This document shows positions 1 to 55,382 of a stretch of DNA of 55,382 nucleotides, one piece after another; the stretch's first letter is position 1, and each line of letters opens with the position of its first letter. Position numbers and translations under genes: made by a program. The notes beneath the pieces were generated by a model, which saw only the letters and a program-made list of their open reading frames with translations, was not told the origin of the DNA and made no database searches. The stretch is from Eubacteriales bacterium. Lineage in GTDB: Bacteria > Bacillota > Clostridia > Lachnospirales > Lachnospiraceae. The DNA lies in contig JAUNFZ010000010.1 in NCBI GenBank assembly GCA_030524785.1, positions 1 through 55,382 of the forward strand, written 5' to 3'.

Positions 1-480
1 GATATCACAGCAGCGATGGATACCTGGTATTCCACCAACGGCGTAGAAGTAGTATTCGCCTGCGGCGGCGGCATCTACACATCTGCGGCTGAGGCAGCGG
101 CAAAGGTTGGCGGCAAGGTAATCGGCGTTGACTCCGATCAGGCTCCGGTAATTGACGCATACGGCGCGGGCATGACGGTTACTTCAGCAATGAAGGGTCT
201 TGCACCGACGGTAAACACACTGCTTTCCGCCATCGTTCTGGATGGCACATGGGATCAGTATGTAGGCAAGATCGACAATCTTGGTCTGGTATCTGAGAAT
301 CCGGAAGAAAATTACGTACAGCTCCCGATCGAGAGCACACAGTGGTGCGACACCTTCACAGAGGACGACTACAAAGCGCTGGTTGCATCTATGGTAGCTG
401 GTGATGTGACAGTTGACAACGGTATTGAGACAATGCCGGAGACAGCGATCACTGTAAACGATCTTGGAAATATTAAATAA
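1..480 (+). CDS. BMP family ABC transporter substrate-binding protein, C-terminal part (cut by window start)
   Basis: The reading frame is open from base 1, so the gene begins upstream; about 159 residues are visible up to the TAA. The visible part has the second lobe of a BmpA/Med-type binding protein: a glycine-rich stretch (FACGGGIYTSAAEAA), then a GVDSDQ motif typical of the purine-nucleoside receptor fold. In this family the protein is a lipid-anchored receptor outside the membrane, but the signal region is outside the window. It is followed by a terminator and then by the ATPase and two permeases of the matching importer. Substrate (nucleosides) is inferred from the family and the neighbours. 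Confidence 0.88.
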   Translation, partial: DITAAMDTWYSTNGVEVVFACGGGIYTSAAEAAAKVGGKVIGVDSDQAPVIDAYGAGMTVTSAMKGLAPTVNTLLSAIVLDGTWDQYVGKIDNLGLVSENPEENYVQLPIESTQWCDTFTEDDYKALVASMVAGDVTVDNGIETMPETAITVNDLGNIK

Positions 481-501
481 GTAAGAACTATGCTTTGCAA
501 A

Positions 502-527
502 GGGGCCGGCTGTTTGCCGGTCCTTTT
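502..527 (+). terminator. Rho-independent terminator after the binding-protein gene
   Basis: GGGGCCGGC and GCCGGTCC pair (with G-U pairs) around a TGTTT loop and run into TTTTT. It lies 22 bases after the stop codon. Partial termination here would give more binding protein than ATPase and permease, a common arrangement in ABC importers. Confidence 0.8.
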
Positions 528-538
528 TCCATATCAAT

Positions 539-566
539 TATAGGAAATCCGGATGGACTTCCTATA
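539..566. repeat. Inverted repeat upstream of the nucleoside ABC ATPase gene
   Basis: TATAGGAA (539-546) and TTCCTATA (559-566) are perfect inverted copies 12 bases apart, and the spacer itself contains the palindrome ATCCGGAT. It has no T-tract, so it is more likely an operator or mRNA structure than a terminator. The binding protein is unknown. Confidence 0.4.
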
Positions 567-613
567 GAAAAAACACTCCGGGGATGTATGTTATGCACAA
601 CTTTTATGGAGTT

Positions 614-641
614 TTGCTTTAAATTCTGTGAAATATATGAT
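614..641 (+). promoter_or_regulatory. Probable promoter of the nucleoside ABC ATPase gene
   Basis: TTGCTT (614-619) and TATGAT (636-641) are 16 bases apart, about 45 bases before the TTG start at 686. This allows the ATPase and permeases to be transcribed separately from the binding protein. Confidence 0.45.
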
Positions 642-685
642 AAGATAAATTATATATGCGAAAGAGAGAAAGGGGGAAGGCAACA

Positions 686-2221
686 TTGGAGAATTATGCT
701 ATTGAAATGCTCAATATAACAAAAAAGTTTCCGGGCATTATAGCAAACGACAATATCACCCTGCAGTTAAAAAAAGGTGAGATCCATGCGCTTCTCGGTG
801 AGAACGGGGCAGGAAAATCAACGCTGATGAGCGTTCTGTTTGGACTGTACCAGCCGGAGGAGGGTGAGATTCGGAAAGACGGAAAAAAGGTGGAAATCAA
901 AGACCCGAACGACGCCAACGACCTGGGAATCGGAATGGTGCATCAGCATTTTAAACTGGTGGAGTGCTTCAGCGTTCTGGACAATATTATTCTTGGCGTA
1001 GAGATGACAAGGCGGGGATTGCTTCAGAAGGCAGAAGCCAGAAAGAAAGTGATGGAGCTTTCCGAAAAGTACGGTCTCCAGGTAGATCCGGACGCGCTGG
1101 TGGAGGACATTACCGTGGGTATGCAGCAGAGAACAGAGATTTTGAAGATGCTGTACCGCGATAATGAAATCCTGATTTTTGATGAGCCTACTGCGGTGCT
1201 TACTCCCCAGGAAATACAGGAACTGATGACGATCATGAAAAATCTCGCGGCGGAGGGAAAGAGCATTTTGTTCATCACCCATAAGTTGGGGGAGATTATG
1301 CAGGTTTCCGACAGATGTACGGTGCTCCGCAAGGGAAAATATGTGGGGACGGTGGAGACAAAGGACACCACACCGGAAAAGCTGTCCGCCATGATGGTGG
1401 GGCGGGATGTAAATTTCGCAGTGGAAAAGGAAGAAGCAAAGCCGGGCGACGTTGTTCTTGAGGTTCAGGGAATGACGGTAGCCTCAAAACACCATAAAAA
1501 TAATGCGGTCAACAATGTCAGCATGCAGGTACGCCGGGGCGAGATTGTCTGTATTGCAGGTATCGACGGCAACGGACAGACGGAGTTTGTATACGGCCTG
1601 TCGGGTCTGGAACCCCTGAAATCGGGCACAATCAAATTAAATGGCGAGGATATTACCCATGCGCCGATTCGAAAGCGCTCTGTGATGGGGATGAGCCATA
1701 TCCCGGAGGATCGCCACAAATATGGATTGGTGCTGGATTATACGCTTGAAAACAATATGGTGCTTCAGAGATATTTTGAGCCCCAGTTTACCGGGAAGGG
1801 CGGCTTTTTAAAGAAGAAAGAGATTCGCGCTTACGCGGAACGCCTGATTGAACAGTATGATGTGCGCTCCGGCCAGGGACCGGTTACTCTTGCCAGGTCT
1901 ATGTCGGGCGGCAATCAGCAGAAAGCGATTATCGCCAGGGAGATCGACAAAAATCCGGAGCTTTTGATTGCAGTCCAGCCCACAAGAGGTCTGGATGTGG
2001 GAGCGATTGAGTACATTCACAGCCAGCTGGTGGCGCAGAGAGATGCCGGAAAGGGCGTTCTTCTGGTAAGCCTGGAACTGGACGAGGTAATGAATGTTTC
2101 CGACCGTATTCTGGTAATGTACGAGGGAGAGATCGTCGGAGAATTTGATCCGAAAGAAGTAACGGTAGAGGAGCTCGGCCTGTACATGGCAGGCGCAAAG
2201 AGAAAGGAGGCGGCAAAATGA
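686..2221 (+). CDS. Nucleoside-type ABC transporter ATP-binding protein (two ATPase domains)
   Basis: This is a cytoplasmic ATPase with two fused nucleotide-binding domains, as in ribose/nucleoside importers (NupA, YufO), and has about 511 residues. Walker A GENGAGKST lies near residues 38-46 and Walker B ILIFDEP near 162. The second domain has the degenerate Walker A GIDGNGQTE near 291 and the signature SGGNQQK near 407; an imperfect second site is normal here. I chose TTG at 686 because AGGGGGAAGG sits 5 bases before it and MENYAIEMLNI matches family N-termini. An ATG at 656 in the same frame has no good ribosome binding site. The next gene overlaps by 4 bases. Confidence 0.9.
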   Translation: MENYAIEMLNITKKFPGIIANDNITLQLKKGEIHALLGENGAGKSTLMSVLFGLYQPEEGEIRKDGKKVEIKDPNDANDLGIGMVHQHFKLVECFSVLDNIILGVEMTRRGLLQKAEARKKVMELSEKYGLQVDPDALVEDITVGMQQRTEILKMLYRDNEILIFDEPTAVLTPQEIQELMTIMKNLAAEGKSILFITHKLGEIMQVSDRCTVLRKGKYVGTVETKDTTPEKLSAMMVGRDVNFAVEKEEAKPGDVVLEVQGMTVASKHHKNNAVNNVSMQVRRGEIVCIAGIDGNGQTEFVYGLSGLEPLKSGTIKLNGEDITHAPIRKRSVMGMSHIPEDRHKYGLVLDYTLENNMVLQRYFEPQFTGKGGFLKKKEIRAYAERLIEQYDVRSGQGPVTLARSMSGGNQQKAIIAREIDKNPELLIAVQPTRGLDVGAIEYIHSQLVAQRDAGKGVLLVSLELDEVMNVSDRILVMYEGEIVGEFDPKEVTVEELGLYMAGAKRKEAAK

Positions 2222-3351
2222 ATAAAAATGGAAAAAAGAGCCTCCTGAGAAACGGCGCGTTTCAGTCGCTGGCTGCATCACTGGCATGTATCGTGATCGG
2301 CCTTTTGATAGGATATATTGTGCTTTTGTTGATTAATCCGGCGGGGGCATGGGACGCTATTATCTCTATTTTGAAAAACTTTATGTATTATCCCACCCAG
2401 GTAAAAGCGCTGCAGTATTTTGGAAGTACACTGGTAAAGACGGCTCCGCTGCTTTTGTGTTCGCTGTCTGTGCTTTTTGCCTACAAGGTAGGGCTCTTTA
2501 ACATCGGAGCTGCCGGACAGTATGTGGCGGGGGCGGGCGCGTGCCTGTACTGTGCTCTTGCATGGAAGCTTCCCTGGTATATCTGTATTCTTGCGGCGGT
2601 GCTCGTGGGTGCGGCGCTGGCAGCTATATCGGGTATTCTGAAGGCATACTGCAATGTAAACGAGGTTATTTCCTGTATCATGCTGAACTGGATTGCATTG
2701 TATATGGTAAATATGCTTCTGTCCGCGGTAAAAGATCCCTCCAGCCCTTATTCGGCGGCTCTTTCCACGGAGAATCCGAAAGCGCTGATTCCTTCTCTGG
2801 GATTATCGGCGCTGTTTGCAAAGAATAAATACGTAACCATCGCGCTGCCTCTGGCGGTGCTTGTGGCAGTGCTTGTGTGGGTTGTTCTGGAAAAGACAAA
2901 GCTTGGCTACGAGCTGAAAGCCACAGGGCTGAATAAGCAGGCGGCCAGGTACTGCGGCATGCGGGAGAAATATAATACCATTCTTACGATGGTGATCTCA
3001 GGAGCACTGGCAGGCATGGGAGCGGCATTTTTCTATCTGACGGGGGTGGAACAGTGGGCGGTCACACAGACCAGTATTCCCGGGATGGGCTTCAACGGCA
3101 TAGCAGCGGCTTTCCTGGGCGGACTGCATCCCATCGGAACAATTTTTTCTTCCTACTTTATTCAGCACATTACCAGCGGAGGAGCTTACGTGGACAAGTC
3201 CATGTACTGCGCTCAGATCTCAGATCTGATTTCCGCGTTGATTATTTATCTGTGCGGTTTTGTGTTCTTCTTCAAGCTGTGGCTGAACCGGCTGCTGGAT
3301 AAAAGAGATGAAAAACGCATGGTGAAGGAACAGAAAGGAGGCGAGGCATAA
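2218..3351 (+). CDS. ABC transporter permease (BmpA-NupABC type), first subunit
   Basis: This is a 377-residue integral membrane protein with a hydrophobic N-terminal helix (about 17-40) and about eight to ten membrane segments. It belongs to the BPD_transp_2 family used by branched amino acid, ribose and nucleoside importers. The stretch FNIGAAGQ (near 90-97) is a typical family motif. The start overlaps the ATPase stop by 4 bases (ATGA) and the stop abuts the start of the second permease, so the three are co-translated. It should form a heterodimeric pore with the next gene product. Confidence 0.9.
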   Translation: MNKNGKKSLLRNGAFQSLAASLACIVIGLLIGYIVLLLINPAGAWDAIISILKNFMYYPTQVKALQYFGSTLVKTAPLLLCSLSVLFAYKVGLFNIGAAGQYVAGAGACLYCALAWKLPWYICILAAVLVGAALAAISGILKAYCNVNEVISCIMLNWIALYMVNMLLSAVKDPSSPYSAALSTENPKALIPSLGLSALFAKNKYVTIALPLAVLVAVLVWVVLEKTKLGYELKATGLNKQAARYCGMREKYNTILTMVISGALAGMGAAFFYLTGVEQWAVTQTSIPGMGFNGIAAAFLGGLHPIGTIFSSYFIQHITSGGAYVDKSMYCAQISDLISALIIYLCGFVFFFKLWLNRLLDKRDEKRMVKEQKGGEA

Positions 3352-4293
3352 ATGCTGCTTTTGATACAATATACCCTGATTTTTGCCTCTGTTCTTGTTC
3401 TGGTGGCTCTCGGAGGATGTTTTTCAGAGCACAGCGGCGTAATTAATATCGGCCTTGAGGGAATTATGGTTATGGGCGCTCTCGGTGGGGCGTTAATGCT
3501 GAAATTTGTACCGGCGGGCGTGCCGGCGATTGTAATGATTGTGCTTGTAATTGCTGCGGCAGTTCTGGTGGGAATGTTGTATTCCCTCCTTCTGGCGGTG
3601 GCGGCGATTAATTTCAAGGCAGATCAGACGCTGGTGGGCACAGCCCTGAATCTGCTGGGAACAGCGGCGGCGGTTGTGATTGTAAGAGCCATCAATATGG
3701 CGGAAAATAAAGATAATGTGTCGTCCACAATCGCATATATCGAGAGCAAAAAAGCATTCCTGGTGAGAATCGGCGGTTTTGAATTTAACTGGTTTATGCT
3801 GATTGCGGCGGTGGTTCTGGTAGTTTCCTATGTGGTGCTGTACAAAACGAGGTTTGGTCTTCGCCTTCAGGCCTGCGGCGAACATCCCCAGGCTGCGGAC
3901 TCCGTGGGCATCAACGTATATAAGATGCGTTATGCCGGAGTGCTGATTTCCGGTATGCTGGGCGGCCTGGGCGGTATTGTCTACATTACCGCAGGCGTAA
4001 GCGAATGGAAATTTGAAAACGGTGTGGCCGGATTTGGCTTTTTGGCACTGGCAGTTATGATTTTCGGCCAGTGGAAACCGCTGAACATTGGCGTGGCGGC
4101 ATTGCTGTTTGGCCTGTTTCGTGCGCTTTCCAACGTATATACCGGGTTCCCGGCGCTGGTAGCCTTGAAACTTCCAAGCACAGTGTATAATATGCTGCCG
4201 TACATTATCTCTTTGCTGGTTCTGGCCTTCACATCCCAGAAATCCAGAGCGCCCAAGGCGGAGGGTATTCCTTACGATAAAGGACAGAGATAA
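3352..4293 (+). CDS. ABC transporter permease (BmpA-NupABC type), second subunit
   Basis: This is a 313-residue hydrophobic protein of the same permease family. The INIGLEGIMVMGALG stretch near residues 30-45 is the conserved motif of the second nucleoside permease (NupC/YufQ-like). An AAAGGAGG site lies inside the end of the preceding gene, and the ATG directly follows that gene's stop. It is the last gene of the importer operon and is followed by a strong terminator. Substrate is inferred from the family only. Confidence 0.9.
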   Translation: MLLLIQYTLIFASVLVLVALGGCFSEHSGVINIGLEGIMVMGALGGALMLKFVPAGVPAIVMIVLVIAAAVLVGMLYSLLLAVAAINFKADQTLVGTALNLLGTAAAVVIVRAINMAENKDNVSSTIAYIESKKAFLVRIGGFEFNWFMLIAAVVLVVSYVVLYKTRFGLRLQACGEHPQAADSVGINVYKMRYAGVLISGMLGGLGGIVYITAGVSEWKFENGVAGFGFLALAVMIFGQWKPLNIGVAALLFGLFRALSNVYTGFPALVALKLPSTVYNMLPYIISLLVLAFTSQKSRAPKAEGIPYDKGQR

Positions 4294-4324
4294 AGTTTGA
4301 TGAAATGAATAAAATGCAGTAGAA

Positions 4325-4364
4325 AAAGAGACAATAATGCCAAAAGGCGGTTGTCTCTTTTTTT
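4325..4364 (+). terminator. Terminator of the nucleoside importer operon
   Basis: AAAGAGACAA (4325-4334) pairs with TTGTCTCTTT (4351-4360), with an inner GCC/GGC stem and an AAAA loop, followed by more T. It lies 32 bases after the permease stop. Confidence 0.9.
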
Positions 4365-4370
4365 GTGTCG

Positions 4371-4408
4371 TAGGATTACAGTGTCAAAAGGTCTGTGTCC
4401 ACTTGTGC
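4371..4408. repeat. 38-bp direct repeat, copy 1 (upstream of spoVAD)
   Basis: The stretch starting TAGGATTACAGTGTC and ending CCACTTGTGC is identical over 38 bases to 5470-5507. Copy 1 lies between the importer terminator and the spoVAD ribosome binding site. Copy 2 begins one base after the spoVAD stop codon and precedes spoVAE. It has no clear hairpin and no clear promoter boxes. Confidence 0.85.
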
Positions 4409-4452
4409 CTGCGGAGACAAACCTTTGAAAGATTCAGACTTGGAGGAAAACT

Positions 4453-5469
4453 ATGGGTGAAACGCAGAGGATGGGCAAACAGAGCATAGAGTTTACGAAA
4501 GCGCCCCATGTGATCGGAGCGGCTTCTGTGGTAGGAAAAAAGGAAGGGGAAGGGCCCCTGGGAAATTCCTTTGATATCATATGTGAGGATGACCGGTTTG
4601 GAGAAGACAACTGGGAAAAATCGGAGAGTACCATGCAGAACGAAGCCATACAGACTGCCCTTAAAAATGTCGGCGTGCGGCCTGCGCAGGTTCGTTACTT
4701 GTTTGGAGGCGATCTATTGGGCCAGCTGATCGCCACGTCCTTTGGCGTGGAGGAGCTGAACATTCCCCTTTTTGGATTGTACGGCGCCTGTTCCACCTGC
4801 GGGGAATCACTGTCGCTGGCGGCAATGACAGTGGCGGCGGGATATGCAGATTACGCGGCGGCAGTAACTTCCAGCCACTTTGCCAGTGCGGAAAAGCAGT
4901 TTCGTTTTCCGCTGGCTTATGGAAACCAGCGGCCTCTGGCGGCAACCTGGACAGTTACAGGCAGCGGAGCTTTTGTCCTCGCACAAAAGGGCGGTCATGC
5001 AAGAATTGCCGGGATTACCACGGGAAAGGTGGTCGATTTCGGAGTAAAGGATTCCCTGAACATGGGCGCCTGTATGGCACCTGCCGCCTGCGATACCATT
5101 TATCAGAACCTGATGGACTTCAACCGGCAGCCGTCGGATTACGACAGGATTATTACCGGCGACCTGGGAAGTGTGGGACAAAAAATATTGATTGACCTGA
5201 TGAAAGAAAAAGGCTTTGATATTTCCGGCGTTCATATGGACTGCGGGATCGAAATTTACGACAGCGAAAAGCAGGATACCCATGCGGGCGGAAGCGGGTG
5301 CGGCTGCTCCGCCGTAACCCTGGCGGCTATGATATTGCCAAAGATTTGCAGGGGCGTCTGGAAACGGGTATTGTTTGTACCCACCGGGGCGCTGCTTTCC
5401 ACCGTCAGCTTCAATGAAGGGCAGAGCGTGCCGGGTATCGCCCACGGAGTCATCATTGAACATTGCTAA
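4453..5469 (+). CDS. spoVAD: Stage V sporulation protein AD
   Basis: This 338-residue protein is a thiolase-fold member of the SpoVA complex, which moves dipicolinic acid across the inner spore membrane during spore formation and germination. The N-terminus (SIEFTKAPHVIGAASVVGKKEGEGPLG) and the YGACSTCGESL stretch near residue 117 are characteristic. An AGGAGG-like site (TTGGAGGAAAAC) precedes ATG 4453. spoVAE follows after 84 bases. Normally spoVAC sits directly upstream; here an ABC importer operon and its terminator do. The gene lies between two copies of a 38-bp direct repeat. Confidence 0.95.
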   Translation: MGETQRMGKQSIEFTKAPHVIGAASVVGKKEGEGPLGNSFDIICEDDRFGEDNWEKSESTMQNEAIQTALKNVGVRPAQVRYLFGGDLLGQLIATSFGVEELNIPLFGLYGACSTCGESLSLAAMTVAAGYADYAAAVTSSHFASAEKQFRFPLAYGNQRPLAATWTVTGSGAFVLAQKGGHARIAGITTGKVVDFGVKDSLNMGACMAPAACDTIYQNLMDFNRQPSDYDRIITGDLGSVGQKILIDLMKEKGFDISGVHMDCGIEIYDSEKQDTHAGGSGCGCSAVTLAAMILPKICRGVWKRVLFVPTGALLSTVSFNEGQSVPGIAHGVIIEHC

Positions 5470-5507
5470 TAGGATTACAGTGTCAAAAGGTCTGTGTCCA
5501 CTTGTGC
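5470..5507. repeat. 38-bp direct repeat, copy 2 (between spoVAD and spoVAE)
   Basis: Identical to 4371-4408, it starts at the first base after the spoVAD stop. The two copies are offset by 1099 bases and bracket spoVAD exactly. Homologous recombination between them would delete spoVAD. Confidence 0.85.
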
Positions 5508-5553
5508 TTGCACCGAACAGCCGCTGCGCCAGGGCGCAGCAAGGAGGTATTTT

Positions 5554-5910
5554 ATGGATTATATCAACGCATTTTGGGTAGGTGGCCTGATCTGTGCGCT
5601 TGTGCAGATTTTGCTGGAGAAGACAAAGCTCATGCCGGGCCGCGTTATGGTAATTCTCGTAGTGCTTGGAACCATACTGGGCGCTTTGGGAATTTATAAG
5701 CCCTTTCAGGAATTTGCGGGGGCGGGCGCCGGCGTTCCGCTGCTGGGATTTGGAAATGTAATCTGGGAAGGAATGAAAGAAGCCGTCGATAAGGAAGGAT
5801 TTTCGGGCGTTTTTAAGGGCGGTTTTACGGCCGGAGCTGCAGGCATCGGGGCAGCGCTTGTGTTCTCCTACCTGGCAAGTCTCTTTTGCCAGCCAAAGAT
5901 GAAGAAATAA
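5554..5910 (+). CDS. spoVAE: Stage V sporulation protein AE (SpoVAEB-type membrane protein)
   Basis: This small integral membrane protein of 118 residues has about four hydrophobic segments. The opening MDYINAFWVGGLICALVQILL and the central stretch GAGAGVPLLGFGNVIW are typical of SpoVAE/SpoVAEB, a membrane subunit of the SpoVA dipicolinate channel. I chose ATG 5554 because AAGGAGG lies at 5541-5547; in-frame starts further upstream have no such site. It is followed by a terminator. Confidence 0.93.
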   Translation: MDYINAFWVGGLICALVQILLEKTKLMPGRVMVILVVLGTILGALGIYKPFQEFAGAGAGVPLLGFGNVIWEGMKEAVDKEGFSGVFKGGFTAGAAGIGAALVFSYLASLFCQPKMKK

Positions 5911-5920
5911 TGAAAATCTG

Positions 5921-5950
5921 TTGCGTTTTTTGGCCCTGTGGGCTTATAAT
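5921..5950 (+). promoter_or_regulatory. Probable promoter of coaBC
   Basis: TTGCGT (5921-5926) and TATAAT (5945-5950) are separated by 18 bases. The -10 box overlaps the first bases of the hairpin that ends the spoVA transcript, so transcription would start inside the terminator stem and reach the coaBC start at 5995. Confidence 0.6.
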
Positions 5951-5982
5951 ATCTCTGGTAACCATACCGGAGATATTTTTTT
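5948..5982 (+). terminator. Terminator after spoVAE
   Basis: AATATCTCTGG (5948-5958) pairs with CCGGAGATATT (5967-5977) and is followed by a run of seven T. The ribosome binding site of coaBC starts immediately after it. Confidence 0.85.
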
Positions 5983-5994
5983 GGAGGATGAGAC

Positions 5995-7194
5995 ATGCTG
6001 AATGGAAAGACTGTACTTCTGGGAGTAAGCGGAAGTATTGCCGCATATAAGATTGCATACCTTGCCAGCGCGCTGAAAAAGCTTCACGCAGACGTGCATG
6101 TATTGATGACAGCAAATGCCTGCAATTTTATTAATCCGATTACCTTTGAAACGCTTACCGGCAATAAATGTCTGGTGGATACGTTTGACCGCAATTTTCA
6201 GTTTCAGGTGGAGCATGTGTCCATCGCCAAAAAGGCAGATCTTTTGATGGTCGCTCCGGCCTCCGCAGACATTATCGGCAAGCTGGCCCATGGCATCGCA
6301 GACGATATGCTGACCACTACGGCAATGGCATGCAAATGCAAAAAGTTGATTTCTCCGGCGATGAATACGAATATGTATGAAAATTCGATCCTGCAGGAAA
6401 ACCTTGAGATCCTTGGAAGGCACGCCTGGGAGGTGATTGCTCCCGCATCAGGGTATCTGGCCTGCGGAGATACTGGCGCGGGAAAAATGCCGGAGCCGCA
6501 GACGCTGCTGGAATATATAAAAAGAGAGGTCGCCTATCCAAAGGATTTGGCAGGGAAAAAGGTCCTGGTGACGGCAGGGCCCACACAGGAAGCGATTGAT
6601 CCGGTACGCTATATTACAAATCATTCCTCAGGAAAGATGGGATATGCCCTTGCAAGGGTTGCGGTACTTCGAGGAGCCGAGGTGACGCTGGTATCAGGCA
6701 AAACGGCGCTTGACCCGCCCATGTTTGCCAAGGTTATTTCTGTGACCACAGCCAGAGAAATGTTTGAAGCGGTGACCGCACTGGCACCGACTCAGGATAT
6801 TATCATCAAGGCTGCGGCAGTGGCGGATTACCGTCCAGCCGAGGTCAGCGCACAGAAAATGAAAAAATCAGAAGAAAATCTGTCCATTCCTCTGGAGCGC
6901 ACGGACGATATATTGAAATTTTTGGGAGAGCATAAAAAAGAGGGACAGTTCCTCTGCGGCTTTTCCATGGAAACGGAGAATTTAATCGGTAATTCCAGGG
7001 ATAAACTGACGAAAAAACATCTGGATATGATTGCAGCCAACAGTTTAAAAACAGAAGGCGCAGGATTTGGAACAGATACAAATGTCGTCACCCTGATTAC
7101 ACAGGATGAGGAAGTTTCACTCCCTCTGCTTGGCAAGGAGGAAACAGCCGCACACATTCTGGATAAAATCATTGCCCTGATGGGCAAAAAGTAA
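5995..7194 (+). CDS. coaBC: Bifunctional phosphopantothenoylcysteine decarboxylase / phosphopantothenate-cysteine ligase
   Basis: This 399-residue cytosolic enzyme carries out two consecutive steps of coenzyme A synthesis: joining cysteine to 4'-phosphopantothenate (CoaB) and decarboxylating the product with FMN (CoaC). The CoaC domain (about 1-185) has GVSGSIAAYK, the catalytic-histidine motif VEHVSIAKKAD, PAMNTNMYE and the flap cysteine in YLACGDTGAGKM. The CoaB domain (about 186-399) has VTAGPTQEAIDPVRYITNHSSGKMG. Length is normal. GGAGG lies 7 bases before the ATG. The next two genes act on the same pathway, which makes a pantothenate-to-CoA cluster. Confidence 0.96.
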   Translation: MLNGKTVLLGVSGSIAAYKIAYLASALKKLHADVHVLMTANACNFINPITFETLTGNKCLVDTFDRNFQFQVEHVSIAKKADLLMVAPASADIIGKLAHGIADDMLTTTAMACKCKKLISPAMNTNMYENSILQENLEILGRHAWEVIAPASGYLACGDTGAGKMPEPQTLLEYIKREVAYPKDLAGKKVLVTAGPTQEAIDPVRYITNHSSGKMGYALARVAVLRGAEVTLVSGKTALDPPMFAKVISVTTAREMFEAVTALAPTQDIIIKAAAVADYRPAEVSAQKMKKSEENLSIPLERTDDILKFLGEHKKEGQFLCGFSMETENLIGNSRDKLTKKHLDMIAANSLKTEGAGFGTDTNVVTLITQDEEVSLPLLGKEETAAHILDKIIALMGKK

Positions 7195-7278
7195 CTTGTT
7201 GACAGGATAAGCGGGAGACCGCGGATTCCATCACCGTATTGTATCCCAAATGGGAATAATAACAAGGAGGAAAACAAC

Positions 7279-7920
7279 ATGAACAGAAACTTTTCAACAA
7301 CGCAGCTTACAATGCTGGGCCTGATGACGGCGCTTCTCTTACTGATGGCGTACACTCCGCTGGGGTATCTGAATATCGGCCCTCTGGCTATCACCTTTAA
7401 CGTCATACCGGTCGCCGTCAGCGCGATTGTCCTGGGACCGGTGGGAGGAGCAGTTGCCGGAGGCGTATTTGGCATCACCAGTTTTCTGCAGTGCATTGGC
7501 ATCGGAGGTTCAAGCGCAATGGGCGTGGCCCTGTTTCAGATTAATCCCTTTCTGGCCTTCGTCCAGAGATTTGTTCCCCGTGTTCTGGACGGCCTGCTGA
7601 TCGGCTATGTGTTTAACGCGGCACGCAAACATCTGAACGTATATACGGCCTGTGCCGTTACCGGCTTTTGCTCAGCATTTTTCAATACAGTATTTTTTAT
7701 GCTGGCGCTTGTCTTACTGTATGGAAATACAGAATATGTACAGGGGCTGATGGGCGGAAAGAATATTATTGTATTTATCTGCACCTTTGTGGGCGTCAAC
7801 GCAGTATGCGAGATGATTTCTTCCACGATTCTGACCGGCGCGGTGGGCGCTGCGCTGTATAAAGCCAGATTTATACCTGCGCTGAAACAGAAATCTGAGC
7901 CGGTGCAGGCAGAAATGTAA
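7279..7920 (+). CDS. panT: ECF transporter S component, probably for pantothenate
   Basis: This 213-residue membrane protein has about six hydrophobic segments and belongs to the ECF transporter substrate-binding (S) components, which bind a vitamin and share an energizing module encoded elsewhere. No ATPase or T component is present here. The N-terminal stretch with TALLLLMAYTPLGYLNIGPLAITFN and the AIVLGPVGGAVAG motif fit the family. The substrate is inferred mainly from its place between coaBC and coaX. AAGGAGG lies before ATG 7279. The frame stays open for about 41 codons beyond the stop (see findings). Confidence 0.85.
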   Translation: MNRNFSTTQLTMLGLMTALLLLMAYTPLGYLNIGPLAITFNVIPVAVSAIVLGPVGGAVAGGVFGITSFLQCIGIGGSSAMGVALFQINPFLAFVQRFVPRVLDGLLIGYVFNAARKHLNVYTACAVTGFCSAFFNTVFFMLALVLLYGNTEYVQGLMGGKNIIVFICTFVGVNAVCEMISSTILTGAVGAALYKARFIPALKQKSEPVQAEM

Positions 7921-7931
7921 AGCAGCGCAAA

Positions 7932-7953
7932 GGCTGAAATAGAAATTTCAGCC
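7932..7953 (+). repeat. Hairpin between panT and coaX
   Basis: GGCTGAAAT (7932-7940) and ATTTCAGCC (7945-7953) are perfect inverted arms around AGAA. No T-run follows, so it is not a standard terminator; it may stabilise the panT message. The rest of the 114-base gap repeats GGTGCAG/CAGGCAG-like words. Confidence 0.55.
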
Positions 7954-8034
7954 TGCACAGGCAGAAGTGCAGGAAAATATAAAGAAGGAACCGGTGCAGA
8001 TGCTGCGCCGGCGTAGGAAATTTCGGAGGAAAGT

Positions 8035-8820
8035 ATGATTCTGGCAATTGATATAGGAAACACAAATATTGTGATCGGCGGAATTGATGGGGAGCGGACG
8101 TATTTTATCGAACGTGTTACAACGGTCCGGACAGGCACAGAACTGGAATATGCTATTGATATTAAGAATGTACTGGATATTTACGGGATTGCGCCTGACG
8201 AAATCGAGGGCGGCATTGTCTGTTCTGTAGTGCCGCAGATTACGAATGTCCTTAAGACGGCCGCTCAGAAAATTCTGCGCAAGAGCGTTATGGTAGTAAA
8301 GCCCGGCATGGAAACGGGCCTGAATATCCTGATGGATTTTCCCAAACAGCTTGGAAGCGATCTGGTTGCCGACGCAGTTGCCGGGATCACCCACTATCCG
8401 GTGCCGCAGATTATTTTTGATCTGGGGACGGCCACTACAGTGTGTGTAATCGACGAAAAGAAAAATTACATCGGCGGAATGATCTATCCGGGCCTTCAGG
8501 TATCTCTGGATGCCCTGACGGCTCATGCTTCTCAGCTGCAGGGCGTGGGCCTTGAAAGCCCGGGAAAGGTGATTGGGAAAAACACCATTGACTGCATGAA
8601 AAGCGGTATTTTAAACAGCAATGCTGCCGCTATGGACGGAATTATCGGACGTATCGAAAAGGAGCTGGGACAGAAAACAACTGTTTTGGCAACTGGCGGT
8701 CTGGCGGACAAGGTAGCCCCTCTGTGCGAGCGGGAAGTGATTCTGGACAGGGATCTGCTCTTGAAGGGAATGTTGGAAATTTACAGAAGAAATACAAAAG
8801 AGATAAGTGATGTGACATGA
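8035..8820 (+). CDS. coaX: Type III pantothenate kinase
   Basis: This 261-residue cytosolic enzyme phosphorylates pantothenate, the first step of coenzyme A synthesis. Phosphate motif DIGNTNIVIGG is at the N-terminus. GSDLVADAVAG and FDLGTATTVCVI (near 103-145) are hallmark ASKHA-fold motifs of CoaX. CGGAGG lies before ATG 8035. It follows the presumed pantothenate importer, so uptake, phosphorylation and the coaBC steps are encoded together. The stop overlaps the start of the MATE transporter (ATGA). Confidence 0.95.
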   Translation: MILAIDIGNTNIVIGGIDGERTYFIERVTTVRTGTELEYAIDIKNVLDIYGIAPDEIEGGIVCSVVPQITNVLKTAAQKILRKSVMVVKPGMETGLNILMDFPKQLGSDLVADAVAGITHYPVPQIIFDLGTATTVCVIDEKKNYIGGMIYPGLQVSLDALTAHASQLQGVGLESPGKVIGKNTIDCMKSGILNSNAAAMDGIIGRIEKELGQKTTVLATGGLADKVAPLCEREVILDRDLLLKGMLEIYRRNTKEISDVT

Positions 8821-10190
8821 AAAAAAGGACAGAGCACAGAGGAAAAGCGGGACGTACCAACCAGATAGATATGCTGCAGGGGCCACTGATGGGGAAGATA
8901 TTAATGTTTGCGCTTCCCCTGGCGGCCAGCAGCATTTTGCAGCAGCTCTTTAATTCGGCAGATGTGGCGGTAGTAGGGCGGTTTGCAGGAAGCCAGGCAC
9001 TGGCGGCGGTGGGCGGAAACAGTTCAGTGATCAGCCTTCTGATCAATCTGTTTGTCGGGCTTTCCGTAGGCGCAAACGTGGTGATAGCAAATTACATAGG
9101 GCAAAGAAAAACGAAAGAGGCGGGCGAGGCAGTTCACACTGTAATGGCAACGGCTCTTTTCAGCGGTGTTTTTCTTCTGATACTTGGCTCTCTGGCGGCG
9201 AAACCAATTCTTCAGCTTATGAATACTCCTTCTGACGTAATAGAACTTGCGTCGCTGTATCTGCGCATCTATTTTCTTGGTATGCCTTTTCTGATGGTTT
9301 ACAACTTTGGAGCAGCAGTGTTAAGAAGCGTGGGAGATACGAGAAGACCTCTGTACTGCCTGATTCTTTCAGGGATAGTGAATGTATGCCTGAATCTTTT
9401 CTTTGTGGTTGTCTGCGGCATGAGCGTAGACGGCGTCGGTATCGCTACGGTGATTTCAAACGGCATCAGCGCTGGCCTGGTCTTTTATTTTCTGCTGAAC
9501 GAAGACGATCCCATACGCCTTGAAATCAGAAAAATACGGATCAAAAAAGTTCACCTTTTCAGGATGATAAAGATCGGAGTTCCGGCGGGGCTGCAGAGTA
9601 CGGTGTTTTCGCTGTCAAATGTGTGTATTCAGACAGCCATCAACAGTTTTGGCTCAAGTGCGGTAGCCGGTTCGGCCGCCGCCGTCAATTTTGAATATTT
9701 TACCTATTATGTAGTAAACTCGTTCAGCCAGGCTGCTGTGACATTCACCAGCCAGAATATTGGGGCAAAACAGTATGAACGCTGTAAAAAGGTGTTTCGG
9801 CTGTGCCTGGGAATGGGCATAGTCATCTCAGGTGCTATGTGTACCACATTCGTACTCCTGAGAGAGATCGCGGTCCGCTTTTATACGGTAGATGCGGCCG
9901 CCATAGAATATGCAGTCATGCGCGTTCGCCTGGTAGAGAGCCTGGCATTTCTGCCGGCAACGTATGAGGTGGCGGGAGCAGCTTTGCGTGGAATGGGACA
10001 TTCTATGCTGCCGGCTGTTCTGACGGTGATCGGTTCCTGCGGCTTTCGGATTATGTGGATTTATACCGTGTTTAGAGTAAAAGGAACATTTGAAAGCCTG
10101 ATGATTGTATATCCGGTGACCTGGATACTGACAGGAACCATGGTGGTAACGGCGTATCTTCTGATTCGAAGACGAATGATGAGCAATTGA
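8817..10190 (+). CDS. MATE family efflux transporter
   Basis: This 457-residue membrane protein has about twelve helices. MLQGPLMGKILMFALPLAASSILQQLFNSADVAVVGRFAGSQALAAVG is the typical MATE N-terminus, with the family's internal symmetry visible around residue 240. MATE proteins export cationic drugs or metabolites using sodium or proton gradients. The start overlaps the coaX stop by 4 bases. A link with coenzyme A metabolism is not implied by the sequence. A terminator follows. Confidence 0.93.
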   Translation: MKKRTEHRGKAGRTNQIDMLQGPLMGKILMFALPLAASSILQQLFNSADVAVVGRFAGSQALAAVGGNSSVISLLINLFVGLSVGANVVIANYIGQRKTKEAGEAVHTVMATALFSGVFLLILGSLAAKPILQLMNTPSDVIELASLYLRIYFLGMPFLMVYNFGAAVLRSVGDTRRPLYCLILSGIVNVCLNLFFVVVCGMSVDGVGIATVISNGISAGLVFYFLLNEDDPIRLEIRKIRIKKVHLFRMIKIGVPAGLQSTVFSLSNVCIQTAINSFGSSAVAGSAAAVNFEYFTYYVVNSFSQAAVTFTSQNIGAKQYERCKKVFRLCLGMGIVISGAMCTTFVLLREIAVRFYTVDAAAIEYAVMRVRLVESLAFLPATYEVAGAALRGMGHSMLPAVLTVIGSCGFRIMWIYTVFRVKGTFESLMIVYPVTWILTGTMVVTAYLLIRRRMMSN

Positions 10191-10209
10191 TAAAAAATGC
10201 ATAGATACA

Positions 10210-10250
10210 GGCTGCAGGGAGCAAATGGAGGCGCCCGGCAGTCTTTTTTT
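10210..10250 (+). terminator. Terminator after the MATE gene
   Basis: GGCTGC (10210-10215) pairs with GCAGTC (10238-10243) around a 22-base loop and is followed by seven T. Confidence 0.65.
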
Positions 10251-10285
10251 ATGGCCTTAGGACGTTTGCTTTATCAAATTTGGGA

Positions 10286-10336
10286 TTGCGTAAATAGAAA
10301 AATTAGGTTATACTAACCATGTTAGATACCACTAAC
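10286..10336 (+). promoter_or_regulatory. Promoter with DtxR/IdeR-like operator of the metal ATPase operon
   Basis: TTGCGT (10286-10291) and TATACT (10309-10314) are 17 bases apart. TTAGGTTATACTAACC (10303-10318) overlaps the -10 box and contains the palindrome GGTTATACTAACC. It matches the left half of the known DtxR/IdeR box (TTAGGTTAGSCTAACCTAA) closely. A second inverted pair, GTTAG...CTAAC (10321-10336), follows at once. Repression by a metal-bound DtxR-type regulator is inferred; no such regulator gene is in this window. Confidence 0.6.
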
Positions 10337-10391
10337 CAGACAACCTTTTTATCAGTCTGGACTGCAGGGCTGTATCGCGGGAGGTGATTTT

Positions 10392-10472
10392 ATGAAGCAG
10401 CACAGGTTTTGGGCATGGGCGATGGCAGTATGTCTGGTAATGTTGTTTTATACTGGGAAAAAACACAAATAA
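10392..10472 (+). CDS. 26-residue membrane peptide at the head of the metal ATPase operon
   Basis: ATG 10392 follows a clear GGGAGGTG ribosome binding site and opens a 26-codon frame ending in TAA at 10472. The product has a basic start (MKQHR), one hydrophobic segment with two tryptophans (WAWAMAVCLVMLFY) and a lysine-rich tail (TGKKHK), so it should be a single-span membrane peptide. It lies between the DtxR-like promoter and the DUF6110 gene and is probably co-transcribed with them. It could be a small partner of the ATPase. No family is recognised. Confidence 0.6.
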   Translation: MKQHRFWAWAMAVCLVMLFYTGKKHK

Positions 10473-10498
10473 AAAGAACTGGAAGGAAGTAGGTTAAA

Positions 10499-10774
10499 AT
10501 GAACAAAAATTTAAAAGGTCTTGGATTATTTGCCGGAGGAATTTTATTTGGAACAGCGGGGATAAAGCTGCTTTCCGGCCGCGATGCGAAAAAGTGTTAT
10601 ACAAATTGTACCGCAGCAGCGCTTCGTATAAAGGACTGCGTGATGAAGACGGCGGAAACCGTACAGGAGAATGCAGAAGATATTCTGGCGGAGGCAAAGC
10701 ACATCAATGAAATGCGTGCGGCAGAGGAAGATGCGGCATGCGGCTGCGAAGACGGCGGAAAAGAGGAAGAATAG
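10499..10774 (+). CDS. DUF6110 family small membrane-anchored protein
   Basis: This 91-residue protein has an N-terminal hydrophobic, glycine-rich segment (LKGLGLFAGGILFGTAGIKLL), a central region with two cysteines (KKCYTNCTAAALRIKDCVMK), an amphipathic helix, and an acidic tail with a CGC motif. I recognise it as DUF6110-like, a family that occurs beside P1B-type ATPases in clostridia; its function is unknown. The stop abuts the GTG of the ATPase. The cysteines could bind metal for delivery to or from the pump, but this is inference. Confidence 0.75.
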   Translation: MNKNLKGLGLFAGGILFGTAGIKLLSGRDAKKCYTNCTAAALRIKDCVMKTAETVQENAEDILAEAKHINEMRAAEEDAACGCEDGGKEEE

Positions 10775-12865
10775 GTGAAATTTGCAATCAAGCATGAAAT
10801 TCCGGGCAGGCTCCGTATCCATCTGGAGCAGGCCCGATTATCCGTCCGGGAGGCGGATACGCTGCTGTATTATCTGAATACGCTACAGTATGTCACGAAA
10901 GCAAAAGTTTATGAACGGACGGCGGACGCCAGCATCTGTTTTGAGTCTGACAGAGAAACTATGCTGCAGGCCCTGAGAAAATTTCAGTATACGTCTGTGG
11001 AAGTACCGGAACAGATTCTTACAAATTCTGGTCGGGAGCTTAATAATGTATATCAGGAAAAACTGGTGGGACAGGCAGTATGGCGCTGCGCCAGCAAGCT
11101 GTTTCTGCCATTTCCGGTTCGCGCGGTATGGACTGCGGTAAAATCCGTAAAATATATTGGCGCCGGTCTGAAAAGTCTGGCAAAGCGGAAAATGGAAGTT
11201 TCTGTGTTGGATGCCGCTGCAATCGGCGTTTCCATGCTGCGGGGGGATATTGAGACGGCCGGTTCTATTATTTTCCTGCTTGGAATTGGTGAAACGCTGG
11301 AGGAATGGACTCACAAAAAGTCAGTGGGAGATCTGGCGCGCAGTATGGCTTTAAACATACATAAGGTATGGGTAAAAACAGAGGGACAGGAAGTTCTGGT
11401 GGATGCCTCTGCGGTAAAAAAGGATGATTTTGTTGTTGTATATATGGGAAATGTTGTTCCCTTTGACGGAATTGTAGCTGCTGGGGAAGGGATGGTGAAT
11501 CAATCCTCTCTTACAGGAGAACCGCTTCCTGTACACAGAAAAGAGCATGAATATGTGTATGCCGGAAGCGTATTAGAGGAGGGCGAGATCACAATTCAGG
11601 TGAAGAATGTTTCCGGTGCATCCCGTTATGAGAAGATTGTCACGATGATTGAGGAATCAGAAAAACTGAAGTCTTCGGTAGAGGGAAAAGCGGGCCGTCT
11701 TGCCGACAGATTAGTTCCGGTTACGCTGACAGGGACAGCAGCGGTTTGGCTGCTTACCAGAAATGTGACGAAAGCTTTGGCGGTTTTAATGGTAGATTTT
11801 TCCTGCGCACTGAAGCTTGCAATCCCAATTTCCGTATTATCTGCGATCCGGGAGGCCGGCAGTTATCATATTACAGTGAAAGGCGGCAAATATCTGGAGG
11901 CAATGGCAGGAGCCGAAACAATTGTTTTTGACAAAACAGGAACGCTGACAAAAGCAAAGCCCGTGGTAAAAGCGGTAGTTCCCTTCTGCAGTATGAGCGG
12001 AGATGAACTTTTGCGTACAGCGGCATGCCTGGAGGAACATTTTCCTCATTCTATGGCAAAAGCTGTGGTGCAGGCAGCAAAGCAGAAAAAACTGGATCAT
12101 GAGGAAATGCATTCCAGAGTGGATTATATTGTAGCCCATGGTATTTCCTCAATGGTAAGCGGGAAAAAAGTGATTATCGGAAGTTATCATTTTGTATTTG
12201 ATGACGAGGGGAGTGTGATTCCAGAAGAATATCGGCTGCAGTTTGAGGCTTTGCCGGAGGAATATTCTCATCTGTATATGGCAGTAGATGGTAAATTAGC
12301 AGCTGTGATATGCATTGAGGATCCCTTGCGTCCAGAGGGCGCCGATGTGGTAAAAGAACTGAGAAAAGCCGGATTAAAAAAGATTGTTATGATGACGGGC
12401 GACAGCGAACGCACCGCGGCGGCTATTGCCCTAAAGGTAGGAGTAGACGAATACTATTCAGAAGTATTGCCCGAGGATAAGGCCAAATATGTGGAATGTG
12501 AGAAGCATGCAGGGCATAAGGTTCTGATGGTGGGAGATGGTGTCAATGATTCACCGGCATTATCTGCAGCTGATGTCGGCATTGCTGTCAGCGATGGGGC
12601 AGAACTGGCGAGAGAGATTGCGGATATTACGATCGCAGCAGATGAGTTGTATGAAATTGTGCGCCTGAAATATTTAAGTCAGGAACTGATGAAACGGATA
12701 CACAGGAATTATTTTAAAATAGTAGGATTTAACACAGCGCTGATTCTTTGCGGTGTGGGAGGCCTCCTTACTCCTGCTGCGTCAGCGATGCTGCACAATC
12801 TTTCCACTCTGATGATCAGTCTGCAAAGCATGACAAATTTACTGCCGGAAGATAAAACTGCTTGA
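10775..12865 (+). CDS. Heavy-metal P-type ATPase (P1B-like) with N-terminal HMA2-like domain
   Basis: This 696-residue membrane pump has an N-terminal domain (about 1-75) with the HMA2-like fold signature KHEIPGRLRIHL but no CxxC metal site. The core motifs are TGEP (247-250), DKTGT with the phosphorylated Asp386, the P1B-type HP motif in LEEHFPHSMAKAV, and GDGVND near 590. The membrane metal motif before the DKTGT domain reads DFSCALKLAIP, so SCA (343-345) stands where CPC or SPC is usual, and the metal is uncertain. The GTG start directly follows the DUF6110 stop. The DtxR-like operator upstream and the flavodoxin downstream suggest an iron-linked role. Confidence 0.9.
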   Translation: MKFAIKHEIPGRLRIHLEQARLSVREADTLLYYLNTLQYVTKAKVYERTADASICFESDRETMLQALRKFQYTSVEVPEQILTNSGRELNNVYQEKLVGQAVWRCASKLFLPFPVRAVWTAVKSVKYIGAGLKSLAKRKMEVSVLDAAAIGVSMLRGDIETAGSIIFLLGIGETLEEWTHKKSVGDLARSMALNIHKVWVKTEGQEVLVDASAVKKDDFVVVYMGNVVPFDGIVAAGEGMVNQSSLTGEPLPVHRKEHEYVYAGSVLEEGEITIQVKNVSGASRYEKIVTMIEESEKLKSSVEGKAGRLADRLVPVTLTGTAAVWLLTRNVTKALAVLMVDFSCALKLAIPISVLSAIREAGSYHITVKGGKYLEAMAGAETIVFDKTGTLTKAKPVVKAVVPFCSMSGDELLRTAACLEEHFPHSMAKAVVQAAKQKKLDHEEMHSRVDYIVAHGISSMVSGKKVIIGSYHFVFDDEGSVIPEEYRLQFEALPEEYSHLYMAVDGKLAAVICIEDPLRPEGADVVKELRKAGLKKIVMMTGDSERTAAAIALKVGVDEYYSEVLPEDKAKYVECEKHAGHKVLMVGDGVNDSPALSAADVGIAVSDGAELAREIADITIAADELYEIVRLKYLSQELMKRIHRNYFKIVGFNTALILCGVGGLLTPAASAMLHNLSTLMISLQSMTNLLPEDKTA

Positions 12866-12915
12866 CAGAGAAAAGGAAATAGGTTATATTTAGTTAGTCA
12901 AAACTAACTAAATAT
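12862..12915 (+). promoter_or_regulatory. Flavodoxin promoter with long palindromic operator
   Basis: TTGACA (12862-12867) and TATATT (12885-12890) are exactly 17 bases apart. A perfect inverted repeat with 13-bp arms (12886-12898 and 12903-12915, core TTAGTTAGT / ACTAACTAA) and a 4-base centre overlaps the -10 box and start site. The TTAG...CTAA core is shared with the operator at 10303-10336. A repressor bound here would block transcription, as expected for iron-repressed flavodoxin. Confidence 0.7.
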
Positions 12916-12933
12916 AAGGAGGAAAGTTATAGC

Positions 12934-13356
12934 ATGAGCAAGATAGCAGTAGTATATTGGAGCAGTACAGGAAACACGGAGATGATGGCGAAAGCAGTTG
13001 CGGAAGGTGCAAAGAATGTGGGCTGTGAGGTAGATTTGATGGAGACATCCGGCTTTTTGGCAGAAAAGGCAGACGAATATGATGCGATTGCTTTTGGCTG
13101 CCCGGCGATGGGAGCGGAAGTTTTGGAGGAGGATGAATTTGATCCGATGTTCACCGCGTGTGAAGACAAGCTTTCCGGGAAAAAGATCGCTCTCTTTGGT
13201 TCCTACGGATGGGGCGACGGCGAATGGATGCGTGACTGGGAGGAACGGTGCAAAAAGGATGGCGCTGTGATGGCTCATGAGCCTGTCATCTGCCAGGAAA
13301 CTCCGGAAGATGCGGCTTTGGAAGCGTGCCGAAAGCTGGGAGAAGCCCTCGCTTGA
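12934..13356 (+). CDS. Flavodoxin
   Basis: This 140-residue cytosolic FMN electron carrier has the phosphate-binding loop WSSTGNTEMMA at residues 9-19 and the aromatic/acidic loops GCPAMGAE and GSYGWGDGEWM that surround the flavin. Length is that of a short-chain flavodoxin. AAGGAGG (12916-12922) precedes ATG 12934. Flavodoxins replace ferredoxin when iron is short, in line with the palindromic operator over its promoter. Its own strong promoter separates it from the ATPase gene. Confidence 0.95.
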   Translation: MSKIAVVYWSSTGNTEMMAKAVAEGAKNVGCEVDLMETSGFLAEKADEYDAIAFGCPAMGAEVLEEDEFDPMFTACEDKLSGKKIALFGSYGWGDGEWMRDWEERCKKDGAVMAHEPVICQETPEDAALEACRKLGEALA

Positions 13357-13445
13357 GAATTGGCTTTTGCATAGCAGAAACGTACAGCAGATGAATCAAG
13401 CAGCATAGCAAAGAAGTGCGGAGAGGGCACCGTACATAAACGCTG

Positions 13446-13475
13446 TTGACATCGCTGTACGGCCAGTCATATAAT
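13446..13475 (+). promoter_or_regulatory. Probable promoter of the LysR-type regulator
   Basis: TTGACA (13446-13451) and TATAAT (13470-13475) are 18 bases apart, with a 125-base leader to ATG 13600. The word GCTGTACGGC occurs at 13454-13463 and again at 13491-13500, with an inverted CCGTAC near 13430. These could be sites for autoregulation by the LysR protein. Confidence 0.6.
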
Positions 13476-13599
13476 AAAGCTGAAAAAGTTGCTGTACGGC
13501 AAAATTCCAAAAGAGGCACAAAAAGTTAGCTAAATGGCACAATTGTGCAGAATGGCAATATATAAAAACTACAGATTTAAGATTTCCGGAGCATAAAAA

Positions 13600-14517
13600 A
13601 TGACACTGACACAGCTGCATTATATGATAGTAATCTCGGAAACACAGTCTTTTAACAAGGCGGCGGAACAATTATACGTATCTCAGCCCTCCCTGACCAG
13701 CGCGGTGAAAGAGCTGGAAAGGGAGCTGGGAATCACCCTGTTTTTAAGAAGCGGCCGGGGTGTTACGCTGACAAATGACGGAAGGGAATTTCTGCTTTAT
13801 GCCAGGCAGATTTACGGTCAGTATGAAAGCGTTTTGGAAAGATATGGAAAAGGCGGAACTTACAAAAAGAAATTCGGAGTTTCCATGCAGCATTATTCCT
13901 TTGCTGTGAAAGCCTTTGTGGATATGGCAAAAGAGTTTGACATGTCCAAGTATGAATTTGCTGTCCGGGAAACAAAGACAGTAGACGTAATCTGCGATGT
14001 CAGCACGATGAAAAGTGAGATCGGGGTGCTGTATCTCTGCGACTTTAACAGGAAATCCATAGAAAAGCTTTTAAGATCTGCCGGCCTTGAATTTCATCAT
14101 CTGATTGACTGCCAGGCATACGTTTATCTCTGGAAAAATCATCCGCTGGCAGGAGAGGAGTCCATAAGTTTTGAGCAGTTGAAAGATTATCCCTGCCTGT
14201 CCTTTGAGCAGGGCGACAACAGTTCTTTTTATTTTGCGGAAGAAATTTTGTCTTTTAATGAGTATTCACAGGTAATCAGGGCAAACGACCGTGCTACTAT
14301 GCTGAATCTCATGGTGGGGCTGAATGGGTATACCCTCTGCTCGGGAATTATATGCGAAGAATTGAACGGCAGTGATTATCTTACGGTTCCGTTTCGGGAT
14401 GACGAACAGAATCCGAACAGCACGATGGAAATCGGATATATTGTCAGAAAGAATACGATTTTGAGTAAGATGGGAGAACTTTATGTGAAGAAACTGAAAG
14501 ATTGTCTGCATGTCTGA
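13600..14517 (+). CDS. LysR family transcriptional regulator
   Basis: This 305-residue DNA-binding regulator has an N-terminal winged helix-turn-helix (about 1-60: SETQSFNKAAEQLYVSQPSLTSAVKELERELG), followed by a periplasmic-binding-protein-like effector domain. It lies directly upstream of an O-acetylhomoserine sulfhydrylase gene on the same strand but has its own terminator. A role in sulfur amino acid control is plausible from position only. The ribosome binding site is weak (CCGGAG), which suits a low-level regulator. Confidence 0.9.
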   Translation: MTLTQLHYMIVISETQSFNKAAEQLYVSQPSLTSAVKELERELGITLFLRSGRGVTLTNDGREFLLYARQIYGQYESVLERYGKGGTYKKKFGVSMQHYSFAVKAFVDMAKEFDMSKYEFAVRETKTVDVICDVSTMKSEIGVLYLCDFNRKSIEKLLRSAGLEFHHLIDCQAYVYLWKNHPLAGEESISFEQLKDYPCLSFEQGDNSSFYFAEEILSFNEYSQVIRANDRATMLNLMVGLNGYTLCSGIICEELNGSDYLTVPFRDDEQNPNSTMEIGYIVRKNTILSKMGELYVKKLKDCLHV

Positions 14518-14573
14518 GCGCAGAAGGATGCGGACGAAACCGGAAAATGGCTCCTGTATATGATAAATATTCT

Positions 14574-14613
14574 GTTCGGTTATAAATTGAATTTATAGCC
14601 GGACATTCTTTTT
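14574..14613 (+). terminator. Terminator after the LysR gene
   Basis: A 14-bp stem (14574-14587 with 14591-14604, including G-U pairs) has a three-base loop and ends in ATTCTTTTT. Confidence 0.85.
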
Positions 14614-14619
14614 ATATAT

Positions 14620-14648
14620 TAGACACAGTAAACCTATCGTGATAGTAT
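14620..14648 (+). promoter_or_regulatory. Promoter and candidate operator of the sulfhydrylase gene
   Basis: TAGACA (14620-14625) and TAGTAT (14643-14648) are 17 bases apart. The palindrome CTATCGTGATAG (14634-14645) fills the spacer and touches the -10 box, the position expected for a repressor site. The regulator is unknown. No S-box or T-box leader is visible in the short 5' region. Confidence 0.55.
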
Positions 14649-14696
14649 GAATATACAAACAGACAGAACAGAAAATTATATCGGGAGGAAGAAAAC

Positions 14697-16001
14697 ATGG
14701 CTGACATCAGAGATTCTAAAAACTGGGGATTTGAAACAAAACAATTACATATTGGACAGGAAAAGGCAGATCCGGTGACGGACGCAAGGGCAGTTCCAAT
14801 TTATGCGACAACTTCTTATGTATTTCACGATTCACAGCATGCGGCTGACCGTTTTGGTCTTCGGGACGCGGGTAATATTTATGGAAGACTGACAAATCCG
14901 ACGCAGGATATTTTTGAGCAGCGGATTGCCGCTCTGGAGGGAGGAACGGCAGCGTTGGCAGTGTCCTCCGGCGCAGCCGCCATCGCTTATGTATTTCAGG
15001 CGCTGGCAAAGTCGGGGGAACATATTGTGGCTTCCAAAACAATTTACGGAGGAACTTACAATTTGCTGGAGCATACGCTTCCTCTGACGAACAATATTAC
15101 GACAACCTTTGTGGATCCGGAGGAAGAAGGCGCCTTTGAGGCGGCAATCACAGAAAATACAAAGGCAATTTTTGTGGAAACGCTGGGAAACCCAAATTCG
15201 AATCTGGCGGATTTGGAAGAACTGTCAAAGATTGCCCGCAGACATCATATTCCGCTGGTGGTGGACTCAACCTTTGCCACGCCGTATCTGATTCGGCCGA
15301 TTGAATATGGTGCTGATATTGTGGTTCATTCTGCTACAAAATTTATTGGAGGACACGGCACAGCCATCGGAGGTGTAATTATAGACAGCGGGAATTTTGA
15401 CTGGAAGGCGTCCGGCAGATATCCCTGGATTTCCGAGGCAAATCCAAGCTATCATGGCGTCTCTTTCGCCGAAGCAGCCGGTCCGGCAGCGTTTGTCACC
15501 TACATCCGTGCCGTCCTCCTGCGGGACACCGGAGCTACGCTTTCTCCGTTCCATGCATTTATATTCCTGCAGGGACTGGAAACCCTGTCGCTGCGCGTGG
15601 AACGTCATGTGAGCAATGCGTTAAGGATTGTAAAATATCTGGACAGCCATCCTCAGGTGGAGGCGGTGCATCACCCGTCTCTGGCAGGCGAGCCGACCCA
15701 CGAACTGTACAAAAAATATCTGCCCCAGGGCGGCGGCTCTATCTTTACTTTTGAAATTAAGGGAGATGCAGCAACTGCTCAGGCGTTTATCGATCATCTG
15801 GCAATTTTTTCACTGCTGGCAAATGTGGCGGATGTGAAATCCCTTGTGATACATCCGGCAACCACCACCCACAGCCAGTGCACGGAAGAAGAACTTCTGG
15901 AGCAGGGCATTAAGCCGAATACAATCCGGCTCTCTATTGGAATTGAAAAGGCGGAGGATCTGATTGCGGCGCTTGATGCGGCCTTTAATGCGATAAAATA
16001 A
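14697..16001 (+). CDS. metY: O-acetylhomoserine sulfhydrylase (PLP enzyme)
   Basis: This 434-residue enzyme of the Cys/Met metabolism PLP family makes homocysteine from O-acetylhomoserine and sulfide (methionine synthesis). The PLP lysine lies in [10 protein letters not shown], at residue 215. Also seen are [24 protein letters not shown] near residues 60-83 and SSGAAAI near 97. The [15 protein letters not shown] opening and the length are typical of MetY rather than of cystathionine enzymes (about 380 residues). GGGAGG precedes ATG 14697. Its 3' end overlaps the convergent minus-strand gene by 17 bases. Confidence 0.93.
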
Positions 16002-17121
16002 TTTCTCTTTTTTCCGTCGCTTCGCGAAGCAGGGTATAAAGTGCAGATGCCAGTGGCACACCGAGCAGCATACCGAGTGGGCCGCCAAGATTCCCGCCAA
16101 CGGTAACGGCGGCCAGCACCCACATGGCCGGTAGATTCATCTTGGAGCCCACGACTTTCGGATATATGAGATTCCCTTCTATCTGCTGCAGGATCAGCAG
16201 AAAAGCCACAAATACGAGGGCTTTGAAGGGATTCACCGTTATGATCATAATCGTGCCGACGATTGTGCCGACAAAAGCACCCACGATCGGGATCAGTGCA
16301 GTAACGCCAACCAATGCGCCTACCATAGGAGCGTAGGGGATTTTTAAGACAGCCATCCCGATCATACAGAGGGTTCCGAGAATAATGGCCTCCGTTGCCT
16401 GCCCTGCAATGAAAAGCCGGAAGGTTTTAAAGCAGACAGAGGCTATGTGGATCAGCGATTCTCCAAATTTTTTGGGAAGCCATGCCCGGACAAGCCGGAG
16501 AAATTGGCGCTTTAGCTTTTCTTTGCCGGACAGAATGTAAATGGAAAAGGCAAAGCCGATGCAGAAAGAAACGATGTTGCCGATCAGAGTTCCCGCAGAA
16601 TTGACTACAGAGTTTACCAGGGCGCCGCTCTGATTCTTGAACCATGCGTCCAGCTGTGTTTTGACATTATTCCAATCAATATTTATCTGGGAGATAAATT
16701 TCCCGACAGGGTTCTCCAGGAAAGCAGAGTTTCTCTCCATTTGGGCGAGATGATCAAGTCCATCTGTTGAAATCTGGATGAGCAGCTTTATGGCTTTTGC
16801 CAGTTCGGGAATGACGAGGACGGCGACCGCTACGAAAATCCCGATAATCAGAATCAGAGCCAGTATCATTGCCAGCGGTCGGATCCCCCTTTTTAGCTTC
16901 GTTTTTGTGCGAAGCCAGCGTTCAATGGCACACATCGGCACATTGATAACTAGCGCAAGGATAAAGCCTATCAAGAGAGGCTTGACGATATTGAGCAGGG
17001 AAGTCAATGCATCGGCAATACTTGCGAGATGGCCGAAGCTAAGGTAGATCAGGATACAGCAGGTTATAACGCCAACGATCCATTTTCCGACGGCGTGGCG
17101 TTTTTCGGAAGTGTCAAACAT
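15985..17121 (-). CDS. AI-2E family transporter (membrane permease-like protein)
   Basis: This 378-residue protein has about eight membrane helices, with paired helices near the start (KWIVGVITCCILIYLSF, VKPLLIGFILALVINVPM) and the C-terminal glycine-rich block GVTALIPIVGAFVGTIVG that typifies the AI-2E/PerM family. Members are proposed exporters or ion antiporters; the autoinducer-2 role does not apply to all. I chose the ATG at 17121 because GGAGAAAGAG precedes it. A TTG 90 bases upstream overlaps the preceding glycosidase gene's stop and is less likely. Its tail overlaps metY by 17 bases. Confidence 0.88.
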   Translation of the reverse strand: MFDTSEKRHAVGKWIVGVITCCILIYLSFGHLASIADALTSLLNIVKPLLIGFILALVINVPMCAIERWLRTKTKLKRGIRPLAMILALILIIGIFVAVAVLVIPELAKAIKLLIQISTDGLDHLAQMERNSAFLENPVGKFISQINIDWNNVKTQLDAWFKNQSGALVNSVVNSAGTLIGNIVSFCIGFAFSIYILSGKEKLKRQFLRLVRAWLPKKFGESLIHIASVCFKTFRLFIAGQATEAIILGTLCMIGMAVLKIPYAPMVGALVGVTALIPIVGAFVGTIVGTIMIITVNPFKALVFVAFLLILQQIEGNLIYPKVVGSKMNLPAMWVLAAVTVGGNLGGPLGMLLGVPLASALYTLLREATEKREIILSH

Positions 17122-17207
17122 ATCTCTTTCTCCATCCATTCTGCATAAGCGGCAGCTCTTTTCCAGCCGCAAAGATGTGCAAAGCACGTTCTTTCGGAAA
17201 TTTATGG

Positions 17208-18722
17208 TCAAAGTACCAGGAAGGCACAGGTTTTTGGCGCCAGCAGGAAGGTTCCTGCCTCAAGGCGGTCAGACTTTAATTCCGGCAGATCGCCTGCTTC
17301 GGACAAGTTCAGACAGCGGCCATTTAATTTCATGGTATCTGATCGTATCTGTTCGGCACTCAGCATATAGCAGTCGGCTGCTTTTGGTATTTGAACTGCA
17401 ACTGTGTCCGCGGTCGTGTGATTGATGATTAAATAAACAAATCCATCGCTGCCGTCTCTGCGGGAGTGGCAGTATACGGGAATTTCGTCAGAGCCGGAAA
17501 AGCTTTTTTGGTACACGGCTGAACCCATCAGCCGGTTCCAGAGAAGCGCAGCAAAATAATCAGGACGCGGTTCAAATGTCCCATGCTTCAAAAATCCATA
17601 GTCGGAGGAAGCCAGCGTATTGTGGAAAATTATGCCGTCCGTAAGTTCTGAAAAACTGCCAAGCTCATTCAGGGTGCGGAACACATCAAGGTAAGTGGAA
17701 GCCCACGTGTCGCCTCCGCCCACCGCGTCGCCGGCTTCCGTCACCCACATCTGGCCGCCGGGTACATACTGATCCCGAAGGGGAATATGGGCCTTAGCAT
17801 AATCGGCCGCAATAAAGAGATAATCTCTTGAGAGGGCCTGGTTATCAGACCAGTGCGCCTCCGGCACGAGGGAAGACAGACGCTCTGAGACGCCGTTGTA
17901 GCAATGGTAGCTGAACACATCCAGCTCTGTATTGGTGCCGGAGAGAAGCTCCTGCGTGGTGCAGGCTTTAATCATTTTGTTGATTCCGGCTCCAAATCCG
18001 CCGCAGTCGGCGCTGATTTTGGGATCCCCGGTGGTGCATGGACCTGCCAGCAGACAGTTGGGGTAATGTTCCCGAACCCATGTATAAAGGATATCCTGAT
18101 CTCTGGCATAATCGGCAGCGGTATATCCCTTTGGCGCGCCGGATAAGGAGAGCATATTCGGTTCATTCATAAATTCTACGGCGTCGATATCCACGCCGTA
18201 GCTGTGGCTGAAGTTGAAAATCTTTTGTGCCTGCGTCAGAACTAAGGGACTGCCATTCGGGTGGTCGCCTATACAGTTGCTGACGGAAATGAGCAGTCTG
18301 CCGCCCACGGATTTTACAAAATCAAGAACGCCGATCCACTGTTCCCTCGTCAGCAGATTTTCATATCCTTCCGGTACTTTTCCGGTATCCTCAAAATCGT
18401 AATATGTTTTTGTGGCCCATGTGCCGGATACGCGGATCCATGCGGGGCTAAGTTCTTTGGCCAGCGCACGCAGACGCTTATTATACAGATTGACAGGTGG
18501 ATAGTACTGCATCAATTTTTCTGTTTCTGTGATTTCCTGCATACTCTTTATTCCGGGGAAGACTTCTGTGCCGGCAATCTGTTCGGGGGTATATTCCTTC
18601 CAGAATGTTCCGCCGGTAATCTCCGCCATTTCAATATTATAAGAAACAAGCCTTTCATCCATATGGCGAAGAAACACGGCGGTTTCCGGTTTTAGTTCTA
18701 TCATTTTATTTTTCCGGGTCAT
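17208..18722 (-). CDS. GH79-like glycoside hydrolase (heparanase/beta-glucuronidase type)
   Basis: This 504-residue clan-A TIM-barrel glycosidase has the presumed acid/base Glu187 in FMNEPN and nucleophile Glu329 in WVTEAGDAVGGGDTW. The GGG after the nucleophile and the barrel strands WIRVSG and LLISVSNC resemble the heparanase-like GH79 family. A C-terminal beta domain (about 400-504) follows. No signal peptide is seen, so it should act in the cytosol on imported oligosaccharides. GGAGG precedes the ATG. It is divergent from a TetR-type regulator. GH39 or GH30 remains possible, and the substrate is unknown. Confidence 0.72.
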   Translation of the reverse strand: MTRKNKMIELKPETAVFLRHMDERLVSYNIEMAEITGGTFWKEYTPEQIAGTEVFPGIKSMQEITETEKLMQYYPPVNLYNKRLRALAKELSPAWIRVSGTWATKTYYDFEDTGKVPEGYENLLTREQWIGVLDFVKSVGGRLLISVSNCIGDHPNGSPLVLTQAQKIFNFSHSYGVDIDAVEFMNEPNMLSLSGAPKGYTAADYARDQDILYTWVREHYPNCLLAGPCTTGDPKISADCGGFGAGINKMIKACTTQELLSGTNTELDVFSYHCYNGVSERLSSLVPEAHWSDNQALSRDYLFIAADYAKAHIPLRDQYVPGGQMWVTEAGDAVGGGDTWASTYLDVFRTLNELGSFSELTDGIIFHNTLASSDYGFLKHGTFEPRPDYFAALLWNRLMGSAVYQKSFSGSDEIPVYCHSRRDGSDGFVYLIINHTTADTVAVQIPKAADCYMLSAEQIRSDTMKLNGRCLNLSEAGDLPELKSDRLEAGTFLLAPKTCAFLVL

Positions 18723-18756
18723 TATCTAGCCTCCATACAATATTGATATTGACGCA

Positions 18757-18871
18757 ATTATACAGTTACTGTTGAAAAAGGTCATTAACCGCGGGGGGCA
18801 TTGCGTCCTATTTTTTCCCGCAGGGTGAAATTCGTTACTTTTTGGGACGTGAAAGTCGATTTGTCCCAAAA
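18757..18871. promoter_or_regulatory. Divergent control region between the GH79-like gene and the TetR gene
   Basis: Within the 310-base gap 18723-19032 a minus-strand TATAAT (18762-18757) suits the glycosidase gene. TTTTGGGAC (18840-18848) and GTCCCAAAA (18863-18871) form a perfect 9-bp inverted repeat with a 14-base centre, a plausible TetR site. TTGCGTCCTAT (18801-18811) is almost identical to a half-site at 26756-26766. An A/T-rich near-palindrome (around 18881-18910) and TATGAT (18939-18944) lie nearer the TetR gene. Confidence 0.5.
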
Positions 18872-19032
18872 TATTTCTCAAATATTGCAAAAAAAATTGC
18901 AAAATATTTTCCGGTTCTTGTTGAAGTCGTTTTTTTCTTATGATATCCTTTTTAGCAAAGGATTAACAAGGAATTTTTGACAGAAGGGTTGACATGTAAT
19001 TTCAGGCTGACATCAGGAACGGGAGGTGCGTG

Positions 19033-19605
19033 ATGGCTGATTCAAATATAACCAAGCGGGCTTTGGCTCTGGCATTGCGGGAACTCATGGAGGAATATCC
19101 TTTTGACAAAATACAGGTGGCGCATATTTGTGAGAAGTGCGGCATGAACCGAAAGAGCTTTTATTATCATTTTAAGGATAAGTACGACCTTCTGAACTGG
19201 ATATTTGACACAGAGATCATATCCTTTGTCCAGAATTTTTCCAAAGCCGGCGAACAGGGCCAGAGGATAGAAATATTTCAGGCGGCCTGCGATTATTTTT
19301 ACGAAAACAGATCCTTTTACCGCAAGGCGCTGAAGATAGAGGGGCAAAATTCTTTTTCCGGGCATTTCCGGGAATATATCATGGCGATCTTAAAGATCCG
19401 GCTCGCCGATCTGATTGGCGATGATGCGGATGAGTTTGCACTCAACTTCTTTACTGATGCTGTCGTCGGTACCGTAGAGCGGTGGCTGCTGGACAAAAAC
19501 TGTATGCCTCCGGATGAATTTGTCGCCAGATCTCTGCGCCTTGTCCAGCATGGAGCCGAGGCGCTGAATAAAGAATTAAATCAGGAAAAGGCAGATAAAG
19601 GATAG
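19033..19605 (+). CDS. TetR/AcrR family transcriptional regulator
   Basis: This 190-residue regulator has an N-terminal helix-turn-helix (ITKRALALALRELMEEYPFDKIQVAHICEKCGMNRKSFYYHFKDKYDLLNWIF) and a helical C-terminal half typical of the DhaS-like TetR_C_8 group. ATG 19033 was chosen over the preceding GTG because GGGAGG then has a 6-base spacing. It is divergent from the GH79-like gene and 18 bases upstream of a LacI-type regulator, so two regulators may be co-transcribed. Confidence 0.88.
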   Translation: MADSNITKRALALALRELMEEYPFDKIQVAHICEKCGMNRKSFYYHFKDKYDLLNWIFDTEIISFVQNFSKAGEQGQRIEIFQAACDYFYENRSFYRKALKIEGQNSFSGHFREYIMAILKIRLADLIGDDADEFALNFFTDAVVGTVERWLLDKNCMPPDEFVARSLRLVQHGAEALNKELNQEKADKG

Positions 19606-19623
19606 GATAGCGAGGATATAGGT

Positions 19624-20646
19624 GTGGGAATAACGATCAAGGAAATAGCCGCTTTGGCGGGAGTCTCCCCGACTACGGTTGCAAATGTTCTGCACGGAAG
19701 AACGGGGAAAGTGTCAGAAAAGACTTACGAGGCGGTAAAGCGCGCGCTGGAGGAGAATCATTATACTCCGAATATGGGGGCGAGAATGATCGGAAACTGC
19801 GGTTCCCGGTTGATTGCTGTAGTGATGAATTTTGAACGCCGGGAGAGGGTGAATACCGTTCAAAATCCGTTTTTCGGAGAAATTATCGGAGCACTGGAGA
19901 CGGAAATCAGGCGTGAAGGATATTATATGCTGCTCTATACCTCCGGCAGCGCGGAGGAAACTGTCCGCCTGGCATCAACCTGGAATGTGGAGGGGATCAT
20001 ACTGATCGGTCTTCCGCCGTGGAAAGCGCCGAAAATCCGTGAGTTTCTAAAAATACCGATGGTGTATATCGATACGTATTTTCCGGATAAGGACGACGGA
20101 TATGATAATGTGGGGCTGCAGGATTTTGAGGGCGGATACGAGATGACCAGATTTTTGATCCGACAGGGGCACAAAAGGATCGCTTTTCTGGCGGACGGAG
20201 AGAAGCTGGTCGGAGTCGATTACTGGCGCTATCAGGGATACTGCAGGGCATTGTCGGAAAACGGATACCCCGGCGGCGACTATTATTGCCTGCCGTATGA
20301 AAAAAGTGTCCGAAATGAGATGCTCCGTCAGTTTTGCCGGGAGCACTTGCAGAAGTATACGGCGCTATTCTTTGCATCGGATTTCTATGCGGCTGACGCG
20401 GTTAAAACATTTCACAGGCAGGGGATCAGAGTGCCGGAGGATATATCGGTGGCAGGCTTTGACGACAACATATTCGCAAAGCAGTGTCAGCCCGGTCTGA
20501 CCACGATACGTCAATATGTATCAGAAAAGGGCAGGGTAGCTGTTGAGAAGCTGATGAAACTGATTCGGGGAGAGAAAGACACGCCAAGAAATATCAAGCT
20601 TCCGGTGGAATTGATCCTGCGCGAAAGTGTGCAAAGAATTGAATAA
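19624..20646 (+). CDS. LacI family transcriptional regulator
   Basis: This 340-residue protein has the LacI helix-turn-helix at the N-terminus (ITIKEIAALAGVSPTTVANVLHGRTGKVSEKTYEAV, residues 3-38) and a sugar-binding periplasmic-fold domain ending in ISVAGFDDN and the QPGLTTIRQ block. The start is GTG 19624, 8 bases after GAGG. It directly precedes the sugar ABC importer and alpha-glucosidase operon, which it probably controls through the inverted repeat at 20738-20753. The effector is presumably the imported oligosaccharide. Confidence 0.93.
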   Translation: MGITIKEIAALAGVSPTTVANVLHGRTGKVSEKTYEAVKRALEENHYTPNMGARMIGNCGSRLIAVVMNFERRERVNTVQNPFFGEIIGALETEIRREGYYMLLYTSGSAEETVRLASTWNVEGIILIGLPPWKAPKIREFLKIPMVYIDTYFPDKDDGYDNVGLQDFEGGYEMTRFLIRQGHKRIAFLADGEKLVGVDYWRYQGYCRALSENGYPGGDYYCLPYEKSVRNEMLRQFCREHLQKYTALFFASDFYAADAVKTFHRQGIRVPEDISVAGFDDNIFAKQCQPGLTTIRQYVSEKGRVAVEKLMKLIRGEKDTPRNIKLPVELILRESVQRIE

Positions 20647-20676
20647 ATTGATCTGAATAAATTGGTATTGATGAGA

Positions 20677-20726
20677 AAAGACACCTCTTATTGTTGAAAT
20701 TACACAAAAATGAGGTGTCTTTTTTG
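20677..20726 (+). terminator. Terminator after the LacI gene
   Basis: AAAGACACCTC (20677-20687) and GAGGTGTCTTT (20712-20722) form a perfect 11-bp stem followed by T residues. Confidence 0.9.
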
Positions 20727-20737
20727 TACTGTTTGTT

Positions 20738-20784
20738 GGTGTTGTAAAACACCTATTGTAACACTAAAACACACTTCATAGTAT
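20738..20784 (+). promoter_or_regulatory. Promoter and operator of the sugar importer operon
   Basis: GGTGTT/AACACC (20738-20753) is an inverted repeat with a GTAA centre. TTGTAA (20756-20761) and TAGTAT (20779-20784) are 17 bases apart. The inverted repeat just upstream of the -35 box is a candidate site for the adjacent LacI protein. ACAC/GTGT words recur through 20850. Confidence 0.6.
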
Positions 20785-20849
20785 GAAAGCATAAAGTGTA
20801 GCGCAACACTGGGTACAGTAAAACATCAGAAAGAGAAAAGGAGAGAAAA

Positions 20850-22103
20850 ATGAAAAAGAAGATAATTTCATTGTTTTTGGCAGGCACAATGGTGACAGGC
20901 ATGCTGGCGGTCAACGCGAATGCGGCTGATGCGGTGGATCTGGAGCTGTTTTCCACAAAATCTGAGAATGTGAGTACCCTGCAGGGGCTGATCGACAAAT
21001 TTACAGAGGCGAATCCGGGAGTTACGATCACGATCACAGCGCCTTCTGACGCAGGAACGGTATTGAAAACAAGACTTACGAAAAACGATATTCCGGACAT
21101 TATAGCATGCGGCGGTGATGCCACTTATACGGAGCTGCAGAGTGCAGGCGTACTGGAAGATTTAAGCGGAGAGGATTATCTGTCTTCCATCCAGGACGCA
21201 TACTGGCAAATGCTTTATGATGTAAACAAGGAAAAAGAGGAAACTGCTTATGGTGTTCCTTACGCGACAAACGCTTCCGGAATTTTGTACAACAAGGACA
21301 TTTTTGAGCAGGCCGGCGTTGAAGTGCCTGAGACATGGACAGAATTGCAGTCGGTGGTGGATACCCTGGAGGCGGCAGGAATCCAGCCCTTTGAGTTAAC
21401 CTTCAAAGATAACTGGACCTGCCTCCCGCCATGGAACTCTATGGCGCCCGTGATTCCCGCGGCGAACTTTACGGACGAGAGAAAGGCCGGCAATACCACT
21501 TTCGTAGGAACACATGAAGAAATCCTTGAAAAATACGCATATCTGCTTGAACATGCGCAGAAGGATTACATGGGCACTACCTACAGCGACGGAAATAAGC
21601 TGTTCGCAGAAGGAAATGCGGCAATGATGATCAATGGAAACTGGGCGATTCCGGAATTTTTGAATTCAAATGCGGATATGAATGTGGACATGTTTGCATT
21701 CCCGTCAACGGATGACGCATCGAAGAATACCATCACATCCGGCATCGATGTACTGCTCGCGGTATCCAGCCAGTCCGATGACGCCAAAAAAGCGGCAGCC
21801 AAAGAATTTATTTCCTTCATGATTGATGCGGAGAACGCACAGCAGTATATTGACGAGCAGTTTGCTTTCTCGGCAGTGATTGGTGTAGAGCAGACGAATG
21901 AGACTGTGGCGAGCGCTCAGGCTGCAATTTCAGAGGGTAAGGTATCCAACTTCCCGGATCATTATTATCCGTCCGGATTTGACCTTGCGTCAATTCTTTC
22001 TGAGTTTGCATTAAATGTAACTAATGGAATGGATCTTGAGGAGAACATACAGAGTACGCTTGCGACATGTGATGAGCAGTATGATGTTGCAAATGTAGAA
22101 TAA
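20850..22103 (+). CDS. Sugar ABC transporter substrate-binding protein
   Basis: This 417-residue extracellular binding protein of family 1 (MsmE/MalE-like) starts with a signal peptide (MKKKIISLFLAGTMVTGMLAVNANA). A likely signal peptidase I site follows ANA. There is no lipobox cysteine, which is unusual for a Gram-positive binding protein. Fold features include LQGLIDKFTEANPGVTITI near the mature N-terminus and GNAAMMINGNWAIPE near residues 251-265. It is the first gene of a four-gene operon with two permeases and an alpha-glucosidase; AAGGAGAG precedes the ATG. Confidence 0.92.
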   Translation: MKKKIISLFLAGTMVTGMLAVNANAADAVDLELFSTKSENVSTLQGLIDKFTEANPGVTITITAPSDAGTVLKTRLTKNDIPDIIACGGDATYTELQSAGVLEDLSGEDYLSSIQDAYWQMLYDVNKEKEETAYGVPYATNASGILYNKDIFEQAGVEVPETWTELQSVVDTLEAAGIQPFELTFKDNWTCLPPWNSMAPVIPAANFTDERKAGNTTFVGTHEEILEKYAYLLEHAQKDYMGTTYSDGNKLFAEGNAAMMINGNWAIPEFLNSNADMNVDMFAFPSTDDASKNTITSGIDVLLAVSSQSDDAKKAAAKEFISFMIDAENAQQYIDEQFAFSAVIGVEQTNETVASAQAAISEGKVSNFPDHYYPSGFDLASILSEFALNVTNGMDLEENIQSTLATCDEQYDVANVE

Positions 22104-22118
22104 GTATCATGTGCAGCG

Positions 22119-22150
22119 TAAGACTGCCGCCGGCAGCGGCGGCAGTCTTA
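22119..22150 (+). repeat. Perfect 14-bp hairpin between binding-protein and permease genes
   Basis: TAAGACTGCCGCCG (22119-22132) and CGGCGGCAGTCTTA (22137-22150) are perfect inverted arms around a GCAG loop. No T-run follows. Such intercistronic stem-loops can block 3' decay and so raise binding-protein mRNA over permease mRNA. Confidence 0.75.
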
Positions 22151-22168
22151 TGAGCAAAGGAGATTAAT

Positions 22169-23038
22169 ATGAAAAGAAAAAAAATCAATATCGCTTTTTA
22201 TATTATTACGATCCCAATGGCAGTATTGTTCTTTATGTTCCATACATTTCCTTTTTTGCAGGGAATTTTTTACAGCTTTACAGACTGGAAGGGGTATGGC
22301 AACTGGAATTTTGTAGGTCTGAGAAATTATTTGCAGATATTTAAGGATCCGAATGTAATTAAATCATACTTATTTACATTTAAATTTGCCTTTTTTGCAA
22401 CAATACTTGTGAATATTTTCAGCCTGATGCTTGCCTGCGGTCTGAACAGTAAGATAAAGGGTAAGAATCTGCTTCGCGCTGTTTATTTTCTGCCATACAT
22501 GCTTGGCGTACTGATCATCGGTTATGTCTTTAATTTTATTTTTGCTAATCTTGTTCCGATGGTCGGAGAGTTCCTGAATATCGAGGCGCTCAAGGTAAAC
22601 ATACTGGGAACAAAGCATGCGTGGATAGGCGTGCTGATCGTAACGATCTGGCAGTCCCTGGCATTCAATACACTGATTTATATTTCAGGCCTGCAGACGG
22701 TTGACAGAGATTTGTATGAAGCTGCGGATTTGGATGGCGCAATCGGATTAAAGAGATTCTTTAAGATTACATTTCCGTTGATTGCCCCGTTTTTCACAAT
22801 AAATATGGTGCTTTGCGTGAAGGGCTTTCTGATGGCCTTTGACCAGTTTATGGCGATGACAGGCGGCGGTCCGGGGACATCGACGACAACCATATCCCTT
22901 CTGATCTATAAAAAGGGATTCCAGGGAGCGCAGTTTGCCTATCAGTCGGCAAATGCCGTGCTATTGTTCATCGTAGTAGTAACCATATCGATCTTTCAGT
23001 TGAAGGTATTAGAGGGCCGTGAGGAGAAGGTGAATTGA
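22169..23038 (+). CDS. Sugar ABC transporter permease (MsmF/MalF-like)
   Basis: This 289-residue membrane protein has six predicted helices. The EAA loop, which docks on the ATPase, is DLYEAADLDGAIGLKRFFKITFPLI (near 188-212). It belongs to the CUT1 oligosaccharide importers. The ribosome site AAAGGAG precedes ATG 22169. The matching ATPase (MsmK-like) is not in the operon, as is usual where one shared ATPase serves several importers. Confidence 0.93.
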   Translation: MKRKKINIAFYIITIPMAVLFFMFHTFPFLQGIFYSFTDWKGYGNWNFVGLRNYLQIFKDPNVIKSYLFTFKFAFFATILVNIFSLMLACGLNSKIKGKNLLRAVYFLPYMLGVLIIGYVFNFIFANLVPMVGEFLNIEALKVNILGTKHAWIGVLIVTIWQSLAFNTLIYISGLQTVDRDLYEAADLDGAIGLKRFFKITFPLIAPFFTINMVLCVKGFLMAFDQFMAMTGGGPGTSTTTISLLIYKKGFQGAQFAYQSANAVLLFIVVVTISIFQLKVLEGREEKVN

Positions 23039-23886
23039 TGAGAGTGACAGGAGCGACAAAAAGAAAAGAGAAGGTAAATTGGCCGGCCACAATTGTTCTT
23101 TCGCTGGTTGCAATCTTTGTGATTATCTTACCTTTGTATATTACCGTTATCATAGCGTTGAAATCTCCCACGGATATGAATAACCTGCTGGCTCTGCCGA
23201 AAAAAATACGCTGGGAAAATTTCTCTGACGCATGGAAAATGACAGATTATCCAAGGAAATTTATGAATACGGCGTTTATCACTGTGATCAATATGGTATT
23301 TACGGTTATCACCAATTCGGCGGTCGCCTATGCAATTACCAGAAACAGGAAGAAAAGCCGTTTCTTCAACATGATGTATTACTATTTTATCAGCGCAATG
23401 TTCATCCCGTTTAATGTATTAATGCTTCCTTTAGTGAAGCAGGCATACACATTCCATATTGATAATGTGGTGGGAATCACATTTTTGTACATTGTGTTTG
23501 GCCTTCCGATGAATACCTTCCTGTATACAGGATATATAAAATCGGTTCCGGAGGCGCTGGATGAAGCGGCAACCATCGATGGAGCAAATCCGATTCAGAT
23601 ATTTTTCTATGTGATCTTCCCGATCCTGAAGCCGATGTCTGCCACAGTTGCAATTCTGTCGTTTATGTGGACATGGAATGATTTCCTGATGCCGTTGATC
23701 CTGCTCAGCAAGCAGGAACAGCAGACCCTGCAGCTGGCGCAGTACGTATTCCAGGGACAGTTCAACACCCAGTATAATTTAGCGTTTGCTTCCTATTTGC
23801 TGGTGTTGGCGCCAATTTTAATTCTATACATCTTCTTCCAGAAATGGATTATTTCAGGTGTGGCATCAGGAGCAGTAAAACAATAG
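23038..23886 (+). CDS. Sugar ABC transporter permease (MsmG/MalG-like)
   Basis: This 282-residue membrane protein is the second CUT1 permease, with the EAA loop VPEALDEAATIDGANPIQIFFYVIFPILKP near residues 176-205. GGAGAAGG lies 7 bases before ATG 23038, which overlaps the preceding TGA by one base. It completes the heterodimeric channel with the upstream permease. A GH13 glucosidase gene follows 15 bases later. Confidence 0.93.
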   Translation: MRVTGATKRKEKVNWPATIVLSLVAIFVIILPLYITVIIALKSPTDMNNLLALPKKIRWENFSDAWKMTDYPRKFMNTAFITVINMVFTVITNSAVAYAITRNRKKSRFFNMMYYYFISAMFIPFNVLMLPLVKQAYTFHIDNVVGITFLYIVFGLPMNTFLYTGYIKSVPEALDEAATIDGANPIQIFFYVIFPILKPMSATVAILSFMWTWNDFLMPLILLSKQEQQTLQLAQYVFQGQFNTQYNLAFASYLLVLAPILILYIFFQKWIISGVASGAVKQ

Positions 23887-23901
23887 CAGGAGGACGCAGT
23901 A

Positions 23902-25530
23902 TTGAGTGAAAAGCAAATGGAATGGTGGAAATCAGCAGTCGTCTACGAGATCTATCCCAGGAGCTTTCAGGACAGCAATGGAGATGGATATGGAGATATC
24001 TGCGGAATCATCAGCCGGTTGGATTATCTGAAGGAACTGGGGATCGACGCGATTTGGCTGTGCCCTGTCTTTCGATCTCCTCAGGACGATAACGGATATG
24101 ATATTTCAGACTATCAGGATATTGATCCGATTTTTGGATCGCTGAAGGATATGGAGCAGCTGATCGCGGAAGCAAAAAAAAGAGGGATCGCGATTATATT
24201 GGATCTCGTTTTAAACCATACTTCTGACGAGCATAGATGGTTTCAGGAGGCAAAGAAGTCAAAGAGCAATCCCTATCATGATTACTATGTGTGGAGGGAC
24301 GGAACGGAATCCGAACCGCCAAATGAGCTGCAGAGCATATTCAGCGGTTCGGCGTGGGAATGGGTTCCGGAACTGAAACAGTATTATTTTCATCAGTTTT
24401 CCAGAAAACAGCCCGATTTGAACTGGGAGAACCCGAAGGTACGCGCCGAGATTTATAAAATGATCCGCTGGTGGGAGCAAAAAGGAATCGGCGGTTTCCG
24501 GATGGATGTGATTGATCAGATCGCCAAAGAGCCGGATCGGGGGATTACAGTAAACGGGCCAAAGCTTCATATGTTTCTGCGGGAACTCAGCAGCGTGGTG
24601 TTTCAGGGAAAAAATCTGATCACAGTTGGCGAGACCTGGGGAGCGACGACAAAACTGGCAAAGCTGTACAGCAATCCGGACGGCAGTGAATTTTCTATGG
24701 TATTTCAGTTTGAGCACATAGAGCTTGATCAGGAGCCTGGAAAAAAGAAATGGGATCTGTCTCCTTTGCGGCTTGAGGATCTGAAGCGGGTACTTGGAAA
24801 ATGGCAGAAGGAATTGTATCAAACGGGGTGGAACAGTCTGTTCTGGTGCAACCATGATCTGCCAAGAATTGTATCCCGTTGGGGCAATGACGAAAAGTAC
24901 CGTGAGGAATCCGCCAAGATGTTTGCAACGCTTTTATACGGTTTGCAGGGAACTCCGTATATCTATCAGGGCGAAGAACTTGGAATGACAAATGTGAGGT
25001 ACGCCCTGGAAGAATATCGGGATATCGAGACTCTGAATATGTATCAGGAGCGGATTCATGCAGGGTATACCCATGAGCAGATTATGGAATCCATATATGC
25101 CAAAGGCAGAGACAATGCAAGAACGCCGATGCAGTGGAGCAAAGACAAAAACGCAGGATTTACCTCCGGAACGCCGTGGCTGAAAGTTAATCCGAACTAT
25201 ACGGTGATTAATGCGCAGGAACAGCAGAAAAATCCAGATTCTGTGTTCCGGTATTACCAGCGGCTGATCCGGCTTCGAAAGACATACGATGTATTTTTAA
25301 CCGGATATTATCAGGAGGTCTGCCCGGAGAACCCAGAGATTTTCGCATATACGAGAACGGCGGACAGAGAACAATTGCTTGTCATCTGCAATTTTTACGC
25401 AAATACGGCAGCTTTTGATTTGCCGGAGAAAGGCGGCAGTGAGAAGGAACTTTTAATATGTAATTATCCGGACATACAGGATGAAAGAAAATTGCGTCCA
25501 TATGAAGCAAGAATGTACCGGTACCAATGA
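23902..25530 (+). CDS. GH13 alpha-glucosidase (oligo-1,6-glucosidase type)
   Basis: This 542-residue cytosolic glycosidase has the GH13 motifs in order: DLVLNHTSDEH (near 98-108), GFRMDVID with the nucleophile Asp near 202, TVGETWG with the acid/base Glu near 243, and NHDLPR near 317. The motif set and length fit subfamily GH13_31 (oligo-1,6-glucosidase, dextran glucosidase or sucrose isomerase relatives). The start is TTG 23902 after CAGGAGG. There is no signal peptide, so it hydrolyses isomalto- or malto-oligosaccharides brought in by the importer encoded just upstream. Confidence 0.93.
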   Translation: MSEKQMEWWKSAVVYEIYPRSFQDSNGDGYGDICGIISRLDYLKELGIDAIWLCPVFRSPQDDNGYDISDYQDIDPIFGSLKDMEQLIAEAKKRGIAIILDLVLNHTSDEHRWFQEAKKSKSNPYHDYYVWRDGTESEPPNELQSIFSGSAWEWVPELKQYYFHQFSRKQPDLNWENPKVRAEIYKMIRWWEQKGIGGFRMDVIDQIAKEPDRGITVNGPKLHMFLRELSSVVFQGKNLITVGETWGATTKLAKLYSNPDGSEFSMVFQFEHIELDQEPGKKKWDLSPLRLEDLKRVLGKWQKELYQTGWNSLFWCNHDLPRIVSRWGNDEKYREESAKMFATLLYGLQGTPYIYQGEELGMTNVRYALEEYRDIETLNMYQERIHAGYTHEQIMESIYAKGRDNARTPMQWSKDKNAGFTSGTPWLKVNPNYTVINAQEQQKNPDSVFRYYQRLIRLRKTYDVFLTGYYQEVCPENPEIFAYTRTADREQLLVICNFYANTAAFDLPEKGGSEKELLICNYPDIQDERKLRPYEARMYRYQ

Positions 25531-25541
25531 TAATCTTTTTA

Positions 25542-25579
25542 AAGGCCGGAGGGAGTGCAGCGACATTCCTTCCGGCCTT
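25542..25579. terminator. Hairpin between the convergent alpha-glucosidase and pseudo-radical-SAM genes
   Basis: A 16-bp stem (25542-25557 with 25564-25579, two G-U positions) with a 6-base loop lies between the two convergent genes. Neither side has a good T-run, so termination efficiency is uncertain. Confidence 0.55.
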
Positions 25580-25598
25580 GCCTTGCGCTGCCAGGCAC

Positions 25599-26612
25599 TT
25601 ATTTTTTGGGACAGGCAGATATGAGGATATCGGTCAGTTCATTTTGAAACAGATTGTGACGTTTCGGGGCAGGTTTTCCGTCTAAGCTGTACAGGTCGCC
25701 TGTTTTGCCAAAACAGACGGAGCAGGCATCATTGGAAATAATGGTGTCAATGTAGCGATTGTCCCCATAAAAGTCCCAGAGAATTGTGCTGTAGCGCTGT
25801 TCTTTACGGGCCTGTGTTACCGTCTGAAAAGCAAGCTGCCGGCACACATTTGGACAGTCCTGCTTCGGAAGAAGCACAGTAAAAGCAGGATACCTCTGCT
25901 GGATGCCGTAAAACAGATCCCCGTTGATGATCGCTTCTATATCCTTCTGGCCATAGGGATACCACGCCGAGTAGAGCAGGTTTCTTTCGCGGAGCAGCGC
26001 GTACTTGTCAGGAGCGTTTTCCTCATAGCGCAGGACAAGCATCAGATTGTAATAATTGCCTGCTTCATCCAAAAAGTGGGGGTTCATATCCTCCGGATTA
26101 CAGAACAGGCAGAAAGCGCTGTCCGGATGTTCTTCCACAAGGGTAAGCGCTTTCCAGGGTTGTTCCGGGCAAAAGAGCATCCATGTATAGATTCCAAGAC
26201 TTTCTCCGTCGCGTATCATGGCCTGGTACTGCGGCTCTTTTTCTTTAAACTGATCCATATCTAACTGCGCGGAAATTGTCCAGGGAATGTTGCAGTTCAA
26301 TTTCTTTTCATTATCACGGATTCGCCTGGCGCCAACGGTGCAGCCGTGATAGCCCAGATTCATGCCAAAGGTGTAGAGACGCTTGATATCCGTATGAGAA
26401 ACGGTATTTCGTACTAAATCGTAATAGGGGCTCTTTTCATTTTGCAGCATGGTCTGAACAGCGTTAAAAAAAACAGGCTGGAATCTTCCCTCAGAGAACT
26501 GCAGAGCCATATCAACTAAATTGCGTGTTCCGCGTTCCGGGTCTTCTTTGATAGATTTCAGGGCATTTTTCACTGTCATCTGCAACAGTATCTGCGACAT
26601 GCTGTTTTTCAT
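25599..26612 (-). CDS. Radical SAM-like protein lacking the cluster cysteines (pseudoenzyme)
   Basis: This 337-residue protein is a divergent paralogue of the radical SAM enzyme encoded at 26827-28191. Both have the same N-terminal helical region (ALKYLEGNPEEN / ALKSIKEDPERG), NCNIPW / ECNVPW, IRDGESLGIYTW / IRQGKELGIYFY, EEHPDSAFCLFCNPED / EMHPDCEFLSFTNGTL, and FYGDNRYIDTIISNDACSVCFGKTGDLYSLD / FQNDAQYVGGCIAGGRNYLHINAKGDVEPC. The copy here is about 15 residues shorter exactly where CxxxCxxC should be, and GGEP has become CPEQ. It cannot bind a radical SAM cluster there. It may be a regulatory or substrate-binding partner. A GGAAGGAG site precedes its ATG. Confidence 0.75.
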   Translation of the reverse strand: MKNSMSQILLQMTVKNALKSIKEDPERGTRNLVDMALQFSEGRFQPVFFNAVQTMLQNEKSPYYDLVRNTVSHTDIKRLYTFGMNLGYHGCTVGARRIRDNEKKLNCNIPWTISAQLDMDQFKEKEPQYQAMIRDGESLGIYTWMLFCPEQPWKALTLVEEHPDSAFCLFCNPEDMNPHFLDEAGNYYNLMLVLRYEENAPDKYALLRERNLLYSAWYPYGQKDIEAIINGDLFYGIQQRYPAFTVLLPKQDCPNVCRQLAFQTVTQARKEQRYSTILWDFYGDNRYIDTIISNDACSVCFGKTGDLYSLDGKPAPKRHNLFQNELTDILISACPKK

Positions 26613-26738
26613 TTATATTCGCGCTCCTTCCGATAGATATACTATTCATATTATTAATATACAAAGCAGAGCAGATCCTCAATGGACAAACATCGCCTGG
26701 CGTCCCAAAAGGTAACAAAACCGGCGGCGCGTCAAATT

Positions 26739-26793
26739 ATTGGACGCGTGTGTTTTTGCGTCCAATGACTTTGCGGGAAATTTCGACTATAAT
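26739..26793. promoter_or_regulatory. Divergent control region between the pseudo-radical-SAM and radical SAM genes
   Basis: ATTGGACGC (26739-26747) and GCGTCCAAT (26758-26766) are perfect 9-bp inverted arms with a 10-base centre, followed by the -10 box TATAAT (26788-26793) of the plus-strand gene. TTGCGTCCAAT here and TTGCGTCCTAT at 18801-18811 suggest a common regulator. CGTCCCAAAA also occurs at 26701. A convincing -35 box was not found. Confidence 0.5.
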
Positions 26794-26826
26794 CTGCAAA
26801 AATAGAAAATAAAGGAGCGTTTAATT

Positions 26827-28191
26827 ATGAGTAAATCAATCAAAAGCAGTATGCAGTCATTTGCAATCAACCAGGCGCTGAAATATCTGGAGGGTAATCC
26901 GGAGGAAAATATTCCGAAGCTGATGAAACTGGTGGATCAGTTTTCCCCGGACGGATGGTATGAAAGTCAGCGCGCTGCTATCCGAAATGTGATCGATGAA
27001 AAGAATAACTGGTATCAGCTCGTCCTGCGTATGTATGATTTGGATCCCGGCGTACGTAAGGCGTTCTTTCAGAATTTCCTCTTTAACGCAAGCTTAAAGG
27101 GCAGCGAGATTCAGCATGAGGTAAAGGAGCGGGAGGAATGTAATGTTCCGTGGGCAATTCTGCTTGATCCTACTTCCGCCTGCAATATGCACTGTACCGG
27201 ATGCTGGGCAGCAGAATACGGCAACCGGCTGAATCTGAGCCTGGAGACCATTGATTCCATCATCCGCCAGGGCAAGGAGCTGGGAATTTATTTCTATATT
27301 TATACTGGTGGAGAACCCCTGGTACGAAAGAAAGACCTGATTCGTATCTGCGAGATGCATCCGGACTGTGAATTTCTTTCTTTCACAAACGGTACGCTGA
27401 TCGATGAGGAATTTTGTCAGGAAATGCTGCGGGTAAAGAACTTTGTGCCGGCGATCAGCCTGGAAGGATTTGAGGAGGCAAATGATTCCCGCCGCGGCGA
27501 AGGCGTTTACCGGAAGGTGAAGAACGCGATGGATCTTTTAAAAGCGCATAAGCTGCCATTCGGTATTTCTACCTGTTATACGAGCCGGAACTATGCCGAT
27601 ATTACCAGCGAAGAATTTTTTGACTATATTATTGACAGCGGCGCGCTGTTTGTATGGTTCTTCCACTATATGCCGGTGGGCAATGACGCAGTGACAGAGC
27701 TTCTCCCGACTCCGGAGCAGAGGGAAGCGGTATATCACCGTATCCGTGCTTTCCGTGAGACAAAAGCGATTTTCTCTATGGACTTCCAGAATGACGCGCA
27801 GTATGTGGGCGGCTGTATCGCCGGAGGACGCAATTACTTACATATCAATGCAAAGGGAGATGTGGAGCCTTGCGTATTTATCCATTATTCTAATTGCAAT
27901 ATCCATAACGTCTCTCTGCTGGATGCGCTGAAAAGCCCGCTGTTTATGGCATACCACGATAACCAGCCGTTCAATAAAAATATGCTCCGTCCCTGCCCGA
28001 TGCTGGAAAATCCGGAATATCTGCGCAGGATGGTTGCGGAAACAGGCGCTGTCAGCACGGATTACCAGAGCCCGGAGAGTGCGGAGGCTCTGTGCCATAA
28101 GACTACGCCGTATGCGGAGAACTGGAAGGCGACTGCCGACAAGCTGTGGTCCGGCTGTGATACATGCGGCGGCTGCAGACAGGAGGAATAG
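26827..28191 (+). CDS. Radical SAM protein with C-terminal cysteine-rich (SPASM-like) region
   Basis: This 454-residue enzyme has an N-terminal helical extension (1-105) and the radical SAM core starting at DPTSACNMHCTGCWAAEYG, where Cys119, Cys123 and Cys126 form CxxxCxxC. YTGGEPL follows (near 160). The C-terminal part has further cysteines (VEPC, LRPCP, GCDTCGGC) typical of auxiliary-cluster SPASM/twitch regions, so it may modify a peptide or small molecule. No precursor peptide is obvious nearby. It heads a likely operon with DegV and DUF308 genes, divergent from its cysteine-less paralogue. Confidence 0.88.
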   Translation: MSKSIKSSMQSFAINQALKYLEGNPEENIPKLMKLVDQFSPDGWYESQRAAIRNVIDEKNNWYQLVLRMYDLDPGVRKAFFQNFLFNASLKGSEIQHEVKEREECNVPWAILLDPTSACNMHCTGCWAAEYGNRLNLSLETIDSIIRQGKELGIYFYIYTGGEPLVRKKDLIRICEMHPDCEFLSFTNGTLIDEEFCQEMLRVKNFVPAISLEGFEEANDSRRGEGVYRKVKNAMDLLKAHKLPFGISTCYTSRNYADITSEEFFDYIIDSGALFVWFFHYMPVGNDAVTELLPTPEQREAVYHRIRAFRETKAIFSMDFQNDAQYVGGCIAGGRNYLHINAKGDVEPCVFIHYSNCNIHNVSLLDALKSPLFMAYHDNQPFNKNMLRPCPMLENPEYLRRMVAETGAVSTDYQSPESAEALCHKTTPYAENWKATADKLWSGCDTCGGCRQEE

Positions 28192-28194
28192 GAT

Positions 28195-29067
28195 ATGCCG
28201 GCCTATCAGATTTTTACGGATGCAACCGCAGACTTAAGCCCCGAAATGCTTTCCCGGATGGGCTCTGTAAAAATCATTCCGATGGAGGTTGAGATTGGTG
28301 GAAAAACGTATTCCTACGCCCCAGACGGCGATATTTCTCCCCATGAATTTTACGAGCTGCAGAAAGCAGGCAATTTTGCGTCAACCTCACAGATAAATTC
28401 AGATATTTATTTCAAGAATTTTGAACCCTGTCTGCGTGAGGGAAAAGATATTTTGTACCTGTGCTTTACCTCCGGAATGTCGGGCACTTACCAGACCGTG
28501 CGGCTATGTGCGGATCATTTAAGGGAGCGGTTTCCGGAAAGAAAGATTGTCTGCATAGATACGCTGTGCGCTTCTGTCGGGGAGGGACTTTTTGTATATG
28601 AAGCGGCGCGCAGACAGGCGGAGGGTTTATCTCTGGAGGAACTGGCCGATTGGGCTGCCGGACATAGGATGCAGGTTTGCCACTGGTTTACGGTTGATAC
28701 ATTTGAACATCTGCGGCATGGAGGCCGGGTGTCCGGCGCAGCCGCTGCAATCGGAACCGTTCTGAATATCAAGCCTCTGCTTCATGTAGACGAGCAGGGA
28801 CAATTGGCAGTTGCGGAAAAACCGCGCGGACGAAAACGGGCGATCAGCGCACAGATTTCCAGGATGAAACAGGGCTGGACGCCTGAAATTGCGAAAACGG
28901 TCATTATCGGCCACGGGGATTGCCCCGAGGGGGCACAGCAGCTGAAATCGGCTGTCGCCGGACAATTCCCGGATGCGGAAATCATGATTGCCGATATCGG
29001 GCCGATCATAGGTGCGCATACCGGCCCGGGCATGCTGGCAGTTGTTTATTTTGGCAGCAACCGGTAA
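28195..29067 (+). CDS. DegV family fatty-acid-binding protein
   Basis: This 290-residue cytosolic protein has a DegV fold. YQIFTDATADLSPEML is the family N-terminus, TSQINSD the conserved TSxP-type block, TSGMSGTYQ the fatty-acid carboxylate loop, and FTVDTFEHLRHGGRVS the second conserved region. DegV (FakB-like) proteins bind a fatty acid for phosphorylation by FakA, which is not encoded here. It starts 4 bases after the radical SAM stop, so the two are co-translated; the radical SAM substrate could thus be lipid-linked, but that is speculation. Confidence 0.92.
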   Translation: MPAYQIFTDATADLSPEMLSRMGSVKIIPMEVEIGGKTYSYAPDGDISPHEFYELQKAGNFASTSQINSDIYFKNFEPCLREGKDILYLCFTSGMSGTYQTVRLCADHLRERFPERKIVCIDTLCASVGEGLFVYEAARRQAEGLSLEELADWAAGHRMQVCHWFTVDTFEHLRHGGRVSGAAAAIGTVLNIKPLLHVDEQGQLAVAEKPRGRKRAISAQISRMKQGWTPEIAKTVIIGHGDCPEGAQQLKSAVAGQFPDAEIMIADIGPIIGAHTGPGMLAVVYFGSNR

Positions 29068-29097
29068 TATATAAAAATAAAAATGGAGGAATGAAAT

Positions 29098-29625
29098 ATG
29101 AGCAGGGTAAAAAGAGGAAGTCTTTTAATGTGTATTATTGAGATACTGGTAGGGATTCTTCTGCTGATTAATCCGGTAGGGTTTACCACTGGTATTATCG
29201 TAACGCTTGGCGTTTTAATGGTTATATTGGGCATCGGAAGTGCTGTCGGGTATTTCCGGGCGCAGCCGGAGGAAGCCGCACAGGAGAGCGGACTGGCAAA
29301 GGGGCTGCTTTTCATAAGCATCGGATACGTTTGCTGCTTTAAGACGGATTGGTTTCTGGCTGCGTTTCCGCTGATCACCGTGTTTTACGGCATCCTGATC
29401 TTTATATCCGGTATCAGTAAAATACAGTGGGCGGTGGACATGCTTCGTCAAAAACAGAAATACTGGTTTCTCGCATTGATCAGCGCGGCGCTTTCCGTGG
29501 TATTTGCCGCGTTGGTTTTGGCAAATCCATTTTCTTCCACAGAGGTTCTCTGGACCTTTATCGCGGTATCGCTGATTGTGGAGGCAGTGATGGATATTCT
29601 CACCTTTATTTTCGGTAAAAAGTAA
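29098..29625 (+). CDS. DUF308 / HdeD-like membrane protein
   Basis: This 175-residue protein has about six hydrophobic helices arranged as three repeats of two (for example CIIEILVGILLLINPVGFTTGIIVTLGVLMVILGIG), typical of DUF308/HdeD-family proteins. Function in clostridia is unknown; E. coli HdeD is linked to acid tolerance. AATGGAGG precedes ATG 29098. It is the last gene of the radical SAM-DegV operon and ends before a bidirectional hairpin. Confidence 0.85.
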   Translation: MSRVKRGSLLMCIIEILVGILLLINPVGFTTGIIVTLGVLMVILGIGSAVGYFRAQPEEAAQESGLAKGLLFISIGYVCCFKTDWFLAAFPLITVFYGILIFISGISKIQWAVDMLRQKQKYWFLALISAALSVVFAALVLANPFSSTEVLWTFIAVSLIVEAVMDILTFIFGKK

Positions 29626-29677
29626 GGCGGAGCCTGAAGAAAGGCAGAAGCAAATTTCTGGCAGTTTGCAAAAGTAT

Positions 29678-29710
29678 AATCCGGCAGGGAGACAGTTTTC
29701 CTGCCGGATT
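29678..29710. terminator. Hairpin between convergent genes, possibly bidirectional terminator
   Basis: AATCCGGCAGG (29678-29688) and CCTGCCGGATT (29700-29710) form a perfect 11-bp stem. T-rich bases follow on both strands (GTTGTATTT on plus, ATACTTTTG on minus). It serves the DUF308 gene and the convergent radical SAM gene. Confidence 0.7.
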
Positions 29711-29717
29711 GTTGTAT

Positions 29718-30653
29718 TTACAGGTGATGGAGATTTTTCCTGTAATTTCGCAGGTCATCTTCGCTGACCTCGGAAATGATTTTATCAAGCGTCTTCAATA
29801 ATTGTGGTTTATCTTCCGGCAAATGTCCCCCAAGCTGGAAGGCATTGGAAGCCCCCATTGCGGCAAAGTATGTGGATATGTTCAGGTGTTTTGCAAGGGT
29901 ACGAAGCTCACGGTATTTTTCAAGCTCGCTTTCTTCCTGCCAGTTTCCGCTTTGGATTTCCCGGTACAGATCGGACTCTGGATAGATTGTCAGCATATTC
30001 GGACCGATCAGAAACGGATGGAGCTGATTAAATATTGTTGCAGATGCTTTTGCACCGGCTTCGCCGCAGCCTTTGCCGGAAATGCCGGTCAGATAGAAGA
30101 AACCATACGCGATATCCGCCTGTTCCAATCTTTTGCATTGGGTCAGAATATCTTTGGAAGTATACCCTTTGCGCATAAAGGCCAGCGCCGTATCGTCTCC
30201 AGTTTCCACACCGATCGTAAGCCCGTTGTAACCGGCCTGACGGAGCTGGATCAGATCCTTGTCCGTCTTGTTTACGGAATCTGTAATGCGGGCAAAACAG
30301 CCGATGGAACCCACAGATGGAAAATATTTATGGATAAGAGCTGCGATTTCAAGCAGCTTTTCTGTTTTCAGAACAAAGGGATTGGCTCCGGTTAAGAAAA
30401 CACGCTGAATTGGCTTTGGATCTTCTTTTCCCTGCAGTCGTGTCAACATTCTGGAACCGGGATTTGTACGCAGAACCTGCGCTTCCAGCAAATCGCTTTC
30501 AATATTTTCCATAGGCGACATTCTGAATTTGAACGGCAAATCGCTGTACAGAGTGCAGAACTTGCACTTATGATGAGTGCAGCCCGCTGTTACTTCCAGA
30601 AGAAGCGAGTCCGCTTCATAGGGCGGGCGCCAGATTGTTCCTGTGTAATGCAT
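29718..30653 (-). CDS. Radical SAM protein (CxxxxCxxC type)
   Basis: This 311-residue protein has the cluster motif GCTHHKCKFCTLY near residues 25-37. The four-residue gap between the first two cysteines is typical of this family of uncharacterised radical SAM proteins. FLTGANPFVL and GVETGDDTALAFMRKGYT (SAM-binding strands) follow. I chose the internal ATG at 30653 because GAGGTGG lies 6 bases before it and MHYTGTIWRPPYE is the usual family start; the in-frame ATG 57 bases upstream is less likely. It is divergent from an HxlR regulator. Function unknown. Confidence 0.87.
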   Translation of the reverse strand: MHYTGTIWRPPYEADSLLLEVTAGCTHHKCKFCTLYSDLPFKFRMSPMENIESDLLEAQVLRTNPGSRMLTRLQGKEDPKPIQRVFLTGANPFVLKTEKLLEIAALIHKYFPSVGSIGCFARITDSVNKTDKDLIQLRQAGYNGLTIGVETGDDTALAFMRKGYTSKDILTQCKRLEQADIAYGFFYLTGISGKGCGEAGAKASATIFNQLHPFLIGPNMLTIYPESDLYREIQSGNWQEESELEKYRELRTLAKHLNISTYFAAMGASNAFQLGGHLPEDKPQLLKTLDKIISEVSEDDLRNYRKNLHHL

Positions 30654-30752
30654 AATAACCACCTCAAACCAAATGATATTATGTACAGGCAGCGAGACAG
30701 GCCCGTACATGATTGCCTCGTTAGAATGATTATAGCAAAGAGCACCAAAAAG

Positions 30753-30810
30753 AAAAGTACGGTACTTTTTTGCAGTACCTTTTTGATACCACTTGTTTGC
30801 AGAGTGGTAT
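30753..30810. promoter_or_regulatory. Candidate HxlR operators in the divergent promoter region
   Basis: AAAAGTAC-G-GTACTTTT (30753-30769) is a perfect palindrome with a one-base centre. ATACCAC (30786-30792) and GTGGTAT (30804-30810) form a second inverted repeat. GTACC recurs between them. HxlR proteins such as YodB bind TACT...AGTA-type palindromes, so control of the two flanking genes by the adjacent HxlR protein is plausible. Confidence 0.55.
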
Positions 30811-30860
30811 TTAATTTTTATGCCAAATAGGGTATGATGTTAAGGGAAGGAGATGGAAAA

Positions 30861-31190
30861 GTGAGAAAATCACAAGAAGCAGTAAATCGCTGCAGGACGA
30901 TCTCTACGGTGCAGAAATTGCTGGGAGGGAAGTATAAGATAGAGCTTCTTTGGTATATCGGGAAGTGTGATGTCCGGCGCTTCGGTCAGCTTCGCCGCCA
31001 GATAGGGGAAATCACAGAAAGTTCGCTGACAAAGCAGCTCCGGGAGCTGGAAGCAGATGGCTTCCTTATCCGGCATGATTTTTGTGAGGTGCCGCCGCGG
31101 GTAGAGTATACGTTAACCGATCTCGGCAAGAGCTTTTTGTCTGTCCTTGATTGCATGAAAGCGTGGGGCGATGAGAATCTGCTTATATGA
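30861..31190 (+). CDS. HxlR family transcriptional regulator
   Basis: This 109-residue winged helix-turn-helix regulator has the HxlR core KLLGGKYKIELLWYIGKCDVRRFGQLRRQIGEITESSLTKQLRELEADGFLIRHDF followed by PPRVEYTLTDLGKSFLSVLDCMKAW. GTG 30861 is favoured, 8 bases after AAGGAG; an in-frame ATG at 30834 lacks a site. HxlR proteins often sense electrophiles or redox state through cysteines, and one occurs in the early domain (GKCDVRRF). It probably regulates the divergent radical SAM gene. Confidence 0.88.
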   Translation: MRKSQEAVNRCRTISTVQKLLGGKYKIELLWYIGKCDVRRFGQLRRQIGEITESSLTKQLRELEADGFLIRHDFCEVPPRVEYTLTDLGKSFLSVLDCMKAWGDENLLI

Positions 31191-31274
31191 CTGATGAAAT
31201 TGCAGATATGCTGATGTAGACGATTGATACAATGCGATTGGTAAAGACAAAAGGAAAGAAATCAGGAGAGGATT

Positions 31275-31649
31275 ATGAAGCGCGAATTAGGAATTGCGAG
31301 ATGCGGGCTTGCCTGCTGCTTATGTTCGGAAAACGTGACCTGCAATGGCTGCAACTCGGGGGAATGTCCGGATAAAGAGCAGTGTGAAAACAGGAAATGT
31401 TCTGTCTCAAAAAATCTGGAGCACTGCTATGACTGCAGCGAAAATTGCAGAAAGGGATTGTTAAGCAAAATAAAACCATATGCTTTCACAGAATTTGTAA
31501 GAAGATATGGAGAAGATGATTTGCTGGACTGCCTTGAAAGAAATGAGAGAAATGGCGTGGTTTACCATCGGGCGGGGATAAACGGCGACTATGATGACTT
31601 TGATGATGTGGAAGCGTTAATTGAGTATATAAAGACGGGACAGCGGTAA
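31275..31649 (+). CDS. DUF3795 cysteine-rich protein
   Basis: This 124-residue protein has a cysteine-rich N-terminal half (CGLACCLCSENVTCNGCNSGECP, then C..CSVSKNLEHCYDCSENC) of DUF3795 type, suggesting metal binding, and a C-terminal half with FTEFVRRYGEDDLLDCLERNERNGVVYHR. Function is unknown. AGGAGAGG precedes ATG 31275. It is 19 bases upstream of the DNA glycosylase gene and probably co-transcribed with it. Confidence 0.8.
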   Translation: MKRELGIARCGLACCLCSENVTCNGCNSGECPDKEQCENRKCSVSKNLEHCYDCSENCRKGLLSKIKPYAFTEFVRRYGEDDLLDCLERNERNGVVYHRAGINGDYDDFDDVEALIEYIKTGQR

Positions 31650-31668
31650 AGAAATAGGAGGAGAACGA

Positions 31669-32286
31669 ATGGAAGGGTGCGGATGGTGCCTGTGCAATGA
31701 GAAGATGGTAAAATACCATGACGAGGAATGGGGTGTGCCGCTTAATGATGACCTGAAGCAGTTTGAATTTCTGATGATGGAAGTTATGCAGTGCGGGTTG
31801 AATTGGAATATGATGATTCAGAAACGGGAAATATTTCGAAAATGCTTTGATGGGTTTGATTATGAGAAAGTGGCATTGTATGGGGAGTGTGATATTCAGC
31901 GTATTATGGAAACAGAAGGGATGATACGCTCCCGCAGGAAGATTGAGGCAGTGATCCATAATGCAGAATGTTTTTTGAAAGTCCGAAAAGAGTTTGGTTC
32001 CTTCAGTGAATATCTTTGGGGATTTTCAAAGGGAAAAACGATTTTGTATATGGGACATCAGAAAGGGAGACTTCCGGCCAGAAACGGACTTTCGGATACT
32101 GTCAGCAAGGATTTGAAGGAGAGGGGATTTAAATATCTTGGCTCGGTTACGGTATATTCTCATTTGCAGGCGTGCGGCATCATCAATGACCATGCGGAAG
32201 GATGCTTCCGGTATCAGGAAGTGATGGCAGGACATCCGTTTATCCGTAAACGTCGGGATAAGGAAAGCTCTGCCGACAAGATATAA
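31669..32286 (+). CDS. tag: DNA-3-methyladenine glycosylase I
   Basis: This 205-residue enzyme removes 3-methyladenine from alkylated DNA in base excision repair. CGWC near the start, YHDEEWGVP (15-23) and NDHAEGC near 170 supply the zinc-binding Cys4, His, His and Cys set of Tag. QCGLNWNMMIQKRE replaces the common AGLSW block, a variation also found in clostridial members. The C-terminus is slightly longer than in E. coli (187 residues). AGGAGG precedes ATG 31669. Confidence 0.92.
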   Translation: MEGCGWCLCNEKMVKYHDEEWGVPLNDDLKQFEFLMMEVMQCGLNWNMMIQKREIFRKCFDGFDYEKVALYGECDIQRIMETEGMIRSRRKIEAVIHNAECFLKVRKEFGSFSEYLWGFSKGKTILYMGHQKGRLPARNGLSDTVSKDLKERGFKYLGSVTVYSHLQACGIINDHAEGCFRYQEVMAGHPFIRKRRDKESSADKI

Positions 32287-32347
32287 TGCTGAGGGAGAAA
32301 ATATGATGCTCAACTGAGCGTTTAGCATTGAATCAACGCTTAGTATG

Positions 32348-32376
32348 TTCGAAATAAATTCTTTTTTTGATATACT
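32348..32376 (+). promoter_or_regulatory. Probable promoter of the truncated regulator-like membrane gene
   Basis: TTCGAA (32348-32353) and TATACT (32371-32376) are 17 bases apart. Just upstream AGCGTT and AACGCT form a small inverted repeat around TAGCATTGAATC. Confidence 0.5.
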
Positions 32377-32407
32377 GCAGTCAAATATGGCAAAGGAGAT
32401 TCATTGT

Positions 32408-32947
32408 ATGGATCAGAAAAGAATAGGTGCATTTATTGCGCAGTGCAGGAAAGAAAAAAATATTTCCAAACTTTTTAAAGAAAAACAGATTGCCAATCTT
32501 AAGCCTGTAAAATACTTGCTCTCCATATGTGCGAATGTTTTTTTGTTTGTAGCAGTGATTGAATTAGCTATTGGTCTCGTCGGAAATTTTTTTAATTCCA
32601 CTATATTGAAACCCATGTTAATTAATGTTTCCGTATGGCTGATATTGTTTTTGGTTTCAATGAGCAAACTGGTATATGACAAGGAAAAATTGAAAAAACT
32701 GAAACATTCAGGCGTTTGTATGGACTCCGAAATAGAGGATATAATTCCGGCAGCCTGGATTAGAGTAGCAAACTACACCAGTTGCAGGATTGCCTGCCGG
32801 TTTATTTATGCGGGTAAGGAATACAGAGCAGTAAGCACCTATTATGTTCTGCCGCCATTTAAGCAAAAAGAAGATTTATATGCGGATATTTATATTGACA
32901 AAGATAATCCAGCCAAATATTGTGTAGAGCTTTTTCAAACAGGCTGA
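32408..32947 (+). CDS. Membrane protein with XRE-like N-terminal leader; HTH core missing
   Basis: This 179-residue protein starts MDQKRIGAFIAQCRKEKN, the stereotyped first helix of Cro/C1-type (HTH_3) regulators in clostridia (MDQ.KIG.FI..LRKEKN), but the recognition helices do not follow. Instead KLFKEKQIANL leads into two membrane helices (about 39-59 and 71-90) and a cytosolic or outer beta-rich tail. It looks like an XRE-membrane fusion from which the helix-turn-helix core was deleted in frame. AAGGAG precedes ATG 32408. Function unknown. Confidence 0.6.
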   Translation: MDQKRIGAFIAQCRKEKNISKLFKEKQIANLKPVKYLLSICANVFLFVAVIELAIGLVGNFFNSTILKPMLINVSVWLILFLVSMSKLVYDKEKLKKLKHSGVCMDSEIEDIIPAAWIRVANYTSCRIACRFIYAGKEYRAVSTYYVLPPFKQKEDLYADIYIDKDNPAKYCVELFQTG

Positions 32948-33106
32948 TAATTCAGATATCGGAAAGTATGGACGCATACATCGAGAATATTTAATGGAAA
33001 ATAATCCAATGTTGTTTAATGATTTGGTGCTGAGTTGTCAGCTCTGGACTTATCTTGCGGGTACCTCAACACTACGGACATATCTGGGCATTTCGCAACA
33101 AAATGC

Positions 33107-33210
33107 ATTGGTGTGACTAGGCAGACCTACTGCGCATTGGAGCAAGGAAAACGAAAAATGGCTTGGAGTGTATTATTGTCTTGATCTTCTATGTAAATCC
33201 CAAGACTAGA
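33107..33210 (+). pseudogene. Remnant of an XRE-type helix-turn-helix regulator
   Basis: The frame starting at 33107 reads IGVTRQTYCALEQGKRKMAW SVLLS and then TGA. This is the second half of a Cro/C1 domain (turn, recognition helix, and the S/T-W-S following helix). No start codon or upstream half in frame is present, and the 3' part is shifted. It lies about 160 bases after the XRE-like membrane gene and could be its lost DNA-binding core or an independent remnant. Confidence 0.55.
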
Positions 33211-33549
33211 GCGATAATCCTTTTCGTGACCTTTCCTAGGGGCTTCCTGCCTCTCTATCAGTCTCATGACACTTATCACAGGTTTGAACAATTTTGACTT
33301 TTTCGGCCGCTTTTCTTATGCCCTCACCTATCCCATGACAGCTGTAGAAGAATTGAACGGAAAGAAACAAAAAGACACCCAGACACAGATCCGAGCGATT
33401 TGTATTTGGATGATACATGGCCTGATGAACAGAAGATGGATAGAATGAGTTTATTTTACTAGAATTAGGAAACAAAAATAAATTTTGAATATAGAGTGCT
33501 GACTTTGCAAGATGAGATTTGCATTATTGTAGAATTTTGAGGGATATTT
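33211..33549. other. Gene-free stretch, probably degraded DNA
   Basis: No convincing gene is present. Short frames exist on both strands (the longest about 80 codons) without ribosome binding sites or recognisable motifs. One plus-strand frame near 33395-33450 reads SDLYLDDTWPDEQKMDR, which resembles the acidic tail of an unknown protein and may be a remnant. Base composition becomes A/T-rich toward the DUF1016 promoter. Confidence 0.4.
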
Positions 33550-33588
33550 TGTTATAATGTGAATTGGGTAGACAGCTTCTACCCAATT
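33550..33588 (+). promoter_or_regulatory. Extended -10 promoter and palindrome of the DUF1016 gene
   Basis: TGTTATAAT (33550-33558) is an extended -10 box. AATTGGGTAGA (33562-33572) and TCTACCCAATT (33578-33588) are perfect 11-bp inverted arms around CAGCT, over the expected start site. A 24-of-28 match to this element lies inside the gene at 33891-33918. GGGAGGG before ATG 33607 is the ribosome site. Confidence 0.6.
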
Positions 33589-33606
33589 TAGCTGGGAGGG
33601 TATTGC

Positions 33607-34647
33607 ATGGAAAATATTGTGAAAAGTGATTTTTTTGATAGGGTATTAGAAGTTCTTAAAAATGCTAGAAACCAGGCAAAAATGGCATTGAATATTTCTA
33701 TGGTTTACTCCTACTACGAAGTAGGACGAATGATTGTAGAAGAAGAACAAAATGGGGAACAGCGTGCTGAATATGGAAAAGCCATTCTTAAAGAATTATC
33801 AAAACGTTTGACAGAGAGCTTAGGAAAAGGATTTTCTGTGGAGAATTTGAAATTGATGCGTAGATTCTATGTAGTATATTCCCAAGACCAAATTGGGCAG
33901 AAAGTGTCTACCCAATTTGAAAACTTACCTGTAACAAAAGAAGGAAGAAAATTTTTTCTTAGTTTTTCACATTATGTAACACTTATGCGTATTCCCAATA
34001 TAGAAGAACGTCATTTTTATGAAATCGAAGCTATTCGGAATGGTTGGGGAATAAAAGAGCTAGGCAGACAATATGACAGTGCATTGTATGAGCGATTAGC
34101 ATTAAGCAGAGATAAAGAGGGAGTGAAACAGCTATCAGAAGAAGGACAAATTATTGAAAAGCCGGAAGATTTGTTAAAAGACCCCTATGTGTTGGAATTT
34201 ACCGGCTTGCCTGAGCTCGCTAAATATTCGGAGACGGATTTGGAAACCAAAATTATTGACCATTTGCAGGAATTTTTGCTGGAATTGGGTAGGGGATTTA
34301 CATTTGTTGGACGGCAGGTAAGATTTACGTTTGAGGACGAACATTATAGAGTGGACTTAGTCTTTTTCAATCGTTTGTTGCGGTGTTTTGTTCTTTTTGA
34401 TTTGAAGATTGGAAGGTTAAAGCATCAGGATATAGGACAGATGCAGATGTATGTGAATTATTATGACCGAAAGGTAAAACTAGAAGATGAAAATCCAACA
34501 ATAGGAATTCTGCTGTGTAAGAATAAGAATGATGCTGTTGTTGAGATGACTTTACCGGAGGATAATAGTCAGATATTTGCAAGCAAGTATCTAACTGTGT
34601 TGCCCAGCAAAGAAGAATTGAAAAAGTTGATGGAAAGTGAAGGATAA
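33607..34647 (+). CDS. DUF1016 (YhcG-type) PD-(D/E)XK nuclease family protein
   Basis: This 346-residue protein has an N-terminal DUF1016_N domain (about 10-170: helices around MVYSYYEVGRMIVEEEQ, GKGFSVENLKLMRRFY, FFLSFSHYVTLMRI) and a C-terminal YhcG nuclease domain (about 185-340). The nuclease motif is RVDLVFFNRLLRCFVLFDLKIG (about 247-268), with D and DLK in place of the common D...ELK, then GQMQMYVNYYD and IFASKYLTVLPS. These proteins occur in defence islands and with restriction systems; the exact role is unknown. It precedes a decayed second copy and the Wadjet operon. Confidence 0.9.
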   Translation: MENIVKSDFFDRVLEVLKNARNQAKMALNISMVYSYYEVGRMIVEEEQNGEQRAEYGKAILKELSKRLTESLGKGFSVENLKLMRRFYVVYSQDQIGQKVSTQFENLPVTKEGRKFFLSFSHYVTLMRIPNIEERHFYEIEAIRNGWGIKELGRQYDSALYERLALSRDKEGVKQLSEEGQIIEKPEDLLKDPYVLEFTGLPELAKYSETDLETKIIDHLQEFLLELGRGFTFVGRQVRFTFEDEHYRVDLVFFNRLLRCFVLFDLKIGRLKHQDIGQMQMYVNYYDRKVKLEDENPTIGILLCKNKNDAVVEMTLPEDNSQIFASKYLTVLPSKEELKKLMESEG

Positions 34648-34866
34648 TTGATTATAAGTGCAAAAATGATAAAAACTGAGGTGTTTCCAACCATTCGAAT
34701 AAAAATTGACAGATTATTAAAAATTACAAATTACAAATGAATATAAATATTATGATCTTGTGAAGGCGATATACTGTATTAATCTGTGTATTAATAATAG
34801 GTCTGTTTTGGAATCTTGTTTGGCACTAAATGCCTGTCTGATTGAGCAAGAAAAACTTCGCATGAA

Positions 34867-35337
34867 GCAGAACTTAGTCTGGCATTAGAGTATACATCGG
34901 GAGTTCTTGATTATTTTTTTGAAGAGAATAAAAACGATGGCAAAGGATTTACAAAATCTCAGAGGTTATTATCGTGGTCACATTATGCAGTATTATTACA
35001 GGTAAATGACAAAAAAGCTCGTGCATGGTATGAGAAAGAAGCTGCAGAACAAACTTGGAGTGTCAGAACTTTACAACGCAATATTTCTTCACAATATTAT
35101 TATCGCATACTTCAGACGCAGAAAAAGGATATACTGATTTTACAGAAAGCGACTTGGAGAAAAGTATTCTTTCCAATTTGCAGAAGTTTTTAATTGAACT
35201 TGGAAAAGGTTATGCTTTGTTCTGATACGGATGAGGATATTGCAAAGTATTCTGTGTTTCATGGCAATGAGCAGTTGTTTGCTTCTAAGTATAAAATTTT
35301 TCCAGCTAAGATGAAGCGAAATAAGAGGTACGGATAA
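34867..35337 (+). pseudogene. Decayed second DUF1016 gene, nuclease core deleted
   Basis: Frames between 34867 and 35337 carry pieces of another DUF1016 protein in the right order: GKGFTKSQRLLSWSHYAVLL, VNDKKARAWYEKEAAEQTWS VRTLQRNISSQYYYRIL, then after a frameshift YTDFTESDLEKSILSNLQKF LIELGKGYAL, then DIAKYSVFHGNEQLFASKYKIF. Comparison with the intact copy shows that the PD-(D/E)XK core (about 70-80 residues between GRGFTF and IFASKY) is missing. The final TAA (35335-35337) overlaps the ATG of jetA by one base, so this gene was once coupled to the Wadjet operon. 34648-34866 holds nothing recognisable. Confidence 0.8.
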
Positions 35338-36182
35338 TGTCATTTTTTGAATTGATTGATGAAAAATTTTTCAACCCATTTTGCTGTCGAAACAGAGAGG
35401 TATACATTGCATGCATTGATCAGTTGATTGAAAAATCGAAAGAGATACCGGTTCTTTATGAGACAGATGCCAGAAATACATTGATTTTGTATCTGAAAAA
35501 TTGTGAGTACACCATTGAAACGGAGAATATCGGAGAAGAAGTTGGCAGTGGAAAAAGTCCTCAGGAGAACGCATCCGCGATTCTGCGGTATTTTCGTATA
35601 TGCGGCTGGATTACACCCCAGGAAATCGGACGCAGCGGAGATAATATTGCATCGGTGTCCGCCTATTGCAGGAAATTGCTTGACGCGATTCATAAAATTT
35701 TTGACAGAGACGCCAACGGTGCAATTACGAATCACATTTTTTCTATGTATGAGATTTTAAAATCTTCCTTTGGGAAGGACAGTGTTCGGGCAATACGCCC
35801 TTACCTGAACATCCTAGTCCCGCTGGTAGAAAATGAGTGTGATTTAAAGAATGACCTGTTGATTTTAAAGGACAGCATCCGGGAGATCATGCGGACTGTG
35901 TTAAAGATGGCGGATGCTAATAGTTTCGGGCAGTTTTTGATTAAGGATGAATTGCTGAACCGGTTTTTTAACGACTATTTTTTCATCAAAAGGAGCGGGA
36001 TGATACCGTCCTACATAGCGGATATTGACCGTATGCTGCGCAGGCTGCGACGGTCGGAGCTTTATGAACGCATGGTTGAGGATTGTCGGCAAATCGAAAA
36101 TTTGGAAGAAACACAGGCAAAGGAAAAAATTGATCGCCAGTTTGCGGAGCTGGATAGTTTTATTAATTTGGAATATGAGTAG
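35337..36182 (+). CDS. jetA: Wadjet JetA, N-terminal part (ends at in-frame TAG)
   Basis: The 281 residues from MSFFELIDEKFFNPFCCRNREVYIACIDQL to SFINLEYE match the N-terminal 60% of JetA-family (DUF5716-like) proteins, the winged-helix/KITE-like subunit of the Wadjet SMC complex that recognises and cuts circular plasmids. The frame stops at TAG 36180-36182 and continues in the same frame after one codon (GAA) with ATG 36186. The combined length (about 470) is that of a whole JetA, so the TAG looks like a CAG-to-TAG nonsense change or a recent split. AAGAGG precedes ATG 35337. Confidence 0.78.
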   Translation: MSFFELIDEKFFNPFCCRNREVYIACIDQLIEKSKEIPVLYETDARNTLILYLKNCEYTIETENIGEEVGSGKSPQENASAILRYFRICGWITPQEIGRSGDNIASVSAYCRKLLDAIHKIFDRDANGAITNHIFSMYEILKSSFGKDSVRAIRPYLNILVPLVENECDLKNDLLILKDSIREIMRTVLKMADANSFGQFLIKDELLNRFFNDYFFIKRSGMIPSYIADIDRMLRRLRRSELYERMVEDCRQIENLEETQAKEKIDRQFAELDSFINLEYE

Positions 36183-36185
36183 GAA

Positions 36186-36749
36186 ATGGGTTATATTGAC
36201 CGGAAAATCAACACCTATTATAATTTGTACTCTACCAGAATGATGATGGTGCTCAGCGATAACACAAATCTGGAGCATGAATTAAACCGGCTTTTGATTT
36301 TTATGAAGAACTTGGATGATGAGGATAGAGAAATGGTACTGCGCCATCTATCTGAGGCGCACCGCCTGATGAGTATGGGATATATCGGGAAAAAGTCATT
36401 TGAACGGCGGAAAAAGTCCAATCCGAATCGGAAAACGGCAGGTTTGTCTGTGAGCAGTCTGTCGGAAGATGAACGGCAGCGTTTGACAGACGAACTGTTG
36501 TCTGAAACGCCGGATAGATATAGTGTAGAGAAGGTACAGAAGCATTTTGACCGGCTAATGGGAGACAGAAAGAAAATTCGGGTTGAGGAGAGCGAAATTC
36601 GTACCAGAGATGACGCTATGATGTTTGCTGCCAGTATTATATATTCGGGAACAGAAGGATTTCACTATGAGGTGGAACTCGGTGATGAGATAGTGGAGAC
36701 AGAGGTTGCAAGAATTCGTAACGTAACTGTAAAGAGGAGAGAACAATGA
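36186..36749 (+). CDS. jetA: Wadjet JetA, C-terminal part (in frame after TAG)
   Basis: The 187 residues continue the JetA family sequence without a gap: MGYIDRKINTYYNLYSTRMMMVLS, GYIGKKSFERRKKSNPNRK, LTDELLSETPDRYSVEKVQKHFD and IYSGTEGFHYEVELGDEIVETEVARI. The ATG lies one codon after the amber stop and has only AGTAGGA before it, so expression would depend on reinitiation or readthrough. Its 3' end overlaps jetB by 4 bases. The alternative, a naturally two-protein JetA, cannot be ruled out from one sequence. Confidence 0.72.
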   Translation: MGYIDRKINTYYNLYSTRMMMVLSDNTNLEHELNRLLIFMKNLDDEDREMVLRHLSEAHRLMSMGYIGKKSFERRKKSNPNRKTAGLSVSSLSEDERQRLTDELLSETPDRYSVEKVQKHFDRLMGDRKKIRVEESEIRTRDDAMMFAASIIYSGTEGFHYEVELGDEIVETEVARIRNVTVKRREQ

Positions 36750-37408
36750 GTGATATTCGTCTGCAGATTTCTGTAAAAGAAGATAGTATGAATCTGTTTA
36801 AGCGGAGTATACGAAAGCTTTTGGAATCGACTTTCATTCTTCAAAGTAAGGATGAAAAATTGTATCAGTATGTCTCCAGAGAATCGAACCGGCAGGATAT
36901 TTCCGAGTATCTTCGAATGATAGGATTTGATGTGATTGTCGATGAGAAGACCGGCGTGTGCATGCTTATAGCCAGCGAGGAGGACGCGGAAACGGTGGGG
37001 TTGAAGCGCGCCAATGTGGTAACATTTACGACATTACAATACCATCTTTTGCTGGTACTCTGGAAGGTCTATCTGGAAAATCTTGGTTATAATGAAGGGG
37101 ATTTTGTGACGAAAGGAGACTTGATTGATAAAATCAAATCCTATGGTTTGCCGATAGTGCGTACAGAGCTCAATGCGGCCTTTCGCCTGTTCAAAAAATA
37201 CAGTTTAATTAATTTCGATGAAGATGAAGAAGGGGAGGATATGAAGATTGAACTGTACCCCTCCCTGCAGTTTGGGTGGGACATTCCGCAGTTTCAGATG
37301 GTTGTGAAAGAATATCTGAAGGAAACGCCGGAGGAGGAAAATGTGCAAAGAGATGAGGATTTTGCAGACCAGATAAACCTGGAGGACTTTGAGGAGGAAG
37401 AAGAATGA
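36746..37408 (+). CDS. jetB: Wadjet JetB (DUF6063-like, kleisin-associated subunit)
   Basis: This 220-residue protein has winged-helix-like regions (VTFTTLQYHLLLVLWKVYLENLG, TKGDLIDKIKSYGLPIVRTELNAAFRLFKKYSLINF) and a strongly acidic C-terminal tail. Position and size between jetA and the SMC-like gene match JetB / DUF6063 (DUF4194-like) of Wadjet operons, the subunit analogous to MukE/MksE that binds the kleisin. It overlaps jetA and jetC by 4 bases on each side (ATGA), indicating translation at fixed ratio. Confidence 0.8.
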   Translation: MSDIRLQISVKEDSMNLFKRSIRKLLESTFILQSKDEKLYQYVSRESNRQDISEYLRMIGFDVIVDEKTGVCMLIASEEDAETVGLKRANVVTFTTLQYHLLLVLWKVYLENLGYNEGDFVTKGDLIDKIKSYGLPIVRTELNAAFRLFKKYSLINFDEDEEGEDMKIELYPSLQFGWDIPQFQMVVKEYLKETPEEENVQRDEDFADQINLEDFEEEEE

Positions 37409-40400
37409 TAGCACTTAAAAAAGTCCGATTAATTAATTGGTATGGTTTTTCAAATGTGACGGCGCCGATAGGTTTCTTTACATTGATTGCCGGAAGAAAC
37501 GGCAACGGAAAATCAGCCATGTTGGATGCTGTCAAGTATGCGGCCTACGGAGACACGGTATTTAATAAATCGTCGGAAAGCAAGGGGAGCCGGACGTTAT
37601 CTTCCTATACAAGGGGACTGCTGGATGCCACGGCAGGCACGTATATGCGTCCGGCAGATCGAGTGCCGAATGTATACAGCCATATTGTACTGGAGTATTT
37701 TGATGATGTGGAGGAGAAATCTTTTGTACTGGGAGCGGTGATTGAGACAAATACGGCGAACAATTGCCAGACATATCGGTATGTGGCGGATCGGTTTTCG
37801 CTGGATCAGATGGAGCATACTTATAAAGAAGAAGGGCTTGACATTCCTTTTAGCGCATCGGCGCTTCAGAAGAAATACAGGTTGACGCTTTTGAATCGGG
37901 AGCAGGGACTTCCCCGTTTTATGCAGATGACAGGCTTGAAGCTGAATCTGGGACAGATGCCGACGTATCTTCAGAAATTGCGGGGAATCATGTCTTATGA
38001 TCCCAATGCCAAAATTGACCAGTTTATCCGTGAAAGCGTTCTGGAAGAACGGAACGTAGATTTTAAGAAACTGATTGAAGCGAAAGCGAATATTGAGCAG
38101 CTGAATGATAATTTTAATATGATTCAGGAGGAAATCAGCGAACTGGATTGCGTATTGGGAGAATATGACGCGTGGGAAAATGAGAGCAATCGTCTGTTGG
38201 CCGATGATATTCGTATTGTGTATAGGAACATGAAAATTCTGAAAGAGGAAATTGAAAAGCAGAATACAGAACGGGAGCGGGCACAGAGAAGCAGGGAAGA
38301 CGTTGCAGAAAACCTGAAGATCCTGGAGAATCGAAAACAAGATGTGGAAAATAGATTGATTGAGGCAAAGACAAATCTGAGAAATCTGGACAGCGTGCGC
38401 ATGATTACCCAGGAGGAGGAACGATTAGAAAAACTGGAGAAAGATAGGGAAGCTTTACTTAAAAAATGCAGGGATTTGGAGCAGTTTCAAACGGTTGTCA
38501 GTGAACTTATGAACCGGTTTTTTAAGAAAACAGAGCAAATCGCGGATAGGGATATTTTGGCTGCCCTGTGCGGATATGAATATACTACCGCGCAGAAAGC
38601 ATCGGCTGTTGCAGAGATAAAGCAGAAGACAGGTTTGGCTTATGATGAAATTGTGAAACAGATTTTCAGCGTGGAACGTGGTATCGAAGAACTTGAGAGA
38701 GAGCTGGACACGCAGAATCGGATTTTGGAGGAGTGCAAAAGGCACCAAAATACATATAGACAAATTCCAGAGTATGTGGGGTTGAAAGAGCAGATTAACC
38801 GGGAATTGGAGAGAAGAAAAATATCCGCACGGGCGCAGTTCGCCTGCGAGTATGTGATTGGCCTTGAGGATGAGAAATGGAGGAATGCGATTGAGGCGTT
38901 TTTAGGTCCCCGCCGCTATACGATTCTGGTGGATCCGGAGTATTATGATATTGCGGATGATGTGCTGAATGGCTCCGAATACCGGTATGCTCACTTGTTT
39001 AATACGAAGCTTTTGATGCGCCGTGATGTAAAAGTGGAGGAGGATTCTGTGGTATCTATGCTGCAGATCAAGAATCCGGTGGCGAAGCGTTATTTTGAAT
39101 TTCAGCTTGGCAGGATGCGCGCCGTATCTCTGGAAAAAGTGCGCATGTATGAAAACGCGATTTCCAAAGAAGGGCGTGTGTCAGTCGCCATGGACGGCTA
39201 TTTTCTTCGGTTTGACAGGATTCGCTCGTATTATCTGGGGCAGAAGACCTTTGAGCTGAACAGGATTCGGGCACAGAAGGAAATCGTACGTCTTCAGGCG
39301 GAGAAAAAGGAGAAACTGTCCACGAAGAACGAATTGTCGGGACAGAATAACACTCTGACACAGTACAAAGAATTCTTCTGGGAATATGATTATGATGCTC
39401 ATTCAAAATATCAGAGAGTGTCCGGAGAGGTAAGAGAATCTAAGGCACAGTTGGAACGTCTGCGGAAAGCGCAGGCAAACAATCAGGAGTATATTGAACT
39501 GAATGAGACCGTAGGACGCCTTGATGAGGAACAGAAAGCAATTGGCGAAGAATATGCAAAGAATGTTCAAACAGATAGCGAACAGAAGACGGTAATTGTG
39601 CGCTGTGAAGACAGGATAAAAGATAAGACAGAAAAATTGGAGGAGCAGGAAAAACAGTATAAGGAATATCAGATTGAACATTATACGATTGTACAGAAAA
39701 CTGTGGATGCTTATGAGAAATATCTGGAAAACGGAAGAAAAGGACCGGGCGGACTGCTGGCAGATGAGACCAGAGGGCGTGTCCGAAGGAGTATTGAGCA
39801 GCATAAAAGTAGCCTGATGCAGCTTCAGGCTGATTATAATGCAAAACATTCCGATAATATGCTGCCCAGGGGGACAGAAGGGCGCAGTCAGTATGCAGCC
39901 CGGCGGGATCGTATCTGGATGGATAATCTTCAGGAAATTCGTCAGAAGCTTGAGGAACAGACCCGTCGCTATGAAGATATATTTAAAAATGAATTTGTGC
40001 TGACGATTCTGAATTCCTGTGAAAGGGCCAGGGACGATTTGAAACAGATTAACAGAGAACTGGCGAACTTAAACTTTGCGGCAAAATATGAATTTGATGT
40101 TCACTATGTGCGGGATGGCTCAGAATATGCAAAAATTATCGACTACGCACGGTTCCTGGATGAGCGGGAACAGCTTGGAGGCGGAGCAGAAGGGCAGATG
40201 ACTTTTGGTATGCTGACGGCAGTATCCGATGAAGAAGGGGAACAGCTGGAGCAGGACATGAAACGGATTGTGAACCGAATTATCGAGAAAAACAGCGAGG
40301 AGGCCATATCCAGGTTCGCGGATTATCGGAATTACATGACGTATGAGATTCTGGTCACAAACCAGGTTCTGAATCGGGCAAAGCTGTCCCGACAGACAGG

Positions 40401-40722
40401 CTTTAATTCAGGCGCGGAGGTACAGATTCCCTATCTTTTGATTCTGGCCTCGGCTCTTCTTCTGATATATAATCAGCGGATCAATTCAACGCGCCTTGTC
40501 TTTATTGATGAGCCATTCGCTAAGATGGATCCGGGAAATGTAAAGCAGATGTTGGATTTTTTGCGCTCACAGCGGCTTCAGGTAATTTTTTGCTCGCCGG
40601 ATAAGACGGATTCCATTGGAAATGAGTGCGAAGTGATTCTTCCGGCGCTTCGTGTGGCGGCGGACAGAATGGAACTGGGTATCGTGCAGTTCCATAAGGA
40701 GAAAGTATATGGAAATGTATGA
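37405..40722 (+). CDS. jetC: Wadjet JetC, SMC-like ATPase
   Basis: This 1105-residue protein has an SMC/MukB/Rad50-type ATPase head. Walker A GRNGNGKS is at residues 30-37. Two long coiled-coil arms (about 240-470 and 680-880) flank a hinge-like globular centre (about 490-650). The C-terminal head has a signature-like stretch (FNSGAEVQIPYLLILASALLLIYN) and Walker B RLVFIDEPFAKMDP near 1030. In Wadjet, JetC drives DNA loop extrusion by which closed circular plasmids are detected. It overlaps jetB by 4 and jetD by 14 bases. The frame is intact. Confidence 0.92.
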   Translation: MIALKKVRLINWYGFSNVTAPIGFFTLIAGRNGNGKSAMLDAVKYAAYGDTVFNKSSESKGSRTLSSYTRGLLDATAGTYMRPADRVPNVYSHIVLEYFDDVEEKSFVLGAVIETNTANNCQTYRYVADRFSLDQMEHTYKEEGLDIPFSASALQKKYRLTLLNREQGLPRFMQMTGLKLNLGQMPTYLQKLRGIMSYDPNAKIDQFIRESVLEERNVDFKKLIEAKANIEQLNDNFNMIQEEISELDCVLGEYDAWENESNRLLADDIRIVYRNMKILKEEIEKQNTERERAQRSREDVAENLKILENRKQDVENRLIEAKTNLRNLDSVRMITQEEERLEKLEKDREALLKKCRDLEQFQTVVSELMNRFFKKTEQIADRDILAALCGYEYTTAQKASAVAEIKQKTGLAYDEIVKQIFSVERGIEELERELDTQNRILEECKRHQNTYRQIPEYVGLKEQINRELERRKISARAQFACEYVIGLEDEKWRNAIEAFLGPRRYTILVDPEYYDIADDVLNGSEYRYAHLFNTKLLMRRDVKVEEDSVVSMLQIKNPVAKRYFEFQLGRMRAVSLEKVRMYENAISKEGRVSVAMDGYFLRFDRIRSYYLGQKTFELNRIRAQKEIVRLQAEKKEKLSTKNELSGQNNTLTQYKEFFWEYDYDAHSKYQRVSGEVRESKAQLERLRKAQANNQEYIELNETVGRLDEEQKAIGEEYAKNVQTDSEQKTVIVRCEDRIKDKTEKLEEQEKQYKEYQIEHYTIVQKTVDAYEKYLENGRKGPGGLLADETRGRVRRSIEQHKSSLMQLQADYNAKHSDNMLPRGTEGRSQYAARRDRIWMDNLQEIRQKLEEQTRRYEDIFKNEFVLTILNSCERARDDLKQINRELANLNFAAKYEFDVHYVRDGSEYAKIIDYARFLDEREQLGGGAEGQMTFGMLTAVSDEEGEQLEQDMKRIVNRIIEKNSEEAISRFADYRNYMTYEILVTNQVLNRAKLSRQTGFNSGAEVQIPYLLILASALLLIYNQRINSTRLVFIDEPFAKMDPGNVKQMLDFLRSQRLQVIFCSPDKTDSIGNECEVILPALRVAADRMELGIVQFHKEKVYGNV

Positions 40723-41968
40723 AAAAAAGTTGCTTACAGCATTGGTGGAGAAATATCGGAAAAGTAAAAAGGACAGTGGAACAAATTTGATTACCAGGCG
40801 CACCCAGTTAACGCCAGACAAGCTGTATAAAGCATATAAACAAAATGACGGTGATTTGGAAAAGATTGAAGCAGTAAACCAGGCGGTCTATCAATGCAAA
40901 GAGAGAGGCTTTCTGACTTTTGAACAGGAAGGATTCAGTAATGAAATCCGCATAATTTATCTGGTAGATGAGAAGGTTGAGGAGATTGAGCGGTATTTGG
41001 AGGAAGCGTATCAGTATGAGTCCAGATATGTAATGAAACGGCGTTTTGAGAAACTGATTGCCGCATACGAAAATGCTTCCCCCGTTGCTGGTTATGAGTG
41101 TGGCAAGCTGAGGCAAATGCTGGAGAAAAACCAGATCCCGCAGAACTACCTGCAACTGCAAGATATGCTGAAGGCCCTCGTATTTATTGAAAAAAATGAA
41201 AGAGAACTGTTTCTTCGGGAAGCATCCATGTTGATATATGGGGATTCTAAATATCTGGAAGAAAAAGCATTACATTCGGTCTGCCGGGCGTTCCGGGAGT
41301 ATTTGAAACGCCCCTGTCAGGAGAATGAGTTGGAAGATGAGATTTTGGAGGAGTATCATATTGTGCGGGAAAGACAGAAACTTTGTCTGAAAGGCAATAT
41401 GACCATTCAAATAGCGGGAAGAAAACTGGATCTTGGAGCATTTGCAGACGGCGTAGAATTTTTTGCAGATGAATTGAAGCGGTTGGAGTGGATTCATATC
41501 CGTACATCTCATTTTATGACGGTTGAAAACCGTACGTCCTGGCTTCGACTGAAAATCCCGGATGCAGCGCTTTTTTATCTTGGCGGATATTGTGTACGCT
41601 CTCAAAGGGATTTTCTTAAAAAGGTTTTTCGTGACAATCCAGAGCTCACGTTTTGGCATTTCGGGGATATAGATGCAGGCGGCTTTTATATTCATGAGCA
41701 TCTGTGCCGTATGACGGGAATTCCGTTTCGACTGTATCGAATGTCACGAAAGGAACTGGAAAATCCGCATTTCCAATCTTGCCTGCGTCCATTGACACAG
41801 CAGGATCAACTCAGATTAAAGTCACTGGAGAAACAGGAAACGTATCGGGAACTGGTCACATATATGTTGAAACAGAATGTGAAGCTTGAGCAGGAAATTG
41901 TAAGTCTTTATGGGACAGAGAATGAGAAGATGGAAGAATATTTTATTTGCCACACCGTTTGCCCGTGA
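40709..41968 (+). CDS. jetD: Wadjet JetD, topoisomerase/toprim-like nuclease
   Basis: This 419-residue protein carries the DUF2220-type C-terminal domain: ERLEWIHIRTSHFMTVENRTSWLR and the toprim acidic motif FWHFGDIDAGGFYIHEHL near 313-330, followed by the conserved LYRM block. JetD is the nuclease that cleaves the plasmid once JetABC has wrapped it. I chose ATG 40709 (MEMYEKKLLTALVEKY) with TAAGGAG upstream; the longer frame to 40652 lies wholly inside jetC. It is the last Wadjet gene and the frame is intact. Confidence 0.88.
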   Translation: MEMYEKKLLTALVEKYRKSKKDSGTNLITRRTQLTPDKLYKAYKQNDGDLEKIEAVNQAVYQCKERGFLTFEQEGFSNEIRIIYLVDEKVEEIERYLEEAYQYESRYVMKRRFEKLIAAYENASPVAGYECGKLRQMLEKNQIPQNYLQLQDMLKALVFIEKNERELFLREASMLIYGDSKYLEEKALHSVCRAFREYLKRPCQENELEDEILEEYHIVRERQKLCLKGNMTIQIAGRKLDLGAFADGVEFFADELKRLEWIHIRTSHFMTVENRTSWLRLKIPDAALFYLGGYCVRSQRDFLKKVFRDNPELTFWHFGDIDAGGFYIHEHLCRMTGIPFRLYRMSRKELENPHFQSCLRPLTQQDQLRLKSLEKQETYRELVTYMLKQNVKLEQEIVSLYGTENEKMEEYFICHTVCP

Positions 41969-42085
41969 ATTTGCGCAGATGTATGGAGATTTGCGTAGGT
42001 TTGGGGCAAAAGCAAAATATTAAGGAAGTGCCGGGAAAGCCCGAAATCACAGGGATTTGCAGGCTTATAATTGGAGGGACAATCT

Positions 42086-42979
42086 ATGTTTATGACAGTA
42101 AAACAGACTTCTGAGAAATGGGGCATTTCTGATAGAAGAATCAGAGTGCTTTGTTCTGAGGGGAAAATTCCGGGTGCGTACCAGGAGGGGCGTGGCTGGA
42201 AGATACCTGTGGATGCAAAGAAACCCGCTGACGGTCGTTATAAGTCAAAGGAGAGTCTTTTGGCACAAATTGACCGCAAGAAGGTAGAACTGGACAGCAG
42301 AAGACCTTTAACTGCGGGTGAGGTTGCAAGGCTCAATGAAGAATTTATCGTAGAGTACACATACAACTCCAATGCCATTGAAGGAAATACACTTACACTG
42401 CGAGAAACGGATTTAGTTCTTCGTGGTCTTACGATTGACCATAAACCGTTGAAAGACCATATGGAGGCAGTTGGTCATAAAGAAGCATTTGATTTTGTGA
42501 GTGAACTTGTAAAAGATAATGTTCCGATTAGTGAGAGCATCATCAAACAGATTCACTATCTCGTTCTTGCAGATAAGAGAGAAGACCGTGGTGTCTACCG
42601 TAGAGTTCCGGTTCATATTATGGGCGCACAGCACGAACCCGTGAAGCCGTATCTTATTGAGCCTAAGATGGAACAGTTGCTATATGATTTTGCTGCAAGC
42701 ACAGAGCATATCGTGACAAAACTGGCTCGTTTTCACATCGAGTTTGAGGGTATCCATCCTTTCATTGATGGCAATGGCAGAACCGGAAGACTGCTTGTAA
42801 ATCTTGAGTTGATGAAAGCCGGATTCCCACCTATAGATATTAAGTTTACAGATAGAATTGCCTATTATAATGCATTTGATGAATATCATGTAAAGCACAA
42901 TCTTTCGGCAATGGAAAATCTGTTTGCAGGATACATCAATGCCAGATTGGATATGTATTTAGATATGTTGCAGGATTAA
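42086..42979 (+). CDS. Fic family protein with N-terminal helix-turn-helix
   Basis: This 297-residue protein starts with an excisionase/MerR-like DNA-binding segment (MTVKQTSEKWGISDRRIRVLCSEGKIPGAYQEGRGWKIP). The Fic domain has HPFIDGNGRTGR near residue 225, with the catalytic His and phosphate-binding loop, so it should transfer AMP or another NMP to protein side chains. SNAIEGN near 95 fits the inhibitory (S/T)xxxE(G/N) motif, so the protein is probably self-inhibited. GGAGGGAC lies before ATG 42086. It follows the Wadjet operon after 117 bases and precedes a macro-domain gene. Confidence 0.92.
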   Translation: MFMTVKQTSEKWGISDRRIRVLCSEGKIPGAYQEGRGWKIPVDAKKPADGRYKSKESLLAQIDRKKVELDSRRPLTAGEVARLNEEFIVEYTYNSNAIEGNTLTLRETDLVLRGLTIDHKPLKDHMEAVGHKEAFDFVSELVKDNVPISESIIKQIHYLVLADKREDRGVYRRVPVHIMGAQHEPVKPYLIEPKMEQLLYDFAASTEHIVTKLARFHIEFEGIHPFIDGNGRTGRLLVNLELMKAGFPPIDIKFTDRIAYYNAFDEYHVKHNLSAMENLFAGYINARLDMYLDMLQD

Positions 42980-43009
42980 CCGACCAGCTTTTGAACATGG
43001 AGGTCACCT

Positions 43010-44029
43010 ATGCCTTTTGAAATAGTACGAAATGATATTGTAAATATGAAAGTGGATGCGGTGGTAAACACTGCAAATCCTAATCCTGTCATCGGCTCCG
43101 GCGTTGACAGCGGAATACATAAAAAAGCCGGATATGAGATGCTTGTGGCAAGACAGAAAATCGGCTGCATTGATTTTGGTGACGCAGTTATTACCCCAGG
43201 ATTCAATCTGGATGCCAAGTATGTTATCCATACTGTAGGACCTGTTTGGGAGGATGGCAATCACGGAGAGGAGCAGATTTTATCTTCGTGCTATAGGAAA
43301 TCCCTGGCATTGGCTAACGGTAAGCTCCATGAGGAATTTCAGTCCGGCTATATCTGTCCCATTTACTTTGGTATGCTGACGGAAGCTGAACGACTGGAAA
43401 TGGGGAAACGGCTGGCAGCTCTCGCGGAAAAAAATGATTACAAAATCGAAACCGGTTTTCTTGGCACGCCTTATTTACTGTTTGCCTTATCCGATACGGG
43501 ACATACGGACACCGCCTACCGCGTGCTGCTGAATGAAGAATGCCCCGGGTGGCTTTACCCGGTAAAACTCGGCGCGACGACCATCTGGGAGCGCTGGGAT
43601 GCGCTGCGCCCGGACGGCACGGTCAATCTCTCCAATGACTATGTAGGCGGCAAGGGCGCTACCAGCGCCGATTTTGATCCGGAGGATCAGAGTGCGCCAA
43701 GCATGACCAGCTTCAATCATTATGCTTACGGCGCAGTCGGCGATTGGCTGTACCGCCGGGTGGCAGGATTGGAGGCCATGGAGCCTGGATGGAAACGCTT
43801 TCGGGTTCAGCCCATGCCGGGAGGCGGTCTGACGTGGGCTGAGGCATATACCGAAACGCCTTTCGGGCAGGTTCGCGCACGTTGGGAAATCCGCGACGGC
43901 AGCTTTGAACTGAGGGTGGATGTGCCGGAAGGTGCGGCTTGTGAGGCTGTTCTGCCTGATGGAACGAAATGCGAAGCCGCCGCCGGAAGTCATTGCTTCA
44001 CATGCGTATATGGAGGAGGAATTTTATGA
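43010..44029 (+). CDS. Chimeric ORF: macro domain fused to the C-terminal part of a GH78 alpha-L-rhamnosidase
   Basis: This 339-residue frame joins two unrelated proteins. Residues 1 to about 102 are the first half of a macro domain (ADP-ribose binding): IVRNDIVNMKVDAVVNTANPNPVIGSGVDSGIHKKAG, then GDAVITPGFNLDAKYVIHTVGP and CYRKSLALA. The rest, from about GKLHEEFQSGYICPIYFGM, is the last third of a GH78 rhamnosidase: TGFLGTPYLLFALSDTGHTD, YPVKLGATTIWERWD, SFNHYAYGAVGDWLYRRVAG and the C-terminal beta domain. The junction is near base 43316. Neither half is complete. GGAGG precedes the ATG, so it can be translated, but function is doubtful. Confidence 0.85.
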   Translation: MPFEIVRNDIVNMKVDAVVNTANPNPVIGSGVDSGIHKKAGYEMLVARQKIGCIDFGDAVITPGFNLDAKYVIHTVGPVWEDGNHGEEQILSSCYRKSLALANGKLHEEFQSGYICPIYFGMLTEAERLEMGKRLAALAEKNDYKIETGFLGTPYLLFALSDTGHTDTAYRVLLNEECPGWLYPVKLGATTIWERWDALRPDGTVNLSNDYVGGKGATSADFDPEDQSAPSMTSFNHYAYGAVGDWLYRRVAGLEAMEPGWKRFRVQPMPGGGLTWAEAYTETPFGQVRARWEIRDGSFELRVDVPEGAACEAVLPDGTKCEAAAGSHCFTCVYGGGIL

Positions 44030-45351
44030 AACGCACATTTCACATCATCAACTGGCTGCTTGCGGTCTCTCTGTTCATGGCCTTCAATTATTTCCCCCTC
44101 GTCGGCGGGATCATGATTGTGCTTGAGGCGGTTTTGCTGTTGGCAAAAAGGGATTTGCGGATACCAAAGCATCTGATACCTGCCTGTCTGATGGCGATTG
44201 CGCTTGTGGGAGGAATGTTTGTTCATCGCTATTCGATCAGGATGGTTTTCGCTGTGGTCGCCTGCCTGTGTGCCTTGTGTCTGCTGATATTGGATATCCG
44301 TGAATCAAAAAAGCGCAGACATAAAATCATATCGATCATCGGATATGCGGGGCTTGGTTTTTCAGCCATATGTGCCTGCCTGCTGCTGTACAATGTTCTG
44401 AATCCTGACGCTCTGATGATCATGGGTTGTCAGGGCGGGGACACCAGCTATCCGGCCAATGTTCAGGAAACGCATGAAATGATCGACGATATAGAGGTAT
44501 TTCAGGATGTCACTTATACCAGTGCCTACCCGAACAACACCTATACCGTTTATCATGTGCCGGAAAACAGGGGTGTTTTCTTCTATATCCACGGCGGCGG
44601 ACTTGTGGGTGGTGACAAACACAGCACGGCGCAGGACAAGTATCTCTTTTCCATGATGGACGCGGGATACAGCGTGGTGACCGTGGATTACGTACTGGCT
44701 CCCCAGAATCCGTTCCCGCAGTCGGTTCATGAAGTAAACGACGCGCTTGCCTATTTTATCCGTCATTGTGATGCCTATGGGCTGAGCGCCGACCGCATCA
44801 TCGTTGGTGGCGACTCCGCAGGCGGTATGCTCAGCGGTCTGCTTGCAGTCGTAAACACCAATCCTGATTACGCGGCAGAGATGGGAATCGTACCCGCTAT
44901 ATCAGGCACAGAGGTCACGCTGAAGGGCTATATCTCCATTGCCGGGCTTGTGGATGTCCCGCGTTTTGGCAACACGGGCAACTTTGCCGTGGACTGGTTT
45001 TTTGATACGATGGGGCGCTCTGCATTTCAGAACGCAGATTATGCCTGCTCGGATGATGCACACCTTGGTTCTGTCCTTGAGCATGTGACTGCCGATTTCC
45101 CGCCGAGCTATCTGAGCGATGGAAATCTCGGAACTTTCACGGATCAGGGAACGGATCTGGCAGCACGGCTGAACGAGCTGGGGGTACCTGTTGAAACAAA
45201 TTTCCTTGACCGCAGTCACGGCGTCCTTTTTCACACCTGGGAGTTGGATACTGCATCAGAACAAGGTGCGGAAAATTTTGCAAAGACGATTGCGTTTTTG
45301 GATTCCCTCTCAGCATCGACTTCCGAGGATGCCAAAGGGCAAATGCCCTGA
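44026..45351 (+). CDS. Membrane-anchored alpha/beta hydrolase (HSL-type esterase)
   Basis: This 441-residue protein has four to five N-terminal membrane helices (about 1-130) and then an esterase domain of the hormone-sensitive-lipase group: IHGGG near 186 (oxyanion hole), GGDSAGG near 261 with the nucleophile Ser, and a late DRSHGVLFH with the catalytic His near 397. It probably removes acyl groups outside or at the membrane. The start overlaps the rhamnosidase stop by 4 bases (ATGA), so it was once part of a rhamnoside-degradation operon. GGAGGAGG precedes the ATG. Confidence 0.85.
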   Translation: MKRTFHIINWLLAVSLFMAFNYFPLVGGIMIVLEAVLLLAKRDLRIPKHLIPACLMAIALVGGMFVHRYSIRMVFAVVACLCALCLLILDIRESKKRRHKIISIIGYAGLGFSAICACLLLYNVLNPDALMIMGCQGGDTSYPANVQETHEMIDDIEVFQDVTYTSAYPNNTYTVYHVPENRGVFFYIHGGGLVGGDKHSTAQDKYLFSMMDAGYSVVTVDYVLAPQNPFPQSVHEVNDALAYFIRHCDAYGLSADRIIVGGDSAGGMLSGLLAVVNTNPDYAAEMGIVPAISGTEVTLKGYISIAGLVDVPRFGNTGNFAVDWFFDTMGRSAFQNADYACSDDAHLGSVLEHVTADFPPSYLSDGNLGTFTDQGTDLAARLNELGVPVETNFLDRSHGVLFHTWELDTASEQGAENFAKTIAFLDSLSASTSEDAKGQMP

Positions 45352-45441
45352 AAAGCGCAAGTGGCCAACTGAAAAATCTTAATACACAGTTTATGATATT
45401 TTGGTGGTTTTTCTTATCATTTGAATGCAAGGAAGCAAGCG

Positions 45442-45639
45442 ATGAAACGATGCCGGGTAATTGATATTGGCGCGTCCTCCGGACGGCATATTGTGGGCTG
45501 GCGGAAGAATGGCGAAATCGGGGAACAGGCAGAAAACATTCAAAAATTGTATCAATTTGGAAACGCAATATGGTGGGGATTGCCGCATGGCCTGTCAATG
45601 GATTCGTTTCCGAAAATGATTTCACTGGAAAGGCTGTGA
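45442..45639 (+). pseudogene. rhaB: Rhamnulokinase N-terminal fragment
   Basis: The frame reads RVIDIGASSGRHIVGWRKNG from near its start, the phosphate-1 motif of rhamnulokinase (FGGY family), then EIGEQAENIQKLYQFGN, which resembles the LEEIYRFEN stretch that follows in RhaB. After about 65 codons it runs into unrelated sequence and stops. A complete kinase is about 480 residues. It fits the truncated rhamnosidase upstream: remnants of a rhamnose locus. Confidence 0.6.
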
Positions 45640-45688
45640 TACCTTTTGCAACCTCGGCAAGCAGTATTTTGCCCTAAAGGTCAATCTG

Positions 45689-45841
45689 CCTACAGCAACG
45701 CTCAACATCTACACCCATCTTGGTCTGGAGGATGCGGCAGATGAGCTGAAACGGATGGAGGATCTGGAAAACGCAAAGAAGGAACTGAGCAGGACAAAAG
45801 AGGATGCTCCCGCAACGCAGAAAATGTTCCGGGCAATTTGA
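45689..45841 (+). pseudogene. Tyrosine recombinase (integrase) C-terminal fragment
   Basis: The frame ending at TGA 45841 reads PTATLNIYTHLGLEDAADEL followed by KRMEDLENAKKEL. The NIYTHLGLEDA block with its tyrosine is the end of a phage/ICE-type tyrosine recombinase; the catalytic Arg and His boxes upstream are missing. It marks one edge of the accessory island and implies past integration of a mobile element. No intact integrase or clear attachment site was seen. Confidence 0.65.
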
Positions 45842-45918
45842 AAAATGGGCTGCAAATCAAATTCTATTGCAAATAATTGCGATAACTCGCAAAAATATTT
45901 ATTAGTTGGCTGCGAAAT

Positions 45919-45946
45919 GCGCTCTGCCTCGGCAGGGCGTTTTTTC
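45919..45946 (+). terminator. Terminator at the right edge of the accessory island
   Basis: GCGCTCTGCC and GGCAGGGCGT pair around TC and run into TTTTT. The following 220 bases (45947-46170) contain repeated CTACTACGATT-like words (46016-46036) and no gene. Confidence 0.8.
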
Positions 45947-46170
45947 TACATTCCCCACTCCCCAAATCTCGCAATCTATAGTAGAATAATCAGAGTAGTA
46001 AGCTCCCTCGATTTCTACTACGATTTTACTACGATTCATGTCCCGGGCTTGCCCCGCTTTGCCCACTTTGCTTATTCTGTGACAAATTTAACAATCTTAG
46101 GGCAAAACTTATAATCGGCAAACTGCGGCAAATCGGGGCAGAATACGGCTTTTTAGGAGGATTTTCGTTT

Positions 46171-46629
46171 ATGATTAAGATACTTTTTGTGTGCCAGGGT
46201 AATATCTGCCGTTCCCCTATGGCGGAATTTGTATTTTCTGATATGGTAAATAAAAGAGGCTTGTCGGATCAGTTTCATATTGAATCTGCGGCTACCAGTA
46301 TGGAAGAAATAGGAAACGGCGTCCATTATGGGACGAGGAATAAGCTGCGCCGGGAGGGTGTTCCGATGTGGGATCACAGGGCGCGGCAGATAACCCGCGG
46401 GGATTATGACCGGTTTGACTACATCCTGGGCATGGAGCAGTGGAATCTGCGGAATATAAAACGGATTATCGGAGCGGATCCGGAGAAGAAAGTCCATTTG
46501 CTGCTGGACTACAGCAAGTCGCCCAGGGATATTGCAGATCCATGGTATACGGGAAACTTTGACGTTACCTATGATGATATCGTGGAGGGATGTGAGGGAC
46601 TGCTTGCCCATATTCTTTCGGAAATGTGA
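46171..46629 (+). CDS. Low-molecular-weight protein tyrosine phosphatase
   Basis: This 152-residue cytosolic phosphatase has the active-site loop CQGNICRS (Cys8 nucleophile, Arg14; CX5R) and the general-acid aspartate in DPWYTG near 123. Length is normal. AGGAGG precedes ATG 46171. Such proteins dephosphorylate tyrosine or arginine residues; no kinase or substrate gene is adjacent. It is the first intact core-type gene after the island. Confidence 0.93.
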   Translation: MIKILFVCQGNICRSPMAEFVFSDMVNKRGLSDQFHIESAATSMEEIGNGVHYGTRNKLRREGVPMWDHRARQITRGDYDRFDYILGMEQWNLRNIKRIIGADPEKKVHLLLDYSKSPRDIADPWYTGNFDVTYDDIVEGCEGLLAHILSEM

Positions 46630-46679
46630 TTGATTCTGAGGAATGTAAATAATTTTTAAACCCCTTTTCAATTTCCATT

Positions 46680-46703
46680 GATTGTGGTATACTAACCACA
46701 ATC
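46680..46703 (+). promoter_or_regulatory. Palindrome over the -10 box of the 43-residue membrane peptide gene
   Basis: GATTGTGGT (46680-46688) and ACCACAATC (46695-46703) are perfect 9-bp arms; the centre forms part of the -10 box TATACT (46688-46693). A weak -35, TTTTCA, lies 17 bases upstream. This is the geometry of a repressor site. Confidence 0.55.
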
Positions 46704-46718
46704 GGAGGAAATATAGAC

Positions 46719-46850
46719 ATGGAATTTAATCTGGTGATATTTTTTATTGCGATTGCACTTGTGATTGTTGCGGCGGTTGTTGCGGCGGTGGTGTCCGTAA
46801 CCAGCGCTGTGGCGGGATTTGTACACAAGAATATCGATGACGAAGAATAA
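46719..46850 (+). CDS. 43-residue single-span membrane peptide
   Basis: ATG 46719 follows CGGAGGAAATATAGA. The 43-codon frame encodes MEFNLVIFFIAIALVIVAAV, a further hydrophobic run rich in Val and Ala, and a hydrophilic acidic tail (HKNIDDEE). It should be one membrane helix with a cytosolic tail. It has its own promoter, palindrome and terminator, so it is a real transcription unit. It could be a regulatory micropeptide or a toxin-like peptide; no family is recognised. Confidence 0.65.
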   Translation: MEFNLVIFFIAIALVIVAAVVAAVVSVTSAVAGFVHKNIDDEE

Positions 46851-46870
46851 ATACGGACGGTAATATGGCC

Positions 46871-46908
46871 GGAATGGGCGGTGCAGATGCGCAGCCCTTT
46901 CCGTTTTT
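46871..46908 (+). terminator. Terminator after the small membrane peptide gene
   Basis: GGAATGGGC (46871-46879) pairs with GCCCTTTCC (46894-46902) with one mismatch and is followed by GTTTTT. An extended -10, TGCTATACT (46933-46941), lies downstream as the likely hom promoter. Confidence 0.6.
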
Positions 46909-47093
46909 GCGCGTATAAGCCCGGAAAGTGGCTGCTATACTTGCATGAGCAGACATTTGACGGGCAACGGACAGCGGCGCTGTGTGCCGGTGACACACGT
47001 TTGGCGCCGACCGAAGCGGAAACCAGTTTTGCTGTAAGCTGCCCGCAGACAGCGCGTCGGACGGATTTGTTTGCGTCAGAAAGAGGAGTGGGA

Positions 47094-48380
47094 ATGAAAG
47101 ACAATAAGATTCAAATCGCCCTGCTTGGTCTGGGAACGGTAGGGCTTGGCGTGTACAAGGTATTGGAAAAGCAGAAAGAGGAAATGCTGCCGAAGCTTGG
47201 CGTGGAGCTGGAGATTAGAAAGATTCTGGTCCGGGATCTCAAAAAAGCTGCGTCCAAGGGAGTGGATGCTGGGCTTTTGACGAATCATTGGGAGGACGTC
47301 ATTCGGGATGATGCAATTGATATTGTTGTCGAAGTCATCGGGGGAATGGAGCCGGCGCGAACTTATATCCTGGAAGCACTGCAGGCGGGGAAAAATGTAG
47401 TTACGGCGAATAAAGATCTGATTGCTGTAGATGGAAAAGTGCTGATGGACGCTGCAAAGCAGTCCGGCAAGGACTTTTTCTTTGAAGCGTCTGTGGCAGG
47501 AGGAATACCAATCATACGTCCGCTGAAACAGAGCCTGGAAGCAAACCATATCTCCGAGGTGGTAGGAATCATAAACGGAACCACGAATTTCATTCTCACG
47601 AAAATGACAGAGGAAAATATGGAATTTTCAGAGGCGCTGGCGCTGGCGACTCATCTTGGATATGCGGAAGCAGATCCAACGGCGGATATTGACGGACTGG
47701 ACGCAGCCCGAAAGGTGGCTATTCTTGCCTCGATTGCCTTTAATTCAAGGGTGACTTTCGAGGATGTCTATACGGAAGGAATCACCAAAATCACATCCCG
47801 GGATATCCGCTATGCCCGGGAAATGGGATGTGCCGTAAAGCTTTTGGGCGTAGCAAGAAATACGCCGGAGGGTATAGAGGTCAGTGTACATCCAATGCTG
47901 ATCGACAGTGATCATCCGCTGGCATCGGTGAATGATTCCTTTAACGCTGTATTTGTGCGGGGCGACGCGGTGGGAGATACCATGTTTTACGGGCGCGGAG
48001 CCGGAGAGCTTCCTACAGCAAGCGCTGTGGTAGGGGATATCTTTGACGTAGCGAAAAATATCGTTTTCAATTGTACAGGCCATGTAAACTGTACGTGCTA
48101 TAAGAATCTTCGGATTAAAAAGCGTGAGGAGATTGTAAGCCGCTACTTTATGCGCTTGCAGGTGGAGGACCGTCCCGGGGTGCTGGCTGCGGTGACAAGT
48201 GTGTTTGGAGACAATAACGTCAGCATTGAGCAGTTTATTCAGAAGCGGAAAAAAGGTACTCTGGCGGAAATCGTGGTGATTACGGAAGAAGTGATCGAGC
48301 GCAATTTCAACGATTCTCTGGAACATCTGAAGAATATGCCGATGATCAAAGAGATTTCTGCGGTGATACGCGTTTATTAA
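47094..48380 (+). CDS. hom: Homoserine dehydrogenase with ACT domain
   Basis: This 428-residue cytosolic enzyme reduces aspartate semialdehyde to homoserine (threonine and methionine synthesis). GLGTVGLGV near 12-20 is the NAD(P)-binding loop, GIINGTTNFILTKM near 165 and GYAEADPTADIDGLDAARK near 195 are the family signatures, and the C-terminal ACT domain (RLQVEDRPGVLAAVTSVFGDNNVSIEQF) allows feedback control by threonine. ATG 47094 follows AGAGGAGTGGG; the upstream in-frame extension to 46881 runs through the promoter region and is rejected. Its product supplies the substrate of the metY pathway. Confidence 0.95.
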   Translation: MKDNKIQIALLGLGTVGLGVYKVLEKQKEEMLPKLGVELEIRKILVRDLKKAASKGVDAGLLTNHWEDVIRDDAIDIVVEVIGGMEPARTYILEALQAGKNVVTANKDLIAVDGKVLMDAAKQSGKDFFFEASVAGGIPIIRPLKQSLEANHISEVVGIINGTTNFILTKMTEENMEFSEALALATHLGYAEADPTADIDGLDAARKVAILASIAFNSRVTFEDVYTEGITKITSRDIRYAREMGCAVKLLGVARNTPEGIEVSVHPMLIDSDHPLASVNDSFNAVFVRGDAVGDTMFYGRGAGELPTASAVVGDIFDVAKNIVFNCTGHVNCTCYKNLRIKKREEIVSRYFMRLQVEDRPGVLAAVTSVFGDNNVSIEQFIQKRKKGTLAEIVVITEEVIERNFNDSLEHLKNMPMIKEISAVIRVY

Positions 48381-48416
48381 AAATTTCTGCAGCGACAGAG
48401 TTTACAGGTAAAATAT

Positions 48417-48436
48417 CCCCGCAAAAGGCTGCGGGG
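48417..48436 (+). repeat. Short hairpin between hom and gpmI
   Basis: CCCCGC (48417-48422) and GCGGGG (48431-48436) pair around AAAAGGCT. No T-run follows. It may mark the 3' end of the hom message or act as a leader structure of gpmI. Confidence 0.5.
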
Positions 48437-48462
48437 AATCAAAATGATAAAGGAGAAGAAGC

Positions 48463-50004
48463 ATGAAAAAGAAACCAACAGTTTTAATGATCCTGGATGG
48501 ATACGGACTGAATAAGAAAACAGAGGGAAATGCAGTGGCGGAGGCAAAAACTCCGGTGATGGATAAACTGATGGCAGAATATCCTTTTGTGGAAGGCCAG
48601 GCAAGCGGCCTTGCGGTAGGTCTGCCGGATGGACAGATGGGCAATTCTGAAGTGGGCCATTTAAATATGGGCGCCGGCCGTATTGTTTATCAGGAACTGA
48701 CAAGGATTACCAAAGAGATTGAGGACGGAGACTTCTTTAAGAACGAGGCGCTGCTGGCTGCATGCAAAAATGTAAAGGAAAATCATTCTGCACTTCATTT
48801 ATATGGACTTGTATCCGATGGAGGAGTTCACAGCCATATTACGCATATTTTCGGTCTTCTGGAACTGGCAAAGCGCGAGGGAATAGAGAAAGTATATGTA
48901 CATTGCTTCCTGGACGGCCGCGATACGCCGCCGGCGTCAGGAAAAGAGTATGTGGAACAGCTGGAAGCCAAAATGGCTGAGCTCGGTGTCGGAGAGTGCG
49001 TTTCTGTAATGGGACGTTACTATGCGATGGACAGAGATAACCGGTGGGATCGGGTGGAGCTGGCGTATAAAGCTCTGGTAAAGGGCGAAGGCGTTCAGTG
49101 CGATTCCATCACCAAGGCGATTCAAAATTCTTATGACGATGGAAAAACGGATGAGTTTGTGATTCCTGCGGTTCTTTACAGGGACGGCAGACCGGTGGGA
49201 AGAATTGCTGATAAAGATTCTATCATTTTCTATAATTTCCGCCCGGACCGCGCAAGAGAGATTACCAGAACCTTCTGCTGCGACGATTTCAATGGCTTTG
49301 AACGGGGCAAACGGCTCGATGTAACGTATGTCTGCTTTACTGAGTATGACGATACGATTCCGAATAAGCTGGTGGCTTTCCATAAGGTACAGATTACAAA
49401 TACGTTCGGTGAATATCTGGCGGCACATCATCTGAAGCAGGCCAGGATTGCCGAGACAGAGAAGTATGCCCATGTAACATTTTTCTTTAACGGTGGAATC
49501 GAGGAGCCCAACGAAGGCGAAGACAGAATCCTTGTAAAATCCCCCAAGGTGGCTACTTACGACCTGAAGCCGGAGATGAGTGCATACGAGGTGTGCGACA
49601 AATTGTGCGAGGCGATTCGCTCACAGAAGTATGACGTGATTATTATCAACTTTGCAAATCCTGATATGGTAGGCCATACCGGAGTGGAAGCTGCTGCGAT
49701 TAAAGCGGTGGAGGCTGTTGATGAGTGCGTGGGAAAAGCCGTTGACGTAATTAAAGAGGTAAATGGTCAGATGTTTATCTGTGCGGACCATGGCAATGCA
49801 GAGCAGTTGGTGGACTATCAGACGGGCGAACCGTTTACAGCTCATACGACAAATCCGGTTCCCTTTATCCTTGTAAATGCAGATCCGAAATATACGCTGC
49901 GTGAGGGCGGACGTCTGGCAGATATTATTCCGACGCTGATTGAATTGATGGATATGGAGCAGCCGGCGGAAATGACTGGAAAATCTCTGCTGGTAACGAA
50001 ATAA
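48463..50004 (+). CDS. gpmI: Phosphoglycerate mutase, cofactor-independent
   Basis: This 513-residue metal-dependent enzyme interconverts 3- and 2-phosphoglycerate in glycolysis. The N-terminal PTVLMILDGYG and MGNSEVGHLNMGAGR (with the catalytic Ser) are hallmark motifs; HCFLDGRDTPP, FNFRPDRAREITR and the late CADHGNAEQLVD supply the other metal and substrate ligands. Length is normal. AAAGGAGAAG precedes ATG 48463. Enolase, the next glycolytic enzyme, is encoded 436 bases downstream. Confidence 0.97.
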   Translation: MKKKPTVLMILDGYGLNKKTEGNAVAEAKTPVMDKLMAEYPFVEGQASGLAVGLPDGQMGNSEVGHLNMGAGRIVYQELTRITKEIEDGDFFKNEALLAACKNVKENHSALHLYGLVSDGGVHSHITHIFGLLELAKREGIEKVYVHCFLDGRDTPPASGKEYVEQLEAKMAELGVGECVSVMGRYYAMDRDNRWDRVELAYKALVKGEGVQCDSITKAIQNSYDDGKTDEFVIPAVLYRDGRPVGRIADKDSIIFYNFRPDRAREITRTFCCDDFNGFERGKRLDVTYVCFTEYDDTIPNKLVAFHKVQITNTFGEYLAAHHLKQARIAETEKYAHVTFFFNGGIEEPNEGEDRILVKSPKVATYDLKPEMSAYEVCDKLCEAIRSQKYDVIIINFANPDMVGHTGVEAAAIKAVEAVDECVGKAVDVIKEVNGQMFICADHGNAEQLVDYQTGEPFTAHTTNPVPFILVNADPKYTLREGGRLADIIPTLIELMDMEQPAEMTGKSLLVTK

Positions 50005-50333
50005 TGGTACTGGGAATTGTAAGAGACGCGATCCATTTAAAGCTGAAAGCACGGGAGGAAAGTCCGCTGATTTCCGTTTATGAATTTTGTTATGCAGCCG
50101 GGCTTGGTTTGCGGATCATGGAGATACAGTGGGAGACTGCTGAAAAAATACGCGATACGGAGGACTTTATTTCCGTCAAAAATAAGGTGCAGGAAATGGT
50201 GAAGGATAGCCAGGCTTTTGAAAATTATCCGAATGGTCTCCGGCTGAAGAACCTGATTGCAGGCTGTAGAATTGGCGGTCAGATGTCGGAAGAAGCAAGG
50301 CTTCTCTTTGATATGGGATTTTCAGGGGAATAA
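50004..50333 (+). CDS. Hypothetical protein, coupled to gpmI
   Basis: This 109-residue protein is of unknown function. Its ATG overlaps the gpmI stop by one base (TAATG), so it is probably translated by reinitiation. The sequence is helical and soluble (RDAIHLKLKAREESPLISVYEFCYAAGLGLRIMEIQW, then ISVKNKVQEMVKDSQAFENYPNGLRLKNL), with no membrane segment or metal motif. A helical regulator-like or protein-binding role is possible. Coding is supported by position and by a lack of strong competing frames. Confidence 0.6.
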   Translation: MVLGIVRDAIHLKLKAREESPLISVYEFCYAAGLGLRIMEIQWETAEKIRDTEDFISVKNKVQEMVKDSQAFENYPNGLRLKNLIAGCRIGGQMSEEARLLFDMGFSGE

Positions 50334-50359
50334 TCACATATCGGAAGAATGTATGGCGG

Positions 50360-51705
<1,346 letters not shown>

Positions 51706-51744
51706 ATAAGTTACATTTTATGTGTATTTTAAACGAAAAAGTGG

Positions 51745-51773
51745 TTGAAAATCCAGAAAACCTGTGTTACACT
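51745..51773 (+). promoter_or_regulatory. Probable promoter of secG
   Basis: TTGAAA (51745-51750) and TACACT (51768-51773) are 17 bases apart, 28 bases before the GTG start of secG. Confidence 0.6.
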
Positions 51774-51801
51774 TGATGTGTTTGACATAGGAGGTGGAGA
51801 A

Positions 51802-52038
51802 GTGGGAGTTTTAAGAGTCATTCTTACCATAATCTTTATCATTGATTGTATCGCGTTAACCGTTCTTGTATTGATGCAGGAGGGCAAACAGGCCGGCCTG
51901 GGAAGTATCGGAGGGCTTTCCGAGACATACTGGGGAAAAAATAAGGGACGTTCCATGGAGGGCGCTCTTGTGAAAGGCACGAAAATACTTGCCATTGGAT
52001 TTATCGTTTTAGCGGTTATTTTAAATCTGAACTTTTAA
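51802..52038 (+). CDS. secG: Preprotein translocase subunit SecG
   Basis: This 78-residue membrane protein has two helices (LRVILTIIFIIDCIALTVLVLMQ and a C-terminal ILAIGFIVLAVILNL) joined by the conserved loop QEGKQAGLGSIGGLSETYWGKNKG. It is the small subunit of the SecYEG protein-export channel. GTG 51802 follows AGGAGGTGGAGA. It stands in the clostridial order secG-rnr-smpB-ssrA and is followed by a terminator. Confidence 0.94.
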   Translation: MGVLRVILTIIFIIDCIALTVLVLMQEGKQAGLGSIGGLSETYWGKNKGRSMEGALVKGTKILAIGFIVLAVILNLNF

Positions 52039-52045
52039 CGGTGAG

Positions 52046-52074
52046 ACACTCTTGTGATAAGCAAGAGTGTTTTT
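52046..52074 (+). terminator. Terminator after secG
   Basis: ACACTCTTG (52046-52054) and CAAGAGTGT (52062-52070) form a perfect 9-bp stem followed by T residues. Confidence 0.88.
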
Positions 52075-52165
52075 CGTCTCATAGGAAACTGCGTTTCCAT
52101 GATACAAAGGAGGCGCACTTCGCGGAAAAGAAACACCCAAAGCGCCAAGCCTTGGAAAGGATGAT

Positions 52166-54310
52166 ATGAACAATTTGTATGAAAAGCGCAAACAAACTGT
52201 TTATGATTTGATTTGCGACAGGCAGTATGTTCCAATGAAAATCAAAGAGATTGCGATTTTGATGCAGGTGGCAAAGGAAGACCGCCGGGAACTGGAAGAA
52301 ATTCTGGAGGATCTTCAGAGGGAAGGCAAAATTGAGCTGACAAAACGCGGAAAATATAAAAAGGCGGAGAGTGAGCGCATAATTGGCAGCTTTATTGGCA
52401 ACGCAAAGGGTTTTGGCTTTGTGGAGACTGCCGATCAGAAAGAAGATATTTTTATTTCGGAGGCCGATACAAACGGTGCTATCCATGGTGATACGGTAGA
52501 AGCCGAAGTGATTGCGCAGGGACATGGCAGGCGCAGAGAGGGCCGGATTATAAAGATTCTTTCCCACAGTTTTACTGAGGTAGTGGGAACTTATGAAAAG
52601 TGCAGTCATTATGGATTTGTGGTGCCGGATAACCGCAGACTGACCAGAGACATTTTTATTCCCCAGGAAGCTTCTATGGGAGCTGTGGACGGTCATAAGG
52701 TGGTGGCAGAGCTGACGGATTACGGGGATGCGTCCAGAAAACCCGAGGGACGCATTGTCAGAATTATCGGTCACAAGAATGATCCCGGAACGGATATTCT
52801 GTCCATAGCGTATGCCTGCGAGCTGCCCGTGGAATTTCCCGAGCGGGTGCTGAATCAGGCGCAGCGGGCGGCGAAGGCGGTGACACCGGCGGATATGGAA
52901 GGCCGCCTTGACCTTCGGGACGTCTGTATGGTGACAATCGACGGCGAGGATGCCAAGGATCTGGATGACGCCGTTTCAGTTACCTATGATGAAGGACAAA
53001 AGCTGTGGCATCTCGGCGTTCACATTGCGGATGTGTCGAATTACGTGCAGGAGAACAGCGCCCTTGACAGGGAAGCACTGAGGCGGGGCACAAGCGTTTA
53101 TCTGACAGACCGGGTAATACCAATGCTTCCGCACATTCTCTCGAACGGGATATGTTCCCTGAATGAGAAAGAAGACCGGCTGGCGCTGAGCTGCCTGATG
53201 GATATTGATGAAAAGGGAAATGTTGTCGGACATCAGATTGCGGAGACTGTTATCTGCGTAAGACGCCGCATGACGTATACAAGCGTAAAAAAGATATTGA
53301 CAGAGCGCGATGAAGCTGAGATAAAAGAATATGAGGAGCTTGTCCCAATGTTTTGCGAGATGGAGAAGCTTGCCCTGGTACTGAGAAAAAAACGTAAGGC
53401 CAGGGGCGCCATAGACTTTGATTTTGCAGAGAGCAGGATATTGCTGAATGAGCAGGGCAGGCCGGTAGAAATACTGCCGCATGAGAGAAATACAGCCACG
53501 AAGATGATTGAAGATTTCATGCTTCTGGCAAATGAAACAGTGGCGCAGGATTACTATTGGCAGGAACTGCCGTTCCTGTACCGGACGCATGAAAATCCAG
53601 ATCCGGATAAAATACGTCAGTTGTGTGCATTTGTTGCAAATTTTGGCTATGGAATGAAAGGCGGAGGAGAACTTCACCCGAAGGAACTGCAGAAATTGCT
53701 GACGCGGATTGAAGATTCTCCGGAGGAAGCGCTGATTAGCCGCCTGACGCTGCGTTCAATGAAGCAGGCGCGCTATACGCCGCAGTGTACCGGCCATTTT
53801 GGACTGGCGGCGAAGTATTACTGCCACTTTACCTCGCCCATCCGGCGTTACCCGGATCTTCAGATACACCGCATCATAAAGGAAAATTTGCGGGGCAGAA
53901 TGAACAGCGACAGAATACTGCATTACGAATCCATCCTGCCCCAGGTCGCAGAACAGTGCAGCAGAACCGAACGGCGGGCGGAAGAAGCAGAGCGCGATGC
54001 AGATAAGATGAAAAAGGCCGAATATATGCGGGCGCATGTAGGCGAAATTTACGACGGTGTGATTTCGGGTATGAACGCATACGGATTTTATGTGGAACTT
54101 CCCAATACGATAGAAGGAATGGTTCATGTGAGCAGCCTGTATGACGACCGCTATTATTATGATGAGAAGTCGATGGAAATGTACGGCGCGGAAACAGGAA
54201 CGGTATATCGTATGGGTCAGCGTGTAAAGGTCTGCGTGACAGATGCAGACAAAGAAATGAGGACGATTGATTTCAGAATTGTAAGTGAAAAGACAGAAAG
54301 CATATATTAG
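52166..54310 (+). CDS. rnr: Ribonuclease R
   Basis: This 714-residue 3'-5' exoribonuclease degrades structured RNA and faulty mRNAs and acts with tmRNA/SmpB. It has an N-terminal winged-helix segment (about 1-70), cold-shock domains, the RNB catalytic domain with DGEDAKDLDDAVSV near 255 and TSPIRRYPDLQIHR near 560, and a C-terminal S1 domain (GEIYDGVISGMNAYGFYVELPNTIEGMVHVSSL). GGAAAGGATG precedes ATG 52166. Its neighbourhood with smpB and ssrA fits ribosome rescue. Confidence 0.96.
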   Translation: MNNLYEKRKQTVYDLICDRQYVPMKIKEIAILMQVAKEDRRELEEILEDLQREGKIELTKRGKYKKAESERIIGSFIGNAKGFGFVETADQKEDIFISEADTNGAIHGDTVEAEVIAQGHGRRREGRIIKILSHSFTEVVGTYEKCSHYGFVVPDNRRLTRDIFIPQEASMGAVDGHKVVAELTDYGDASRKPEGRIVRIIGHKNDPGTDILSIAYACELPVEFPERVLNQAQRAAKAVTPADMEGRLDLRDVCMVTIDGEDAKDLDDAVSVTYDEGQKLWHLGVHIADVSNYVQENSALDREALRRGTSVYLTDRVIPMLPHILSNGICSLNEKEDRLALSCLMDIDEKGNVVGHQIAETVICVRRRMTYTSVKKILTERDEAEIKEYEELVPMFCEMEKLALVLRKKRKARGAIDFDFAESRILLNEQGRPVEILPHERNTATKMIEDFMLLANETVAQDYYWQELPFLYRTHENPDPDKIRQLCAFVANFGYGMKGGGELHPKELQKLLTRIEDSPEEALISRLTLRSMKQARYTPQCTGHFGLAAKYYCHFTSPIRRYPDLQIHRIIKENLRGRMNSDRILHYESILPQVAEQCSRTERRAEEAERDADKMKKAEYMRAHVGEIYDGVISGMNAYGFYVELPNTIEGMVHVSSLYDDRYYYDEKSMEMYGAETGTVYRMGQRVKVCVTDADKEMRTIDFRIVSEKTESIY

Positions 54311-54343
54311 CGCAGAAAACTGCGAAGGACAGGAGAGAGATAA

Positions 54344-54811
54344 GTGGGCGCGCAGACAACAAAACTGATTGCAAACAATAAAAAGGCGTATCACGATTAT
54401 TTTATCGAGGATACCTATGAGGCGGGAATTTCGCTGGCGGGAACAGAGGTGAAATCCCTGCGCATGGGAAAATGCAGTATAAAAGAATCTTATATTCGCA
54501 TTGAGCGTGGGGAAGTGCTGATCTACGGTATGCATATCAGCCCATATGAGAAGGGAAATATTTTCAATAAGGACCCTCTGCGGGTACGGAAGCTTCTGAT
54601 GCACCGCCATGAGATTAATAAACTGACGGGCAAGTTGCAGGAAAAGGGACTGACGCTGGTTCCCCTGCGGGTATATTTTAAGGGCAGCCTTGTCAAGATT
54701 GAGGTTGGCCTGGCCAGGGGTAAAAAACTGTACGACAAACGTCAGGATATTGCAAAACGTGATATGAGGCGGGAAGCGGAAAAAGAATTTAAAGTAAAGA
54801 ATCTGTATTAA
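54344..54811 (+). CDS. smpB: SsrA-binding protein SmpB
   Basis: This 155-residue protein binds tmRNA and places it in stalled ribosomes. [61 protein letters not shown] and the basic C-terminal tail ([23 protein letters not shown]) are characteristic. The start is GTG 54344 after AGGAGAG. It lies 33 bases after rnr and 0.5 kb before ssrA, its RNA partner. Confidence 0.97.
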
Positions 54812-54874
54812 AACAGGGAAAAATACCGGCGCAAATGTATAAAAAGCGCATATATAGAAATAGGAGGAAACGGT

Positions 54875-55108
54875 ATGGTACCTACAACAAAAGATGATCT
54901 GGCAAAAATGGTAACGCAGACAACACTGGAAACGTATGAGGAGCTGACGCCGCAGCTGGTAATGCTGCTTGATCAGGTAAAGCACAACGATCAGCTCACA
55001 GAGGCACAGAAAAATGATGAGATCATGCTGAACATGATGGGTTATGTGAAATCCTGTACAAATGAGATCATTATCGAGGTGCTGGCTGAGATCCTGGGAT
55101 TATCCTGA
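54875..55108 (+). CDS. Small hypothetical helical protein between smpB and ssrA
   Basis: This 77-residue acidic, helical, soluble protein (TKDDLAKMVTQTTLETYEELTPQLVMLLDQVKHNDQL, then MLNMMGYVKSCTNEIIIEVLAEILGLS) has no recognised domain. ATAGGAGG before ATG 54875 is a good ribosome site, and the frame is intact with a normal codon pattern, so it is likely real. Possible co-transcription with smpB; function unknown. Confidence 0.65.
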   Translation: MVPTTKDDLAKMVTQTTLETYEELTPQLVMLLDQVKHNDQLTEAQKNDEIMLNMMGYVKSCTNEIIIEVLAEILGLS

Positions 55109-55138
55109 AGATGCTGGGCGTAAAGCGATGCCGTCATG

Positions 55139-55183
55139 AAAATATGCAGGCTGGAAATATGCGCGCTGAAAATATGCAGGGTG
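55139..55183. repeat. Three tandem 15-bp repeats upstream of ssrA
   Basis: AAAATATGCAGGCTG (55139-55153), GAAATATGCGCGCTG (55154-55168) and AAAATATGCAGGGTG (55169-55183) are near-identical units. The flanks also share CGTCATGAAAATA-like words on both sides. They end 18 bases before the ssrA -35 box. A short ATG-led frame (18 codons) runs through them but has no ribosome site. Confidence 0.75.
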
Positions 55184-55201
55184 CTGTCATGAAAATACTT
55201 C

Positions 55202-55230
55202 TTGACGGGAACCGATCCCTGCAATATAAT
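55202..55230 (+). promoter_or_regulatory. Promoter of ssrA
   Basis: TTGACG (55202-55207) and TATAAT (55225-55230) are 17 bases apart, a near-consensus vegetative promoter as expected for a highly expressed stable RNA. Transcription would begin near 55237, leaving a leader of about 50 bases that is cut off at the mature 5' end. Confidence 0.8.
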
Positions 55231-55290
55231 TTGTAACAGACAACAGAAAAACATTTGATATATCGTCTGCAGACCATACACCAATGATTT

Positions 55291-55382
55291 GGGGTTGTAC
55301 TGGTTTCGACGGGGGTTTTGAAGTTGAGGAAGCCATCTGCGGGCCGGGACCGCACAGTAAACCGGAAACTAAATATAAACGC
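55291..55382 (+). ncRNA. ssrA: tmRNA (transfer-messenger RNA), 5' part, cut by window end
   Basis: GGGGTTGTACTGGTTTCGAC from 55291 is the conserved 5' end of one-piece tmRNA, whose tRNA-like acceptor and D-loop-like region start with GGGG and contain the TTCGACGGG motif. The following CCATCTGCGGGCCGGGACCGCAC segment can form the first pseudoknot, and AAACTAAATATAAACGC leads to the resume codon, at or just beyond base 55382. The tag-coding part and the 3' half are outside the window. smpB and rnr upstream support the call. Confidence 0.93.

Follow-up and report, generated by a model that had tools for sequence, protein, structure and literature searches.

A Wadjet type I operon with jetA interrupted by a single in-frame amber codon, most likely a nonsense allele

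Introduction

In Wadjet systems, JetA is the kleisin that together with JetC and JetB makes up a loop-extruding SMC complex, and the N-terminus of this kleisin connects two Wadjet motors (PMC10586767). According to the same source, anti-plasmid action in B. subtilis requires all four subunits, which agrees with an earlier note on the locus described here in holding that JetA is needed. Wadjet can nevertheless be lost. The native jetABCD operon of Clostridium cellulovorans was lost spontaneously, and its deletion increased plasmid uptake ~10^5-fold (PMC12287153). Along with an eptABCD null of M. smegmatis (PMC10586767), the C. cellulovorans deletion (PMC12287153) is a case of an anti-plasmid system lost by mutation, and the spontaneous loss makes null alleles biologically plausible. 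A literature search returned no paper on a premature stop in JetA of a Wadjet system.

Here, we describe a Wadjet locus in a stretch of 55,382 nucleotides (positions 1 to 55,382 of contig JAUNFZ010000010.1, assembly GCA_030524785.1, Lachnospiraceae), which we refer to as the window. It may resemble the C. cellulovorans and M. smegmatis nulls in outcome, but the change consists of a single nonsense codon in jetA, from which loss of function is predicted.

Results

The operon spans positions 35337-41968, with jetA, jetB, jetC, and jetD adjacent and in that order (Table 1). The top PADLOC hits were all to type I models (JetA1 for both halves of jetA, JetB1, JetC1, and JetD1), and the gene order, sizes, and tight overlaps are those of Wadjet type I as represented in PADLOC; the locus differs in that jetA is broken by one in-frame TAG. 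Specifically, a continuous kleisin JetA of ~470 residues, a trait of Wadjet type I, is absent from the window, where the TAG follows residue 281. Profile matches and frame continuity bore out the earlier identification of a Wadjet jetA interrupted by an in-frame amber, and the profiles place the operon in type I. On these matches, the operon descends from Wadjet type I but is only a putative working member of that family.

The genes jetB, jetC, and jetD are open frames, each with a Shine-Dalgarno site of its own. The overlaps are as previously reported, with 4 bases between the second jetA half and jetB, 4 between jetB and jetC, and 14 between jetC and jetD, the last of which assumes that jetD starts at the ATG at 40709. 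The PADLOC match to JetD1 starts at residue 20 of the longer, GTG-started jetD frame. By domain match, JetC is predicted to bind ATP and JetD to be of nuclease type.

Table 1. Coordinates of the jet genes, the in-frame stop, and the remnant upstream of jetA in the window
Feature	Position	Strand	Evidence
Decayed DUF1016/YhcG-like remnant, not Wadjet	34951..35310	+	tblastn of intact copy: three broken pieces
jetA, first part, 281 aa	35337..36182	+	PF18982 2-245; PADLOC JetA1 1-282 of 472, E 4.7e-154
In-frame amber TAG	36180..36182	+	Sense codon in 9/9 homologues compared, residue variable at column
jetA, second part, 187 aa	36186..36749	+	PF18982 251-434; PADLOC JetA1 285-470, E 9.7e-83
jetB (KITE, 220 aa)	36746..37408	+	PADLOC JetB1 E 3.1e-92; PF13835
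jetC (SMC ATPase, 1105 aa)	37405..40722	+	PADLOC JetC1 1-1098 of 1098, 1724.7 bits; PF13555, PF13558
jetD (nuclease subunit, 419 aa from ATG 40709)	40709..41968	+	PADLOC JetD1 E 1.6e-151; PF09983

A single reading frame runs from the ATG at 35337 through the TAG, a GAA, and the ATG at 36186 to a TGA at 36747-36749. Both the coordinates and the translations of the window agree with the earlier description of 281 and 187 residues in one frame with only TAG GAA between them. The halves matched adjacent parts of the same profiles, Pfam PF18982 (434 positions) and PADLOC JetA1 PDLC00448 (472 positions), and each half matched JetA independently of the other. The view that the joined halves make up a JetA with nothing missing is supported by the profile spans, and apart from the TAG there is no damage to the frame in the window sequence. 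Furthermore, a search of the whole source genome returned one JetA match, with one TAG inside it.

A JetC search of genome contigs recovered six loci, five of which are close (L016-L020; 83-90% identical in JetC). These five belong to metagenome-assembled genomes named Lachnospiraceae or Eisenbergiella from samples labeled "Lapin," presumably rabbit gut. The sixth (56% identity) came from a wild mouse, and its jetA is cut at the contig end. All of the Jet proteins of the window resemble those of the five close relatives, with identities of 81-94% for the JetA halves, 88-90% for JetB, 83-90% for JetC, and 79-87% for JetD; the relatives differ in having an uninterrupted jetA and flanking genes that are mostly not common with the window. 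Because each of the five has one uninterrupted JetA of 469 residues over the same stretch, the halves in the window are not frames that happen to be adjacent.

An alignment with JetA homologues at the TAG, which the earlier note had proposed, was run with nine sequences: the six loci from the JetC search, a locus from the same genus (L008, genome G003), L009, and L010. All nine have a sense codon there and are stop-free across the site, so a JetA that naturally ends at LEYE is ruled out. The site is a variable polar position, occupied by R, Q, K, or E, to which no one ancestral codon can be assigned. A nonsense change, as put forward in the earlier note, is best supported, with CAG as its source only one possibility. 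A methionine two residues past the site is present in all nine homologues and, farther on, Y294 and R301 (L018 numbering) are invariant in a 31-row JetA alignment, indicating that the second part contains conserved sequence.

Among the viral contigs searched, no relative was found, and plasmid records yielded 13 JetC matches, all below 60% identity. Neither JetA nor MukF turned up when solved structures were searched by sequence, whether the query was one of the halves or a 31-row JetA profile. An AlphaFold2 model of the intact L018 JetA from a five-row alignment was too poor to use (pTM, 0.28); in this low-quality model (mean pLDDT, 39), the site falls within a long helix (258-308).

JetA loci were gathered from four partly overlapping searches of 60, 397, 392, and 391 genomes. 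Loci were considered near full length when at least 390 of the 434 profile positions were covered in one row, or when two rows lay inside one open frame (G067, G383, G010, and G168). Among 166 distinct near-full-length loci in the genomes searched, the window's alone has an internal stop, meaning that the same split, for which the earlier note had looked to related genomes, occurs in none of the other 165. Within the same genus, JetA was present in two of eight genomes. Copies broken in other ways were encountered, besides further weak matches (G166, G299, and rows below the cut-off). The jetA of G337 ends after ~315 residues beside a transposase-like frame, as judged from the open reading frame alone, and that of G339 is frameshifted. 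Partial or decayed copies occur in G033 (C48), G019 (C8), G224, and G563 (C181), partial ones in G585 and G1070 (with one TAA), and contig ends cut the gene in G302 and G388. The TAG codons of the broken copies in G339 and G585 lie at the end of the aligned piece, past the stop-free tblastn alignment. Decay of jetA is therefore not rare, whereas a jetA whose sole defect is one stop codon is. In a matched control with JetD_C, six rows were reported with an internal stop (G248, two in G117, G283, G398, and G029); the match may overrun the gene end, or internal stops could be not rare in the jet operon.

We defined private changes as sites where the window alone differs from its five close relatives. 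For jetA, 17 of these were nonsynonymous (9 in the first half, 8 in the second) and 37 synonymous (27 and 10), and for jetB, jetC, and jetD together there were 66 and 116. By Fisher's test, jetA did not depart from these three genes, whether in its second half (P = 0.61) or in the two halves combined (P = 0.63). Under a rough model, unconstrained drift would take up <7.5% of the private history for the second half and <6.3% for the halves combined, a bound that comes from an unrooted set of six without outgroup polarization and with pairwise synonymous divergence mostly of 0.6-1.0. Degeneration of jetA under relaxed constraint was not seen; the higher ratio of nonsynonymous to synonymous changes in the second half is found in the relatives too, at 0.09-0.33 compared to 0.04-0.14 in the first half. 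Judging from these counts, both halves look to have been normally constrained up to recent times. With both halves constrained and little drift, the stop would be very young, an error, or tolerated.

G+C content is 37-38% at 32-36 kb and 44% in the jet genes; elsewhere it is mostly 45-51%, with one 2-kb block of 42%. This pattern suggests that the low-G+C stretch (32000-36000) is acquired DNA. An intact copy of a DUF1016/YhcG-like nuclease occupies 33607-34647 (PADLOC PDC-S02), and the decayed remnant sits between this copy and jetA. That the flanks of the jet genes are mostly not common to the relatives would fit a mobile defense cassette. Directly past jetD, a gene at 42071-42979 encodes a Fic-domain protein with an N-terminal helix-turn-helix. 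At 43010-44029, the beginning of a macro domain is fused in one frame with a C-terminal portion of an alpha-L-rhamnosidase; the junction, near 43.3 kb, could come from a deletion or from a misjoin in the assembly. In L020, the gene directly past jetD (9285-9761) encodes a low-molecular-weight phosphatase, whose homologue in the window (46171-46629, 57% identical) lies ~4 kb past jetD; the two cassettes may therefore share a chromosomal site.

Discussion

The interruption is real as sequence, and it is most likely an ordinary event in which a nonsense codon has broken a familiar defense gene. Specifically, we give a probability of roughly 0.6 to the window jetA being a recent nonsense allele in a known Wadjet type I operon. 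If so, translation would halt after residue 281, keeping the N-terminal kleisin region and losing the C-terminal 40%, and jetB, jetC, and jetD could still be made, each from its own Shine-Dalgarno site. By analogy with MukF-type kleisins, we take the lost part to include the JetB-binding stretch and a winged helix through which the ring is closed at the JetC head, and a JetA truncated in this way would not be expected to allow plasmid cleavage. Lacking a complete kleisin, the complex would neither extrude nor cut plasmids, and the lineage is probably without Wadjet activity. Both the presence of the stop in the cells and the loss of function it would cause are inferred. The decayed state of the gene just upstream of jetA was counted in favor of this reading. 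Yet, unrelaxed constraint would be expected equally of a working split gene or a readthrough gene, and the ATG right after the stop would permit restart. Among the three origins offered in the earlier note, the nonsense change is nonetheless the best supported, and neither the split form nor programmed readthrough gained positive support.

The main rival, possible but doubtful, is that the TAG is an artifact of the consensus or the assembly, or comes from a minority strain, with jetA uninterrupted in the dominant cells. The genome is a draft of 2.75 Mb in 114 contigs, of which the window is contig 76, with 92% completeness and 3.68% contamination, and the partial fusion of macro domain and rhamnosidase on the same contig could be a misjoin. 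In addition, one base is the sole defect of the gene, and all other signs fit a maintained jetA. Isolated substitution errors that create a stop are, however, rare in a short-read consensus, and the surrounding sequence shows nothing that looks damaged. A further alternative, which we regard as improbable, is that the amber codon is read through by a suppressor tRNA, or in a leaky or programmed manner, to yield enough full-length JetA. Given the variable residue at the site in homologues, many insertions might be tolerated, and the constraint on both halves would also be explained; but TAG terminates 5 of the 42 open reading frames counted in the window, the first part of jetA included, and genes for RNase R and a TetR regulator end in TAG with domains reaching almost to that codon. 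A PylS profile had no match above the cut-off in the source genome, which is incomplete (the best match scored 28.2 of 178.15 bits); among control genomes, 13 of 14 had a match, one of them over the cut-off. No CUA anticodon was present among the 17 tRNAs found in this draft, a clearly incomplete set. With ordinary TAG stops in the window and these two results, an alternative code or pyrrolysine is unsupported in this incomplete genome.

We assign only a very slim chance to a JetA made in two pieces, in which stop and restart at TAG GAA ATG would produce 281- and 187-residue parts of a split kleisin that assembles on JetC and JetB into a functional Wadjet ring. Constraint on both halves would be expected of such a protein, and the ATG lies 3 bases past the stop, whereas an ATG occurs within the next two codons at just 8 of the 162 positions in both jetA frames that are one step from nonsense (24 of the 162 when ATG, GTG, or TTG is accepted). 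Since the downstream methionine is inherited, being shared by all nine homologues, this proximity is suggestive at most. The Shine-Dalgarno match of the second part is weak (of 40 further starts that were scored, 34 have a stronger one), and no dedicated restart signal for it was found in the window; still, genes at 8817 and 50004 have similarly weak sites at starts that overlap the preceding stop, so that restart at 36186 is possible. An "open" split kleisin, Nse4, has been engineered into Smc5/6 complexes, permanently opening the ring (PMC10191858), which was counted in favor of a split JetA. Against it, an opened kleisin ring would be expected to impair function, and the other 165 near-full-length JetA loci are without an internal stop.

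Should the split form work, loop extrusion and plasmid cleavage would be shown to proceed without an intact kleisin chain, and the locus would be a new JetA architecture and a natural test of whether the SMC motor needs a continuous kleisin. If instead the stop is real and jetA is a recent nonsense allele, the lineage has probably just been opened to small plasmids. Finally, each half of jetA scores strongly on the PADLOC JetA1 model, so model-based callers could count this operon as complete.
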